From: Branchiostoma floridae
Lineage: Eukaryota > Chordata > Leptocardii > Amphioxiformes > Branchiostomatidae
Length of the DNA: 64,000 nucleotides
NCBI RefSeq assembly: GCF_000003815.2
Contig: NC_049988.1
Coordinates: 7,302,382 to 7,366,381, forward strand
Direction of reading: 5' to 3'
Under the pieces are notes generated by a model, which worked only from the letters and a program-made list of their open reading frames with translations, was not told the DNA's origin and made no database searches. The position numbers and the translations under genes are program-made. Positions 1 to 64,000 of the stretch are shown piece by piece. The stretch's first letter is position 1, and each line of letters begins with the position of its first letter.

Positions 1-625
1 AGGCTGCAGCAATATGCTGTAAGCGAAAAATGTAATTTTTAACCCTGCAGCAACATACGGCAGAGTTTTTCCGTAAATGTACATTTTCATGTTGTTCCGA
101 ATTTGGGATGTCACACCTACCTCTTGAACAGTTTTGATGGAAAAATCACTTCTATCTCAAAATAAAGATGCAAATCTTCCTAGATGAGATTCTTTTAGTG
201 AATACCACCAAATAAACATATCATTTGCTACCTTTGCGTTTTTATTGCATGTTCTGCAACCTGCCACTGTGTGTCAGTATCGAAAATAGAACGTAGAGGG
301 CATCACAACAAATCAGCTAGGTTGTACATACTAGTACATTATTCTGGAAATTGCCTCGGCCCCTGAGGCGTCGCCAAAACTTCTATGCTATACCGTAGTA
401 CTATATACTATGATTGAGTTATACCACTATGCATAGACATATGCGATGTTTTGCTCCTTTTTCCTTTCAAGGGTATTGTCTGTACATATCTGTCAGGGAT
501 ACATTGTCACAATTTTAACAAAATAAAGGTGAAAAGAGTATTACGCAGTGTCGTTTCCTTGCTCTACACAGTTGGTGTTTGTTATAATCGTTTAAAAGAT
601 AAATAGCATTGGACAAGTCGTGACA
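1..625. repeat. Left copy of a duplicated segment that flanks the satellite array
   Basis: This stretch matches 18,630-19,312 in the same orientation, with small indels and substitutions. Shared stretches include CTAGATGAGATTCTTT (about 180 and 18,841), the run around CATTATTCTGGAAATTGCC (about 337 and 19,024), GGCCCCTGAGGCGTCGCC, and GTTTAAAAGATA near the right end. The left copy may continue beyond the window. The two copies bracket the whole satellite block. I see no convincing coding potential: short frames differ between the copies and are broken by indels. Confidence 0.8.
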
Positions 626-3069
626 ATGCCGAAGTCAAGGCCATGTGTGAACGGACTTTATACTCTTTCATACTTGCCATTTTCAACTTAGACGCTAGAG
701 TGCGCTCATGAACGGTCTGCATGAGTTGAGGGACGCGCAAGCCTGGAGCCAGCAATTTCCTTGTAATCATGAGGTAAACATATGCATTTCTCTCTGGGAA
801 ATCAAGAGAGCCTGCTATGGAGGCTATGTCCACAGCATCATCTACTCGATCGTGGCGGTGTACATGACAATATCTTACACTCCATATTAGTCTAATAGGA
901 GCAGAGTCATCCAGAAATCGCTATTTAGATATGTCGCTGTCATGTCGCTATTTACATAAACAAATTATCGGAAGGCCAGTGAGACAAATCATATGATGTT
1001 CTTGCTCTTACCTGAGCATATTTCTGCTAATATACATCTGTTGTTGTCAGTAGTTCAGGTTCGACAAGCCGGATAAACATACATGATAGTACAATAGCAA
1101 GCTTGGTGTTAATCCGGGGCGCTACATATGGAAATACCAAAAAGAATCACGCGACTTTTTTCAACCAATCAACTTTGATTTAGGATGCTTATGTTATGGA
1201 TGATTAAAACGCGCAATCTAATTGGATGGCAGAGGAAAAGACCTTAATCGGTGACCAATGGTGTCGTTTCAGTATTCGACATGACAAAGATATTCGGCGT
1301 TCCATTTCGCTGATTGGCTGCAGTATGATAATCAAATTATCAAGCTGCACGTGCAGGAAGACAATTTTTCAATCACAGGAGCTTGTCAAGGAATTTGCAT
1401 TGCGTTGTTCGTGTCATGGAGGTTGCTTCCTTGTTCGTGTTTCGCCAGGTTTTTCGAAGTTTGGGGATTCTACGCGGGATATTCTATGGGAGATTGCGGG
1501 ACTGGACGTCTGGTGGTGCTACACATACGTCTGAGGTGGGTGGTTTCCTCGTTACAATTTGTTAAATACCAAAAAACAGGCCGTGAACATTGATAATAAC
1601 ACATGCGTTCCATGCGTTAGCTACCTTACGTTAGACCATGTTGATTTGATAATAACTGTTGGATGGTATCCACGCGAGCATCAATTTTCGGCCGTTTCCA
1701 AAAATGAATTAAAAAACCATACTGACCTGAAGATGTCTTATGTATATATCCTGTCTCTGTCTATATTTCATTTTCTTCTGTATAAGTCTTTTACAGTTTC
1801 TGCATGTATTTTTTGCATTAACGTTACCTATATCATAGAGTATGCTTAAGTACGTAACCCCCTTCAAAATATCAATGACTATGTCCACATATCGCATGAC
1901 AATTTCAACCAATCATCTCCAGGTTTGGAAATTCGCAGTTTAGTTGCAAAGCATTGCTCCATTTGTTTCTTTGAGTTGCTGATTGGCTGAACGTCTAATT
2001 GATTTACGCGTAGCCTTTCCGCTGGCCATGTATGGGGTCAACGGCGGTCATTTAACTATATATGGTAAAACGCTGGGACGCAGTGGGGCTCAATGATGGC
2101 CATATAACCCACGCAGAATCCCGAAATAAATCATTTTGAAGTAATTTTTCGCCAAAATTGATAACGTGATCCTTCTAGGAAATATCCCTTGCATTATGAT
2201 ACCATGTGACAATGGAACACGGGGCAAAAATATCCAGTTTTGGTCAAAAACTTAAACAAAATGATCTTAAAATATATTACCATCTATCAAAAACAGAGGA
2301 AAACATATGAGGGTATTTGCCCATTCTCAAATTCCAGGTAATTCGACCGAGGAAAGTCGGAAATGATTCCTCTTAAAGAAGACAGAAGAAGAATCAGAAA
2401 CATTATGGATACAATATTTCACTCCATATATACCAGACCTATGGTATGGTGGAGTGAAATATAAAAGAACACGCTATTACTACGTACTAAAAAGCAATAT
2501 ACGAATACGGACATGTCTTACTTTATATCTGCTAGCTACACACTGTCTAACTTTCAGCAGCAGTTGAACTCAGTGATCATCGCTAATTGTGTGGAGTGAT
2601 ACTTTGGATGCACGAATGACGTGTGGGCCTTCGTAGTTTTTTGACCGCGCCCACTTCCTATGTCTACACTCCATATATGGCACCCAGACCAGTAAAGGTC
2701 GCAGGGCACAGTACTAGTATTTCTAATGACGTAGGGGTTAAAAAGTAGTGCGGTCGAAATCTGGAAGCGTACTTAACAATGTAACGGAAAAGAAAGCGGG
2801 ACATGGACTTTGCTGTATGATAGAATAATGATTATACTTTCAGATCGTATGTAAAAGATCATGATGTTTACCCAATCGGTGTATCAATGCGCGTGACCTT
2901 TACAGCTGACTACCTCAGTGAGTCGGCTGCAGTTCCGCATGGCCCCGCATGACCCCATTTAAAAGAGGGCGAAAAAATTGAAATAACCATGACTTTTTTT
3001 TTTGCTTTCATTGATTTTGTAGGTTGTATCCTCGACTTTAAAATACTCGTTTGTACTGCTTCAGAAATG
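626..3069. other. Stretch without a recognised gene
   Basis: Only short open frames occur (60-102 codons), without splice context, family similarity or codon bias that I can recognise. The composition is AT-rich with scattered short inverted repeats. The longest frames, around 1226-1849 in three overlapping registers, look random. Regulatory or noncoding RNA function cannot be judged from sequence alone. Confidence 0.6.
2414..2461. repeat. Short hairpin-forming inverted repeat
   Basis: The arm ATATTTCACTCCA (from about 2414) is matched by TGGAGTGAAATAT ending at 2461, with about 20 bases between. A related ACTCCATATATGG segment follows at 2667. It resembles a remnant of a small foldback element. 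Confidence 0.55.
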
Positions 3070-3545
3070 CACGGACGTACGCTTGAGATTCCAGAATCTT
3101 AAACGATATTCCGGCGGGTTGGACTTGATATCCTTTGAAAGGTTCCTTGGTACCTAATTGTAATCATTAAATCGCATTAAAAGATTGTACTTTGCTGCCG
3201 AGATATTCTCGGATATAGGTCCCCCGTAACTTACCGCTAACGTACACTTACGCTCGTACATACGCTTGAGATTCCGGAATCTTATACGATGTTCCGGCGG
3301 GTTGGACTTGGCATCCTTTGAAAGGTCCCTTGGTACCTAATTGTTTTCCGTAAACAGCATGAAAAGATTGTGCTTTGTTGCCGAGATATTTTCGGATATA
3401 GGTCCCCCGTAACTTACCGCTAACGTACACTTACGCGCGTACATACGCTTGAGATTCCGGAATCTTACACGATGTTCCGGCGGGTTGGACTTGATATCCT
3501 TTGACGGGTCCCTTGGTACCTAATAGTAATCCAAAAACCTCATTA
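3070..3545. repeat. 183-bp tandem repeat at the edge of the satellite block
   Basis: The segment beginning TACGCTTGAGATTCC recurs at about 3078, 3261 and 3444, giving a period near 183 bp and about 2.5 copies. The last copy passes directly into the 204-bp satellite at about 3546 (AAAGCAATTTGAGTGC). The unit shares only short motifs with the main satellite (GAATCTT, GTAAC..ACCGCTA), so it is either a very diverged relative or a distinct repeat at the array border. Confidence 0.75.
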
Positions 3546-6500
3546 AAGAAAGCAATTTGAGTGCTAAAAATTACTTCCTTACTTTTCTACAAGGTTCGAA
3601 AGCGAGTAAAGCTGCACCGGGGGTAACCGCTAGGCGAACCCTTCTGTAACCGCAAAGTGACCCCATACGGTGGAACTTTCAGAATCTTCAACAAAATGTG
3701 CGTTACTTTTACCACTTGAATGTCATAGTAAAACCCGTGTCGAGAAGGCAGAAAGCAATTTGGGTGCTAAAAATTACTTCCTTACTTTTCTACAAGGCTC
3801 GAAAGCGAGTAAAGCTGCGCCGGGGGTAACCGCTAGGCGAATCCTTCGGTAACCGCAAAGTGACCCCATACGGTGGACTTTCAGATCTTCAACAAAATGT
3901 GCGTTACTTTTGTCACTTAAAGTTCATAATGAAACCCGTAACGAGTAAGCAGAAAGCAATTTGAGTGCTAAAAATTACTTCCTTACATTTCTAAAAGGCT
4001 CGAAAGCGAATGAAGTTTCCCCTTGGCGAAACCGCTAAGCGAACCCTTCGGTAACCGCAAAGTGACCCCATACGGTGGAACTTTCAGAATCTTCAACAAA
4101 ATGTGCGTTACTTTTGTCACTTGAATGTCATAGTAAAACCCGTGTCGAGAAGGCAGAAAGCAATTTGAGTGCTAAAAATTACTTCCTTACTTTTCTACAG
4201 GCTCGAAAGCGAGTGAAGCTGCGCCGGGGGTAACCGCTAGGCGAACCCTTCGGTAACCGCAAAGTGACCCCATACGGTGGAACTTTCAGAATCTTCAACA
4301 AAATGTGCGTTACTTTTGTCACTTCAAGTTCATAATGAAACCCGTAACGAGTAAGCAGAAAGCAATTTGAGTGCAAAAAATTACTTCCTTACATTTCTAC
4401 AAGGCTCGAAAGCGAATGAAGTTTCCCCTTGGCAAAACCGCTAAGCGAACCCTTCGGTAACCGCAAAGTGACCCCATACGGTGGAACTTTCAGAATCTTC
4501 AACAAAATGTGCGTTACTTTTATGACTTGAATGTCATAGTAAAACCCGTGTCGAGAAGGCAGAAAGTAATTTGGGTGCTAAAAATTACTTCCTTACTTTT
4601 CTACAAGGCTCGAAAGCGAGTAAAGCTGCGCCGGGGGTAACCGCTAGGCGAACCCTTCGGTAACCGGAAAGTGACCCCATACGATCGAACCTCCATAATC
4701 TTCAACAAAGTGTGCGTTACTTTTATCACTTGAATGTCATAGTAAAACCCGTGTCGAGAAGGCAGAAAGCAATTTGAGTGCTAAAAATTACTTCCTTACT
4801 TTTCTACAAGGCTCGAAAGCGAGTAAAGCTGCGCCGGGGGTAACCGCTAGGCGAACCCTTCGGTAAGCGCAAAGTGACCCCATACGGTGGAACTTTCAGA
4901 ATCTTCAACAAAATGTGCGTTACTTTTGTCACTTAAAGTTCATAGTGAAACCCGTAACGAGTAAGCAGAAAGCAATTTGAGTGCTAAAAATTACTTCCTT
5001 ACTTTTCTACAAGGCTCGAAAGCGAATGAAGTTTCCCCTTGGCGACATCGCTAAGCGAACCCTTCGGTAACCGCAAAGTGACCCCATACGGTAGAACTTT
5101 CAGAATCTTCAACAAAATGTGCGTTACTTTTATCACTTGAATGTCATAGTAAAACCCGTGTCGAGAAGGCAGAAAGCAATTTGAGTGCTAAAAATTACTT
5201 CCTTACTTTTCTACAAAGCTCGAAAGCGAGTAAAGCTGCGCCGGGGGTAACCGCTAGGCGAACCCTTCGGTAACCGCAAAGTGACCCCATACGGTGGAAC
5301 TTTCAGAATCTTCAACAAAATGTGCGTTACTTTTGTCACTTCAAGTGCATAGTGAAACCCGTAACGAGTAAGCAGAAAGCAATTTGAGTGCTAAAAATTA
5401 CTTCCTTACTTTTCTACAAGGCTCGAAAGCGAATGAAGTTTCCCCTTGGCGAAACCGCTAAGCGAACCCTTCGGTAACCGCAAAGTGACCCCATACGGTG
5501 GAACTTTCAGAATCTTCAACAAAATGTGCGTTACTTTTATCACTTGAATGTCATAGTAAAACCCGTGTCGAGAAGGCAGAAAGCAATTTGGGTGCTAAAA
5601 ATTACTTCCTTACTTTTCTACAAGGCTCGAAAGCGAGTAAAGCTGCGCCGGGGGTAACCGCTAGGCGAACCCTTCGGTAACCGCAAAGTGACCCCATACG
5701 ATCGAACCTCCATAATCTTCAACAAAGTGTGCGTTACTTTTATCACTTGAATGTCATAGTAAAACCCGTGTCGAGAAGGCAGAAAGCAATTTGAGTGCTA
5801 AACATTACTTCCTTACATTTCTACAAGGCTCGAAAGCGAATGAAATTTCCCCTTGGCGTAACCGCTAAGCGAACCCTTCGGTAACCGCAAAATGACCCCA
5901 TACGGTGGAACTTTCAGAATCTTCAACAAAATGTGCGTTACTTTTAACACTTGAATGTCATAGTAAAACCCGTGTCGAGAAGGCAGAAAGCAATTTGGGT
6001 GCTAAAAATTACTTCCTTACTTTTCTACAAGGCTCGAAAGCGAGTAAAGCTGCGCCGGGGGTAACCGCTAGGCGAACCCTTCGGTAACCGCAAATTGACC
6101 CCATACGGTGGAACTTTCAGAATCTTCAACAAAATGTGCGTTACTTTTGTCACTTAAAGTTCATAATGAATCCCGTAACGAGTAAGCAGAAAGCAATTTG
6201 AGTGCTAAAAATTACTTCCTTACATTTCTACAAGGCTCGAAAGCGAATGAAGTTTCCCCTTGGCGAAACCGCTAAGCGAACCCTTCGGTAACCGCAAAGT
6301 GACCCCATACGGTGGAACTTTCAGAATCTTCAACAAAATGTGCGTTACTTTTATCACTTGAATGTCATAGTAAAACCCGTGTCGAGAAGGCAGAAAGCAA
6401 TTTGAGTGCTAAAAATTACTTCCTTACTTTTCTACTAGGCTCGAAAGCGAGTAAAGCTGCGCCGGGGGTAACCGCTAGGCGAACCCTTCGGTAACCACAA

Positions 6501-9274
6501 AGTGACCCCATACGATCGAACCTCCATAATCTTAAACAAAGTGTGCGTTACTTTTATCACTTGAATGTCATAGTAAAACCCGTGTCGAGAAGGCAGAAAG
6601 CAATTTGAGTGCTAAAAATTACTTCCTTACTTTTCTACAAGGCTCGAAAGCGAATGAAATTTCCCCTTGGCGAAACCGCTAAGCGAACCCTTCGGTAACC
6701 GCAAAATGACCCCATACGGTGGAACTTTCAGAATCTTCAACAAAATGTGCGTTACTTTTATCACTTGAATGTCATAGTAAAACCCGTGTCGAGAAGGCAG
6801 AAAGTAATTTGGGTGCTAAAAATTACTTCCTTACTTTTCTACAAGGCTCGAAAGCGAGTAAAGCTGCGCCGGGGGTAACCGCTAGGCGAACCCTTCGGTA
6901 ACCGTAAAGTGACCCCATACGATCGAACCTCCATAATCTTCAACAAAGTGTGCGTTACTTTTATCACTTGAATGTCATAGTAAAACCCGTGTCGACAAGG
7001 CAGAAAGCAATTTGAGTGCTAAAAATTACTTCCTTACTTTTCTACAAGGCTCGAAAGCGAGTAAAGCTGCGCCGGGGGTAACCGCTAGGCGAACCCTTCG
7101 GTAAGCGCAAAGTGACCCCATACGGTGGAACTTTCAGAATCTTCAACAAAATGTGCGTTACTTTTGTCACTTAAAGTTCATAGTGAAACCCGTAACGAGT
7201 AAGCAGAAAGCAATTTGAGTGCTAAAAATTACTTCCTTACTTTTCTACAAGGCTCGAAAGCGAATGAAGTTTCCCCTTGGCGACATCGCTAAGCGAACCC
7301 TTCGGTAACCGCAAAGTGACCCCATACGGTAGAACTTTCAGAATCTTCAACAAAATGTGCGTTACTTTTATCACTTGAATGTCATAGTAAAACCCGTGTC
7401 GAGAAGGCAGAAAGCAATTTGAGTGCTAAAAATTACTTCCTTACTTTTCTACAAAGCTCGAAAGCGAGTAAAGCTGCGCCGGGGGTAACCGCTAGGCGAA
7501 CCCTTCGGTAACCGCAAAGTGACCCCATACGGTGGAACTTTCAGAATCTTCAACAAAATGTGCGTTACTTTTGTCACTTCAAGTGCATAGTGAAACCCGT
7601 AACGAGTAAGCAGAAAGCAATTTGAGTGCTAAAAATTACTTCCTTACTTTTCTACAAGGCTCGAAAGCGAATGAAGTTTCCCCTTGGCGAAACCGCTAAG
7701 CGAACCCTTCGGTAACCGCAAAGTGACCCCATACGGTGGAACTTTCAGAATCTTCAACAAAATGTGCGTTACTTTTATCACTTGAATGTCATAGTAAAAC
7801 CCGTGTCGAGAAGGCAGAAAGCAATTTGGGTGCTAAAAATTACTTCCTTACTTTTCTACTAGGCTCGAAAGCGAGTAAAGCTGCGCCGGGGGTAACCGCT
7901 AGGCGAACTCTTCGGTAACCGCAAAGTGACCCCATACGATCGAACCTCCATAATCTTCAACAAAGTGTGCGTTACTTTTATCACTTGAATGTCATAGTAA
8001 AACCCGCCTCGAGAAGGCAGAAAGCAATTTGAGTGCTAAAAATTACTTCCTTACTTTTCTACAAGGCTCGAAAGCGAGTAAAGCTGCGCCGGGGGTAACC
8101 GCTAGGCGAACCCTTCGGTAAGCGCAAAGTGACCCCATACGGTGGAACTTTCAGAATCTTCAACAAAATGTGCGTTACTTTTGTCACTTCAAGTTCATAG
8201 TGAAACCCGTAACGAGTAAGCAGAAAGCAATTTGAGTGCTAAAAATTACTTCCTTACTTTTCTACAAGGCTCGAAAGCGAATGAAGTTTCCCCTTGGCGA
8301 AATCGCTAAGCGAACCCTTCGGTAAGCGCAAAGTGACCCCATACGGTAGAACTTTCAGAATCTTCAACAAAATGTGCGTTACTTTTATCACTTGAATGTC
8401 ATAGTAAAACCCGTGTCGAGAAGGCAGAAAGCAATTTGGGTGCTAAAAATTACTTCCTTACTTTTCTACAAGGCTCGAAAGCGAGTAAAGCTGCGCCGGG
8501 GGTAACCGCTAGGCGAACCCTTCGGTAACCGGAAAGTGACCCCATACGATCGAACCTCCATAATCTTCAACAAAGTGTGCGTTACTTTTATCACTTGAAT
8601 GTCATAGTAAAACCCGTGTCGAGAAGGCAGAAAGCAATTTGAGTGCTAAAAATTACTTCCTTACTTTTCTACAAGGCTCGAAAGCGAGTAAAGCTGCGCC
8701 GGGGGTAACCGCTAGGCGAACCCTTCGGTAACCGCAAAGTGACCCCATACGGTGGAACTTTCAGAATCTTCAACAAAATGTGCGTTACTTTTGTCACTAA
8801 AAGTTCATAGTGAAACCCGTAACGAGTAAGCAGAAAGCAATTTGAGTGCTAAAATTTACTTCCTTACTTTTCTACAAGGCTCGAAAGCGAGTAAAGCTGC
8901 GCCGGGGTAACCGCTAAGCGAACCCTTCGGTAACCGCAAAGTGAACCTAAGGATCGAACCTCCATAATCTTCAACAAAGTGTGCGTTACTTTTATCACTT
9001 GAATGTCATAGTAAAACCCGTGTCGAGAAGGCAGAAAGCAATTTGAGTGCTAAAAATTACTTCCTTACTTTTCTACAAAGCTCGAAAGCGAGTAAAGCTG
9101 CGCCGGGGGTAACCGCTAGGCGAACCCTTCGGTAACCGCAAAGTGACCCCATACGGTGGAACTTTCAGAATCTTCAACAAAATGTGCGTTACTTTTGTCA
9201 CTTAAAGTTCATAGTGAGTCCCGTAACGAGTAAGCAGAAAGCAATCTGAGTGCTAAAAATTACTTCCCTACTTT

Positions 9275-9819
9275 NNNNNNNNNNNNNNNNNNNNNNNNNN
9301 NNNNNNNNNNNNNNNNNNNNNNNNNNNNNNNNNNNNNNNNNNNNNNNNNNNNNNNNNNNNNNNNNNNNNNNNNNNNNNNNNNNNNNNNNNNNNNNNNNNN
9401 NNNNNNNNNNNNNNNNNNNNNNNNNNNNNNNNNNNNNNNNNNNNNNNNNNNNNNNNNNNNNNNNNNNNNNNNNNNNNNNNNNNNNNNNNNNNNNNNNNNN
9501 NNNNNNNNNNNNNNNNNNNNNNNNNNNNNNNNNNNNNNNNNNNNNNNNNNNNNNNNNNNNNNNNNNNNNNNNNNNNNNNNNNNNNNNNNNNNNNNNNNNN
9601 NNNNNNNNNNNNNNNNNNNNNNNNNNNNNNNNNNNNNNNNNNNNNNNNNNNNNNNNNNNNNNNNNNNNNNNNNNNNNNNNNNNNNNNNNNNNNNNNNNNN
9701 NNNNNNNNNNNNNNNNNNNNNNNNNNNNNNNNNNNNNNNNNNNNNNNNNNNNNNNNNNNNNNNNNNNNNNNNNNNNNNNNNNNNNNNNNNNNNNNNNNNN
9801 NNNNNNNNNNNNNNNNNNN
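9275..9819. other. Assembly gap (N run) inside the satellite
   Basis: Unsequenced bases with satellite on both sides. Monomer count across the gap is unknown. Confidence 0.99.
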
Positions 9820-11566
9820 AGTTCAAAGTGAAACCCGTAACGAGTAAGCAGAAAGCAATTTGAGTGCTAAAAATTACTTCCTCACTTTTCTACAAGGCTC
9901 GAAAGCGAATGAAGTTTCCCCTTGGCGAAACCGCTAAGCGAACCCTTCGGTAACCGCAAAGTGACCCCATACGGTGGAACTTTCAGAATCTTCAACAAAA
10001 TGTGCGTTACTTTAATCACTTGAATGTCATAGTAAAACCCGTGTCGAGAAGGCAGAAAGCAATTTGAGTGCTAAAAATTACTTCCTTACTTTTCTACAAG
10101 GCTCGAAAGCGAGTAAAGCTGCGCCGGGGGTAACCGCTAGGCGAACCCTTCGGTAACCGCAAAGTGACCCCATACGGTGGAACTTTCAGAATCTTCAACA
10201 AAATGTGCGTTACTTTTGTCACTTCAAGTTCATAGTGAAACCCATAACGAGTAATCAGAAAGCAATTTGAGTGCTAAAAATTACTTCCTTACTTTTCTAC
10301 AAGGCTCGAAAGCGAATGAAGTTTCCCCTTGGCGAAACCGCTAAGCGAACCCTTCGGTAACCGCAAAGTGACCCCATACGGTGGAACTTTCAGAATCTTC
10401 AACAAAATGTGCGTTACTTTTATCACTTGAATGTCATAGTAAAACCCGTGTCGAGAAGGCAGAAAGCAATTTGAGTGCTAAAAATTACTTCCTTACTTTT
10501 CTACAAGGCTCGAAAGCGAGTGAAGCTGCGCCGGGGGTAACCGCTAGGCGAACACTTCGGTAACCGCAAAGTGACCCCATACGGTGGAACTTTCAGAATC
10601 TTCAACAAAATGTGCGTTACTTTTGTCACTTAAAGTTCATAGTGAAACCCGTAACGAGTAAGCAGAAAGCAATTTGAGTGCTAAAAATTACTTCCTTACT
10701 TTTCTACAAGGCTCGAAAGCGAATGAAGTTTCCCCTTGGCGAAACCGCTAAGCGAACCCTTCGGTAACCGCAAAATGACCCCATACGGTGGAACTTTCAG
10801 AATCTTCAACAAAATGTGCGTTACTTTTGTCACTTAAAGTTCATAGTGAAACCCGTAACGAGTAAGCAGAAAGCAATTTGAGTGCTAAAATTTACTTCCT
10901 TACTTTTCTCAGGCTCGAAAGCGAGTAAAGCTGCGCCGGGGTAACCGCTAAGCGAACCCTTCGGTAACCGCAAAGTGAACCTAAGGATCGAACCTCCATA
11001 ATCTTCAACAAAGTGTGCGTTACTTTTATCACTTGAATGTCATAGTAAAACCCGTGTCGAGAAGGCAGAAAGCAATTTGAGTGCTAAAAATTACTTCCTT
11101 ACTTTTCTACAAAGCTCGAAAGCGAGTAAAGCTGCGCCGGGGGTAACCGCTAGGCGAACCCTTCGGTAACCGCAAAGTGACCCCATACGGTGGAACTTTC
11201 AGAATCTTCAACAAAATGTGCGTTACTTTTATCACTTGAATGTCATAGTAAAACCCGTGTCGAGAAGGCAGAAAGCAATTTGGGTGCTAAAAATTACTTC
11301 CTTACTTTTCTACAAGGCTCGAAAGCGAGTAAAGCTGCGCCGGGGGTAACCGCTAGGCGAACCCTTCGGTAACCGCAAAGTGACCCCATACGATCGAACC
11401 TCCATAATCTTAAACAAAGTGTGCGTTACTTTTATCACTTGAATGTCATAGTACAACCCGTGTCGAGAAGGCAGAAAGCAATTTGAGTGCTAATAATTAC
11501 TTCCTTACTTTTCTACAAGGCTCGAAAGCGAATGAAGTTTCCCCTTGGCGAAACCGCTAAGCCTAA

Positions 11567-12645
11567 AGCCCCGGTCACAAAGCGCGTACGATTCCTTGCG
11601 ATGGACTATTCCGCATATCGTACGATGAGCGCAGTACATCGCAACAAAATCGTAAGCATCGCAAGCCATCGCAACGCATCGGATGGTGTTCAAAATTTTT
11701 CCAGCGTCGCACGATTTTTCACTTGTGTCTCTTCTGTATAGCCGTCTGACCGCTTTTGTGCTTCTTTAACCAACAAACATGTGGACGTAGCTGTTAAATA
11801 CCTTCCTACAATATCTTTAACTGTAGAAATAAATTAAAAAAGACCATGACAACAATATTACAAGCAAAAGTTCAAATCAAGCAAGAGTACTGGTATGGAT
11901 ATCTCAGTCTGCTTGCCGGCTCTACGTGTCAGGCTCNNNNNNNNNNNNNNNNNNNNNNNNNNNNNNNNNNNNNNNNNNNNNNNNNNNNNNNNNNNNNNNN
12001 NNNNNNNNNNNNNNNNNNNNNNNNNNNNNNNNNNNNCTCATAGAGCCTGCCTTTATGTTCGAGTGGTCCCCATGGTTATTACGATTATGGTAAACTGACT
12101 CAAGAGTGCCAAGACCGACGAGAGCTGAGATTTGATCTAATTATAAACTCACGTGCATGAAGCGATCAAACAATTGTCTGCATCACCTGTGCGTGACGCG
12201 ATGTTCTCTGGTTGCGACTGTGGCAGTTGCGACTGATATATTTCCCCTTTTCGTCAATATCGACAATATCAGGTAAAACTGAAACCATCACAACATACTA
12301 AAAAATCATAAATCTATAACCTCATCAGTAGACAAAAATTGCCGTAATGAACTCTGCTATGGGGGCAAATAAAACCTTACGACGATAGCGAAATTTTGAA
12401 CATGTTCAAAATCCATTTCAGCTCTATTTTTCGCCTTACGACGCTCCCCGATTTACTATGATTCACTGCGATTGACACAGGCACGCTCTTATGACCTCAT
12501 CGTACGATCCACTACGCGCTTTGTGACCACGGCTTTATATACTTTACCCATTGCTTCCGATTTTCTTCCGACTTACGTCGCACTGCGATTATCCTGCGCA
12601 TCGGAAGGAATCGCAAGGAATCGTACGCGCTTTGTGACCGGGGCT
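11567..12645. mobile_element. Harbinger-type non-autonomous element inserted in a satellite monomer
   Basis: The left end reads AGCCCCGGTCACAAAGCGCG and the right end is its exact reverse complement. The inverted repeat is perfect for about 36 bp, through CGTACGATTCCTTGCGAT. TAA lies on both sides (11,564-11,566 and 12,646-12,648). That 3-bp target duplication fits the PIF/Harbinger superfamily, which prefers TWA targets. A second, imperfect copy of the right end occurs inside at about 12,514-12,537 (CGCGCTTTGTGACCACGGCTT-like), suggesting nested or duplicated ends. Many short ATCGCA/CGTACGAT motifs lie near both ends. No transposase frame is visible. A 100-N gap leaves the true length uncertain, and an autonomous version cannot be excluded. 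Confidence 0.85.
11937..12036. other. Assembly gap (100 N) inside the Harbinger-type element
   Basis: Exactly 100 N, a common placeholder for a gap of unknown size, so the element may be longer than it appears. Confidence 0.95.
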
Positions 12646-15600
12646 TAAGCGAACCCTTCGGTAACCGCAAAGTGACCCCATACGGTGGAACTTTCAGAAT
12701 CTTCAACAAACTGTGCGTTACTTTTATAACTTGAATGTCATAGTAAAACCCGTGTCGAGAAGGCAGAAAGCAATTTGAGTGCTAAAAATTACTTCCTTAC
12801 TTTTCTACAAGGCTCGAAAGCGAGCGAAGCTGCGCCGGGGGTAACCGCTAGGCGAACCCTTCGGTAACCGCAAAGTGACCCCATACGGTGGAACTTTCAG
12901 AATCTTCAACAAAATGTGCGTTACTTTTGTCACTTAAAGTTCATAGTGAAACCCGTAACGAGTAAGCAGAAAGCAATTTGAGTGCTAAAAATTACTTCCT
13001 TACTTTCTACAAGGCTCGAAAGCGAATGAAGTTTCCCCTTGGCGAAACCGCTAAGCGAACCCTTCGGTAACCGCAAAGTGACCCCATACGGTGGAACTTT
13101 CAGAATCTTCAACAAAATGTGCGTTACTTTTATCACTTGAATGTCATAGTAAAACCCGTGTCGAGAAGGCAGAAAGCAATTTGGGTGCTAAAAATTACTT
13201 CCTTACTTTTCTACAAGGCTCGAAAGCGAGTAAAGCTGCGCCGGGGGTAACCGCTAGGCGAACCCTTCGGTAACCGCAAAGTGACCCCATACGATCGAAC
13301 CTCCATAATCTTAAACAAAGTGTGCGTTACTTTTATCACTTGAATGTCATAGTACAACCCGTGTCGAGAAGGCAGAAAGCAATTTGAGTGCTAATAATTA
13401 CTTCCTTACTTTTCTACAAGGCTCGAAAGCGAATGAAGTTTCCCCTTGGCGAAACCGCTAAGCCTAAGCTAACCCTTCGGTAACCGCAAAGTGACCCCAT
13501 ACGGTGGAACTTTCAGAATCTTCAACAAACTGTGCGTTACTTTTATAACTTGATTGTCATACCAAAACCCGTGTCGAGAAAGCAGAAAGCAATTTGAGAG
13601 CTAAAAATTACTTCCTTACTTTTCTACAAGGCTCGAAAGCGAGTAAAGCTGCGCCGGGGTAACCGCTAAGCGAACCCTTCGGTAACCGCAAAGTGAACCT
13701 AAGGATCGAACCTCCATAATCTTCAACAAAGTGTGCGTTACTTTTATCACTTGAATGTCATAGTAAAACCCGTGTCAAGAAGGCAGAAAGCAATTTGAGT
13801 GCTAAAAATTACTTCCTTACTTTTCTACAAGGCTCGAAAGCGAGTGAAGCTGCGCCGGGGGTAACCGCTAGGCGAACCCTTCGGTAACCGCAAAGTGGCC
13901 CCATACGGTGGAACTTTCAGAATCTTCAACAAAATGTGCGTTACTTTTGTCACTTAAAGTTCATAGTGAAACCCGTAACGAGTAAGCAGAAAGCAATTTG
14001 AGTGCTAAAAATTACTTCCTTACTTTCTACAAGGCTCGAAAGCGAATGAAGTTTCCCCTTGGCGAAACCGCTAAGCGAACCCTTCGGTAACCGCAAAGTG
14101 ACCCCATACGGTGGAACTTTCAGAATCTTCAACAAAATGTGCGTTACTTTTATCACTTGAATGTCATAGTAAAACCCGTGTCGAGAAGGCAGAAAGCAAT
14201 TTGGGTGCTAAAAATTACTTCCTTACTTTTCTACAAGGCTCGAAAGCGAGTAAAGCTGCGCCGGGGGTAACCGCTAGGCGAACCCTTCGGTAACCGCAAA
14301 GTGACCCCATACGATCGAACCTCCATAATCTTAAACAAAGTGTGCGTTACTTTTATCACTTGAATGTCATAGTACAACCCGTGTCGAGAAGGCAGAAAGC
14401 AATTTGAGTGCTAATAATTACTTCCTTACTTTTCTACAAGGCTCGAAAGCGAATGAAGTTTCCCCTTGGCGAAACCGCTAAGCCTAAGCGAACCCTTCGG
14501 TAACCGCAAAGTGACCCCATACGGTGGAACTTTCAGAATCTTCAACAAACTGTGCGTTACTTTTATAACTTGATTGTCATAGTAAAACCCGTGTCGAGAA
14601 GGCAGAAAGCAATTTGAGTGCTAAAAATTACTTCCTTACTTTTCTACAAGGCTCGAAAGCGAGTGAAGCTGCGCCGGGGGTAACCGCTAGGCGAACACTT
14701 CGGTAACCGCAAAGTGACCCCATACGGTGGAACTTTCAGAATCTTCAACAAAATGTGCGTTACTTTTGTCACTTCAAGTTCATAGTGAAACCCGTAACGA
14801 GTAAGCAGACAGCAATTTGAGTGCTAAAAATTACTTCCTTACTTTTCTACAAGGCTCGAAAGCGAATGAAGTTTCCCCTTGGCGAAACCGCTAAGCGAAC
14901 CCTTCGGTAACCGCAAAGTGACCCCATACGGTGGAACTTTCAGAATCTTCAACAAAATGTGCGTTACTTTTATCACTTGAATGTCATAGTAAAACCCGTG
15001 TCGAGAAGGCAGAAAGCAATTTGAGTGCTAAAAATTACTTCCTTACTTTTCTACAAGGCTCGAAAGCGAGTGAAGCTGCGCCGGGGGTAACCGCTAGGCG
15101 AACACTTCGGTAACCGCAAAGTGACCCCATACGGTGGAACTTTCAGAATCTTCAACAAAATGTGCGTTACTTTTGTCACTTCAAGTTCATAGTGAAACCC
15201 GTAACGAGTAAGCAGAAAGCAATTTGAGTGCTAAAAATTACTTCCTTACTTTTCTACAAGGCTCGAAAGCGAATGAAGTTTCCCCTTGGCGAAACCGCTA
15301 AGCGAACCCTTCGGTAACCGCAAAGTGACCCCATACGGTGGAACTTTCAGAATCCTCAACAAAATGTGCGTTACTTTTATCACTTGAATGTCATAGTAAA
15401 ACCCGTAACGAGTAAGCAGAAAGCAATTTGGGTGGTAAACATTACTTCCTTACTTTTCTACAAGGCTCGAAAGCGAGTAAAGCTGTGCCGGGGGTAACCG
15501 CTAGGCGAACCCTTCGGTAACCGCAAAGTGACCCCATACGATCGAACCTCCATAATCTTAAACAAAGTGTGCGTTACTTTTATCACTTGAATGTCATAGT

Positions 15601-15818
15601 AAAACCCGTGTCGAGAAGGCAGAAAGCAATTTGAGTGCTAAAAATTACTTCCTTACTTTTCTACAAGGCTCGAAAGCGAGTAAAGCTGCGCCGGGGGTAA
15701 CCGCTAGGCGAACCCTTCGGTAACCGCAAAGTGACCCCATACGATCGAACCTCCATAATCTTAAACAAGTGTGCGTTACTTTTATCACTTGAATGTCATA
15801 GTAAAACCCGTGTCGAGA

Positions 15819-16141
15819 NNNNNNNNNNNNNNNNNNNNNNNNNNNNNNNNNNNNNNNNNNNNNNNNNNNNNNNNNNNNNNNNNNNNNNNNNNNNNNNNNN
15901 NNNNNNNNNNNNNNNNNNNNNNNNNNNNNNNNNNNNNNNNNNNNNNNNNNNNNNNNNNNNNNNNNNNNNNNNNNNNNNNNNNNNNNNNNNNNNNNNNNNN
16001 NNNNNNNNNNNNNNNNNNNNNNNNNNNNNNNNNNNNNNNNNNNNNNNNNNNNNNNNNNNNNNNNNNNNNNNNNNNNNNNNNNNNNNNNNNNNNNNNNNNN
16101 NNNNNNNNNNNNNNNNNNNNNNNNNNNNNNNNNNNNNNNNN
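15819..16141. other. Assembly gap (N run) inside the satellite
   Basis: Unsequenced bases with satellite monomers on both sides. Confidence 0.99.
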
Positions 16142-18338
16142 CCCATACGATCGAACCTCCATAATCTTCAACAAAGTGTGCGTTACTTTTATCACTTGAT
16201 GTATAGTAAACCCGTGTCGAGAAGGCAGAAAGCAACCTGATTGCTAAAAATTACTTCCTTACTTTTCTACAAGGCTGGAAAGCGAGTAAAGCTGCGCCGG
16301 GGGTAACCGCTAGGCGAACCCTTCGGTAACCGCAAAGTGACCCCATACGGTGGAACTTTCAGAATCTTCAACAAAATGTGCGTTACTTTTGTCACTTAAA
16401 GTTCATAGTGAACCCCGTAACGAGTAAGCAGAAAGCAATTTCGAAAGCGAATGAAGTTTCCCCTTGGCGAAACCGCTAAGCGAACCCTTCGGTAACCGCA
16501 AAGTGACCCCATACGGTGGAACTTTCAGAATCTTCAACAAAATGTGCGTTACTTTTATCACTTGAATGTCATAGTAAAACCCGTGTCGAGAAGGCAGAAA
16601 GCAATTTGAGTGCTAAAAATTACTTCCTTACTTTTCTACAAGGCTCGAAAGCGAGTGAAGCTGCGCCGGGGGTAACCGCTAGGCGAACCCTTCGGTAACC
16701 GCAAAGTGACCCCATACGGTGGAACTTTCAGAATCTTCAACAAAATGTGCGTTACTTTTGTCACTTAAAGTTCATAGTGAAACCCGTAACGAGTAAGCAG
16801 AAAGCAATTTGAGTGCTAAAAATTACTTCCTTACTTTCTACAAGGCTCGAAAGCGAATGAAGTTTCCCCTTGGCGAAACCGCTAAGCGAACCCTTCGGTA
16901 ACCGCAAAGTGACCCCATACGGTGGAACTTTCAGAATCTTCAACAAAATGTGCGTTACTTTTATCACTTGAATGTCATAGTAAAACCCGTGTCGAGAAGG
17001 CAGAAAGCAATTTGGGTGCTAAAAATTACTTCCTTACTTTTCTACAAGGCTCGAAAGCGAGTAAAGCTGCGCCGGGGGTAACCGCTAGGCGAACCCTTCG
17101 GTAACCGCAAAGTGACCCCATACGATCGAACCTCCATAATCTTAAACAAAGTGTGCGTTACTTTTATCACTTGAATGTCATAGTACAACCCGTGTCGAGA
17201 AGGCAGAAAGCAATTTGAGTGCTAATAATTACTTCCTTACTTTTCTACAAGGCTCGAAAGCGAATGAAGTTTCCCCTTGGCGAAACCGCTAAGCCTAAGC
17301 GAACCCTTCGGTAACCGCAAAGTGACCCCATACGGTGGAACTTTCAGAATCTTCAACAAACTGTGCGTTACTTTTATAACTTGATTGTCATAGTAAAACC
17401 CGTGTCGAGAAGGCAGAAAGCAATTTGAGTGCTAAAAATTACTTCCTTACTTTTCTACAAGGCTCGAAAGCGAGTGAAGCTGCGCCGGGGGTAACCGCTA
17501 GGCGAACACTTCGGTAACCGCAAAGTGACCCCATACGGTGGAACTTTCAGAATCTTCAACAAAATGTGCGTTACTTTTGTCACTTCAAGTTCATAGTGAA
17601 ACCCGTAACGAGTAAGCAGAAAGCAATTTGAGTGCTAAAAATTACTTCCTTACTTTTCTACAAGGCTCGAAAGCGAATGAAGTTTCCCCTTGGCGAAACC
17701 GCTAAGCGAACCCTTCGGTAACCGCAAAGTGACCCCATACGGTGGAACTTTCAGAATCCTCAACAAAATGTGCGTTACTTTTATCACTTGAATGTCATAG
17801 TAAAACCCGTAACGAGTAAGCAGAAAGCAATTTGGGTGGTAAACATTACTTCCTTACTTTTCTACAAGGCTCGAAAGCGAGTAAAGCTGTGCCGGGGGTA
17901 ACCGCTAGGCGAACCCTTCGGTAACCGCAAAGTGACCCCATACGATCGAACCTCCATAATCTTAAACAAAGTGTGCGTTACTTTTATCACTTGAATGTCA
18001 TAGTAAAACCCGTGTCGAGAAGGCAGAAAGCAATTTGAGTGCTAAAAATTACTTCCTTACTTTTCTACAAGGCTCGAAAGCGAGTAAAGCTGCGCCGGGG
18101 GTAACCGCTAGGCGAACCCTTCGGTAACCGCAAAGTGACCCCATACGATCGAACCTCCATAATCTTAAACAAAGTGTGCGTTACTTTTATCACTTGAATG
18201 TCATAGTAAAACCCGTGTCGAGAAGGCAGAAAGCAATTTGAGTGCTAAAAATTACTTCCTTACTTTTCTACAAGGCTCGAAAGCGAGTAAAGCTGCGCCG
18301 GGGGTAACCGCTAGGCGAACCCTTCGGTAACCGCAAAG

Positions 18339-18629
18339 CATCACCGTTGCAGCGGACTAATACAAAAATAGTTTCGCTTGCTGACTAACTGTACTCCTTG
18401 CCGGGAACTCGCTAAAAAATAATACAACAAATCTTTGCTCAGCTGTAGAGATTTACCCATCAATAGTCAGCAGAAGTTAGGGAGACAACCGCGCACTTCC
18501 GGCCTATTACACCAACCTTCCGACCCGGAAGAAACAGATCGTCTATTCGTTTGTCGATTTCATCAGCCGTGGATTCAGTCGCCAGTTAGTGGCTAAACTC
18601 AACATAGCAGCCGATTCAGATATCAACTC
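18339..18629. other. Right border of the satellite, no recognised feature
   Basis: Satellite similarity stops abruptly after GGTAACCGCAAAG at 18,338. The following ~290 bases are unique within the window and carry no convincing open frame. Confidence 0.6.
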
Positions 18630-19312
18630 ACAGCAGCGTGAAGGCTGCAGTGATCTTTTGCAAGCGAAAATGGTAATTTTAACGCTGCAATAACATACGA
18701 CAGAAAGGGACAGGATGAATTTTTCGAGATTTTTCGTAAATGTGCATTTTTCGTGTTTGTTCCGAATTTCCGATGTCGGACCTTAACTACAGTTTTGATG
18801 GACATATCCCTTCCATCTCAAAATAAAGATGCAAATCTTCCTAGATGAGATTCTTTCCGTAACATGACACCAAAAAAACAGATCATTTGCTACCTTTGCG
18901 TTTTTATTGCATGTTCTTCAACTTGCCGGATTTTTATATCAAAGGGAGTCAAAGATTCACACTGTGTGTCAGTATCGAAAATAGAATGTAGAAGGCATCA
19001 CAACAAATCAGCTAGGATGTACATGCATTATTCTGGAAATTGCCTCGGCCCCTGAGGCGTCGCCAAAACATCTATTCTATACCGTAGCATTATATACAAG
19101 GTAATACCTCTATGCACAGCTATACGATGTTTTGCTCCTTTTACCTGGTTTCCTTACATAGTTATTAACTGTACATAAGGGATACATGGTCCCAATTTTA
19201 GCGAAATAAAAGTCTACGTGAAAAGAGTATACCTCAGTTTGTTTCCTTAATCTATACAATTGGTGTTTGTTAAAATCGTTTAAAAGATACGTTTCATTGG
19301 ACAAGACCTAAC
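18630..19312. repeat. Right copy of the duplicated segment flanking the satellite
   Basis: Direct-orientation match to 1-625. It carries extra bases relative to the left copy, for example the GGATTTTTATATCAAAGGG stretch near 18,928. Similarity fades after GTTTAAAAGATACG at about 19,290. Confidence 0.8.
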
Positions 19313-19747
19313 GATATCAAAGAGTTATTGCCCGTGAGAACGTAGAGTCTTAAAGCTTAGCAGATGTTTGGTGGCTTTTCTCGCCAGATTTGGCACATAT
19401 AAATAGCAGCCTATATCCTAACAGCAAAAATAAGATCTAACGATCTCCTACTTTCTCGACATTGACAGGCATTAACTTGAAACAAAATTGATAAACCTAC
19501 TTTCCGTCAATTTTAGATCCTTACTAGTCAAAATCGGACGCACATTTTGCTGAAGAAAAGTGACACATGTCCTCCTTTAATTTCTACCGTGGCCGGTAAA
19601 GACTTGGTGGGAAAACGCTTCCAAGACCCTGTGCGAAAGCACTGCCTTACTAGCAGGTGCATTTAAAGAATGCTGATCGGTAAGTTGCAAGAGATAGATT
19701 GTACAAAAGTCACAATATCTTCTCATTTAGTTTTCCACATGTACAGT
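19313..19747. other. Downstream region of the methyltransferase-like gene
   Basis: No gene recognised. On the minus strand this would hold the 3' untranslated region of the gene that ends at 19,748. I could not place a canonical polyadenylation signal with confidence. Confidence 0.4.
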
Positions 19748-22604
19748 TTATCGTAACCTCTTCACCCTTTCCTCTGGGGGAGGTTTAGCTAAGAACTTCT
19801 TCAAGTCCTCGGTGATTGGCATTTGGAACTGAAGCTCCTCCATGCCCGGAAATGGCACGATTGCACTTCCGCCGGCGCGCTGCATGCTGGGGTAGTTTGT
19901 GTCGAAGAGCGGGTGCGATATGGTGATGAACATGAGGCGGTCGATGAACTCTAGCGTCTCGCCGTGGTACTTCAGCATGCCTTCGGAAAGCTCTCGGATG
20001 CCGTTGGACACCTCGTAGTCGCTCATCACTCGCACCTGCAAAATTAGACGCACATAGTTTACGTTATTAGCGTGCGTTATCATTTCCTTTGCAATCAAGT
20101 TCATTCTATATGATATTTGCATGTGCCAAGACAATGCTGATTGGTTATGTAAAGGCCTATAGATTTTTATGTACTATTGACACGAGTTACGTAGCTGTGA
20201 TACAAATTCCAGTTTACCTGGCAACTTACAGGTTTCACCATCCAATATGGCGGACAGGTCTTACGTCATAATCACGTGAGTGCTAACGCCTATCAGTAGC
20301 CAATCAGCCACATACTAATGATACTATAGACTGATTCCATAATTTCCACCCCAACATCACTTAGGTCAATGCCCAGAAATAAAAAAAAAATAAAAAAAGT
20401 CATTCAAAATGTGAAGTTTGATTGGCATGCATCCACTCTCTTTTTGCTTGACGGGCATTTTATATCATACAATTCTTCCAAACTATGTTCATTTTAGTTA
20501 ATCATTCGTGCCTACCACCTACGCAAGCAAACATGACCTAAAGTCGGTGTGACAAGACGGGCACGCAATATGCTCATTTTACGCACGACAGTGCTTTATA
20601 TGAAAACACAAGCTTACATCACATTTGTCAATATCGATAAAGACCACCTGTTTTAGACTCCCCCTCCCCAAGAGAAATATTATAATACACTTACATTCAT
20701 GGTACTAATAACTATCCAAACCGTCTTATTTTCACAGTAAGAATCTATACTCTAAATTAAAGCACTTTGGACTTCCTAATCTTTAGTTTATCTTCAACCA
20801 ACATATGCCGTGAACATGAGCAAACAACAGTGTTTATATAAAACACATGATATAACTGATCCAACATCGATCGACCGAGATTTATCTAATAAGGCAGTGT
20901 TTGTTGCCTGGTTACACCTTGTTGTTACAAGCATAGACTATAATGCATTCTGTCTGGAATATCATTTGGCGTTGTGACCTGAAATAATATTTGATTGTAA
21001 CGTTGGTAACTAGAAAACGAAGGTTTGGTTTTGGGTACAATTTTTTTTTGTGATTAAGTCGGCAAGCTTGGTATCAAGTTATGACTAAATCTAGTTTGTG
21101 CTAACCGCCAGTCGTTAGCGATTGTTTAAGTTTGTTGTAAGTAATTTGAGATTCTTAACGGTACATTTTCGTAGTTGGTTAAAATATACTAGTGACGTCG
21201 ACTAGTGTCTGCAATAAACAAGTGAAATTTTCTGTTTTCTATTGTACTTGATTTTGGCTTTTGAACAAATATATGACGTTAGTCTACCTTTATCCGATAA
21301 CTTATATCCGTTGTATAAAGAACATGGTACTTAAGCTTAGGGATATCAAGTGTACGGACGCCGGTTTCAAACAGTTATATTGTTATATATTAAAAATATT
21401 GAAAATATTGCAATTTGAATCCACCGTCTTGATATCTCTAAATACACTGGTTTTCAAAACACCGGATACAGGTTATCCCGCGGATAATTGTAAACTAACG
21501 TTATCCCATGCGGACTGAAAAAGACACACGATTTACTAGTTGTCGCGTCCTGGCACCGGAGCCAAAATATTGACTCCCGATTGTTTGTGTCAGGCAGGCG
21601 AACAATGAAGAAAGCCCATTCATTAGGGGACTTGAGATGGCGACATAGAGCATTATTGAGTTTTATCGCCCAGGACTTTGTACATATCTTGCATGCTCTC
21701 TACAATAAAGTGGAATAAAGTCGTTCTCTATATACATTACTAAAATGTAACATAAACTATGTCCGTTAATGTTTCGATTCACAATAGTAGCCTATAGAGT
21801 GGTGATTTTCTGACAAAACTAAAACACTGTCAAATACTTTTTATATATACACATGTGTTTTCTTACCTGTGGTGGGAACTTTTCCTTGAGCATGGACAGC
21901 CACTTGAGTTTTGGGATGACCACAGGTAACTGTTCCAGTTCCCATTCCACGTCTGCTTTACATGCTTGTATGTCCTGAAGAATGTTAATATAAGGAATGT
22001 CTAGCTCCCGTACTCTGTTACTCAGGTCTGTGAAATACGGCAAAGTGTTCATAGGACCGGGCCGGTGGATGAGCAAAATCTTGCCGAACTCGTGTAGCGT
22101 CTTCAAGATGTATCCGAAGGTTTCTCGGAGGTTCTGGATGTGTTCTATCGAGTCGAACATGATGATGCGGTCGAAGGGAGCTGCGCTGTACACCGAGGGG
22201 AAGTCTTGCGCGGCCTCGCGGAAGTATTGCTCGGCGCCGACGTTTTGGATCTCGATCGGGAGAAGTCGGCGGCGATCGGGAGTGGGTTCGTAGTGAACCT
22301 TTCCCGGTGTGACGGCTACTATAGGTTGGGTCAGACAGAAATGTTCCTGTATTTTCTGTGCCAGGCTGCCTACGGGGTCACCAATATAGGCCACCCTGTG
22401 GTGAGTGTCCAACTCGAGATATTTGTGGATGGTCTCGTAGATGCTGTCCTCGTACACGGGCCCGAAGCTGAACTTCTCGGTATCGTCGTACGAAGGAATC
22501 CGTAGACGGTTCCGGTACTCTTCGGAGATGACCGAGAGAAGCCGAGGACTCTCCGGGCTCTCCACTCGGCGCCGGGGAGAACGAGCCGACATCGCCGCCG
22601 CCAT
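19748..22604 (-). CDS. SAM-methyltransferase-like protein, two exons
   Basis: Exon 1 is 22,604-21,867 and exon 2 is 20,035-19,748 (minus strand). The join is phase 0: donor CAG|GTAAGA, acceptor TTTTGCAG|GTGCG. The product is 341 aa. The N-terminus (1-25) is rich in Ser, Pro and Arg and looks disordered. Residues 70-185 look like a class I methyltransferase-type Rossmann fold: VAYIGDPVGSL (71-81) at the position of the glycine-rich motif I, then FDRIIMFDSIEHI (144-156) and GKILLIHRPGP (174-184). The glycine motif is degenerate, so cofactor binding and catalysis are unproven. No signal peptide or membrane segment is visible. The start codon sits in a GC-rich YY1-like element. The 1.83-kb intron (20,036-21,866) holds nothing I recognise. 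I do not know a named orthologue. Confidence 0.75.
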
Positions 22605-22608
22605 CTTA
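22592..22608 (-). promoter_or_regulatory. YY1-like element overlapping the start codon
   Basis: Read on the minus strand the start context is AAGATGGCGGCGGCGATG. AAGATGGCGGC is the classic YY1 motif found at the 5' ends of many TATA-less animal genes, where it can fix both the transcription and translation starts. Function here is inferred from the motif only. Confidence 0.45.
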
Positions 22609-24634
22609 AAATACCAAACTCCGTCCGCTTAATTTGTACTCACAACACAAGCTAAGAATGGCGTCTCAAGTCACAACCCTGGCTCTCAAAAACCTTCTTT
22701 GCTTTCACGCTACACAGGCTTCTCCACAAGTGGTCACTGGGGACTTGTTAAAGCGGTAAAGGCCACACACGGAACACGCCAAGTACCTGTTAGGATAAGT
22801 CCGGGTCGGGAGGTCGTCAGACAGGAAATACAACACCTGTTGTCGCCATAGCGACGGGTAAACAATTGACGTCCCAAGGGAGTCGGTATGAGTCTGAGCG
22901 CTCGGTGTAAAACAATCAACAGTCACGTGACTACCGCACCGGCCTATTTTGAACGGATCCCCAGGGATTGGAATAAGGAACGTTTTCGTTTTTAAAAAGG
23001 ACAACTTTTCCATTATTTTCTTTCGTCTGAAATTAGTATGGACTATCCTATTAAATGAAAGGGGTTAAATGAAGGCAGCTGTATTGCACGACCAAATGAT
23101 GAGAATAGATTGTGATACATTATTTCATACACTCCAGGAACGTCAGTCCCTTGCCTACCCTTAAAGAATTTTAATGGAATCTTCTTGTCTTTATGTGATC
23201 TTTTACCGCGCAATGCTTTATACATATATGCAGGAGACGTGAGCATGGCCCGTTATACAACTAGAAGGTCAAGCCTTTAGCTATAGCAGGGTTTAGCCCA
23301 TTCGTGTTCAAGGCTTAGGTCTGAAAGCCTTTGTGATACTCAGAAAGGTTTTGGAGTGGAAAGTTTTAACTGGATACATCGGTAGTCAACGGTGCAGGGA
23401 ATAATGTGCGTGTTGCCTGGAGACAAACATTTGGTGAATATTGGTTCATAGAGAACAAATACAGCGGTCGTTTTTGTCTTCATGCAAAGGGCAGAAAGTA
23501 CGTAAACAAAGCTTTGGAAAAAGCGACAGCCGTGCGCAACCACTTCTATTCGCTACAAATCTACAATCATAGGGTGTCTAAGGGGAGGCCATGGGATATA
23601 AAAAGTCGGACAACTAGAAAGACGTAAACATTAAGTGCCACAAAACAAAACGTAGCATCCGTAGCAGGCTCTCTGGGCCTTTTTTCGTCTTTTCCTATTT
23701 TGGGCTCATAATATACTTTTGCTGGCCATTTGTTTTTTTTACTAGGTCGCTTGTACCACTGGCCTACATTGAAAACTAGCCTACACCAATCCTCTTGGGG
23801 GTGGGGGGTGTACAGGCAACAAGCGTCAGTATTTCCATTTTTAGAATGATAACGATAATTGACATAATTGGGGAGCATGATTGACTACCCCCCATATTCT
23901 CAGCGCAAAGTTCCTTTGACAAATAGTTACATCTCCAGCTGCTGCACGTACTGTAATGGTAACATGTGTGCGCCACAATAGACAGTAGTCTCGATCCAGG
24001 TCTCGCGAAAAGGTGAACATTGTAGATTATCGTTCAAGCTTTAAGTTCGACACAAATGCTTGTCCCTTAATAGTAGCCGGTGCCAGTCTATTTCTATGTG
24101 TTTCATAAAAAAAACTATGGATCGATATATCGAAGAAAGATCCGGGTGTGAATCGTATATCTTATTATTGTATGAACAGGGGTAGGATTAAAAAGATCAA
24201 AACAAAACTTTACATTTATAATGATAATGGACACAGTCAATGTAATGGTCACCAGAACAACGAAGCATTGTTTGTCAGTACTGGGCTCGAACGATTTAAA
24301 CAGGGGGCATTTTTGCAACCTCTTCTGCAAGCCTCCCCTCATATCTGATGGACTGTCCCCAGATCAATATGTGCCTACTCTTGCGCGCGATGGTCTACAT
24401 AGGCGCTATTAGTAAAACAGTTCTTTCGAGGGATTTCATAGATGTTTGACTCCGAAATGACAATGTTTTGTGGCTAGTGTTTCCACAATGAACGTTGTTG
24501 CGCTGAGGGATCTATTGACATTTGATAGCTTGCTCTATCTTCCAAGTCACGGCATCACATTTATGTGCCTTCGAAATTCTGCTTTTTAACAGTGTAAGAA
24601 CGTCGAGGGTTACAGCGCAACAGGTGGTTCAAAC
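22609..24634. other. Intergenic region between divergent genes
   Basis: About 2 kb separate the start codons of the minus-strand methyltransferase-like gene and the plus-strand sulfotransferase, so both promoters should lie here. The open frames present (up to about 103 codons) are short, overlap in several registers and resemble no family I know. Confidence 0.5.
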
Positions 24635-27600
24635 ATGGCCGCGGTGCAGGTGAAATACCGTCCGGTAGGGGTCCTCTCTGTACTGATTCTGCTGTCGACG
24701 CTGGTGGTGATCTCCATGAAAAGTAGAAAGAGGACCAGAGCATTGACAAAGGATCTACAGCCAACAAGGTACATTTTGTACCTTCCCTGCTTTACTTCAT
24801 TAATCCGTCTATTGATTATGAATGATCATCTAAATTTGAAGGGTTACTTTTTCCGGAACTTCCGAAGGACTACTGGCACATATCAATCTTTTAGTGTATA
24901 ACAGTTACATAACTTGATATTTTAAAGAACACACTATTCTCTATATTGTATTGTCTTCATTTATATTACGCATTTTAAGTTTAGCTATTTATCTACATCA
25001 AAGGGCATTCCTTGTGAATCACAGCAGTGATTCAATATATTTTATACAGTCCTCAAATACTAGAATATCTCTTCATTTTTCTCCGGTGTGTGCTTTGAAG
25101 AGGTACACCGAAGACCGTACCAGACTGTCTAGGTTACTGCGCATGTCTCAAGTTCACAGACCCCGGATGTACGGAAAAGATCGACTTGATTTTCATCCGA
25201 ACGGAAAGGTATGCAGAATGATGAGCATATATATAATATTTTCGTATCTTCGTCGCTGTATTGTGTTGGAGCAAAATCTGTCCCTTATATGAGGCCAAAA
25301 GATTGGGTATTTTTATTTGTAGGTACAGTAATATGTATCCGCGTTGGGAAAGAAAAGTTGCTATATAGATTTGTTCAAGGTCATTCAACATGTTCACGGT
25401 TCCGAGTACGTATGTGCAGCGACAAGATTTGTCAGTAATATGTCAAAGTCCGTAACTTGTAAATATTTCTCGTCTTGATTTGCATAACAATGTTTAGACG
25501 TGATTCGTTTATGAAGTTTATGTCTCAGAGGCCTTCACCTTTGACATAGTGCCCACATTTCCTGTCGCTGTACATGCGTACTCGGAACAGTGACCTTGTT
25601 CATTGCATAAAATGGTGACTTTGTGTTGTCTGTTCTATAGGACTGGAAGTGACGTGTTGGCGTCCATGTTCCATCGGTTCGGCCATGAGAGGAAGTTGGA
25701 GTTCGTCCTTCCGCGAGGAGGGGAGGACGATTTGTAAGTTCTCAGATTTTACACCCTATTGAAGACTTTATTCTCAATGGACATAAACACATCCATACAC
25801 ACACACACACATATATACACAAACATACATACATGCACACACACATACACAAACCTGTAACGTAACACACACATATACATACACACAAACACACACACAT
25901 ACATGCACACACACACACACACAAATACATGCACACACACACACACACATACATGTACACGCATACATACACACACAAACATGTACACGCAGAAACACAC
26001 ACACACAGACAAGCTCACTACCACTAGTAACAATCTCAAATACAATATTTCTTCCATAGATATCTAGGATGGCCAGGCCCGGTAGAGTTGAGACACTACC
26101 GCCCCCGGCACACCCGTCACTTCAACCTGCTGGTAGAGAGAACCGTTTATGACAAACAAGCGTTACGTCACCTCTTCCCTCATGGCGCTTCTTACGTCAC
26201 CGTTCTGAGGGAACCCTGGGCTCAGTTCAAGTCCGCGTTCCACTACTACGGTGTCGATACGGTCGTCGGTATACAAGGTAATACGTGTAGATAAATCTAC
26301 GTACTTCATTCTACATTACGATGGGAATGTAAACGCAAGATACTGGTACAGGTGTACTTAGAATTAACAGTTATCTACATCATACATAATTGTTTGACTC
26401 TCCAAGCAGAGTTTCGGCTCCGACCGTTTATTGTCATGTTTAATACGTTTTTGTCGGGCTTTCTATTTTGTACCGGTCAGGAGACATGAAGAAAATAGGA
26501 CAAAATAAAAAGCCCGGTAAAAGCGCCTAAAAACGTCAAAAACGACCGGAGCCGAACCTATGCTTGGAGAGTAACACAATCATGTAGGTAACTGTTAACT
26601 CTATGTACATTCTACAGTATGCTGCGACTAAAGTAGATTATCATGACTATTATCTATCGTGAGCTTAAAAATAATGGGACAGTGTAGCAACTAGCAGCAT
26701 TGTTCTGGAACTCTTTTTTTATTGTTGACCACATGGTACCCCTGTATGATCACAATAGAACGTTTCCAGGTGTTTTGTCGGTTTCCAAGCGAGATTTAAC
26801 CTACTGTGATTATTATTATACTTTAACAAAGTTTGCACCCAAAATATAACTAGTAATGTTCTTTAGTACATGTTTTCAACGGAACAATTAATCTATTCTT
26901 GTAATGGTTACATCAAGAAACTTTACAAACGGAACAAGCGTGGCAGGAAAGCATAAAACTGTTCAAACCATCAGTCTATCATCTAAGGTCTATATCATTA
27001 TGGTAACTTCCAATTCGTCTAATAGTATCCAATCTTCTACATTAACAAAATGCTTAAAATAACTTGATCGATATTGGATTACGTCAGGCACCGACAGGCT
27101 ATTTAGTCAGTATCAAAAAGAAATGCTATTCAAAAGCTGTTGGCAAGTCAATGAAGTTTGCTGTTGCTGTTGCACAAAATATAATACTTTAAGAATATTC
27201 TACTGATCTTCTATCTGTACGTAATAGCATTTCAAATGTGTCTATCCAGGAGACGACCCCATAGCAGAGTTCCTACAGCGCCCACAGTACTATGACGATG
27301 TGTACAGGTCATCAGAGGCCAGGAGTAGGAGGTCCGAGGTTCCAGGCGGTGTGTTGGTTACACACAACCCCATGGCACGCGACCTCGGCATCTCAGAACA
27401 GTCATGGCACAATGTGACGGCCATCAATGAGCAAATCAAGGTATGTGAAAGTAAAATAACTACTAGTATATGTGACAATATCATATGCAATTCAAAGAGC
27501 CAATCTTCTTGGGTGTTAGATCATCTCCTAATACAACTTTACAACTTACATGGGCCTTAAATTCGAATTGTTCCTTTCTGATCCAAGTCTTGTTCGCTCT

Positions 27601-30600
27601 GTTGTTGACCAATGTTTGGATTGTATTTCTGTTCTTTTCGGGTCCGGGGGTAGCCGATGAGGCATGTCTAGATTAGGATTCTAGCTAGGAGGCTAACGAT
27701 TGTGCAGGATGTATAAAGTTCCTTTGCGTTCAGTTGTGAAATATTCTGAACATGGGAGTAAAATTAAGATTGACATTTTGGGAACATTTAAAATCATCCG
27801 AGGAGATCTAGATATTCATTCGTCCTTTGCTTCGGGTAGTGCTAAGGTGACGCAAACCTCTACGCCGCTTGTGTTAAGACCCTTCCGAAACGCCAGACAC
27901 ATGTCTTCCACATCTTCCTCTGACGTGTGAGTGTCCACAAACTTGCCGGTGAAGTGCATTTGTCCGCCGAGGATGAAGTAGGCCTTACGGTCGATGACGG
28001 TGACTTGAGAGGCAAACTTGTGGACGCAGGAAGGCTGGGGGACCACGGACCAGGCTGAAACAGTCACGTCATCCTTGACGAGGACTCTGCACATCTCGAC
28101 AGCGGCATATAAGCTTTGCCCACCTGCAATGTATATGGTATCAGCTTTGACCATTGTGGTTGCTTCTGCATGGGGTCGGGTCGTCGGCGACACTGCTTCC
28201 CAGGACTTCTTCGGTGGGAAGAAAGCTTCGACAGCTGAAACCGGTTCTTTCCTATGCTCGATTTGTGGGGTGGGTACAGAAGGCTGACCTAATCCGAAGG
28301 CAAAGCCGTTTTGTGGTGGCCGACGTTGGGTAACCTTTGGATCCACAGGGTGATGTGCGTAGCCACCGATTGCAAACAAAGCTCCCTGACAACTTGTCAG
28401 GGCTACTCCATCAGATGAACGGGGGAATGAGCGGATTCTGCTCCATCGGCCCTCAGAAACTTCGTAGCAGTAGGCATTGCTGCTGCGATTGTCCCCTTTG
28501 TCCACCACAATGAATATCGTTGTGTCCATTGCTGTCATTCTCGCTGTGTCATATTGGCAATTCGGCGGAAACGGTAGGCTCTTCCAAGTGTTTGTTGCTG
28601 GGTCGTAGAACTGGAAAGATGACTGAACCATCGCATAGAGAACGTTCCCCACCACAGCCACTGCTTGAATGGGCCCGGGAGCGCACATGGTCTTCTGCTT
28701 CCTCCAACCATTTGCAGTGAAGGCCCATGCTTTTCCCGAGGCCAAAGTCAAAGAAGTCTGCAATACAATAACATGTACTGTTTATTTATCACATTGTTTA
28801 GTTAAAAAAAGTTTTTCAGTCGAAGACCGTGTTAACTACTTTTACACATGATAATGGCTGTCACATTATTTCAGCAGTACATTCAGACCAGAATTATTCT
28901 CTTACTAGTGAATTAATGTGATAGAGGGGTGCTATCACATTTTTTTTCACTAGAAGACAATCTTTTTCCTCTTACTGGTGAATTAGGGTTATAGAGAAGG
29001 GCTATCACATTTTTTCACTAATAGAAATAATCTTTTCTCTTACTATTAAATCAATGTGATAGGGGGTGCTATCACAATTTTCACTAAAAGACACAATCTT
29101 TTAACTCTTACAAATGTTTTGAATTAGGGCACAGCTAGGTGGCTTTTCAACATCAATTTCTATTTTTCTATTTTCATCCGTACATGGATGATTGTGATAC
29201 ATTTATGACAATTAGCAAACGGCAGCAATTTTTATGCATTCTATTTCCTATATGCTTTCTCTCAGTAAGACTTCACATTACAAAAACATGAATTTCATTG
29301 TTTTTATCCCTGCAAAGAAATGTGCATACCTTCTTGCTCGCTGAAGTTCTGGGCCTTGATCGTGGCCAGTCAATGCCTTGTTTCATCTCGGATGGATAGC
29401 TGTGGTAGGCCATGGCTTCCAGGATCAGTTGCCTGCAACATTCAGTGGCACCCATATCGGTCTGAAGCAGTCCAGACAACGTGCTCTGGTCCAGCAGTGC
29501 AAATCTCACGTGGCTGAGGACTTCGGTTGTATGCGGAATTCTGGTCTGTTCATCGTGCATGAGCCAACGCACCACCGCCTCATACACCTGAAGTAGGTTA
29601 TAATGTTGTATGTATTACACATGCAAGTCATATTCAGTTGATTTACTGTTGTTTAGTCCCCTGGGATTACTTAACCATACAAATGTTTACGGCATTTGTA
29701 CATCAGACCTTCCCGTTTCTCTAACAAATTTCTGCTACGCATCTTCAATATTTGTATACAATGGTGCCGTTGGGGTGAGGCATTCCAATTGCGTTCGACA
29801 CCACTATGTACTATGTTGTATGCATTTTTGCGATAAATCTATAGAATACGTTAAAACTAGAAAGGCGACACTTAGCTAGCAAATCCATAATGTTAGCCTT
29901 TGGTCTAGCCTATCAAACAACTGCTTTGTTTGTTCTTACCAACTTCTTCAGCTCTGTCCTGCCACTTGCTACATAAAGTAATCGAACACTATAGAGTGCT
30001 TGCTAATTTACCAGTAACCATGGTGACAGCCGTCTGGTCCAAGCCATTTACCTTATTTGTCTTGATAAGTAGATACATGGTTCAAAAGCAATTTGTTTCC
30101 CTTCCGTGGGGGTTAACATAACAAAAATGAATGGAACGATTGTCGGCTTACCTGCAGTTCCGATGGCGACACAAGATCGTTTGTCTTTAACAGCTTCATC
30201 AACTGTTCCGCTGTAGTATACTGGAGAAACTCATCGGATGTGCTTAGCTCCAGAAAGTTCTCTGACAGCGCAGAGTTTACTTTTTCCTGCAATGTTATCA
30301 GTCCGTATGCATCAGCAAGCTACAAGAGAAAAATATAGATATTAAATATGACGAAATAAACAAAAGATACAACTCGAACTCGAAGCAAGTTGTCACACAA
30401 AGCTCCTGGAGATCTCTGGACAGCGAATCAATCTACCTACCTACTTGCTAACTTTATCTAGTTTTGAAAAAAAATGCATTTGATATGTCCAAGGTATGTA
30501 ACGTTACATGCATATGGACGATTCTGATACTTTAGATTTACGTACTAAACCCACCTTTTCTGCTTTGGCATAATTTGCCAGGTCCAGTGGTGCATCCCGC

Positions 30601-33600
30601 ATATTTTGCGAAACAAACTCGTAGCACAATTTCATGACAGACTGAATCTGTGAAAAAGAACATGATAATTACAGGTTTGTGATAGCAGGTTTCGTCGGTA
30701 TCCATGAACGCCGCCATGTTGGATTATGACGTCACGCAGACGCCATCTTGTTTTTACTCATCTAATGTCATATTTCTAGTGGGGGCACACATTTATATAG
30801 CGTAATGTTTAGTGTGCAGTGTACAGTGGGAAGAGATTTTACAAAACTGTCATATAAGATGATGCTTACTATTCACTCGAACATTTAAACATATGGTATT
30901 ACCAACTTGACGATATAATCAAATGGTGAACTGTGTTATTACGTATTTGCATACTATGTTTTCGAATTCTACAACCGAAACCGGACAGCCTACCTGTAAA
31001 TGATTGGCCACCAAGAGAACATCGTACACACTCTCTATAGACACCGTAAGTTCCCCGGAATACAGGAAGTTCAGTAGGGGACGGAACCCTTCTGCAGTGA
31101 TACTGGGGTCCTTCAGGTCCACACGATTGTCTTTGCTTTCCCTCATACCTAGTACGTCAAATAGGAGTTCATGTCACAACGAGGACTCCATTCAACATTC
31201 ACAACTTGCATTATGTGTAGGTCTATGTCAACTTTAAATATTGACAAATGCCATAAAGATCAAGCGTAAAGCCTCAGAAAGTCATTGAACCCGAAAAGGT
31301 ACGCTGAAAACGCCATAGGTAAATAGTTAACGATTTACCACATTTACACTGTATGTCCAATGGGGAAGATATGCATTTATCAATCTGTTATAGTTAAGTC
31401 TAGACTTTACGGTCATCAGAGTACAATCATATTATGTTGAATGGCTGGGCGATTCAACAGCCTCAGATTAGAACGAATTTTCAGACTACCTGAAGCAAAA
31501 AGGCGTCGGAAGAAGTCGCTACCGTAAGCCAGGACTGTAGAGTGTGCCATGAACTCTTCCTCCCCTACAACAACCGTCACGTCCAGGAGAAGTCCCTCCG
31601 CTCTCATGTCGTTCAGTACCGACAACATGTCGTTACCGAACGTTGGGTCACTCAGGGTACGGTGGACTTGTTCCATAGCGCCGCTAACCGCCATTGTGCT
31701 CTGTGCTTTCAAGTGCTACAGGTGGTGGCACTTTTCAGGGTATGTAATTACGTAAAAAGGTGTGTCATCTACACTGATGTCACGAAAGTTGAAAGGTTAC
31801 CGTAGTTTTGCAGTGGGAGGTATGGACGGATGGATGTTGGGTGGACAAAATAGTACTCAGGTATAAACCGGGCCACCGAAACCAGGCTGAACGAAACTGT
31901 TACCTTACCGAAACTGACGTTAAAACTGAAACTATGACGGCTCTTGAAAAATCGACAAATCTTCACTTGGGATTAAAAAAGACACAATCATATTGATTGA
32001 AGATATGTTACTTGGGATAATGTGGTTTTCCCAGTTTCACAACCAGTTATGTCTCTCACCTGCTGGCGTTCCGATGCCTATCAGACATCCTCTTCAGTGC
32101 ATCCTCCTAACTCCCGGTCCCCAACGGCACTACCTTATGGGGCCCTGCTGTCCCAGGCCCTACCTACGGGTATTATGATTGTCGCCACAAACAAGCTGTC
32201 AACCAATCAGAGAACAGGCCTTCCTTGGGCTTGTTGTTGTCGCAAGCTGTCTCGCAAAGGCCGCTGGGAAGCTATCAGCCAATCATGTTACGTATTACCA
32301 TGACTTTGTTTGCTCACCATGCCAACGCCCGATCCCCAACGGCTGACTGCCCATATAAGGGCAAGCTCATTAATATTCATAAGCAAGGCACCCCTAATAA
32401 CCGAATACTGTGGCTGATTTGTCAGGGTTGATATCATAGGCTTTGCCGTGATTGTCAACCCTGAGTGTGAGGGTGCTTCTAACTGGAGTGCTGCTTATCG
32501 CCGCTAGATGTAGCCGAATATGGGTGGCGCTTTTTTTTTTAATATTTGCGGCGAGAACACAATCCCAAACGTGATCAAATGTCACCCCTCGTCACCGTTC
32601 ATCACTGGAGTTGACTCTTTTATCCCAGTGACGGTTTGATCCACCGGATACGTGTGTTGTCATATTAACTTGGCCCCTTACTAAGTATCAACTCTTCGAG
32701 CATATTGTGTTTCAATGAACACCCATTTGTTTGAGCGAATATGTCTTATCAATGTCATCATCAATATCACAGAACCATCGCATACAACACGCCCCTTACT
32801 TTTTTCATCATACAAACAAACAAGCAACAAACAGACAAACAGATATCTGAACTAACACAATATAATTTGATCTATTGTGTGTTCAATCGTACTGGTTACA
32901 CAAATAAAAAAAACAAATATTTGAACTAACACAGGAGCTATAATAAATCCTTTAAAAAGGATTTATTATGCCCTAAATTACCTTAATTACCTTAAGTTAC
33001 CTCTCAACAAGGGCTTCTATCGTCACAAATCTACTATATTCTATTTATCTACTGGTTTGGCTGATATACTACACAACTAAAAAGCCAATCATTCACCTAT
33101 GAAATTTCCTATTAAAACAAAAAGATGTTTATGCTATTGAATATCTATTATGTGTAATTTACATGCTTCGCCATCATGACTACTATATCTTTCAAACTGT
33201 CAGCCAGTCTTTGTCAACAACTTTTGAAAATCGATTAGAAACGCGTAACACAATGTTTTAATGACTGTAATCCTTAAGTTAATATGATTCTACAACAAGG
33301 TAGTAGGTCAAACTATTCGTTCAAATTTGGTAATTATCAAATACGGACAAAGTTGTCTTTTTTCTATCAAAACGTGCTGAGCCTGTCAGATGTGAATTGT
33401 TCGCTGTTTGTGGCTTGTCCAACAAGGGTATAGGATTTCAGTTTCAAATACTAGACTTATATAAGGACTTGTTCATGATTTCATGGTGTCACTGGTATGT
33501 CTATATTTGGTCGGCCCTTCTCATCTATAAAAAGTCCTCATGTCTTCTCGTTCAATGACAAAGTTGCACACACGACGTCACTGGTCGATTGGACATTCCT

Positions 33601-36600
33601 CAGAAACGCCCGACACATGTCTTCCACATCTTCTTCTGACGTGTGAGTGTCCACAAACTTGCCGGTGAAGTGCATCTGTCCGCCGAGGATGAAGTAGGCT
33701 TTTCGGTCGATGACGGCGACTTCGGAGGCAAACTTTTGAGTAGGCAGGGGCTGATGGATCAACGACCACGGCGAGACAGTAACACCAAATACATCGTCGA
33801 CGGAGACTTTGCACATCTCTACGGATGTGTTAGAACATGTCCTACCGTTGACAACCGTGTCACCACCTGCTACGTAGATGATGTCACCTTGCACCATGGC
33901 GGTTGCTTGAAAATGAGGTTGTATGGTGGGAGACACTGCTTCCCACGAATTCTTCACTGGGAAGAAGGTTTGTACTCTAGATGTGCGTACATCTGTATCC
34001 TTCCCCTCAGCGGTTGTACTATAAACTTTACCACCGATTGCAAGCACAGCTCCCTGACAGCTTGCTAAAGCTACTCCACTCTTGTACTGGGGAAGGGGAG
34101 GGATTTTTGACCAACGGCCGACTGAGATGTCGTAGCACCAGGCCTTACTCTTGCGCACGCCCTCCTTACCACATACCAGAAACAATCTTGCACCGATTGC
34201 AACCATCCTGGGCGCCCCGTGATGATAATCAGGTGGAAAAATTAAATTGCTCAATTCATCGGTTGTCGGATCATAGGACATGAAGTACTCCTTGTATATC
34301 ATGTACATCACATTCCCAACAACGGCAACCGCGTAGACGGTCCGCCCTCCGAGTGAAATGGCGGTTTTTGTCCACCCCGTTTTTGTGGTGAATTTCCGTG
34401 CTTCGAGGCTTAACGCCAACAACACCTGTTGAACGAATGAAAGCATATAATGAATTTTCTCATTGAGAGACCCTTGGATGACATGTAGGTATTTTTACTG
34501 GGATCGTTTCACGCAATGTTCTTCTTACATCCAGTGTTTCTACGTGAAGAGTTAAGCACATGCATAAATGCCTTTCATTGTCTCCTTTCACATTATGAAA
34601 GATACTAGTATTTACTTAAAAGTGACCTACTTGTTCATCCATTTGCGCTCTGGACTTTGACCGTGGCCAGCCGTCTTTGGTCTCAGTAGTGGGAAGACTA
34701 TGGTAAGCCATGGCTTCCAAGATGAGGTTCCTGCATTCTTCTATTGTTCCAAGTTCGGTCCTCAACAGGCCATACAGTAAGCCTATATCCAACAATGCGA
34801 GGCGCACGTGGCTCAGGACAGCCGCAGCGTGTTCCATGTGGCTTGTGTCGTGTGTCAGCCATCTTAATGCCGCTTCATACACCTGGCAAAATAAAGACTG
34901 ACGATTGTACCCCGTAGCATGACTCAGAAAGATGGTGCATCCTAGTCTCTACCAGACTGACTACGCTGGCTATTATCGGAGAAAATTTGGAGTTTTGCTA
35001 CCTGACGAGCTCGCGAAGCAATATAAGGATTATCTATCCAATTGGCACCTATCAGATATCGATTTAGTGGACTTCAAAGAACGTAAATGACTTGAGGTCA
35101 CATGAGTGGCGCCGAATGGCAGCTCGCTCCAGACCCTTGCGATTTAGCCCCGCCTTTTGTAAGCTTCTCGCAATTCAGCCCCTGGCTACCAAGATAGTAG
35201 TCGGCCCACCCAATACAATACCAATACAATACAGTAACGAGATACCACAGGCTCCCCGGAGAGGAAACATGAACCTAAGGGTGGACTGAGTCCCCTGGCC
35301 AATTTCCCGATTTTTTTGCCGAATTCAACGATTTCCGTACCCCCATAGAAAGCTAGGCCTTTCCTACACCTAAAAACCCATTAGAAATGTGACTGAGGCA
35401 TAACCTTACCTGTTGCTCGGATGGTGCCGCAAGAGTCTCAAGCTGTAAAAGCCTGATCATTTCGTCCTTTGTAGCATACTCTAGGAAGTCATGAGAGCTG
35501 GTCACTTCCATAAAGTCTTCTGCAATCACTGTGTCTAGAGACTCCTGTAAGGTTTTCAGGTTATACAAGTCTGCAACCTGTAAAATATAAAAGGGAATGA
35601 CGTGTGTCATTTTTGCATAGTATGGCCTGTTATGAAAAGAGAAAATACGTTCATCATGCAGTGGTATGGCGAGCAAAAAAGTATTTACGTAACAACTTAC
35701 CTGGGTTCCCCTGGAATACTTTGCCATATCAAATTGTGATTCACGTAAAGTCTGTGTGATGAAGTCACCGCAAAGTCGAAGAGCCGATTGAACCTGCCAT
35801 CCATTGAAAAGAGAATGCAACATTTGCATAATTTATATCTAAATATGTTCCTCTCTGTCTGATGCTTACATGTTTGAAAACAGGTTTCATGTTTTAAATC
35901 AATATCAATCAATCCGAAACTGCTATTATTCAATTATGAAAATATAATTGGCGATGAAAATCTATGTAATATATTTATTTTTACTGCTGTCAACGTTAAA
36001 TCTTTGTTTATTTATGATAAGCTCAAACTTTGGCTGCCTGCAAGCCGGTTTTCATTGAGGCCAATAGGGAAGAGGTTAGGGTCAAACAAAATCGGAAATA
36101 GTTGCTTATGCTATGCTGTTATGATGACACAAAACTTGGTTATTGATCATGCAAATGATCAATGAAGTACATATTTGCATAAACATTATATATCTTACCA
36201 TTTTCATTCAGGATACTGGTGGAACATGAACATAGGAGAGAAAACTCTACCTAAAACTTTAAAGAGGATGAACTAAACTGAACTGACGTCCCGTTTTTCA
36301 ATCGCACATTCTCAAGTTTACCTGTAGATGGTTGGCTACCGCCAGAACCTCGTACACGTTCTCTAATGACATCACCAGCTGTCCGGTATACAGGAACTCC
36401 AGTAGGAGACGGAAAGCCGCCGCCGTGACACTTGGGTCTTTCAGATCGACACGTTTCTCCTGGCTTTCCTTCATACCTATAGACGTAACACACTTGACTG
36501 AGTCAGGCACTCTTCGGTGCATGAAAATGTGTACCAAATGCACTCAAGACTCCAGAGAAAATTGTGACAGGGAAAGTGGGTGCTATGTGGGTGGGCTTAT

Positions 36601-39600
36601 TTCAGTTAGAACTGGTAACACTATGTTATAACGTGTCGTTAGCTACAACCAACCAATAGCATGCATGAAAATGACCTTGAAGATGAACAAAAACACATAT
36701 AGTGACTATTCAGTGGTTTACATTACAGGGTACCGGATATTAAACCAAAAGAGGCTATTACAAGTTTTCCATCAAACGAAGCCGGTCGAATCTGGCCGAA
36801 AGCAAACTCTTACACACTCTTGTGTGGCCTTGGGTGTAAGGAACTTTGGAACTGTTCAGCCATATGTTGGTCTGACAATGTCAGCACTTACCCGATGAAA
36901 ACAAACCCCGGAAGTAGTCGCTTCCATAGGCCAGGACTGTAGAGTGCGCCATGAACTCTTCCTCCCCTACAACAACCGTCACGTCCAGGAGAACTCCCTC
37001 CGCTCTCATGTCGTTCAGTACCGACAACATGTCGTTACCGAACGTTGGCTCACTCAGGGTACGGTGGACATGTTCCATTGCACCGCTGGTCGCCATTGTG
37101 CTCTGCGCCTTGCATGTGATACAGGAAGAGTCACTTTTCAGGGTATGTAATGAGGTGTGTCACCTACACTGATGTCATGCAAGTTTAAAGGTTACAGTAG
37201 TCAGTTTGCAGTTGGGGGTATGAAGGGTTGGATGTACATTAGGAAACGGCTCAAGAAGGAATAGATCAGAACATCGAAACTATTGGTACAAATGATCGAG
37301 ACAGAAACTAAACCCCACATGGACATCGAAACTAATATTGATCATGAAACTAAGAACTTCAAGATAATCTATGAGAAGCGTCCCCTATATTAAGGCTATA
37401 TACACGTATACGGAATGCACAATGCACGTGTGGTGCACAAAAGTTAAAAAAATCAGAGCAAAATGATACTGTTCAGATTCTTTCTTCTGCAAATGATCAA
37501 TAACACAACAATAACAAAACAGTGCACCAGTAGCGTAACATGTTCTGCAACTGTTTTATTGTCAACCACAAATGGCACTCATTTCAATAGCACATTATCA
37601 TTTCTAACATCATATTAGATTACAAAAAGGATTGGTAGAATTCCATCGCACTCAAAGATCATGTCAGTAAAATTGCATGCTTTTTCTTAGCCTAGTTTTC
37701 AGTTTGAATTTATCAAGATTGACAATGACCCTGAAAATTTACATTGTAATTATTTTTCATGTGGTTCATTAACATGCATGGCTGCACAAAACACACGAAT
37801 ACCAACAACTTTTGGTGCTATTTCGAAGAGTTAACTACTCCGTTGTCATCGTAAAGACTTGGCCATTCTTTGAATTTTCCTCGACATATCCTATACGTTG
37901 GGATCCGATCTAGTCGGGATGTAGGGCCCAAGTTCAACAGTAGGAAAATCACTATCGCCAACGGTGAGTAGGAATGATTGGAAACGATTGTCATCATTCT
38001 GCGAAGGTGGCGCAAATTACAGATTCCTGGTCCAGATTATGTCGCCAAAACGCCTGACACATGTCTTCCACATCTTCCTCTAACGTGTGAGTGTCCACAA
38101 ACTTGCCGGTGAAGTGCATCTGTCCGCCGAGGATGAAGTAGACCTTGCGGTCGATGACGGCGACTTTGGAGGCAAACTTGTGAACGCAGGGATGCTGGGG
38201 GACCACGGACCATGGCGATGATTCCTTCATAGTCAGTCGTAGACCAGTCCTGCACATCTCAACAACGGTACTGCCTGTTATCTCCCCGTTTATGAAGGTT
38301 TCACCGCCGGCTATGTAGATGATGTCACCTTGCACCATGGCGGTCGCTCCTGAATGGGGATCTCTTGTTGGTGACACTGCTTCCCAGGAGTCATTCGGCG
38401 GGAAGAACTTTTGTACCGCTGACGTTGGTACAGCCGTTGGCTTGAGGTTGTCCACTGCGCCTATCGCCCTTGGTGCAAGTGTTTGTTTATCGCCTACAAT
38501 CCCATGGATGTTACCACCGATTGCGTACACAGCACCCTGACAGCTTGTGAGGGTCACTCCGTCGGTTGATCTGGGGAATGATGGGATTCTCATCCACCGG
38601 CCTTTAGGTATGTCATAGCACTGAGCTCTACTGCTCTGGAAATCGCCCTCACACGTCGAGTACACAAGAAATAGCCTCGTGTCGATTGCTGCCATTATAG
38701 GCGACTTACTGTTAGCTAATCCAGAAGGTGCCTTTAGATGGTTCCAAGTGTTTGTTGTCGGAACATAGAACTGAAATGAGTTCTTGAATACGGCATACAG
38801 AACATTTCCGACCACAGCTGCCGCACAAATGGATCCATCTGGGCGACTCCGAGAAACTTGCATCGTCCATGATTTGTTCCGGATTCTGTATTTTCTACTA
38901 GAGGTAATAGCCATCAAAACCTGTGGAAGACAAATATTTTAAGCTAGATACTGACTCTGGATACCGCAAAAACTTGACACCTCGATCTTTGCTTGACATT
39001 TAATTCAAACACATTAATATTGTTGGAGCGTTTTTTGTATCAGGATTAGGGCTGGGTACCGGTACAGTGTACCGGTACAAAACCGATTTTTCTTATTGGA
39101 CCGGTCCAGAAAAACCGGACCTGGACCTGATCCTTTGGACCTGAACCGTACCTGGACCTGAATTTTCTGTACCGGTACCCACCCCTAATCAGGATCGAAA
39201 TCAATTCGATTGTTCTTGCTATGTGGTAACGTAATAGGCCTTTTCACCAGCGCAGCTCGGCACAGAACCCTATATACTTGATTACTTTGTTTTTATACAT
39301 TTCAGGCATGTAAAAACACATACCTTTTTGCCCAGCTTTGCCCTTGGTCTTGACCGTGGCCAGTCAATGCTTCCTTTAATCTCGGGTGAAAGACTGTGGT
39401 AGGCCATGGCTTCCAGGATCAGTTGCCTGCAACTTTCTACAACACCCATATCGGTCTGTAGCAGTCCATACAGAGTGCTCTGGTCCAGCAGTGCGAATCT
39501 CACGTGGCTGAGGACTTCGGCCGCATGCGGCATTCTGGTGTGTTCGTCGTACATGAGCCAGCGCACCACCGCCTCATACACCTGAAAAGGGATTCACTTC

Positions 39601-42600
39601 CATTTATTAGTGAATTAGACAAAATTATAACCCTGTTACATATAGCCAACCATGGTCACACAACCTTCTCCAGACCGACCATGGTTCCGAGTTACTCTCG
39701 AGCAAATCTGTGGTTGGGATTTGAACGCCGGCGAAGTTGCTTTCAGGTCTTCTTAAGTCGTCTGTGACAGCGGACTATAAACATGACCAATCAAATGCGG
39801 GAAAGCCTTATTTTACGTGGATAACATCAAAGGAGCCAGCTGGAGCTACGAGTAGAATAGAATGGAATCAAAGCTATTCCATTGCAGTGCCGACCGTGTG
39901 TCCTGAATGTGTGATAGGGATCTTAACCACTGTGCCATACATGTACATCACTATAAAATGGGCAGCCGCAAGCAAAAATTCATTCATAAATCCAACATAA
40001 TTAGGAGATGCACCTCTAGCTCGGATGGCGTTACAAGATCGTCGAGCTGTAACAGCTTGGTCAGTTGGTCCGCTGTAGTGGATTTCATGAAGTCTTCGGT
40101 GGTGCTCAGCTCCAGAAAGTTCTCCGCAAGTGTAGAATCCACTTTCTCTTGCAAGGTCGTCAATCCGTACACGCTAGCAACCTGCAGGAGAAAAGTAGAT
40201 TTCAGAGGGAAAGATTGTAGCTAGCGAATTAGACAAGCTTTACGACGGTGCCGAGAAGGGCATGTACCGTGGTCGACGTGTATAGTGAGCATTACACTTG
40301 TTTGCTAGATCAAAACAGTTATCTTGCCTGCTCAACACCCGGTGGTTTTGCATGCTCAACACACCACTACTTTGCCTGTGCCACATACCCTAGTAGACAA
40401 AGTAGGTGTGTTGAGCAGGTAAACAGATGATCATGTGTAGCTCATTGTTGGTGTCGGCGACGGTAGGCATGTATAAAAGAGCAAGTCATGGCAGCACATC
40501 CATGCGGTACTCCAAACGTAGAACTGATAAAATCTCGTATGCGATAAACACTGATGAAATAACGACGGCTGTATGATATGTAGTAACAAGGTTAAAATAG
40601 CTAAATGCAAGACATAATTACAGTCACTGTATACTTAAACTAACCCACCTCTTCTGCCTTTGTATAATTCGATAGGTCCAGTGGTGCCTCACGCATGTTT
40701 TGCAAAATGCAGTCGTAGCACAGTTTCAGGACGGGCTGAACCTATTCATAAGATTAAGGACAATACGATTCAGTATAAACCTAGGTCATCTTTAGTAACA
40801 TAACCGAGAAATCATGACACGCCATGCAGTTAATTCTTTTCACACTAGTGCAAGGAACAGTATTTCATCAAAAGTACATGTGGCCTTTCTTGTACATGGT
40901 ATTCCTCGGTCACAGATTCCTTCCTCCGTGCACTATGGTCTGTTTTGGCATCAACCTGACAGAGAGCGACCAATCTCTGTTGTGTAAACCCGAGGAGCTT
41001 ACCTGTAGATGATTGGCCACCAAGAGAACATCGTACACACTCTCTATAGACACCACAAGTTCCCCAGAATACAGGAAGTTCAGTAGGAGTCGAAAGCCCT
41101 CTCTGGTGATACAGGGGTCCCTCAGTTTTACACGGTTGCTTCGACTTTCCTCCATACCTGCAGAAAGAAGTCCAGCACATCTGAATATATCAACTCTAAC
41201 TTCACGTTCATAACGTTATACAGATTCTGCATGTAAATTTACAACAAAGTCTTGCCCCTGGGACAGTAAGGGACCTGACGTTATTTACTGGGGGGGGAGG
41301 GCTGGTGCAAAATAGGTCTGGTAAAAAATTTTTCAATGGCCCCCCCCACGCCCCCAAAAATTTTTCTATGGCCCTCCCCCCGCCCCAAAAAAATTTTCAA
41401 TGGCCCCCCCCAAAAAATTTTTCCCTGCCTTTTCCATTACACACAGTCTATCATTAAATAATATAGCAATAACAATAGAGGTAGCATTGTTTGAACGTGA
41501 CGACGATCGGGGTGTCAAGACCCGCGCGTCAACAAATTACGCACGTTGGAGTCCTGCTGGGCATATGTTATCTCCCAAAGTTTTACAACAGCCGAGTTTT
41601 CATTTTGATGACATATATACAAACATGTAGCACTTGATGTTGTTACACTCACGCTGCAACGGTTATAAGACTTACCTTGTCTGATATCACTTCTCCGATC
41701 TACGTGAAAAAAGTCTCTGATACATGGTAACGTTTAATACGCAAGATCACGAAACTGAGCGTTTCTGCCAGACCGACGGCTAGCTGTTAAAGGCCGTCCA
41801 GGGATCGGAGGGCCGAAGGCCCGACCGGACTCGGGGGTTAGGGGCATGCTACCCGGGAAATTTTGATATTTTTGACCCTCTAAAACGAAATTTCCCGCAT
41901 TCTGTGAGGCAAAAAACGAAGAGAAAAGCGGGCGGGGAGGGGCGGTAATCCAAGGCGATCTTTTCCACTACACATGTACGAAATTTAACAAAAGAAAACA
42001 AATTAATGTTGTAGTTGGAAGAGACTTGGTACATTTTAGCGATATCGTTACGAACACCGCTTCAAGACTGCTTCAATCTTTCCAAAACGGGAGTTATTTC
42101 GGCCAATTGCAACCTACAAACTTGCCAAAAAAATTTCGCGCCACCATGATTACGTCATATGCTGCAGAGATAGAGCCCGCTGTTACGAAAGTAAACATCG
42201 TAATGTTTTATCCCGTTGCCGTCCGTGAACCATTCCGTATACAAAGAACAGATGCACGCAGGATTGATATTCATACCAATTTTAGTTTCTATAGTTTTCT
42301 TACACTTCGTGTGAACATGGAATCACACGACAGAGGCGGCTGCAGAAAATTTCTCAGTCTCAGTATGGGGAGGGCGAACTATATCAACGTAATCCTTGGG
42401 GGTCCGGGGCATGCTCCACCGGGAAAATTTGGAAATCTTGCATATCTGAAACAATCTTTCCTAAATTTTGATGGGAAAAATTTGCTGGCAGACTAAGCTA
42501 AGTTTAATAGCCTTTCTATTAGAACTTCACATGGTTTTGAGGGCGACGACGCCCCCAACGTATTTCCACGATTTCGAGCGCCGGGCATGGCATGGCACGA

Positions 42601-45600
42601 GCCGTCGCAAGGTAGGTCTCAGGAGAAATGTCATTCAAATGATGAAGTTTGGACCCTCTGAGACACGATTTTCTGCATTTTGAGGGATAAATTTTGCTGG
42701 TAGACTATGCTAAATGTAATGACAATGTTCTGTCAGAGGAAGAGATTGCGACACGAGTGCCGAAGTGTTGTGTGCGCCGGAGGCGCAAGCCGTCGCAAGG
42801 GGCGTCCAGAGAAAAATTACCATTTTGACCATCTGAAACTTCATTTCCTGCATTTCAGGGGCACATTTTGCTTGTATTTATCAAGGCCCCTAAGGCAATT
42901 TTTTTTTCAATGGCCCCCCCCTCGGCTCAAAAAATTTTTCAATGGCCCCCCCCTCGGCTCAAAAAATTTTTCAATGGCCCCCCCCACCTATGCACCAGCC
43001 CTCCCCCCCCGGTAAATATCGTCAGGTCCCTAATACGTAACGGAAATGTTTCAGAGTCCGATCTAAGAAGTAAATTCAACGTAAAACGTCAGCCACAAGC
43101 AAAAGCAGTGCAGCACAGTCAACAGTCTAACCTCCTCGGTCTAACACAATGATAAAGTACAATCCATAGGGCTAAACGTTAGTCGTAACGCTAGAATAAT
43201 GCGGTGTTGAGCATTCTAAAAACTAATCCAGAAAAACACAATCTCAAAGCAGATCCTACGGTAGCATAAGATATCGATAGTAATGATTGTATCGAAAGCT
43301 GTCAGCCTAGGAGTATGAGTGTCGGCCAAGGAGGTTATATCAGATAACCTATATAACCTCGGATCCTTGGTTTGGCAAATGTACACCTCTTGGCTGACTA
43401 CACTCCAATACATCTGATGCCGTTGTTGGATCTGCTTGGAGATTACTGATTAGAAAAAAAAACACTCAAGTTGCAAAGTAAGGCGACTGCTAGGCATGTA
43501 CCTGAAGCAAAAAGGCGTCGGAAGAAGTCGCTGCCGTAAGCCAAGACTGTAGAGTGCGCCATGAACTCTTCCTCCCCTACAACAACCGTCACGTCCAGGA
43601 GAACTCCCTCCGCTCTCATGTCGTTCAGTACCGACAACATGTCGTTACCGAACGTTGGGTCACTCAGGGTACGGTGAACATTCTCGTGATCTTCGACACA
43701 ACCACCGTCTGCCATGTTTACAGCTGAATGGTGTAGTATCAGATATCAGGTTGTGTTTTCACTGATATTGTTTTTGTTTGTCAAGGAGCCAACGCACTGA
43801 CAAATTATGCATATGAAAACAATAAAGTTGGCATTGAAATGCGCGTTCCTGTGATCTCCTGTGGAGCAGTGAAGACACACAAATGTTATTAGCAGAAACA
43901 ACTTTACAAGGAAAGCTTTGTATGTTTTTGCAATGTCGGATAACAAGTCTTTTGGTACTGAAAAAAAACAAGGAAGTATCAACAGAAAAAAACGACGTCC
44001 TTACTCCGGAGAACCCGCGGGCAGCCTAATCACAATCCCAACGCGCAAACCACAACGCCAAATCTCAGAGCTGTTGGCGTGGTCAGTTTGGCAGCGCTTG
44101 AACCCCACTGTTACAGTACGCTCATCTTCAAGTACATGAGTCTCTAGTTACAGCACATTGTGCTTTCATTTCCAACATCACACGTCTTGTAGTAGTACTG
44201 TTACGGAATTTGGAAAAATGCGGCGTCAAAATTTGGAATAGGGACAATAGGGTTAGAATCACAAACGCAGATGCAAATTAGGGACTACTGCAAAGCGATC
44301 AAGCTTACAAAATCTCCACCAAATGAACAAAGACAGCTATCTCACAGATGAGGCAATTTTCACCTGGCTACAGGTAGAGACACAAAAGATAGTGCATTTC
44401 ACAGCATTTGAGAACAAAAGACGGGAGACAGGGTAGGGCAGTAGCGTGAATGACAATGGTGTCTATGCAAATTTAGTGTAAACGGTCCCAAATGTTCCAT
44501 ATAGGAAAAAAATAGCAGATTTGGTCCGGCAAAGTTAGAAACAGTTTAAAACCAAATTGATAGACCAAAAGTAGTACACTGCTAAGATTTGATAACTTAC
44601 CGACGAATGAGCAACGCACGGCTAAAATCAAAACAAACGGTGGGATTCAAGAAGCAAAATTTGTGACCCAACGGGCAAATCCACGCTACCAAAACACTAA
44701 AATTTGCAGTGCGAAATCTGCGTCTGTCCTACTCAAAATCGATGATTTAGTAGGAAAAACATGTAGGACAGGGAATTTCTAATGCAAAGCAGAATGAACA
44801 ACAACAGCACTAAATGCAGAAAACTGCCAGTAAGGGGGTTTTGTTGTCTTTTTCTGGGCCTTTATCTTTGACATATTTATGATATTACCTAGAATTCTTG
44901 TCACCACACATGCGTTCTGATCTCTGTCATTTTTACCAATTAAGTCTAATTACGATACAGAGATCTAAATAGATACAGAAGGAGTTGGTCGAGGCAACCT
45001 CCTTGGTCTAAGTGTTATACTGCAACAACACACTGTGCCTTACATATGTACATGCTACAGAGAAATAAGTGCACGTACCAGTACCTCAGTCCCGTGGGCA
45101 GCAACTGACGGATAACTTCATACAAGCTCTAAGGCAAGCAAGCGTGGTTGGCCTTGGGCACTCTCACAACCAATCAGGGCTTTAAATACCTAACCTGCTG
45201 ATCTAAGCCCCGCCCCCATATGGTCTAGTGAACACCTAATTACTTCACATGTCAAAGACTATCGAAGTTCACATGACCAACTTTTTGGTTGCTCTTGTTA
45301 CTTGTTCCAGGCCCTGGAGACCGATTTCACGTTAGTGATGATAACAGAACGGCTGCATGAGTCTCTGGTGTTACTGAAGCGACTGATGTGCTGGAGACTA
45401 CAGGACATCCTCTACTGGCCGTGCCAGGACCCTGACTACTCTCTTAGACTGGACAACAACCCCGACAGCCGAGCCAAACACAGGTAAGAAGTCGTCGGGA
45501 TGTGAAGTGATGGTTGCTTGCCTATGGTCTTACAGTGTCGATCAGACGAATAGTATGTTCCATCATACAAGATGAGAGATTGACTTGAAGAAGGCCAAAT

Positions 45601-46607
45601 AGAGGTCATAGTAACCATGTATACAGGGTGCAGTGGGAGAATCATCACTGAACAGATAGAAGGCTGCAACAGATCAATTGATTGGTTCTCGGGTCGTCTG
45701 CTCTTGTTTTTTTTTGTTCTAAAAACGAAAAAGAAAATTTACCGTATGGTCCCTCCAGCAAATTTTCATGAACAGGTTTTGCTTATTCTACATTGCAGTC
45801 CTGTGTCTTCAGCTATTAGACAGATGCAATATTGTGCCATGGCAATGTTGTTTTGTTTACGTTACAAGTTTTATCAATATTAGCATTTGTTATGATCTCT
45901 TCTTACAGGAAATGGAGCTCAGCAGACTACATGCTGTATGAACATTTCAACAAAACACTGCAACGCAAAATCTCCAAACAAGGGAAGGACTTTATGGATG
46001 AGGTTGGTGACAAATGCTAGTATGCCATCATGTATATTGAGCATTTAAGTGTTGTTTGCCCTGGTTCACTGTGGTATTGCGATAATCTCCCGGCAGATGT
46101 GTTCTATATTTGTGTTTACGACATTTTGAGCGTCTGTCTCACTGCTATGCACAGCTTCTTGAGGCGTCTTGTGCAACTATTTTCTTGTGATCTGCGTTTT
46201 CATTAGCCTGAGTACCATCCTCCAAAGTGACCGCTAGCTTAATACTTTTGTGGTTAGCAAGCTAAAGTATTGGGCCAGTGGTCACTATGGAGGATGGTAA
46301 ATCTACAAACCCTACATCTGCTTGAAGATTACTGTAGTTATGCAATAGTTAAGTATTTATACCGAAAACATTAAAGTCTTTCTTATTCTTCTGTTTCATC
46401 AAGGTCAGCCATTTTACAACAGTCCTCAGTGATGTATGTGAGTACTGCCAGTCTAACCAGAAGACTTACTTGGTGGTGGCGGCTTCTCTGTGGAACCAGG
46501 AGTTTGTCTTGTCTCGAGACTACTGCAGGAGGATGAAGATGAACACTCAACAGTACCTCAACGTCTTCAAGACGTCTTATCAGAACCTCTGGCCAGGAAC
46601 ACAATGA
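24635..46607 (+). CDS. Galactose-3-O-sulfotransferase family protein (Gal3ST), eight exons
   Basis: Exons: 24,635-24,768; 25,101-25,208; 25,641-25,733; 26,060-26,277; 27,250-27,440; 45,311-45,483; 45,909-46,002; 46,404-46,607. All phases join, giving 404 aa, close to the 398-486 aa of human GAL3ST1-4. These Golgi type II enzymes move sulfate from PAPS to position 3 of galactose on glycolipids or glycans. Residues 10-28 are a hydrophobic signal anchor. The 5'-phosphosulfate loop lies at about 75-90 (IFIRTERTGSDVLASMF). The second PAPS-binding region is at 157-176 (YVTVLREPWAQFKSAFHYYG). The region ETDFTLVMITERLHESLVLL and the following LKRLMCW are family hallmarks. The usual Lys of the loop is Arg here (R81). 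The donor of exon 7 (GAG|GTTGGT) is weak. Intron 5 (17.87 kb) contains three genes on the other strand. The exact paralogue (GAL3ST1 to 4) is not resolved. Confidence 0.9.
25794..26012. repeat. CA-rich microsatellite
   Basis: Interrupted (CA)n with ATACAT and AACA variants, within intron 3 of the sulfotransferase gene. The minus-strand cysteine-rich frames here are translations of the repeat, not genes. Confidence 0.9.
26341..26622. mobile_element. Foldback element (long imperfect palindrome)
   Basis: Nearly the whole 280-bp interval is self-complementary. The left arm contains AGAATTAACAGTTATCTACAT, CTCTCCAAGC, TTCGGCTCCG and GTCGGGCTTTCTATTTTGT. The right arm holds their reverse complements in opposite order (ACAAAATAAAAAGCCCGG, CGGAGCCGAA, GCTTGGAGAG, TGTAGGTAACTGTTAACTCT). 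No coding capacity is visible. It lies in intron 4 of the sulfotransferase gene. A target duplication is not obvious. Confidence 0.75.
27816..31694 (-). CDS. Kelch-like protein (BTB-BACK-Kelch), copy 1, nested in the sulfotransferase intron
   Basis: Exons on the minus strand: 31,694-31,490; 31,148-30,994; 30,647-30,555; 30,319-30,152; 29,587-29,330; 28,757-27,816, joining in frame to 606 aa. Residues 10-120 are a BTB domain (DVTVVVGEEEFMAHSTVLAYGS-type core). Residues 121 to about 225 are a BACK domain. Residues 300-606 are a degenerate Kelch propeller with blades around SCQGALFAIGG, ADTIYIAGG and RKAYFILGG. Such proteins usually act as substrate adaptors for Cullin-3 ubiquitin ligases; the substrate is unknown. 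An in-frame Met six codons upstream (31,712) is possible, but I chose 31,694 because the start MAxSGAME is shared with copy 2. Intron 5 holds a short tandem repeat. Confidence 0.88.
28886..29115. repeat. Tandem repeat with an internal hairpin, about 3 copies
   Basis: A unit of about 70-75 bp recurs at about 28,890, 28,965 and 29,033, with a partial fourth. Each contains TCTTACT, then GTGATAG, a short loop and GCTATCAC, then TTTTCACTA. The GTGATAG/CTATCAC arms can pair in every unit. It lies in intron 5 of Kelch-like copy 1. Confidence 0.7.
31695..33537. other. Region between Kelch-like copies 1 and 2
   Basis: No further gene recognised. The first ~110 bases upstream of copy 1 (31,706-31,810) resemble the region upstream of copy 2 (37,100-37,205), including CACTTTTCAGGGTATGTAAT and ACACTGATGTCA. 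A near-repeat of CCCCAACGGC occurs at about 32,120 and 32,334, and a TATA-like CATATAAGG at 32,351. The rest is AT-rich. Confidence 0.5.
32940..32969. repeat. Perfect 13-bp-arm hairpin with poly(A) signals on both strands
   Basis: ATAATAAATCCTT and its exact reverse complement AAGGATTTATTAT are separated by four bases. AATAAA is therefore present on both strands. It lies about 570 bp past the stop codon of Kelch-like copy 2 and could be its polyadenylation site or a small-element remnant. Confidence 0.6.
33538..37096 (-). CDS. Kelch-like protein (BTB-BACK-Kelch), copy 2, nested in the sulfotransferase intron
   Basis: Exons on the minus strand: 37,096-36,892; 36,476-36,322; 35,793-35,701; 35,577-35,410; 34,882-34,631; 34,425-33,538, joining to 586 aa. 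The intron phases (1,0,0,0,0) and the sizes of exons 1-4 (205, 155, 93, 168) are the same as in copy 1, showing a recent tandem origin. BTB is at about 10-120, BACK at 121-225 and Kelch blades at 300-586, the blades around CQGAVLAIGG, GDIIYVAGG and RKAYFILGG. The third exon is the most diverged of the three genes. Expected role: Cullin-3 substrate adaptor. Substrate and exact orthologue are unknown. Confidence 0.88.
37097..37993. other. Spacer between Kelch-like copies 2 and 3
   Basis: It holds the putative promoter of copy 2 (37,100-37,205, similar to that of copy 1) and the presumed 3' untranslated region of copy 3. No other feature recognised. Confidence 0.5.
37994..43715 (-). CDS. Kelch-like protein (BTB-BACK-Kelch), copy 3, nested in the sulfotransferase intron
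   Basis: Exons on the minus strand: 43,715-43,502; 41,157-41,003; 40,741-40,649; 40,181-40,014; 39,581-39,324; 38,920-37,994, joining to 604 aa. The architecture and phases match copies 1 and 2. Exon 1 encodes three extra residues and a different N-terminus (MADGGCVEDHENVHR). BTB is at about 13-123, BACK at 124-230 and Kelch at 300-604 (blades at CQGAVYAIGG, GDIIYIAGG and RKVYFILGG). The exon 4 donor (GAG|GTGCAT) is weaker than in the sister genes. Intron 1 is swollen to 2.3 kb by an inserted element (41,269-43,031), and intron 5 contains a hAT-type miniature element. Expected role: Cullin-3 adaptor with unknown substrate. Confidence 0.88.
39047..39187. mobile_element. hAT-type miniature element with 8-bp target duplication
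   Basis: The 141-bp element begins TAGGGCTGGGTACCGGTACA and ends with its complement TGTACCGGTACCCACCCCTA (one mismatch). It is flanked on both sides by ATCAGGAT (39,039-39,046 and 39,188-39,195), an 8-bp target duplication as made by hAT transposases. The interior is built from GGACCTGGACCTGA-like and ACCGGTCC motifs. It lies in intron 5 of Kelch-like copy 3. Related copies lie near 58.0 and 62.6 kb. Confidence 0.88.
40327..40422. repeat. Foldback repeat with GCTCAACAC arms
   Basis: GCTCAACACACCACTACTTTG (from about 40,351) pairs with CAAAGTAGGTGTGTTGAGCAG (ending about 40,420). A further TGCCTGCTCAACACC precedes it at 40,325. It lies in intron 3 of Kelch-like copy 3. Confidence 0.65.
41269..43031. 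mobile_element. Non-autonomous DNA element with ~40-bp inverted ends
   Basis: The left end AGGGACCTGACGTTATTTAC continues into a G-run and AGGGCTGGTGCA. The right end is the near-perfect reverse complement (GCACCAGCCCTCC, C-run, GTAAATATCGTCAGGTCCCT). Just inside both ends are repeated blocks of C-run plus AAAAAATTTTTCAATGGCC. The interior carries several degenerate copies of a module with GGGGCATGCT, GCCGTCGCAAGG and TTTTGCTGGCAGACTA. A 156-codon frame at 42,026-42,496 resembles nothing known to me. No transposase is visible. The target duplication is unclear. It accounts for the long intron 1 of Kelch-like copy 3. Confidence 0.8.
43716..45310. other. Rest of sulfotransferase intron 5, upstream of Kelch-like copy 3
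   Basis: No gene or clear mobile element recognised. The promoter of Kelch-like copy 3 should lie just above 43,715. Frames up to 78 codons near 43,746-44,139 overlap on both strands and look random. Confidence 0.5.
46213..46299. mobile_element. 87-bp palindromic miniature element
   Basis: TACCATCCTCCAAAGTGACC at the left end is matched by GGTCACTATGGAGGATGGTA at the right end (one mismatch). The pairing continues inward through TTAATACTTT and AAAGTATTGG. It lies in intron 7 of the sulfotransferase gene. Confidence 0.75.
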
Positions 46608-47628
46608 AGAAACTTTGCCCCATCTAGCTCGTCAGAACCTAACTGATATTTTCTCAGGAGGTGGAGTCTGTGGATCCAATTGGCATCAAATCCATTGCTG
46701 GGTGAATCCAAATTTGCAAAGCCTGATATAAGCTGGGTCTGGATACCTTTATGTAGTTTTGAGTACTAGTATGAAGTTTACATTATGGGCATCAATGGCT
46801 GTCAGAAGTGACAGATCATGACAATCAATTTCCAAGCAACTGGTCCTAGATTTCAACAGAAACAGTCATTGACCAGACTGTGTTCATCAACATGTAGCAA
46901 TCAATTTTCGTTTTCACAACAAACAAAAATCAATGCACATAACTTGTGAAAAGTGCACGCTGGTGTTTTCTACCCACGGAGGCTCCCTTGCTCATTTGTT
47001 ATCAAGAAGTTGTAGACAAGTGATGTACTGATTTCTGTCATTTATTAAGAGAAACTATACCACAAAATAAGAGGCAAAGTCATTTCCTCCTATCAGACAT
47101 GGACCATAGATATCCATGAGGCTCTTGTACACATTTTCAGCCATGACTTTGCTAACCTAACCATCCACATTGCACTGTGATTTTTACCCAAACTTCAGTC
47201 TGATAAGGTAGCCTTTTGGCACCAAATCTGCTTTGGTAAAAGAGTTAGTGAAAGGTTACAGACTAGATGACACCTACATGCAGTATCTGCACTACAGGCC
47301 AGGTTGCATATTGTGAAGGGGTCACAGACTTGTGCCTTGGCATTCCAGTCACCTTTGGCCATACCGCACCATAAAATGTGCAACAATTCCTTTAACTTAA
47401 AACATTCTAATCCTAATACTGTTTGTCAAAAGCAATAGACCAATCCTGATTTGTCAATTAAAATTAGCACTTCAACCAATGAGAGAATGGGAATGAGCAG
47501 TACAACCAATGAGAGTGACTACATGTTTGTTCAATTTGCATTTGTACATTTTGACAGAGGTGGTGACTGGGCTATGGGGCTGGTCAATTGTTAGGCTAGT
47601 TGTAGAGATGATGTTTTACTTCTCTTTG
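46608..47628. other. Region between the convergent sulfotransferase and MMADHC genes
   Basis: Both 3' untranslated regions should lie here. A minus-strand AATAAA (plus TTTATT, 47,041-47,046) could serve MMADHC. Near 47,475-47,515 the phrase AACCAATGAGAG appears twice. No additional gene recognised. Confidence 0.5.
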
Positions 47629-50600
47629 CTATCCTGCTATTTTGTTGAGCAGCGTTTGCATAGCAGGACTGTCTGTAGGTGCTGTGGTATAAAGGCTTCC
47701 TACATAAACATGTGTTCCCCATAGTTTATGGCTTATAACTTTGCAGCAGCCGAGGTCCTCGATCTTGAAGCCTAGGTGACGATAGCGCTCGTCGGTCTCA
47801 AACAATGTGTTGTTGGTATATGGTCCAAAGAACTGAAAAGAAACAAGAAAGTACATATTAGGGTTAGTCCATCAAGTTTTCCCCTAATACAAACACATGT
47901 ATTTCGATGTACAGGGCAATGTCCATCTGACCTTACTATAGCACTTGGACCACACATTTGTGCAAGCTCTACAGCAGGGGCATAGTCCACTCGTAGTGCA
48001 TTATTGATTATGGCATAAATAACACAGAAGCTGCATTTGACCATTTCCCTTCTGATATAAGGGCCACCTGAGCCAAAGACTTCATTACAAATCATATGAT
48101 AATCATACCAATACCTTGTAAGTATGTATAAATTAAGCGGTCTTTCTGTATGAATTGTGCAGGTAATAAAACACTAAAAGTAAAACGAAGAAAACTTCAT
48201 TTTAAACATACATACATGTGTATTGTCAATAGGAATTAAACAAATTTGAACTCTACCAGGTACAGCTGAACAACAGTTTCAAAATCTATATCACCAGTAT
48301 ACTAAAGAAGTTCTTAAGCTCAATTCTGAGACTTACCGCTCTCCCAGAGGATGGATCTATGAAGTCTGCCCAGTACCCTTCCTTCTTCAGGTCCTCACAG
48401 ATCTGCTGAGCTGCAGTCACAAACTGGGGGCACAAGGAAGAACAATCATCAGTATAGCATTATGATTTCAAAGATGCTAGTAGAACAAGTGTACTATACT
48501 TTCAGTATTGAGTATAGCATCATTCTATCTAAGTCAAAAATCCCATCAAAAATACTGTAAATTGTAAAGAACTCTAAGAACACTGTAAATTCATTTATTT
48601 TTGTAGGGACTCACTAATACTAATAGGAAAGGAACTTGTCGCTGTGTTTTAGTTCTAGTTGAAACAGCTCTTGACAGTAGTACCGGTAGAACAATAGAAA
48701 AGCAAATACTGTGAGCATTTCAAGATTGCATCAAATGATGAAGCAAATAACTTTCAGATACAAAGACATGTTTTCAAACTTAAGCATAATAGTACAAACT
48801 GACTCAAATCTAGGTTTTATGATCCTTTATCTTGTTGCAAGTGCCAACAAGACAATATGAGAAACCTGTTGACACTCACACAGCCCAACAGTTCCTCGCG
48901 CTCCTGTTCCACATCCATGCTCCAGATGCTCATGTCATTCTGTGTGCGCTGGCTCAGTGTGATCACAGTCAGGGGGTCGCTCAGGGCGCTCAACTCCGTA
49001 AACAAGGCATCAAAATCTGTGCGGGTAGACATACCAATGATAAGCTCTAGGCTTGGAGTTGGAAACCTTGAAGTTGTCTCAATAAAGTTAACTGAAGGGA
49101 CAAGAATAAGGGTGTATTTTTGAGGAAGGAGGGGAAAGAAGATTTTCGCAGTGTTCAGTACAGTACTGGTAGTAATGCCATGGAAACACATTTTGGAGTG
49201 TTATGATTTCATAGTGGATGGGTCACCACAAAAATTGTGAAAATAAAACTACCATCATATTTCCCACCTTTCCTGAGTTTTTCTGGACAGTCCATAGCAA
49301 CACACTCCAACATGTCTCCACTCTTGTCCAGGGCACTTCGTAGGTCCGGCTGTAACACATAACCTGGTCATGAGTCCAAAAACAGAGACGGAATAATAGT
49401 AAAGATGCTATTGCTATTTAGTATACCAATATAGATGAACTACAAGCAGAACTTCTTGGATAAACTAAAGCAACAACCACTTTAAATACTAAAACTATCA
49501 TCATTTCCATTCTTAATTGTTTTCTTTAAATATAGTATTTCAGGACCAAAAACCAGGGAATCCTGTAAAGTATAGCCAAAGCATGTGAATGAAAAAAGCA
49601 ACAGAAAATTATACGATCTTTGCAAACAAAGGCTTTGTCCTGTTAGGTATCCTGAAGGCTTTGCAAATTTCATACACAGAAAGGAGGAGAGATTAAATGT
49701 AAAGAAAAAAACTACAAGCAACTCTCTAATTCTAAAAGCACAGACAAAAGCTGCAAGCTTCTACTAGAGGGTATCATACCTGAACCTCCCCAGTCACCAC
49801 AGACGAGTGTAGGAACTGCTGAACGGTATCAAACTGACGTTCATGTGCTGTCATGTCTGTTAGAATGTCAGGCATGGGAGCCAGCGGTTGGGAAACCATT
49901 TGTTGATGAGGGGAAGACGAGAGTTGGCTGGCCGCCCCGACATGACCAGGGAAGGGGAAACGCAGGTCACGGGGACCGAGCGGACCCATGTGGACATCAG
50001 GCCATACCGTGTCCGAGACCTCACCTACAGGGTGATGGCAAAGATCATTAGCACTTCGGACTCTACTCTGACAGAAAGAAGACATCTAAGAAAGACAAGT
50101 AGGACACAAGTCTACTGACACAGAAAGACGCATTATCATTCAAGTATGATAGTCAAAGAAGATGTTCTCTGATGGACTGAAGACAAGACATATGTAGACT
50201 CAACAGTGACAGACACAACACCTTATATTGATATGAATGAGTCACCAAGGATAGAGATTAACTTACAGATTATGCGAAGAAAAATGCCTCCACCCCTGAG
50301 GTGTTGCCAAAGAGGATGATAAAATGCCAGTGCACTACAGTTCTACACAGTGCAACTGATGGTATCTATTCTACAAGTACCACAGGTCACCTTATCAAGT
50401 CTCATCCTGTCTGTGATCCAAAGAATACAGAGAATCGATCTACAGGTGTGGCAGGCCAAGATGTACCCCTAGCTAATATATACCCGGGTACATTCTGGCC
50501 AGGGGTATAGTATTGCCTCCTACACCTGTATCTGTATGTGTGGAATGTGATATCAAGAGCATTTTGTTCCTTCCTATTTAGAAGCTACAGATCAGGATAC

Positions 50601-51180
50601 CAACAGGACATCACCTTGTCTACGCGGGTCCGGTATGGACGTGTCTACTGTCTCCTGCTGGTCAAAGCTGGAGAACAGGCGGACCCTAGAGGCTAGGACA
50701 CGCATGCTGGGCACATACAGCAATGTCCGCACTCGACAGGTCAGGGCCTAGAGGGCCACAAAGGGTAAGGAAGGGGGTAAGCGTGTAACTCCTATAATGT
50801 CACTTCAGTTCTAAATAACTCAAAGAATGACACAGTACAACATCTACTCTACATAGTTCAACAAGCTACTGTAAATGCATAATTTTAAGTTCGCTGGGAT
50901 TTAATTTCGAGGTAGTGAGAAAAAGGACTTTCGTGGTGGTAGCACCATACACTGTAGTCTCTTATTGTCATGGCAAAATGTTCGGTGATATTAAGTGGCT
51001 ACCGCGAAAACCGCAAACATTAGACCACCACGAAAGTTTCTGCATTTACAGTACCCAAAGACCACCACATGAAAACAACTTGTGGTGAACAATATGGTTG
51101 CCAAAATATGCTATACCTTCCCAACAAAATAACAGATACGAAATATAACAAAATGACCTGATACTTACCGCAGTGGCCAT
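47629..51180 (-). CDS. MMADHC: Cobalamin trafficking protein CblD (MMADHC), seven coding exons
   Basis: Coding exons on the minus strand: 51,180-51,169; 50,747-50,615; 50,024-49,780; 49,349-49,268; 49,016-48,880; 48,423-48,337; 47,832-47,629. They join in frame to 299 aa; the human protein has 296. CblD takes cobalamin from MMACHC and directs it to methionine synthase in the cytosol or methylmalonyl-CoA mutase in mitochondria. Recognised conserved stretches are [20 protein letters not shown] (exon 3), [13 protein letters not shown] (exon 5), [12 protein letters not shown] (exon 6) and [22 protein letters not shown] with DLGCCKV (exon 7). The basic, Ser-rich N-terminus (about 1-35) fits a mitochondrial targeting sequence. 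A 5' noncoding exon probably ends at 51,593 (AAG|GTACGT). The gene is head-to-head with the BRCA1-type gene. Confidence 0.94.
50867..51053. mobile_element. Miniature element with CTGTAAATGC ends and TA borders
   Basis: The left TACTGTAAATGCA and right TGCATTTACAGTA are exact inverted repeats. The arms continue imperfectly with TTCG..GTGGT-type motifs (TTCGTGGTGGT and ACCACCACGAA). If TA is the target duplication the element is 50,869-51,051, as expected for Tc1/mariner-type miniature elements. It lies in intron 1 of MMADHC. Confidence 0.75.
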
Positions 51181-51592
51181 TTTTCTTGGTATACCTTGAT
51201 TCTGCCTCCAAGCCAAAAATAGCACAGCTGTGGGTAAAGATATCTGAAAATTATTTTGGTGGCGTTGATAATCATAGGTACAAAACTGTCAACAAAAATT
51301 TGCTGAACGAAATTAGTACAAAACAATAACTAGGTCTTTACTAGGACTAAGAAAACTATTTTAGCTTCGTATTCAAACAATCACAATGACAAAGATAGAG
51401 GACTAATTAAGCCAGTTTGGGGCAATGGAGCACAAAACTTCACAGGCCTTCCTGGGATCAAGGATCTTTATAATTTTTGAACTTTTTAGTTTTTCAGTTC
51501 AGTTCAATTTGGTATATTAGGTGTACTGATTTAGGCTTCAAGTCTTAAGATCCTTAGGGAGTATAACTAAATACTTCAAAACCCATACGTAC

Positions 51593-51750
51593 CTTTAGAT
51601 ACAAAGATCGTCCGACGAAATGGCAAGAAAATCGAAACTATTTCCAGAGCAGTTTGTTCTCATGAAGGTCCTTCAGCCATTTTGTGATCATCAGAAAACA
51701 ACGCGTCATCACAGTGACCTCTTGTAACCTTTCCAAATCTCGCGAGATTT
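51593..51750 (-). promoter_or_regulatory. Putative MMADHC 5' noncoding exon and TCTCGCGAGA promoter element
   Basis: The perfect 16-bp palindrome AAATCTCGCGAGATTT lies at 51,735-51,750. TCTCGCGAGA is a known core element of many TATA-less, often bidirectional, animal promoters. About 145 bp downstream on the minus strand is a good donor (CTAAAG|GTACGT, exon edge 51,593). A matching acceptor (GGAGGCAG) lies shortly before the MMADHC start codon. The transcription start is therefore inferred near 51.7 kb. Confidence 0.55.
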
Positions 51751-52164
51751 GTACTCCAATTTTGTCGAAATTTGCTACTTTATTGTCATATCAAGTCGAT
51801 TTACACACTGAAACATTAATTTTTAGGTCACAATTTGTATGTATACTTACAAAAAATGGCTATATTTGAAACTATGAAGAGATATACCCTTATTTTATAA
51901 CATTTCAACAACAACGAGACTTTAGCAAATGTCACATGATAAATGATAGGAATAATTCATTCTTTGTGTTCAATGACAGGGGTGTTAAACATTTGTGTTT
52001 TTGTTCTCATAGTTTTTGTACAATTCAATATAATCGCAAATACTATATTTTTTAGGTAACTTTCTATAATATAGTCAAATATATGATTGGTTTGCTGACA
52101 TAATGGGTGTAGTATTTTACAGAAATATATAGAAAATATTTTCCTCCCTCTATAATGGAAGACT

Positions 52165-52292
52165 CCACTATTCGCGGGAAAGACGAAGCAAAATGGCGTT
52201 GTAGAGGTGTGAAAACAAACAGGACGTCCGATTTCAACGATTTCAACCATTTCCCCCTCTGATCGAATGTCACCAGACAACTCTTCGAACAG
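52165..52292 (+). promoter_or_regulatory. Putative promoter and noncoding first exon of the BRCA1-type gene
   Basis: TTCGCGGGAAA at 52,171-52,181 fits the E2F consensus. It is followed by GC-richer sequence with AAAATGGCGTTG. A strong splice donor, AACAG|GTAAGACAT, occurs at 52,292/52,293. The first coding exon of the BRCA1-type gene has a fitting acceptor at 57,601. E2F control of BRCA1 is known in mammals. The exon itself is an inference from splice signals. Confidence 0.45.
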
Positions 52293-52551
52293 GTAAGACA
52301 TGTATGATACTAACTTCATCTTAGAAAACTTAGACTCAAGGATTAGGTACGTTTTAATCGTTTGCTGAGGGAGGAGGGGAGAGACTGGAAAGGGCGATCT
52401 CTTTCGCGCGAAAAGTATTCGGCACAGCATGATGTAACGTTAGATTTACTAATCTAAACCAATGTATGATTTTCCAAGCCAGATGTCAAGGATCTGGCCA
52501 AGATCTGGCGTAGTTGTTATGCTATCTTAATTCTGTTTGGAATAGAGTCAT

Positions 52552-52738
52552 GGGCCTAACTCCTTCACTAATTTGGTGAATGAATAACATCATGAAGTCA
52601 TTACATAACACAAGGAGGTTCAAACTCCTTGCATAACATTAACGCGACAAGGCCTACTCCTTCACTATTTAAATTGGTGAACAACATCATATTCACCAAG
52701 GAGGTTGTTATTCAACCTCCTTGTATTCACATAACAGC
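52552..52738. repeat. Two diverged direct copies of a ~95-bp sequence
   Basis: GGCCTAACTCCTTCACTAATTTGG and GGCCTACTCCTTCACTATTTAAA start two related segments at about 52,553 and 52,651. Each continues through AACATCAT and ends in CAAGGAGGTT..CCTTG, which can form a short hairpin. It lies just left of the piggyBac element. Confidence 0.6.
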
Positions 52739-53310
52739 GTGAGGTATGGTCGAGGTTTATAGAAAAGTCTGGGCTGTCTGTCATGCCAGGCTACCCATTC
52801 TAGTCACCATGGCTATGCATGGAGGTTTGGCAACAAGTAGAATTTGGTCCATGACAACAATAGTCCATCATGGAGAAACTGTTTTCTACTCTGTAACTTG
52901 TACTTATCTTTTTGTCCATGACTGTAGATTTTTTACTGTCTGTGAACATCACAATGGTTCAACTGAACACGAAGAAATCAGTGTTTTAACCCTAGTCCTG
53001 CGGCACGCTACAATTGTGTTGTTGCACTAGCATGTTCTGTATGCGACGCGACACTATTGTAGTTTCGGGGGTATGTTTAGGATACGCACGTAGCGCTAGC
53101 GTGTGTTACTTCCGGGTTGCTGACATCGTGTCAGGTTTGACCTCTCAGGGGTTAAGGGTCAACGAACTATTACGCAACCGGAAGTACGTCATCCCATAAG
53201 CCATTGCGCGGCTAATTTATTCAATATGGCCGCCGGCGTCGGCTGCTACATGTAAATATCTTTTGTTTGCTTTGTTTGGGTGTTTTGCGCGGCAAATTTC
53301 ACTATCTATC

Positions 53311-55734
53311 ATGCCGAGGCCGCGATATTCGGTACATGAGGTTCATGACGTGCTCTTTACGGAGGATTCGGACCCTGATTTCCCCGATTCTGACGGAGAA
53401 TTGGAGGGAAATAGCGACAGTGACTCGGACTCGGACGACAACGTGCAGCCAGTTCGGCATTCTGCACGAGGGACAAGAGGGGCACAAGGAACCGCGAGCG
53501 CTGACGTAGATCACGTAGGGGATGACACAGATCGTGATCGTGGCCGTGGCCGTGTGAGAGGACGTGGAGTACGAGGCAGGGGCAGGGGCCGGGGCGCTCA
53601 GCGAGGCCGGGGCGCTCAGCGAGGCCGGCGAGGGGGGCGTGGTGGTCGGAGTCGCGGGCGGACAACACGTGGCGGCACGCGCCCCGCAGCAAGTGGGCGT
53701 GATGACGCGGATCCCTCAACAAGTGGGGATGATGGCGCTGGTCCCTCAACAAGTGGCAATGCTGCTCAGAGCCGTTCCAACCCGCGTCAAGCCACTCTAG
53801 ATCCAAGGCTTGAAGATGAAAACTGGCAGCCAGTGGATGGTGACACCGTACCCCAGACTCCGCATGCGTTCACTGCAGAAAGGGGATTTACTGAGGAAGT
53901 AAGTTGATATATTTTTGTTCACTGACAGTTAGTGTTACAGTACTTTGGTTTTTGGTCCAAATAAGTTGGTCTTGGTGATTTTTGCAGCTTGTGTATAAAA
54001 CAATATTAGGTCAAATTTTAGCTTTCTATTTTTGAGATTTACTTTCTTTTCTTTTTGTTACTTTATGAAAGCATGTAGACAATTATGAAAACACTTTATT
54101 TGTAGAACTGATAGGATGCTGCATTTTTCCTGTAGGTTACATTGCCAGATAATCCAACTCCTTTGGATTTCCTTGACCTGTTGGTGCCTCCGTCAGTATA
54201 CAAAACGTGCACAGAGCAGACCAACAAGTATGCCCGGGACTTCTTCGAAGATCATCCAGTGGACAGTCAAAAGCCCAGGGCACGCCCGCGTGACTGGCCA
54301 GAGGAGGGCATCACGGAGACAGACATCAAGGTCTTCTTGGCTCTAACAATTGCCATGGGCCTCATCCACCACCAGGACATCGCAGACTACTGGAGTACGG
54401 ATGAGGTCCTGGAGACGCCGTTCTTCCCCACCATTATAACCCGGGATAAATTCCAGCTAATCTACAAATTCTTCCACCTCTGCGACAATGACACCTATGT
54501 CCCCCGTGGTGACCCTAACTACAACCCCTTTCACAAGCTTGGTGACGTGTATCCTACTATCCTTGAGAGATTCACCGCCGTTTGGTCTCCAGGAAAGGAG
54601 ATATGTATCGACGAGGGGATGGTGCCATTCAGGGGCAACGTACACTTCCGGACATACAATCCTGACAAGCCGGACAAGTACGGCCTGAAAGCGTATGAGT
54701 TGTGCGACTCCAATAATGGCTACTGCTGCCGCTTCGAGATGTATGGAGGGAAGGGGAAAGAGCCTTCAGCGAAGGGGTTGACACACGACATCGTCACCCG
54801 GCTGATGACCCCATACCTGGATAAGGGACATACACTCTATTGTGATAATTATTACTCTTCCCCACAGCTGTTCTTGGATCTGAGCGATGCAGGTACTAAT
54901 GCTTGCGGAACTGTGAGAAACCGCAAGGGTCTCCCAGATGAGTTCAAGAATGCCAAGCTAACTGCACCCAAAGAGAGGTTCTGCATGTCCAACGGTCCTA
55001 TCCTTGCCTTAAAGTACAAGGACAGACGTGACGTCAAAATGCTATCAACTGCACACAGTGCAAAGATCATTGGCACTGGCAAGCGGAACCGAGATAGGGA
55101 GGAGATTACTAAACCAGAGTGCGTGCACTACTATAACAGGTTCATGGGAGCAGTCGATTCCTCAGATCAAATGGTCTCATATCTAAGCTTCCGCCGACGC
55201 ACCCTGAAATGGTGGAAGAAGGCATTCTTCCATATCTTCAGCCTTGCCATTCTCAACGCATACCTAATGTATAAGTATCATTTCCAACAAGCCCAAGCAT
55301 CAAGACCAAGAGAGGAAGAAGAAGATCCAAGCAAGGTCCCAAAACCAATGCTGCACCGGGAATTCCGCAAGCAGCTGGTCAAGACGCTGATCAGCACATC
55401 AGGCTATGCCCATGATACCAGGGGAAGGAGGGTCAGCGCCAGTGCCCACCTGTTATGTCGCCTGTCAGAACGCCACTTCCTGGAGCGCATTCCACCAGTC
55501 AACGCAGGGGGCAGGCACCCAGCAAGGTACTGTGTTGTCTGCAGCTCTGCAGCAGCGACAGGCGCAGCTGCAGGTACCGGTACATCCGGGAAGAAGCGCT
55601 CCAGCTATCAGTGTAAGCAGTGTAGGAAAACCTTGTGCATTGAGCCATGTATGGAGTTGTTCCACACGCGAAGCGACTACATCAAGGCGTATCAGCGGAG
55701 ACAAGCAGGAGATGACACAGAGGATGGAGACTAG
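53311..55734 (+). CDS. piggyBac transposase, two exons, intact
   Basis: Exon 1 is 53,311-53,898 and exon 2 is 54,136-55,734, joined in phase 0 (GAA|GTAAGT, TTCCTGTAG|GTT), giving 728 aa. Residues 20-55 are acidic with Asp-Ser runs. Residues 85-135 are a long Arg-Gly stretch, unusual in length and possibly nucleic-acid binding. The transposase core starts at about 200. The three catalytic aspartates appear intact: D355 (CIDEGMVPFRG), D433 (YCDNYYSS) and D537 (MGAVDSSDQM). The C-terminus (about 660-715) is a Cys-rich zinc-binding domain (ARYCVVCSS, YQCKQCRKTLC, CMELFH). There is no frameshift or premature stop. It is encoded inside TTAA-bounded inverted ends, so it belongs to the mobile element rather than being a clear host-domesticated PGBD gene. 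Confidence 0.93.
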
Positions 55735-55768
55735 GCCACATGTAACTTTTATTTTAGTTTTAATTGAT

Positions 55769-57190
55769 GCCAGGACTCCTCAGGAACTTTGTACCATTGT
55801 TACAAGGTATTTACTAGTGCTGTAGAACTTAGAGTCAAGGTTGTGGCAGAATATACTTTTTATTGCTTTTTTATGACTATATAATCAATAGAATATGTGT
55901 AGACAATTAAACTTATGATTCATAGCAAAGTAAAGACTGTTAGCTTTAATTTGATGTACAACAAGCCTTTATTGCACCTACAACACAATATCAAAATGAA
56001 GTTAATTCAACACAGAAGAAGTAGTGATTCCACAGAAAAGTTAGTTCAGTACCAAGGACAATCTCCTGTCATTTACTCACCTGTTGCAATACCTGTGTAT
56101 TTTCTGACCTAAGTTGTATTGTTGTCATGTCCCCAGGACTCCTCAGGAACTTTGTATTGTTGTTACAATGTATCTCACTGGTGCTGTAGGACTTAGAGTG
56201 AAGGTTGTGGCAGAATATACTTTTTATTGCTTTTTTATGACTATATAATCAATAGAGTAGGTGTAGACAACTAAAAATATGATTCCTAGCAAAGTAGAGA
56301 CTCTAAGCTTTAATTTGATATACAGCAAACCTATATTGCACCTACCATACAGTATCAAAATGAAGTTAATTCAACACAGAAGAAGTAGTGATTCCACAGA
56401 AAAGTTAGTTCAGTACCAAGGACAATCTCCTGTCATTTACTCACCTGTTGCAATACCTGTGTATTTTCTGACCTAAGTTGTATTGTTGTCATGTCCCCAG
56501 GACTCCTCAGGAACTTTGTATTGTTGTTACAATGTATCTCACTGGTGCTGTAGGACTTAGAGTGAAGGTTGTGGCAGAATATACTTTTTATTGCTTTTTT
56601 ATGACTATATAATCAATAGAGTAGGTGTAGACAACTAAAAATATGATTCCTAGCAAAGTAGAGACTCTAAGCTTTAATTTGATATACAGCAAACCTATAT
56701 TGCACCTACCATACAGTATCAAAATGAAGTTAATTCAACACAGAAGAAGTAGTGATTCCACAGAAAAGTTAGTTCAGTACCAAGGACAATCTCCTGTCAT
56801 TTACTCACCTGTTGCAATACCTGTGTATTTTCTGACCTAAGTTGTATTGTTGTCATGTCCCCAGGACTCCTCAGGAACTTTGTACTGTTGTTACAATGTA
56901 TTTCACTGGTGCTGTAGGACTTAGAGTGAAAGATTGTGGCAGAGTATCCTTTTTATTGCTTTTTTATGACTATATAATCAATAGAATAGTTGTAGACAAC
57001 TTAAAATATGATTCCTAGCAAAGTAGAGACTCTAAGCTTTTATTTGATATACAGCAAACCTATATTGCACCTACCATACAGTATCAAAATGAAGTTAATT
57101 CAACACAGAAGAAGTAGTGATTCCACAGAAAAGTTAGTTCAGTACCAAGGACAATCTCCTGTCATTTACTCACCTGTAGCAATACCTGTG
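55769..57190. repeat. 364-bp tandem repeat, ~3.9 copies, inside the piggyBac element
   Basis: Units start with CCAGGACTCCTCAGGAACTT at about 55,771, 56,135, 56,499 and 56,863, with spacings of 364, 364 and 364-365 bp. The two middle units are almost identical; the first and last are more diverged. A 61-65 codon frame recurs in each unit but is a by-product. The repeat starts about 35 bp after the transposase stop, so it is probably in its 3' untranslated or subterminal region. Confidence 0.93.
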
Positions 57191-57603
57191 TGATTTCTTT
57201 ACTCATATAAGGAAGGATAATGTTGTCAGAGATCTTGAAATAGTTTGTAGTCAAGAAATTCACATGATAAATGTAGGATATGTGAGTAGAATACAAAGGT
57301 TTCATGAAATAAGTGTGTTTTATTGTTTTATTGCCGCTATTAACCATTATAACAGAAAGAATTGTAGATAACAGTAGCATTTCTAGAAAGTACACATTGT
57401 TAGCTTTACAATGATATATACCTTTATGGGGTTACTGTAAAGTAAAGTGACTAAAAATGAGCAATATCAAACTAGTACCCTTTGCTTCGATGGGGTCTGG
57501 GAACCCCAGCAGTGGGGGCGAGTTTTGGTATAGAAAGCCAGCAGGACAAGGGTTAAGATTAATGGTACCATATTATCTAATCACATGTATGCACAACACA
57601 GCC

Positions 57604-60057
57604 ATGATGGAGTCTGTCAGCAGTACCACAGGGACAGAACTGACCAGGGTTCAGCACATCCTGGGTCTCATGCAGAAAAACCTGGAGTGCCCCATATGGT
57701 ATGTACATGATGTCTACGGGGTCACCTTTATACATTACTCTTAGGATGAAAGATCCTTTATGAATCACAAGAATTAATCCTTTATTCCTGAGGCTGTCAA
57801 TCAATCGTTCGCATGCATCATATGTTGATGCGTGGCGGCTACAGACAGTTCAGACAGTTCTTGCCACATTGTTCTACTCTGGGCGTGGACAGTCCAGTCA
57901 GATCTGGGTACCCCAGCTCCTGGAGTGTGTTGAAGACCTGATCTTCCCATCTCCCTCTTGGGCGGCCTCTAGGGCGTTTCCATGATGGACCAGGATCAGA
58001 TGTTGTCAGGCTGGGTACCTGTTCAGAATATTCAGGTTCACTTCAGGCCCAGTTCAAGTCCAGAGGATCAGGTACAGGTCCGGACCTGAACCTGGACCTG
58101 ATTGTCTGTGAAAACCTGTGAATGAACGGTACTCAAAACAATGGTCCATTTCCACATATACATAGACATGTGTATAATTTCAATGTTTGACATTATTTCT
58201 GTTCCATGTAGCTTAGACCTGTTGAAGAACCCTGTCTCCACCCGCTGTGACCACCAGTTCTGTAGGTAAGACATCATAACCGTAGGACCGCGTGGCGCAA
58301 TCGTCAGCACGTTTGACTCAGGCCCAGAAGGTCCTGAGTTCGAACCCCGCCATGTTGCCGATCTTGTGCCCTTGGGAAAGGCACTTTACTCAACTTTCCT
58401 CACTTCACTCAAGTGAAAAATGAGTATATAGGTTAAGGTCTTCAGCAACTTGAAGTTGGTAGCCTCAAAACAAAGAATAAGAGAAGGCTTCATCTTTTTC
58501 TTGTCCTATATTGTCTGCTAATTGGGCATGGACTGATATAGTCTGGCAAAGGAAAAAACATTACTGCAATTTGTTGGGTTCTTTTCAAGCCAAGAGTTTG
58601 TAAGCAAAATGTATTCATGTGACAGTTTTATTTCTTTTTTTTTAAATTCAAATCTGGTTATAGGGATTTTGTATCCTTTGTAGACTGGGCCTCTTTGAAA
58701 AACAATGTGGCTGCCCAGGTGTTTGAAAATTTTAATAAAAAAATCAATCACGTTCCTAAACTTACCTTATACTTTGGATATCGGTTAGCAAGCCATACAA
58801 TGTATTGTATGTTTTGCATGTATGTTTTTTACGTTGTATATCAATCTCTGTTTGTATCATCTTTTGTTCAGATTCTGTATCCTGAAGGCCCTTACAGGAA
58901 AGCAGAGTGTCTCCTGTCCTCTATGTAAGGTGGAGGTGACCAAAAGGTGCTCCATCGAAAACTTCATATGATTTAGTTGTGTTTTTTTGTCTCCAGTGTT
59001 TATAAGTCAGAAACTTCCTCTTTAGGCCAAACGTTACTTAAATTAGTATCACTAGAATATTAAAACATTGTGTCATAGTGAAGCTACATTGTCCTATGAG
59101 TTCTTAAATTAAAAAACAAAACAAAACACTATGCTTTATCTTAAGGATTACGCTTTGCGTTTGACTAAAGAGGGACAGTGTTAAGTGTCAACTTGCATGG
59201 TGAAGCTTAACTAGTACCATACGTAACCCACTACTAAAATACATGACTGTAATAACCCACTACTAAAATACATGAATGTAACTGCAGGAGTCTGCAAGAC
59301 AACACTCAGCTACAACAGATCATCACAGCTGTACAGTCAGTAACAGAAGCTGTCTACAAGGACACTGATCAACAAAAAGGTATGGTGTGAAATGTCCTTG
59401 TGTTTGTTTGTTTTTCATAAATGGTGAAACATCTCTAGGCGTAACACACCAGTTTTGAACAGTAAGTACAAGCCGTAAGTAAGTTACAGGTTGTAGGTTT
59501 GATTCTGTTATATCAGGGTGTACCGTAATCTTTTTTTGTTTACAACAGTTGCTGAAAATATCTAAATATTGTTTGTTGCATTAGCTTGCATACATGTACC
59601 TACTTGAGTTTTATCTTGCAGCCCCACCTGTAGGATCATCACAGAACTACAGTAAGTCGCAGGATCAAAAGGAGCAAGGGGAGAAGAGGAGACACATTTC
59701 CACAGACTCAGTGAGTGCCATTTTTATTTATGGAAAGTTGCAATATCAGCAAAACAAAACTGAAGCTCATGTATTGAATATGGCAACGCTAAGGGTGTCC
59801 AAAAATTACATCTAGTTACATCTAGCACGATTGGGCAAATATAGGAGCATTACCTGATCATCAGTTTCACTTACTCTGGGTGATCCGGCAAACAGACTTG
59901 TACAACTTTGCAGCACATTGTCTAGTTGCAAGCTGCATAGTGAAATGTATGTTTAAGTTTTTAAGAAGTCCTATCATCAATATACTTTAAAAGTGAGTAC
60001 TAAGTTGTTTTGGTTTTACAGCCTGCCAACTTTCCAGATCATTATGCAGTCATTTAG
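57604..60057 (+). CDS. BRCA1: BRCA1-type N-terminal RING protein, apparently ending early
   Basis: Coding exons: 57,604-57,698; 58,212-58,265; 58,872-58,946; 59,288-59,379; 59,622-59,710; 60,022-60,057, all in phase, giving 146 aa. Residues 16-68 match the BRCA1 RING (MQKNLECPIC, NPVSTRCDHQFC, RFCILKAL, SCPLC) with all eight zinc ligands: C29, C32, C44, H46, C49, C52, C65, C68. The flanking helices (TRVQHILGLMQK; RSLQDNTQLQQIITAVQSV) correspond to those that pair with BARD1 in BRCA1. BRCA1 is the RING half of a ubiquitin ligase in DNA repair. The last exon adds 11 residues and a TAG, with AATAAA 16 bases later. That would give a RING-only product without BRCT domains. Alternatively exon 5 splices to exons beyond the window. 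The acceptor before 57,604 is CACAACACAG at 57,601. Confidence 0.82.
57785..57985 (-). pseudogene. Degenerate LINE-like 3' fragment
   Basis: Minus-strand frames give pieces such as RPPKREMGRSG and TMWQELSELSVAATHQ. These resemble the C-terminal tail found after reverse transcriptase in LINE elements (GRPxxRW, WxELSELSAA). Frames are shifted and no catalytic part is present. It lies in the intron after the first coding BRCA1-type exon. Confidence 0.4.
58003..58150. mobile_element. Diverged relative of the hAT-type miniature element
   Basis: AGGCTGGGTACC at 58,009 is followed by CAGGTCCGGACCTGAACCTGGACCTGATTGTCTGTG and ACTCAAAACAATGGTCCATT-like sequence. The interior matches the element at 39,047-39,187, and the last part matches 62,630-62,655. 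The right end is not preserved. Confidence 0.55.
58285..58480 (+). repeat. tRNA-derived SINE
   Basis: The head GGACCGCGTGGCGCAATCGT has an A-box-like TGGCGCAATCG, and 58,329-58,345 (GGTCCTGAGTTCGAACC) is a good B box, as in the internal promoter of tRNA genes. No complete cloverleaf or acceptor stem closes. The body TGCCCTTGGGAAAGGCACTTTACTCAACTTTCC follows the pattern of conserved SINE bodies in marine animals. It lies between BRCA1-type coding exons 2 and 3. Confidence 0.75.
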
Positions 60058-60072
60058 AAGTATAAGTAATGA

Positions 60073-60078
60073 AATAAA
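60073..60078 (+). terminator. Polyadenylation signal AATAAA after the short BRCA1-type frame
   Basis: AATAAA begins 16 bases after the TAG stop at 60,055-60,057. It supports a terminal exon here, although the motif is common in AT-rich DNA. Confidence 0.45.
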
Positions 60079-62229
60079 ATTGCCAGTTGTTGGAAAGAAA
60101 ACATTACTGGGGTCAAGTCATTAAGTCTAGTACTAGTATGCTATCTTTGAATACTATGCTGACAGTCCAGGGAGTTGATACTTATCAAAGAATTAATCAT
60201 TGCAAATTCATAAAAGTTGGTTTGCATACTAAAATGCTATGTAAAACATGCAAGGCAATATGATATTTAGCATTTATTAGTGGGGTGCATTTCTATTTTC
60301 ATTATTATTTCTATTGTCCTCTTGCCTTGTTGACATATTCACTAAGTGACAGATAGAATAGATGTTTTCCAGTCAAAAGGTCCTGTAGTAGCCAAAGCCA
60401 AGACTATAAATTTGTAATTGGCAATCACTGGTGAAAACCCTACAAAATAGCAAATTAAATAATTTAAAAGTCTATCTTGCCCACATACCACTAGAGCTAG
60501 AGCTCAAATATAACAATTATTACAGCTAAAAAGTCCCCCACTATAAATAGCTTGAATATATTCTGGAACATTAAATTCCTTAGTTACACAAAAATTAGGT
60601 TTTGATTATGACTCTAAAGAGCACCGCACAGTGAACATTTTCAAGCCCTTAGGGCCCATCATGGCAGTTACAATACAAGAACTACAGTTCTTTACCTCCT
60701 TTACATACCAATTTGCAATTATAAAACCTTCCTTGCAAGAAACTCCTTCAGTGTTACTGACAAGAGGTAGTTGATCCTACCTGAAATGTCATAGCATGTC
60801 CAAAATCATATCCAGTTGCTTGTGTAACTGCTATTGGGTGTATCTTATTACCTGGCTGTCTAACCGTCATCAACAAATACAGTTCTTCTTTAACAGCTTT
60901 ATCCATATTTAAGTTAAGATATTTAATGCTTCTTGTTATAATGTAAGTGCTCCTAATGATAACAATCAAAATAGTAACGAATATTATATTTGTATATTGT
61001 AAAGTATACATATATTTACCATCCAAGACGTCACAGTTAAATTTTGCTTTCATTCATACTAACTTACCTGAATTTGACACTTCCATAACATACATGCAGT
61101 TGCCACAAAAAAGTGTTTGTGTACTTAGAATATTGTTATTGTTTATTATCCTGTCCATGCTAAATTCCATTTGTTGTCTCTATCAGCAGGGCTAACCCTT
61201 AAATGCCACAGACTAGTTGGGCAACACTTGCTGTGCATGCTGAACTAATAAATGAATATTCACTACATCTTAACACTGGTAGCAGACATTATCTTAGATC
61301 ATAATTCACATTCGTAACATTAATAGATAATTTTTGCAACACATCTCAAAATTGATATATGTTCGTAAGATATGTGGATGTCATCAATAAGATAAAATCA
61401 AATCAACACTCTCTTTTCACACAGTAGATTAAATGCTTATGACTCCGAAAACAGGGAGCCCCCTTTGATTGACTACAGTTTCCCATCAGTAATGAATAGT
61501 GATAATTTCTAAAACTAGATCACTGCACACTATAGCTTCATGTTCTAACGTATATTTATTACAATCAAATGTCAAGCATCACATTCACATATACTATACA
61601 AAATATTTCCTGCAGACATTTTCAACCCATCATTGTGGTACATGCATTCTTCATTTGTCAGATGCTCTAGATCTATAACACAATGTCCTTACATTGCGTT
61701 CCTCAGCAGACCCTACACAATCTTGGTCTAAATTCAACTAAGGAAAAACTTGTTTTAAATGAACTAACAGCAAAACTCAAACATACCAGTACTTTTCAGT
61801 AACTTGTTTTTGAAGAAGGATGTTACACCTACTGGACATGAGATCTCTGTTCAGAAATAAACTGTCCGTACTGTAATACATTACTAGTACAGAAGCCTCA
61901 AACACCTCAAAATTTTAAAAATGAAAACCCTAAACCCTTGAATCAGACTTAGATTTGGGGAATCATTACTTCAAAAGTCTGAACATTTCATGCATCCCTT
62001 ACTGGCCTTAGCCTGTATGCTGGAAAAAATGGAGAACTGTTGGTAACTATAGGGGCAAGGCAAATAATTGCAATTCCAATCCGTGTCCCAAACTCCTTGT
62101 CAAATCGTCCTGTGCTAATCTATATTACCTTGAAAACATAGACAAAGTAGACACAATATGCATGCGTGTTGATATGTCGCTGCATTAGTTTACCCACAAT
62201 TCCTTGATCCGTTAAAAGTCCGTTCCGAC
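60079..62229. other. Region between the BRCA1-type frame and the unrecognised minus-strand gene
   Basis: AT-rich, no recognised gene. The segment 60,750-60,875 resembles 63,645-63,750 (CCAAAATCATATCCAGTTGCTTGTGTAACTGC-type core, then ACCTGGCTGTCTAACC). Frames up to 99 codons at 60,754-61,195 overlap on both strands and are unlikely to be genes. Confidence 0.5.
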
Positions 62230-63438
62230 TCACATGACTCCCTTGTTGCTCCCCAAAGTGTCACCATTCTCGGCAGGACAGAACCTGTTAGCCTTGTGAG
62301 GTAAGACCGGGCTGGCCGCCTCGTAGTGGATGGTGGGGCACAGGTGGCCTGGGTCACCCTGCGGGGGCTCGCTCTCCACACTTTTCCTGATGAATTATGA
62401 TTGAAAAAATAATTATTGTCCCATGGAATTCCATAGAACATAAACTTTCAAAACTTATAAACATAAGTCATTGAAAGGTAAAAGATAAGAGGGTAAAGCA
62501 TTAAACATACATGCATTGTTTTTTTTACTATTAAATGTCAAATTATTTTAATGGTTAGTCTAGGGGTGGGTACCGGTACAGAAAAATTCAGTTCCGGTTC
62601 AGGTCCAGAAGATCAGGTCCAGGTTTGGACGATACTCAAAACAATAGTCCATTCTCTACAAAAAAAGTATGCTTTGTGGCATATTTGACCACTGGCGTTC
62701 TAAAATCCTACAGGATAACTATATATATATGATTGACTGTAAAACTTTGTAGAAATTGCTATAAGCTCTACTCTGCTTCGCTCTTCCTATTTTCTACAAC
62801 CAGAAAGCCCCAAAACGTGTGAATTCATGATCATATAATCTGTTTTTTTCTAAAAGGTCCAACATCCGGTCCACGGAATTTTTTCAGGCCCGGTCCAATA
62901 AGAAAAAACCCTATCACTGACACTTCAGAATTCAAGTTCCAATGTTCTAAATGTATAGACTAGTGCGCAATATCTTGCACTTCAAAGTACTTTAGCAAGC
63001 CACTCTTTTGCGTTTCTTAAAGCCATACATATTTGTGTTGCTGCATACAAATACTTTTCTGATTTGTAATGAGAAGGGAGGGTTTTTCTATCATCTGAAC
63101 AGACTACTTTGTCTTGATTGTGTTATGCAGCAAATCTATCGGATGTATTTCAAAGCTTTTTTTAGCAATGCCTCAGGGGCAAAGCCTCCTGTATGATATT
63201 GTTGAAGCTACTTTCTCCATTCTCTAGTCTTATGCAATATTGGAAGCTCTGTAAGTAATTCAATATATTCGTATGTTAATGCATGTCCTACCTGTTCTCC
63301 ATGCGTTCCATGCTGATCTTGGCACGTGGTACCACGGGGCTGGCAACCTCGTAGTGGATGGTCGGGATGGACAGGTTTGGAGCAGGGGTCTGGGGGGCCT
63401 GCTGGACAGGGCCACTGTCACGTTTCTTACCTTTACCC
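62230..63438 (-). CDS. Last two exons of an unrecognised gene with a repeated TIHYE motif (partial)
   Basis: The minus-strand exons are 63,438-63,292 and 62,386-62,230 (stop TGA at 62,232-62,230). Donor AACAG|GTAGGA and acceptor TTCATCAG|GAAAAG join in phase 2. The upstream exon also begins in phase 2, so further exons should lie above 63,438, some probably outside the window. The visible 100 residues are basic and Pro-rich. Each exon carries one copy of a motif: IPTIHYEVASPVVPRAK in the first, CPTIHYEAASPVLPHKA in the second. Equal phases and the shared motif suggest exon duplication. I do not recognise the family. No membrane segment or enzyme motif is seen. It could be nested in a longer BRCA1-type gene or simply be the next gene. 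Confidence 0.6.
62561..62916. mobile_element. Longer relative of the hAT-type miniature element
   Basis: The left end TAGGGGTGGGTACCGGTACA is as in the element at 39,047, followed by GGTCCAGAAGATCAGGTCCAGG. The right part TTTTCAGGCCCGGTCCAATAAGAAAAAACCCTA is the complement of the 39-kb element's left interior. About 200 bp of unrelated sequence separate the two. No matching 8-bp duplication is found, so the right border is tentative. It lies in the intron of the TIHYE gene. Confidence 0.6.
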
Positions 63439-64000
63439 CTGGAGAAAGAACACATTTATTATTAGACTGAACCATTTTAAACTACATACATGTATGTCCA
63501 ACAGTCAAAAAGCTTCGGCTATATTTGTCCTTTTTCTGAAGGCTGCAAATCAAAGACTTGACCATATTTTCCATCTGAAAATTTCCACCCATTTTTGGAC
63601 GGACCTGAGGATCTCAAGTAATCTGCTCTCCAACAATATCTCTTTAGTGTCACTGATAAAAGGCAGTGGAATCTGCCTGAAACATCTGACTTTCCAAAAT
63701 CATATACAGTTGCTTGAGTAATTGCTATTTACCTGGATGTCTAACCTCTAGCTTACTTCATTACCAGACCACTTCAAAGTTGCATGAGATGTTCTTACAA
63801 ACACAAGTAGGCAAATGTTATGTTTGCCGGTTCTAAAAAGACGCCTTGAAGTTGAATGATTGTCTTGAAATAGTGAAAATTGATACAGTACCCCCCTCTC
63901 CAACATCTTTCCTTTTCAAACTGCAGGTATGGTTGATAAATGGGAAATACTGTGCTGCCATGGGATGTAAGGTCATACTCTGAGTGCTGTCCACCATCAG
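63439..64000. other. Window end, presumed intron of the TIHYE gene
   Basis: It contains the second copy of the 60.75-kb segment (63,645-63,750). No exon could be assigned. Confidence 0.4.

Follow-up and report, generated by a model that had tools for sequence, protein, structure and literature searches.

A probably complete piggyBac-superfamily transposon in the first intron of a BRCA1-type gene of Branchiostoma floridae

A piggyBac-like element lying directly in front of the first coding exon of a BRCA1-type gene raises the question of whether it is a transposon that could still move, a relic, or a gene retained by its host, and of what it does to the gene that harbours it. Such an element is found in Branchiostoma floridae within a stretch of 64,000 nucleotides (contig NC_049988.1, positions 7,302,382 to 7,366,381; hereafter the window), where an earlier note, made from the letters alone, had described it as apparently intact and perhaps young. 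From comparisons of its sequence with relatives and known systems, we consider it quite probable that the element is a DNA transposon of the piggyBac superfamily, autonomous in type and complete in structure, which cut-and-paste transposition brought to a TTAA in intron 1 of the BRCA1-type gene. An intact transposon at this locus would serve as a natural test of how a sense-oriented piggyBac behaves inside intron 1 of a repair gene. A literature search, conducted mostly at title level, returned no paper title dealing with this insertion, and the accessible part of PMC5822658 holds nothing on lancelets.

The ends of the element are defined by the following features.

52986..52989, no strand: left TTAA target-site copy, read from the sequence
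52990..53001, + strand: left 12-bp terminal inverted repeat, CCCTAGTCCTGC, from end comparison and pattern counts
57541..57552, - strand: right terminal inverted repeat, CCCTTGTCCTGC, from end comparison and pattern counts
57553..57556, no strand: right TTAA target-site copy, read from the sequence

The element thus measures 4,563 bp (52,990-57,552) between two TTAA copies, exactly where the earlier note had placed it, and CCCTAGTCCTGC and CCCTTGTCCTGC are identical at 11 of 12 positions as inverted repeats. Two hallmarks of the piggyBac superfamily are present, a TTAA target-site duplication and terminal inverted repeats beginning CCC, and the element belongs to this known class. With at most one mismatch allowed, the two element ends are the sole matches to the terminal-repeat pattern in the 64-kb window (0.38 expected); because 7 of 100 shuffled windows contain at least two matches, the pattern by itself carries little weight at this scale. 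Across the whole assembly TTAACCCTWGTCCTGCKG has 141 exact occurrences (70 + 71), and a control pattern read backwards has none (0 + 0). The element gene reads on the + strand, the direction of the BRCA1-type gene. Rfam and tRNA scans of the 64-kb window returned no matches.

Between these ends lies a predicted two-exon transposase gene.

53311..53898, + strand: transposase exon 1, residues 1-196, acidic and then Arg/Gly-rich
53899..54135, + strand: predicted intron, 237 bp, phase 0, GT-AG, from frame joining and the place of the junction in relatives
54136..55734, + strand: transposase exon 2, residues 197-728 and stop codon, with DDE_Tnp_1_7, D355/D433/D537 and C662-H706
55906..55911, + strand: ATTAAA, the sole AATAAA or ATTAAA on this strand between 52,990 and 57,601

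The 728-residue uninterrupted transposase reported earlier is open throughout when spliced at the predicted phase-0 junction: none of the 728 codons is a stop, no frameshift interrupts them and every catalytic residue is kept. It is not a single frame, the unspliced exon-1 frame reaching a stop at 53,907. The junction falls at the same place in three relatives. Pfam PF13843 (DDE_Tnp_1_7) is matched over its whole profile (positions 1-349, E 5.2e-78, 263.2 bits, cut-off 22.4), and a PDB sequence search with the protein returns piggyBat (9c0f, E 2e-58) and piggyBac (6x67, E 4.2e-34). All three catalytic Asp named in the earlier note are in place, D355, D433 and D537 sharing alignment columns with piggyBac D268, D346 and D447 (numbering from PMC7351741, in part). 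The spacing of the Cys-rich tail is seen at C662-H706; the zf-Tnp_2 profile scores 18.5 bits, below its cut-off of 24. Likeness to piggyBac of Trichoplusia ni (6x67) and to piggyBat (9c0f) extends over the TTAA target, the CCC ends, a DDD transposase of the same Pfam family, a putative C-terminal Cys-rich domain and a left-end palindrome at the place of the piggyBac Cys-rich-domain site (PMC7351741, in part). Unlike these elements, the window element is 4.6 kb long and has a transposase intron, 364-bp tandem arrays and a palindromic site repeated at an offset of 43 bp. The ratio of observed to expected CpG is 1.27 in the element 5′ region and 1.02 in exon 1; it falls to 0.60 in exon 2, to 0.51 in the flanking host intron and to 0.0 in the tandem array. 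A CpG-rich promoter is possible. The element's own 5′ region would drive a predicted, spliced transposase mRNA.

Whether the element is young in the sense first proposed depends on its relatives in the same assembly (513,431,437 bases, 431 contigs). A PF13843 profile search found 25 places (43/43 candidates scored) and none in 14 control genomes (0/14), and an exon-2 protein search gave 61 matches (64/64 candidates scored). After the window itself, the nearest exon-2 relatives are copies C5 (75% identical, full length), C12 (64%), C18 (68%, truncated) and C13 (60%, in two pieces), followed by decayed fragments, many on C6 and C165. The highest exon-2 identities are otherwise short, such as a 29-residue match on C369 at 86%. 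Left-end DNA gave 41 matches including the window, the best others being 77% over 323 bp, 81% over 240 bp and 88% over 117 bp (40 candidates); right-end DNA gave 43, the best other being 88% over 357 bp (40/48 candidates scored). The genome search that the earlier note had proposed as a check, run with exon-2 protein, left end and right end, thus yielded no near-identical copy of the window element in its own assembly, and with the nearest transposase at 75% amino acid identity and the nearest ends at 77-88% the element does not appear young in that sense. Viral and prokaryote collections contained 5 and 6 pattern-matched stretches, respectively, and tblastn confirmed 0 of them.

The family was nonetheless recently mobile, judging from some of its copies. 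Copies C12 and C18 are 99.84% identical over 2,538 bp, beginning exactly at the TTAA, with different flanks; no right end is recognisable in C18. Transposase-less copies, described below, point the same way. Two further transposase-bearing elements have both ends and TTAA: C5 (4,924 bp, transposase 75% identical to that of the window element at the amino acid level) and C12 (4,195 bp, 64%). Among the first 100 of the 141 exact ends, 17 pairs face each other within 8 kb, at distances of 4,924 (C5), 4,563 (window) and 4,195 bp (C12), about 1,040 bp in eight cases and 577-2,172 bp in six. An insertion that became fixed long ago, is no longer mobile and has escaped decay by chance would fit with the missing near-identical copy. 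We regard this as improbable given the 728 codons free of stops, frameshifts and lost catalytic residues, and given two tandem units that are identical over 364 bp, although recent internal duplication or an assembly effect could also account for the latter. With its open frame, catalytic residues and both ends intact in a recently mobile family, the window element could still move.

Selection on the transposase bears on a further alternative, that the element is a host-domesticated PGBD-like gene whose terminal repeats are leftovers. It is a single copy at its level of divergence; between its exon 2 and that of C5, dN is low (0.156) against a saturated dS of 2.3, with 58/162 fourfold sites agreeing; and it has an intron, as does domesticated PGBD5 (PMC3902484, in part), an intron-containing piggyBac-derived gene known from lancelet according to the same source. 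These ratios do not decide the matter, since active transposon lineages would be expected to show purifying selection just as a domesticated gene would, and an equal dN/dS arises from selection between transposable-element lineages. Estimates for other pairs are sparse (NG86 dS undefined for 4/6 pairs, YN00 without an estimate for 5/6), and the C12-C18 values are disturbed by the foreign last codons of C18. Both ends and the TTAA copies are intact, relatives with TTAA and ends have the same intron place, and many non-coding copies carry the same ends, so that domestication seems very improbable to us. Compared by description, PGBD5 has several introns and is a single, domesticated gene, and the window element keeps both ends and TTAA. 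The earlier note had named the lack of other copies together with host-gene-like conservation as evidence that would tell against a mobile element; half of this was seen, in that no near-identical copy turned up, but relatives with TTAA and repeats exist and some have moved recently. An apparent 84% identity between the transposase introns of the window element and C5, obtained with a global aligner, was dropped: shuffled sequence gives a mean of 79% and a maximum of 86%. BLAST aligns the two introns at 79% over 135 and 71 bp. The same aligner bias affects the element-end identity matrices, in which only values of at least 0.90 were relied on and low values were left unused.

Two sites stand out in the left end.

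52999..53021, + strand: left-end site 1, element bp 10-32, palindrome core ACAATTGT centred at bp 24.5
53042..53064, + strand: left-end site 2, element bp 53-75, site 1 repeated at offset 43 with 15/23 positions identical

In the window element, C5 and C12 alike, the best recurrence of the 23 bases from bp 10 lies at exactly offset 43, with 15/23, 21/23 and 22/23 identities that were reached by 25, 0 and 0 of 1000 shuffles, respectively. Transposase-less copies L015 and L021 repeat the site at 14/23 and 16/23 (128 and 3 shuffles per 1000). All three elements have a palindrome about bp 24.5 at site 1: ACAATTGT in the window element, CACATATGTG in C5 and CCCGGTTATACAACCGGG in C12. Site 2, centred at about bp 67.5, forms a perfect palindrome in C12, a fair one in C5 and a poor one in the window element. 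The 43-bp-spaced repeat is weak in the window element, and its second site is hardly palindromic. In piggyBac the left-end palindrome bound by a dimer of the Cys-rich domain spans bp 17-33, its centre near bp 25 (PMC7351741, in part); the palindrome of the window element occupies that place. In the three elements the exact core motifs recur only within the left end, whereas in piggyBac the internal repeat is present in the right end as well (PMC7351741, in part). The sites differ between lineages, with identity at 8/23 and 6/23 positions between the window element and C12, while the tips agree at 11-12/12. We infer that Cys-rich domains and left-end sites changed together between lineages. By analogy with piggyBac, the main body of the transposase would bind the 12-bp ends, its Cys-rich dimer would bind the left-end palindromes, and the enzyme would excise the element and matching transposase-less copies through hairpins at TTAA.

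Pairing left and right matches by hand brought up 18 more places that carry one of each. They comprise the C5 element, a pair of C5-like places (C6:25.70M and C4:6.56M, right end 67-68%) and 15 whose right ends are closer to that of the window element (79-91% per piece). Among loci L015-L028 (n=14) a left TTAACC end is present in 10/14 and both ends in 6/14. Five of these loci, transposase-less copies of 1,782-1,803 bp, compare in 10 pairs at 89.7-99.2%, with 4/10 pairs at 97% or above. Searching 58 loci with the whole transposase (tblastn) gave no match in paired-end copies except a weak exon-1-like stretch in the C5-like L049. At the left-end sites, L015 and L021 agree with the window element at 20-23/23 positions, with C5 at 14-17/23 and with C12 at 7-8/23. 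No second transposase-bearing element with the end type of the window element was found in the assembly, and as the sole such element found it appears to be the best candidate driver of its transposase-less class. The C5 transposase might also act on these copies because their tips are identical, and transposase copies now decayed or absent may have driven them in the past.

The 3′ part of the element is a tandem array.

55770..57196, + strand: tandem array of a 364-bp unit in 3.9 copies, with no difference between units 2 and 3 along their 364 bp

That these repeats are a later minisatellite was rejected: a period of 364 is also present in the C5 and C12 elements, and repeats are found in non-autonomous copies. 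TRF, applied to 24 loci and the window element, detects a period above 150 in 8 loci and the element; the 364-bp period is not generally conserved, since the non-autonomous loci give 357-358. The last 1,346 bp of C5 and C12 are common at 92.3%, while their exon 2 sequences agree at 30/120 shared fourfold sites, the random level. Recent exchange of the tail between these lineages would be the simplest explanation for so similar a tail beside randomised fourfold sites. The tail of the window element is of a different type from that of C5 and C12. These observations can be joined, tentatively and at somewhat less than even chances, in one reading: the window element would be the last complete transposase source of one end-specificity class in a modular piggyBac system, in which pairs of palindromic sites are lineage-specific (same places, changed together), the 12-bp tips stay constant, and the 3′ tail, comprising the 364-bp array and the right end, is swapped between lineages. 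If so, losing the window locus would strand its non-autonomous class. Three lineages in one assembly with constant tips and different doubled palindromes would allow a test of co-change between Cys-rich domain and site, and of tail exchange.

Downstream of the element lie exons of the BRCA1-type gene.

57602..57698, + strand: BRCA1-type exon 2 with start codon, by PDB sequence match
58212..58265, + strand: BRCA1-type exon 3 (RING), by PDB sequence match
58872..58946, + strand: BRCA1-type exon 4 (RING), by PDB sequence match
59288..59379, + strand: BRCA1-type exon 5, by PDB sequence match

The best PDB match of the encoded RING protein is the BRCA1 RING (1jm7, E 4.3e-27; next non-BRCA1 entry 6.2e-15); the N-terminal RING expected of a BRCA1-type protein is present, and the assignment rests on this part. 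The acceptor at 57,601/57,602 lies 49 nt past the element, TTAA included, which agrees with the distance first noted, and the branch-site-like CTAAT is outside the element and intact, as claimed, 21 nt from the acceptor. Of the proposed placement between a noncoding and the first coding exon, the exon-2 acceptor holds; for the noncoding exon the GTAAGA motif at the donor (52,292) makes a plausible case. Overall, the description is supported: a piggyBac-superfamily element, apparently intact, lies in the first intron of the BRCA1-type gene and in its orientation. Intron 1 would measure 5,309 nt with the element and 742 nt without it. These distances and the retained CTAAT suggest that the insertion does little damage to host splicing, and the likeliest outcome would be near-neutral, the element being removed with intron 1.

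Some host transcripts could nevertheless be diverted to the 54,136 acceptor and the ATTAAA. A precedent is CSB-PGBD3: intron 5 of human CSB holds a sense piggyBac whose acceptor and poly(A) signal can trap host exons (PMC2268245, in part, also the source of the 'exon trap' idea). At the BRCA1-type locus the noncoding exon would be joined to the 54,136 acceptor and the transcript ended at the element poly(A) signal, giving a transposase fragment driven by the BRCA1 promoter and less BRCA1-type mRNA. The two cases share a piggyBac-type element in sense within an intron of a DNA-repair gene, the catalytic part being flanked by an acceptor and a poly(A) signal (PMC2268245, in part); here the acceptor is just upstream of the catalytic domain, and ATTAAA lies 172 nt past the stop codon. 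In contrast to CSB-PGBD3, the element occupies a first intron, upstream of the start codon. We think such a trap unlikely: the upstream ATG in the host exon is out of frame and meets a stop after 78 codons, giving no in-frame fusion. In the exon-2 frame no Met occurs before residue 270, and the signal is ATTAAA rather than AATAAA. Transposase exon 1 spliced to 57,602 would meet a stop after residue 197. No second haplotype of the insertion locus was found in the assembly. The opposite strand carries an MMADHC-type gene upstream (PF10229, E 1.1e-9).

The transposase intron of the piggyBac-superfamily element in the window (53899-54135) is 79% identical, over 135 + 71 bp, to the corresponding intron of the C5 relative, in contrast to the fourfold sites of exon 2, where the two elements agree at just 58 of 162. 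The C5 element (locus L009) and the C12 element (locus L010), which are deeply diverged from each other, show 92.3% identity across the final 1,346 bp, and the two look as though they have exchanged tails.

Tandem arrays with a 364-bp period occur in all three autonomous-size elements:

Window 55770-57196, array of the window element
L009 2945-4147, array of the C5 element
L010 3702-4406, array of the C12 element

Despite the equal period, the window and C5 units have only short similar stretches in common. The period in non-autonomous copies is 357-358. At least eight end pairs among the first 100 listed ends (contigs C1, C2, C4, C5, C6 and C8) are spaced 1,040-1,043 bp apart, and these pairs probably represent a non-autonomous group of recent spread.

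The assembly profile search also placed matches to the transposase profile PF13843 inside very long open frames:

C9:5047206, frame of 3,952 aa
C15:1667504, frame of 3,163 aa
C217:191751, frame of 11,635 aa

Elsewhere in the window, a dispersed repeat within intron 2 of the BRCA1-type gene (57797-58009) is present in at least 39 other places in the assembly, a count that comes from scoring 40 out of 1,389 candidates. An ASPVMPRA-like motif recurs in minus-strand open frames that lie downstream of the RING exons, at 62280-63440 and in locus L059. Three mutually similar kelch-type open frames lie on the minus strand at 27816-28781, 33538-34494 and 37994-38938, of which the scan took in 27816-28781 only.
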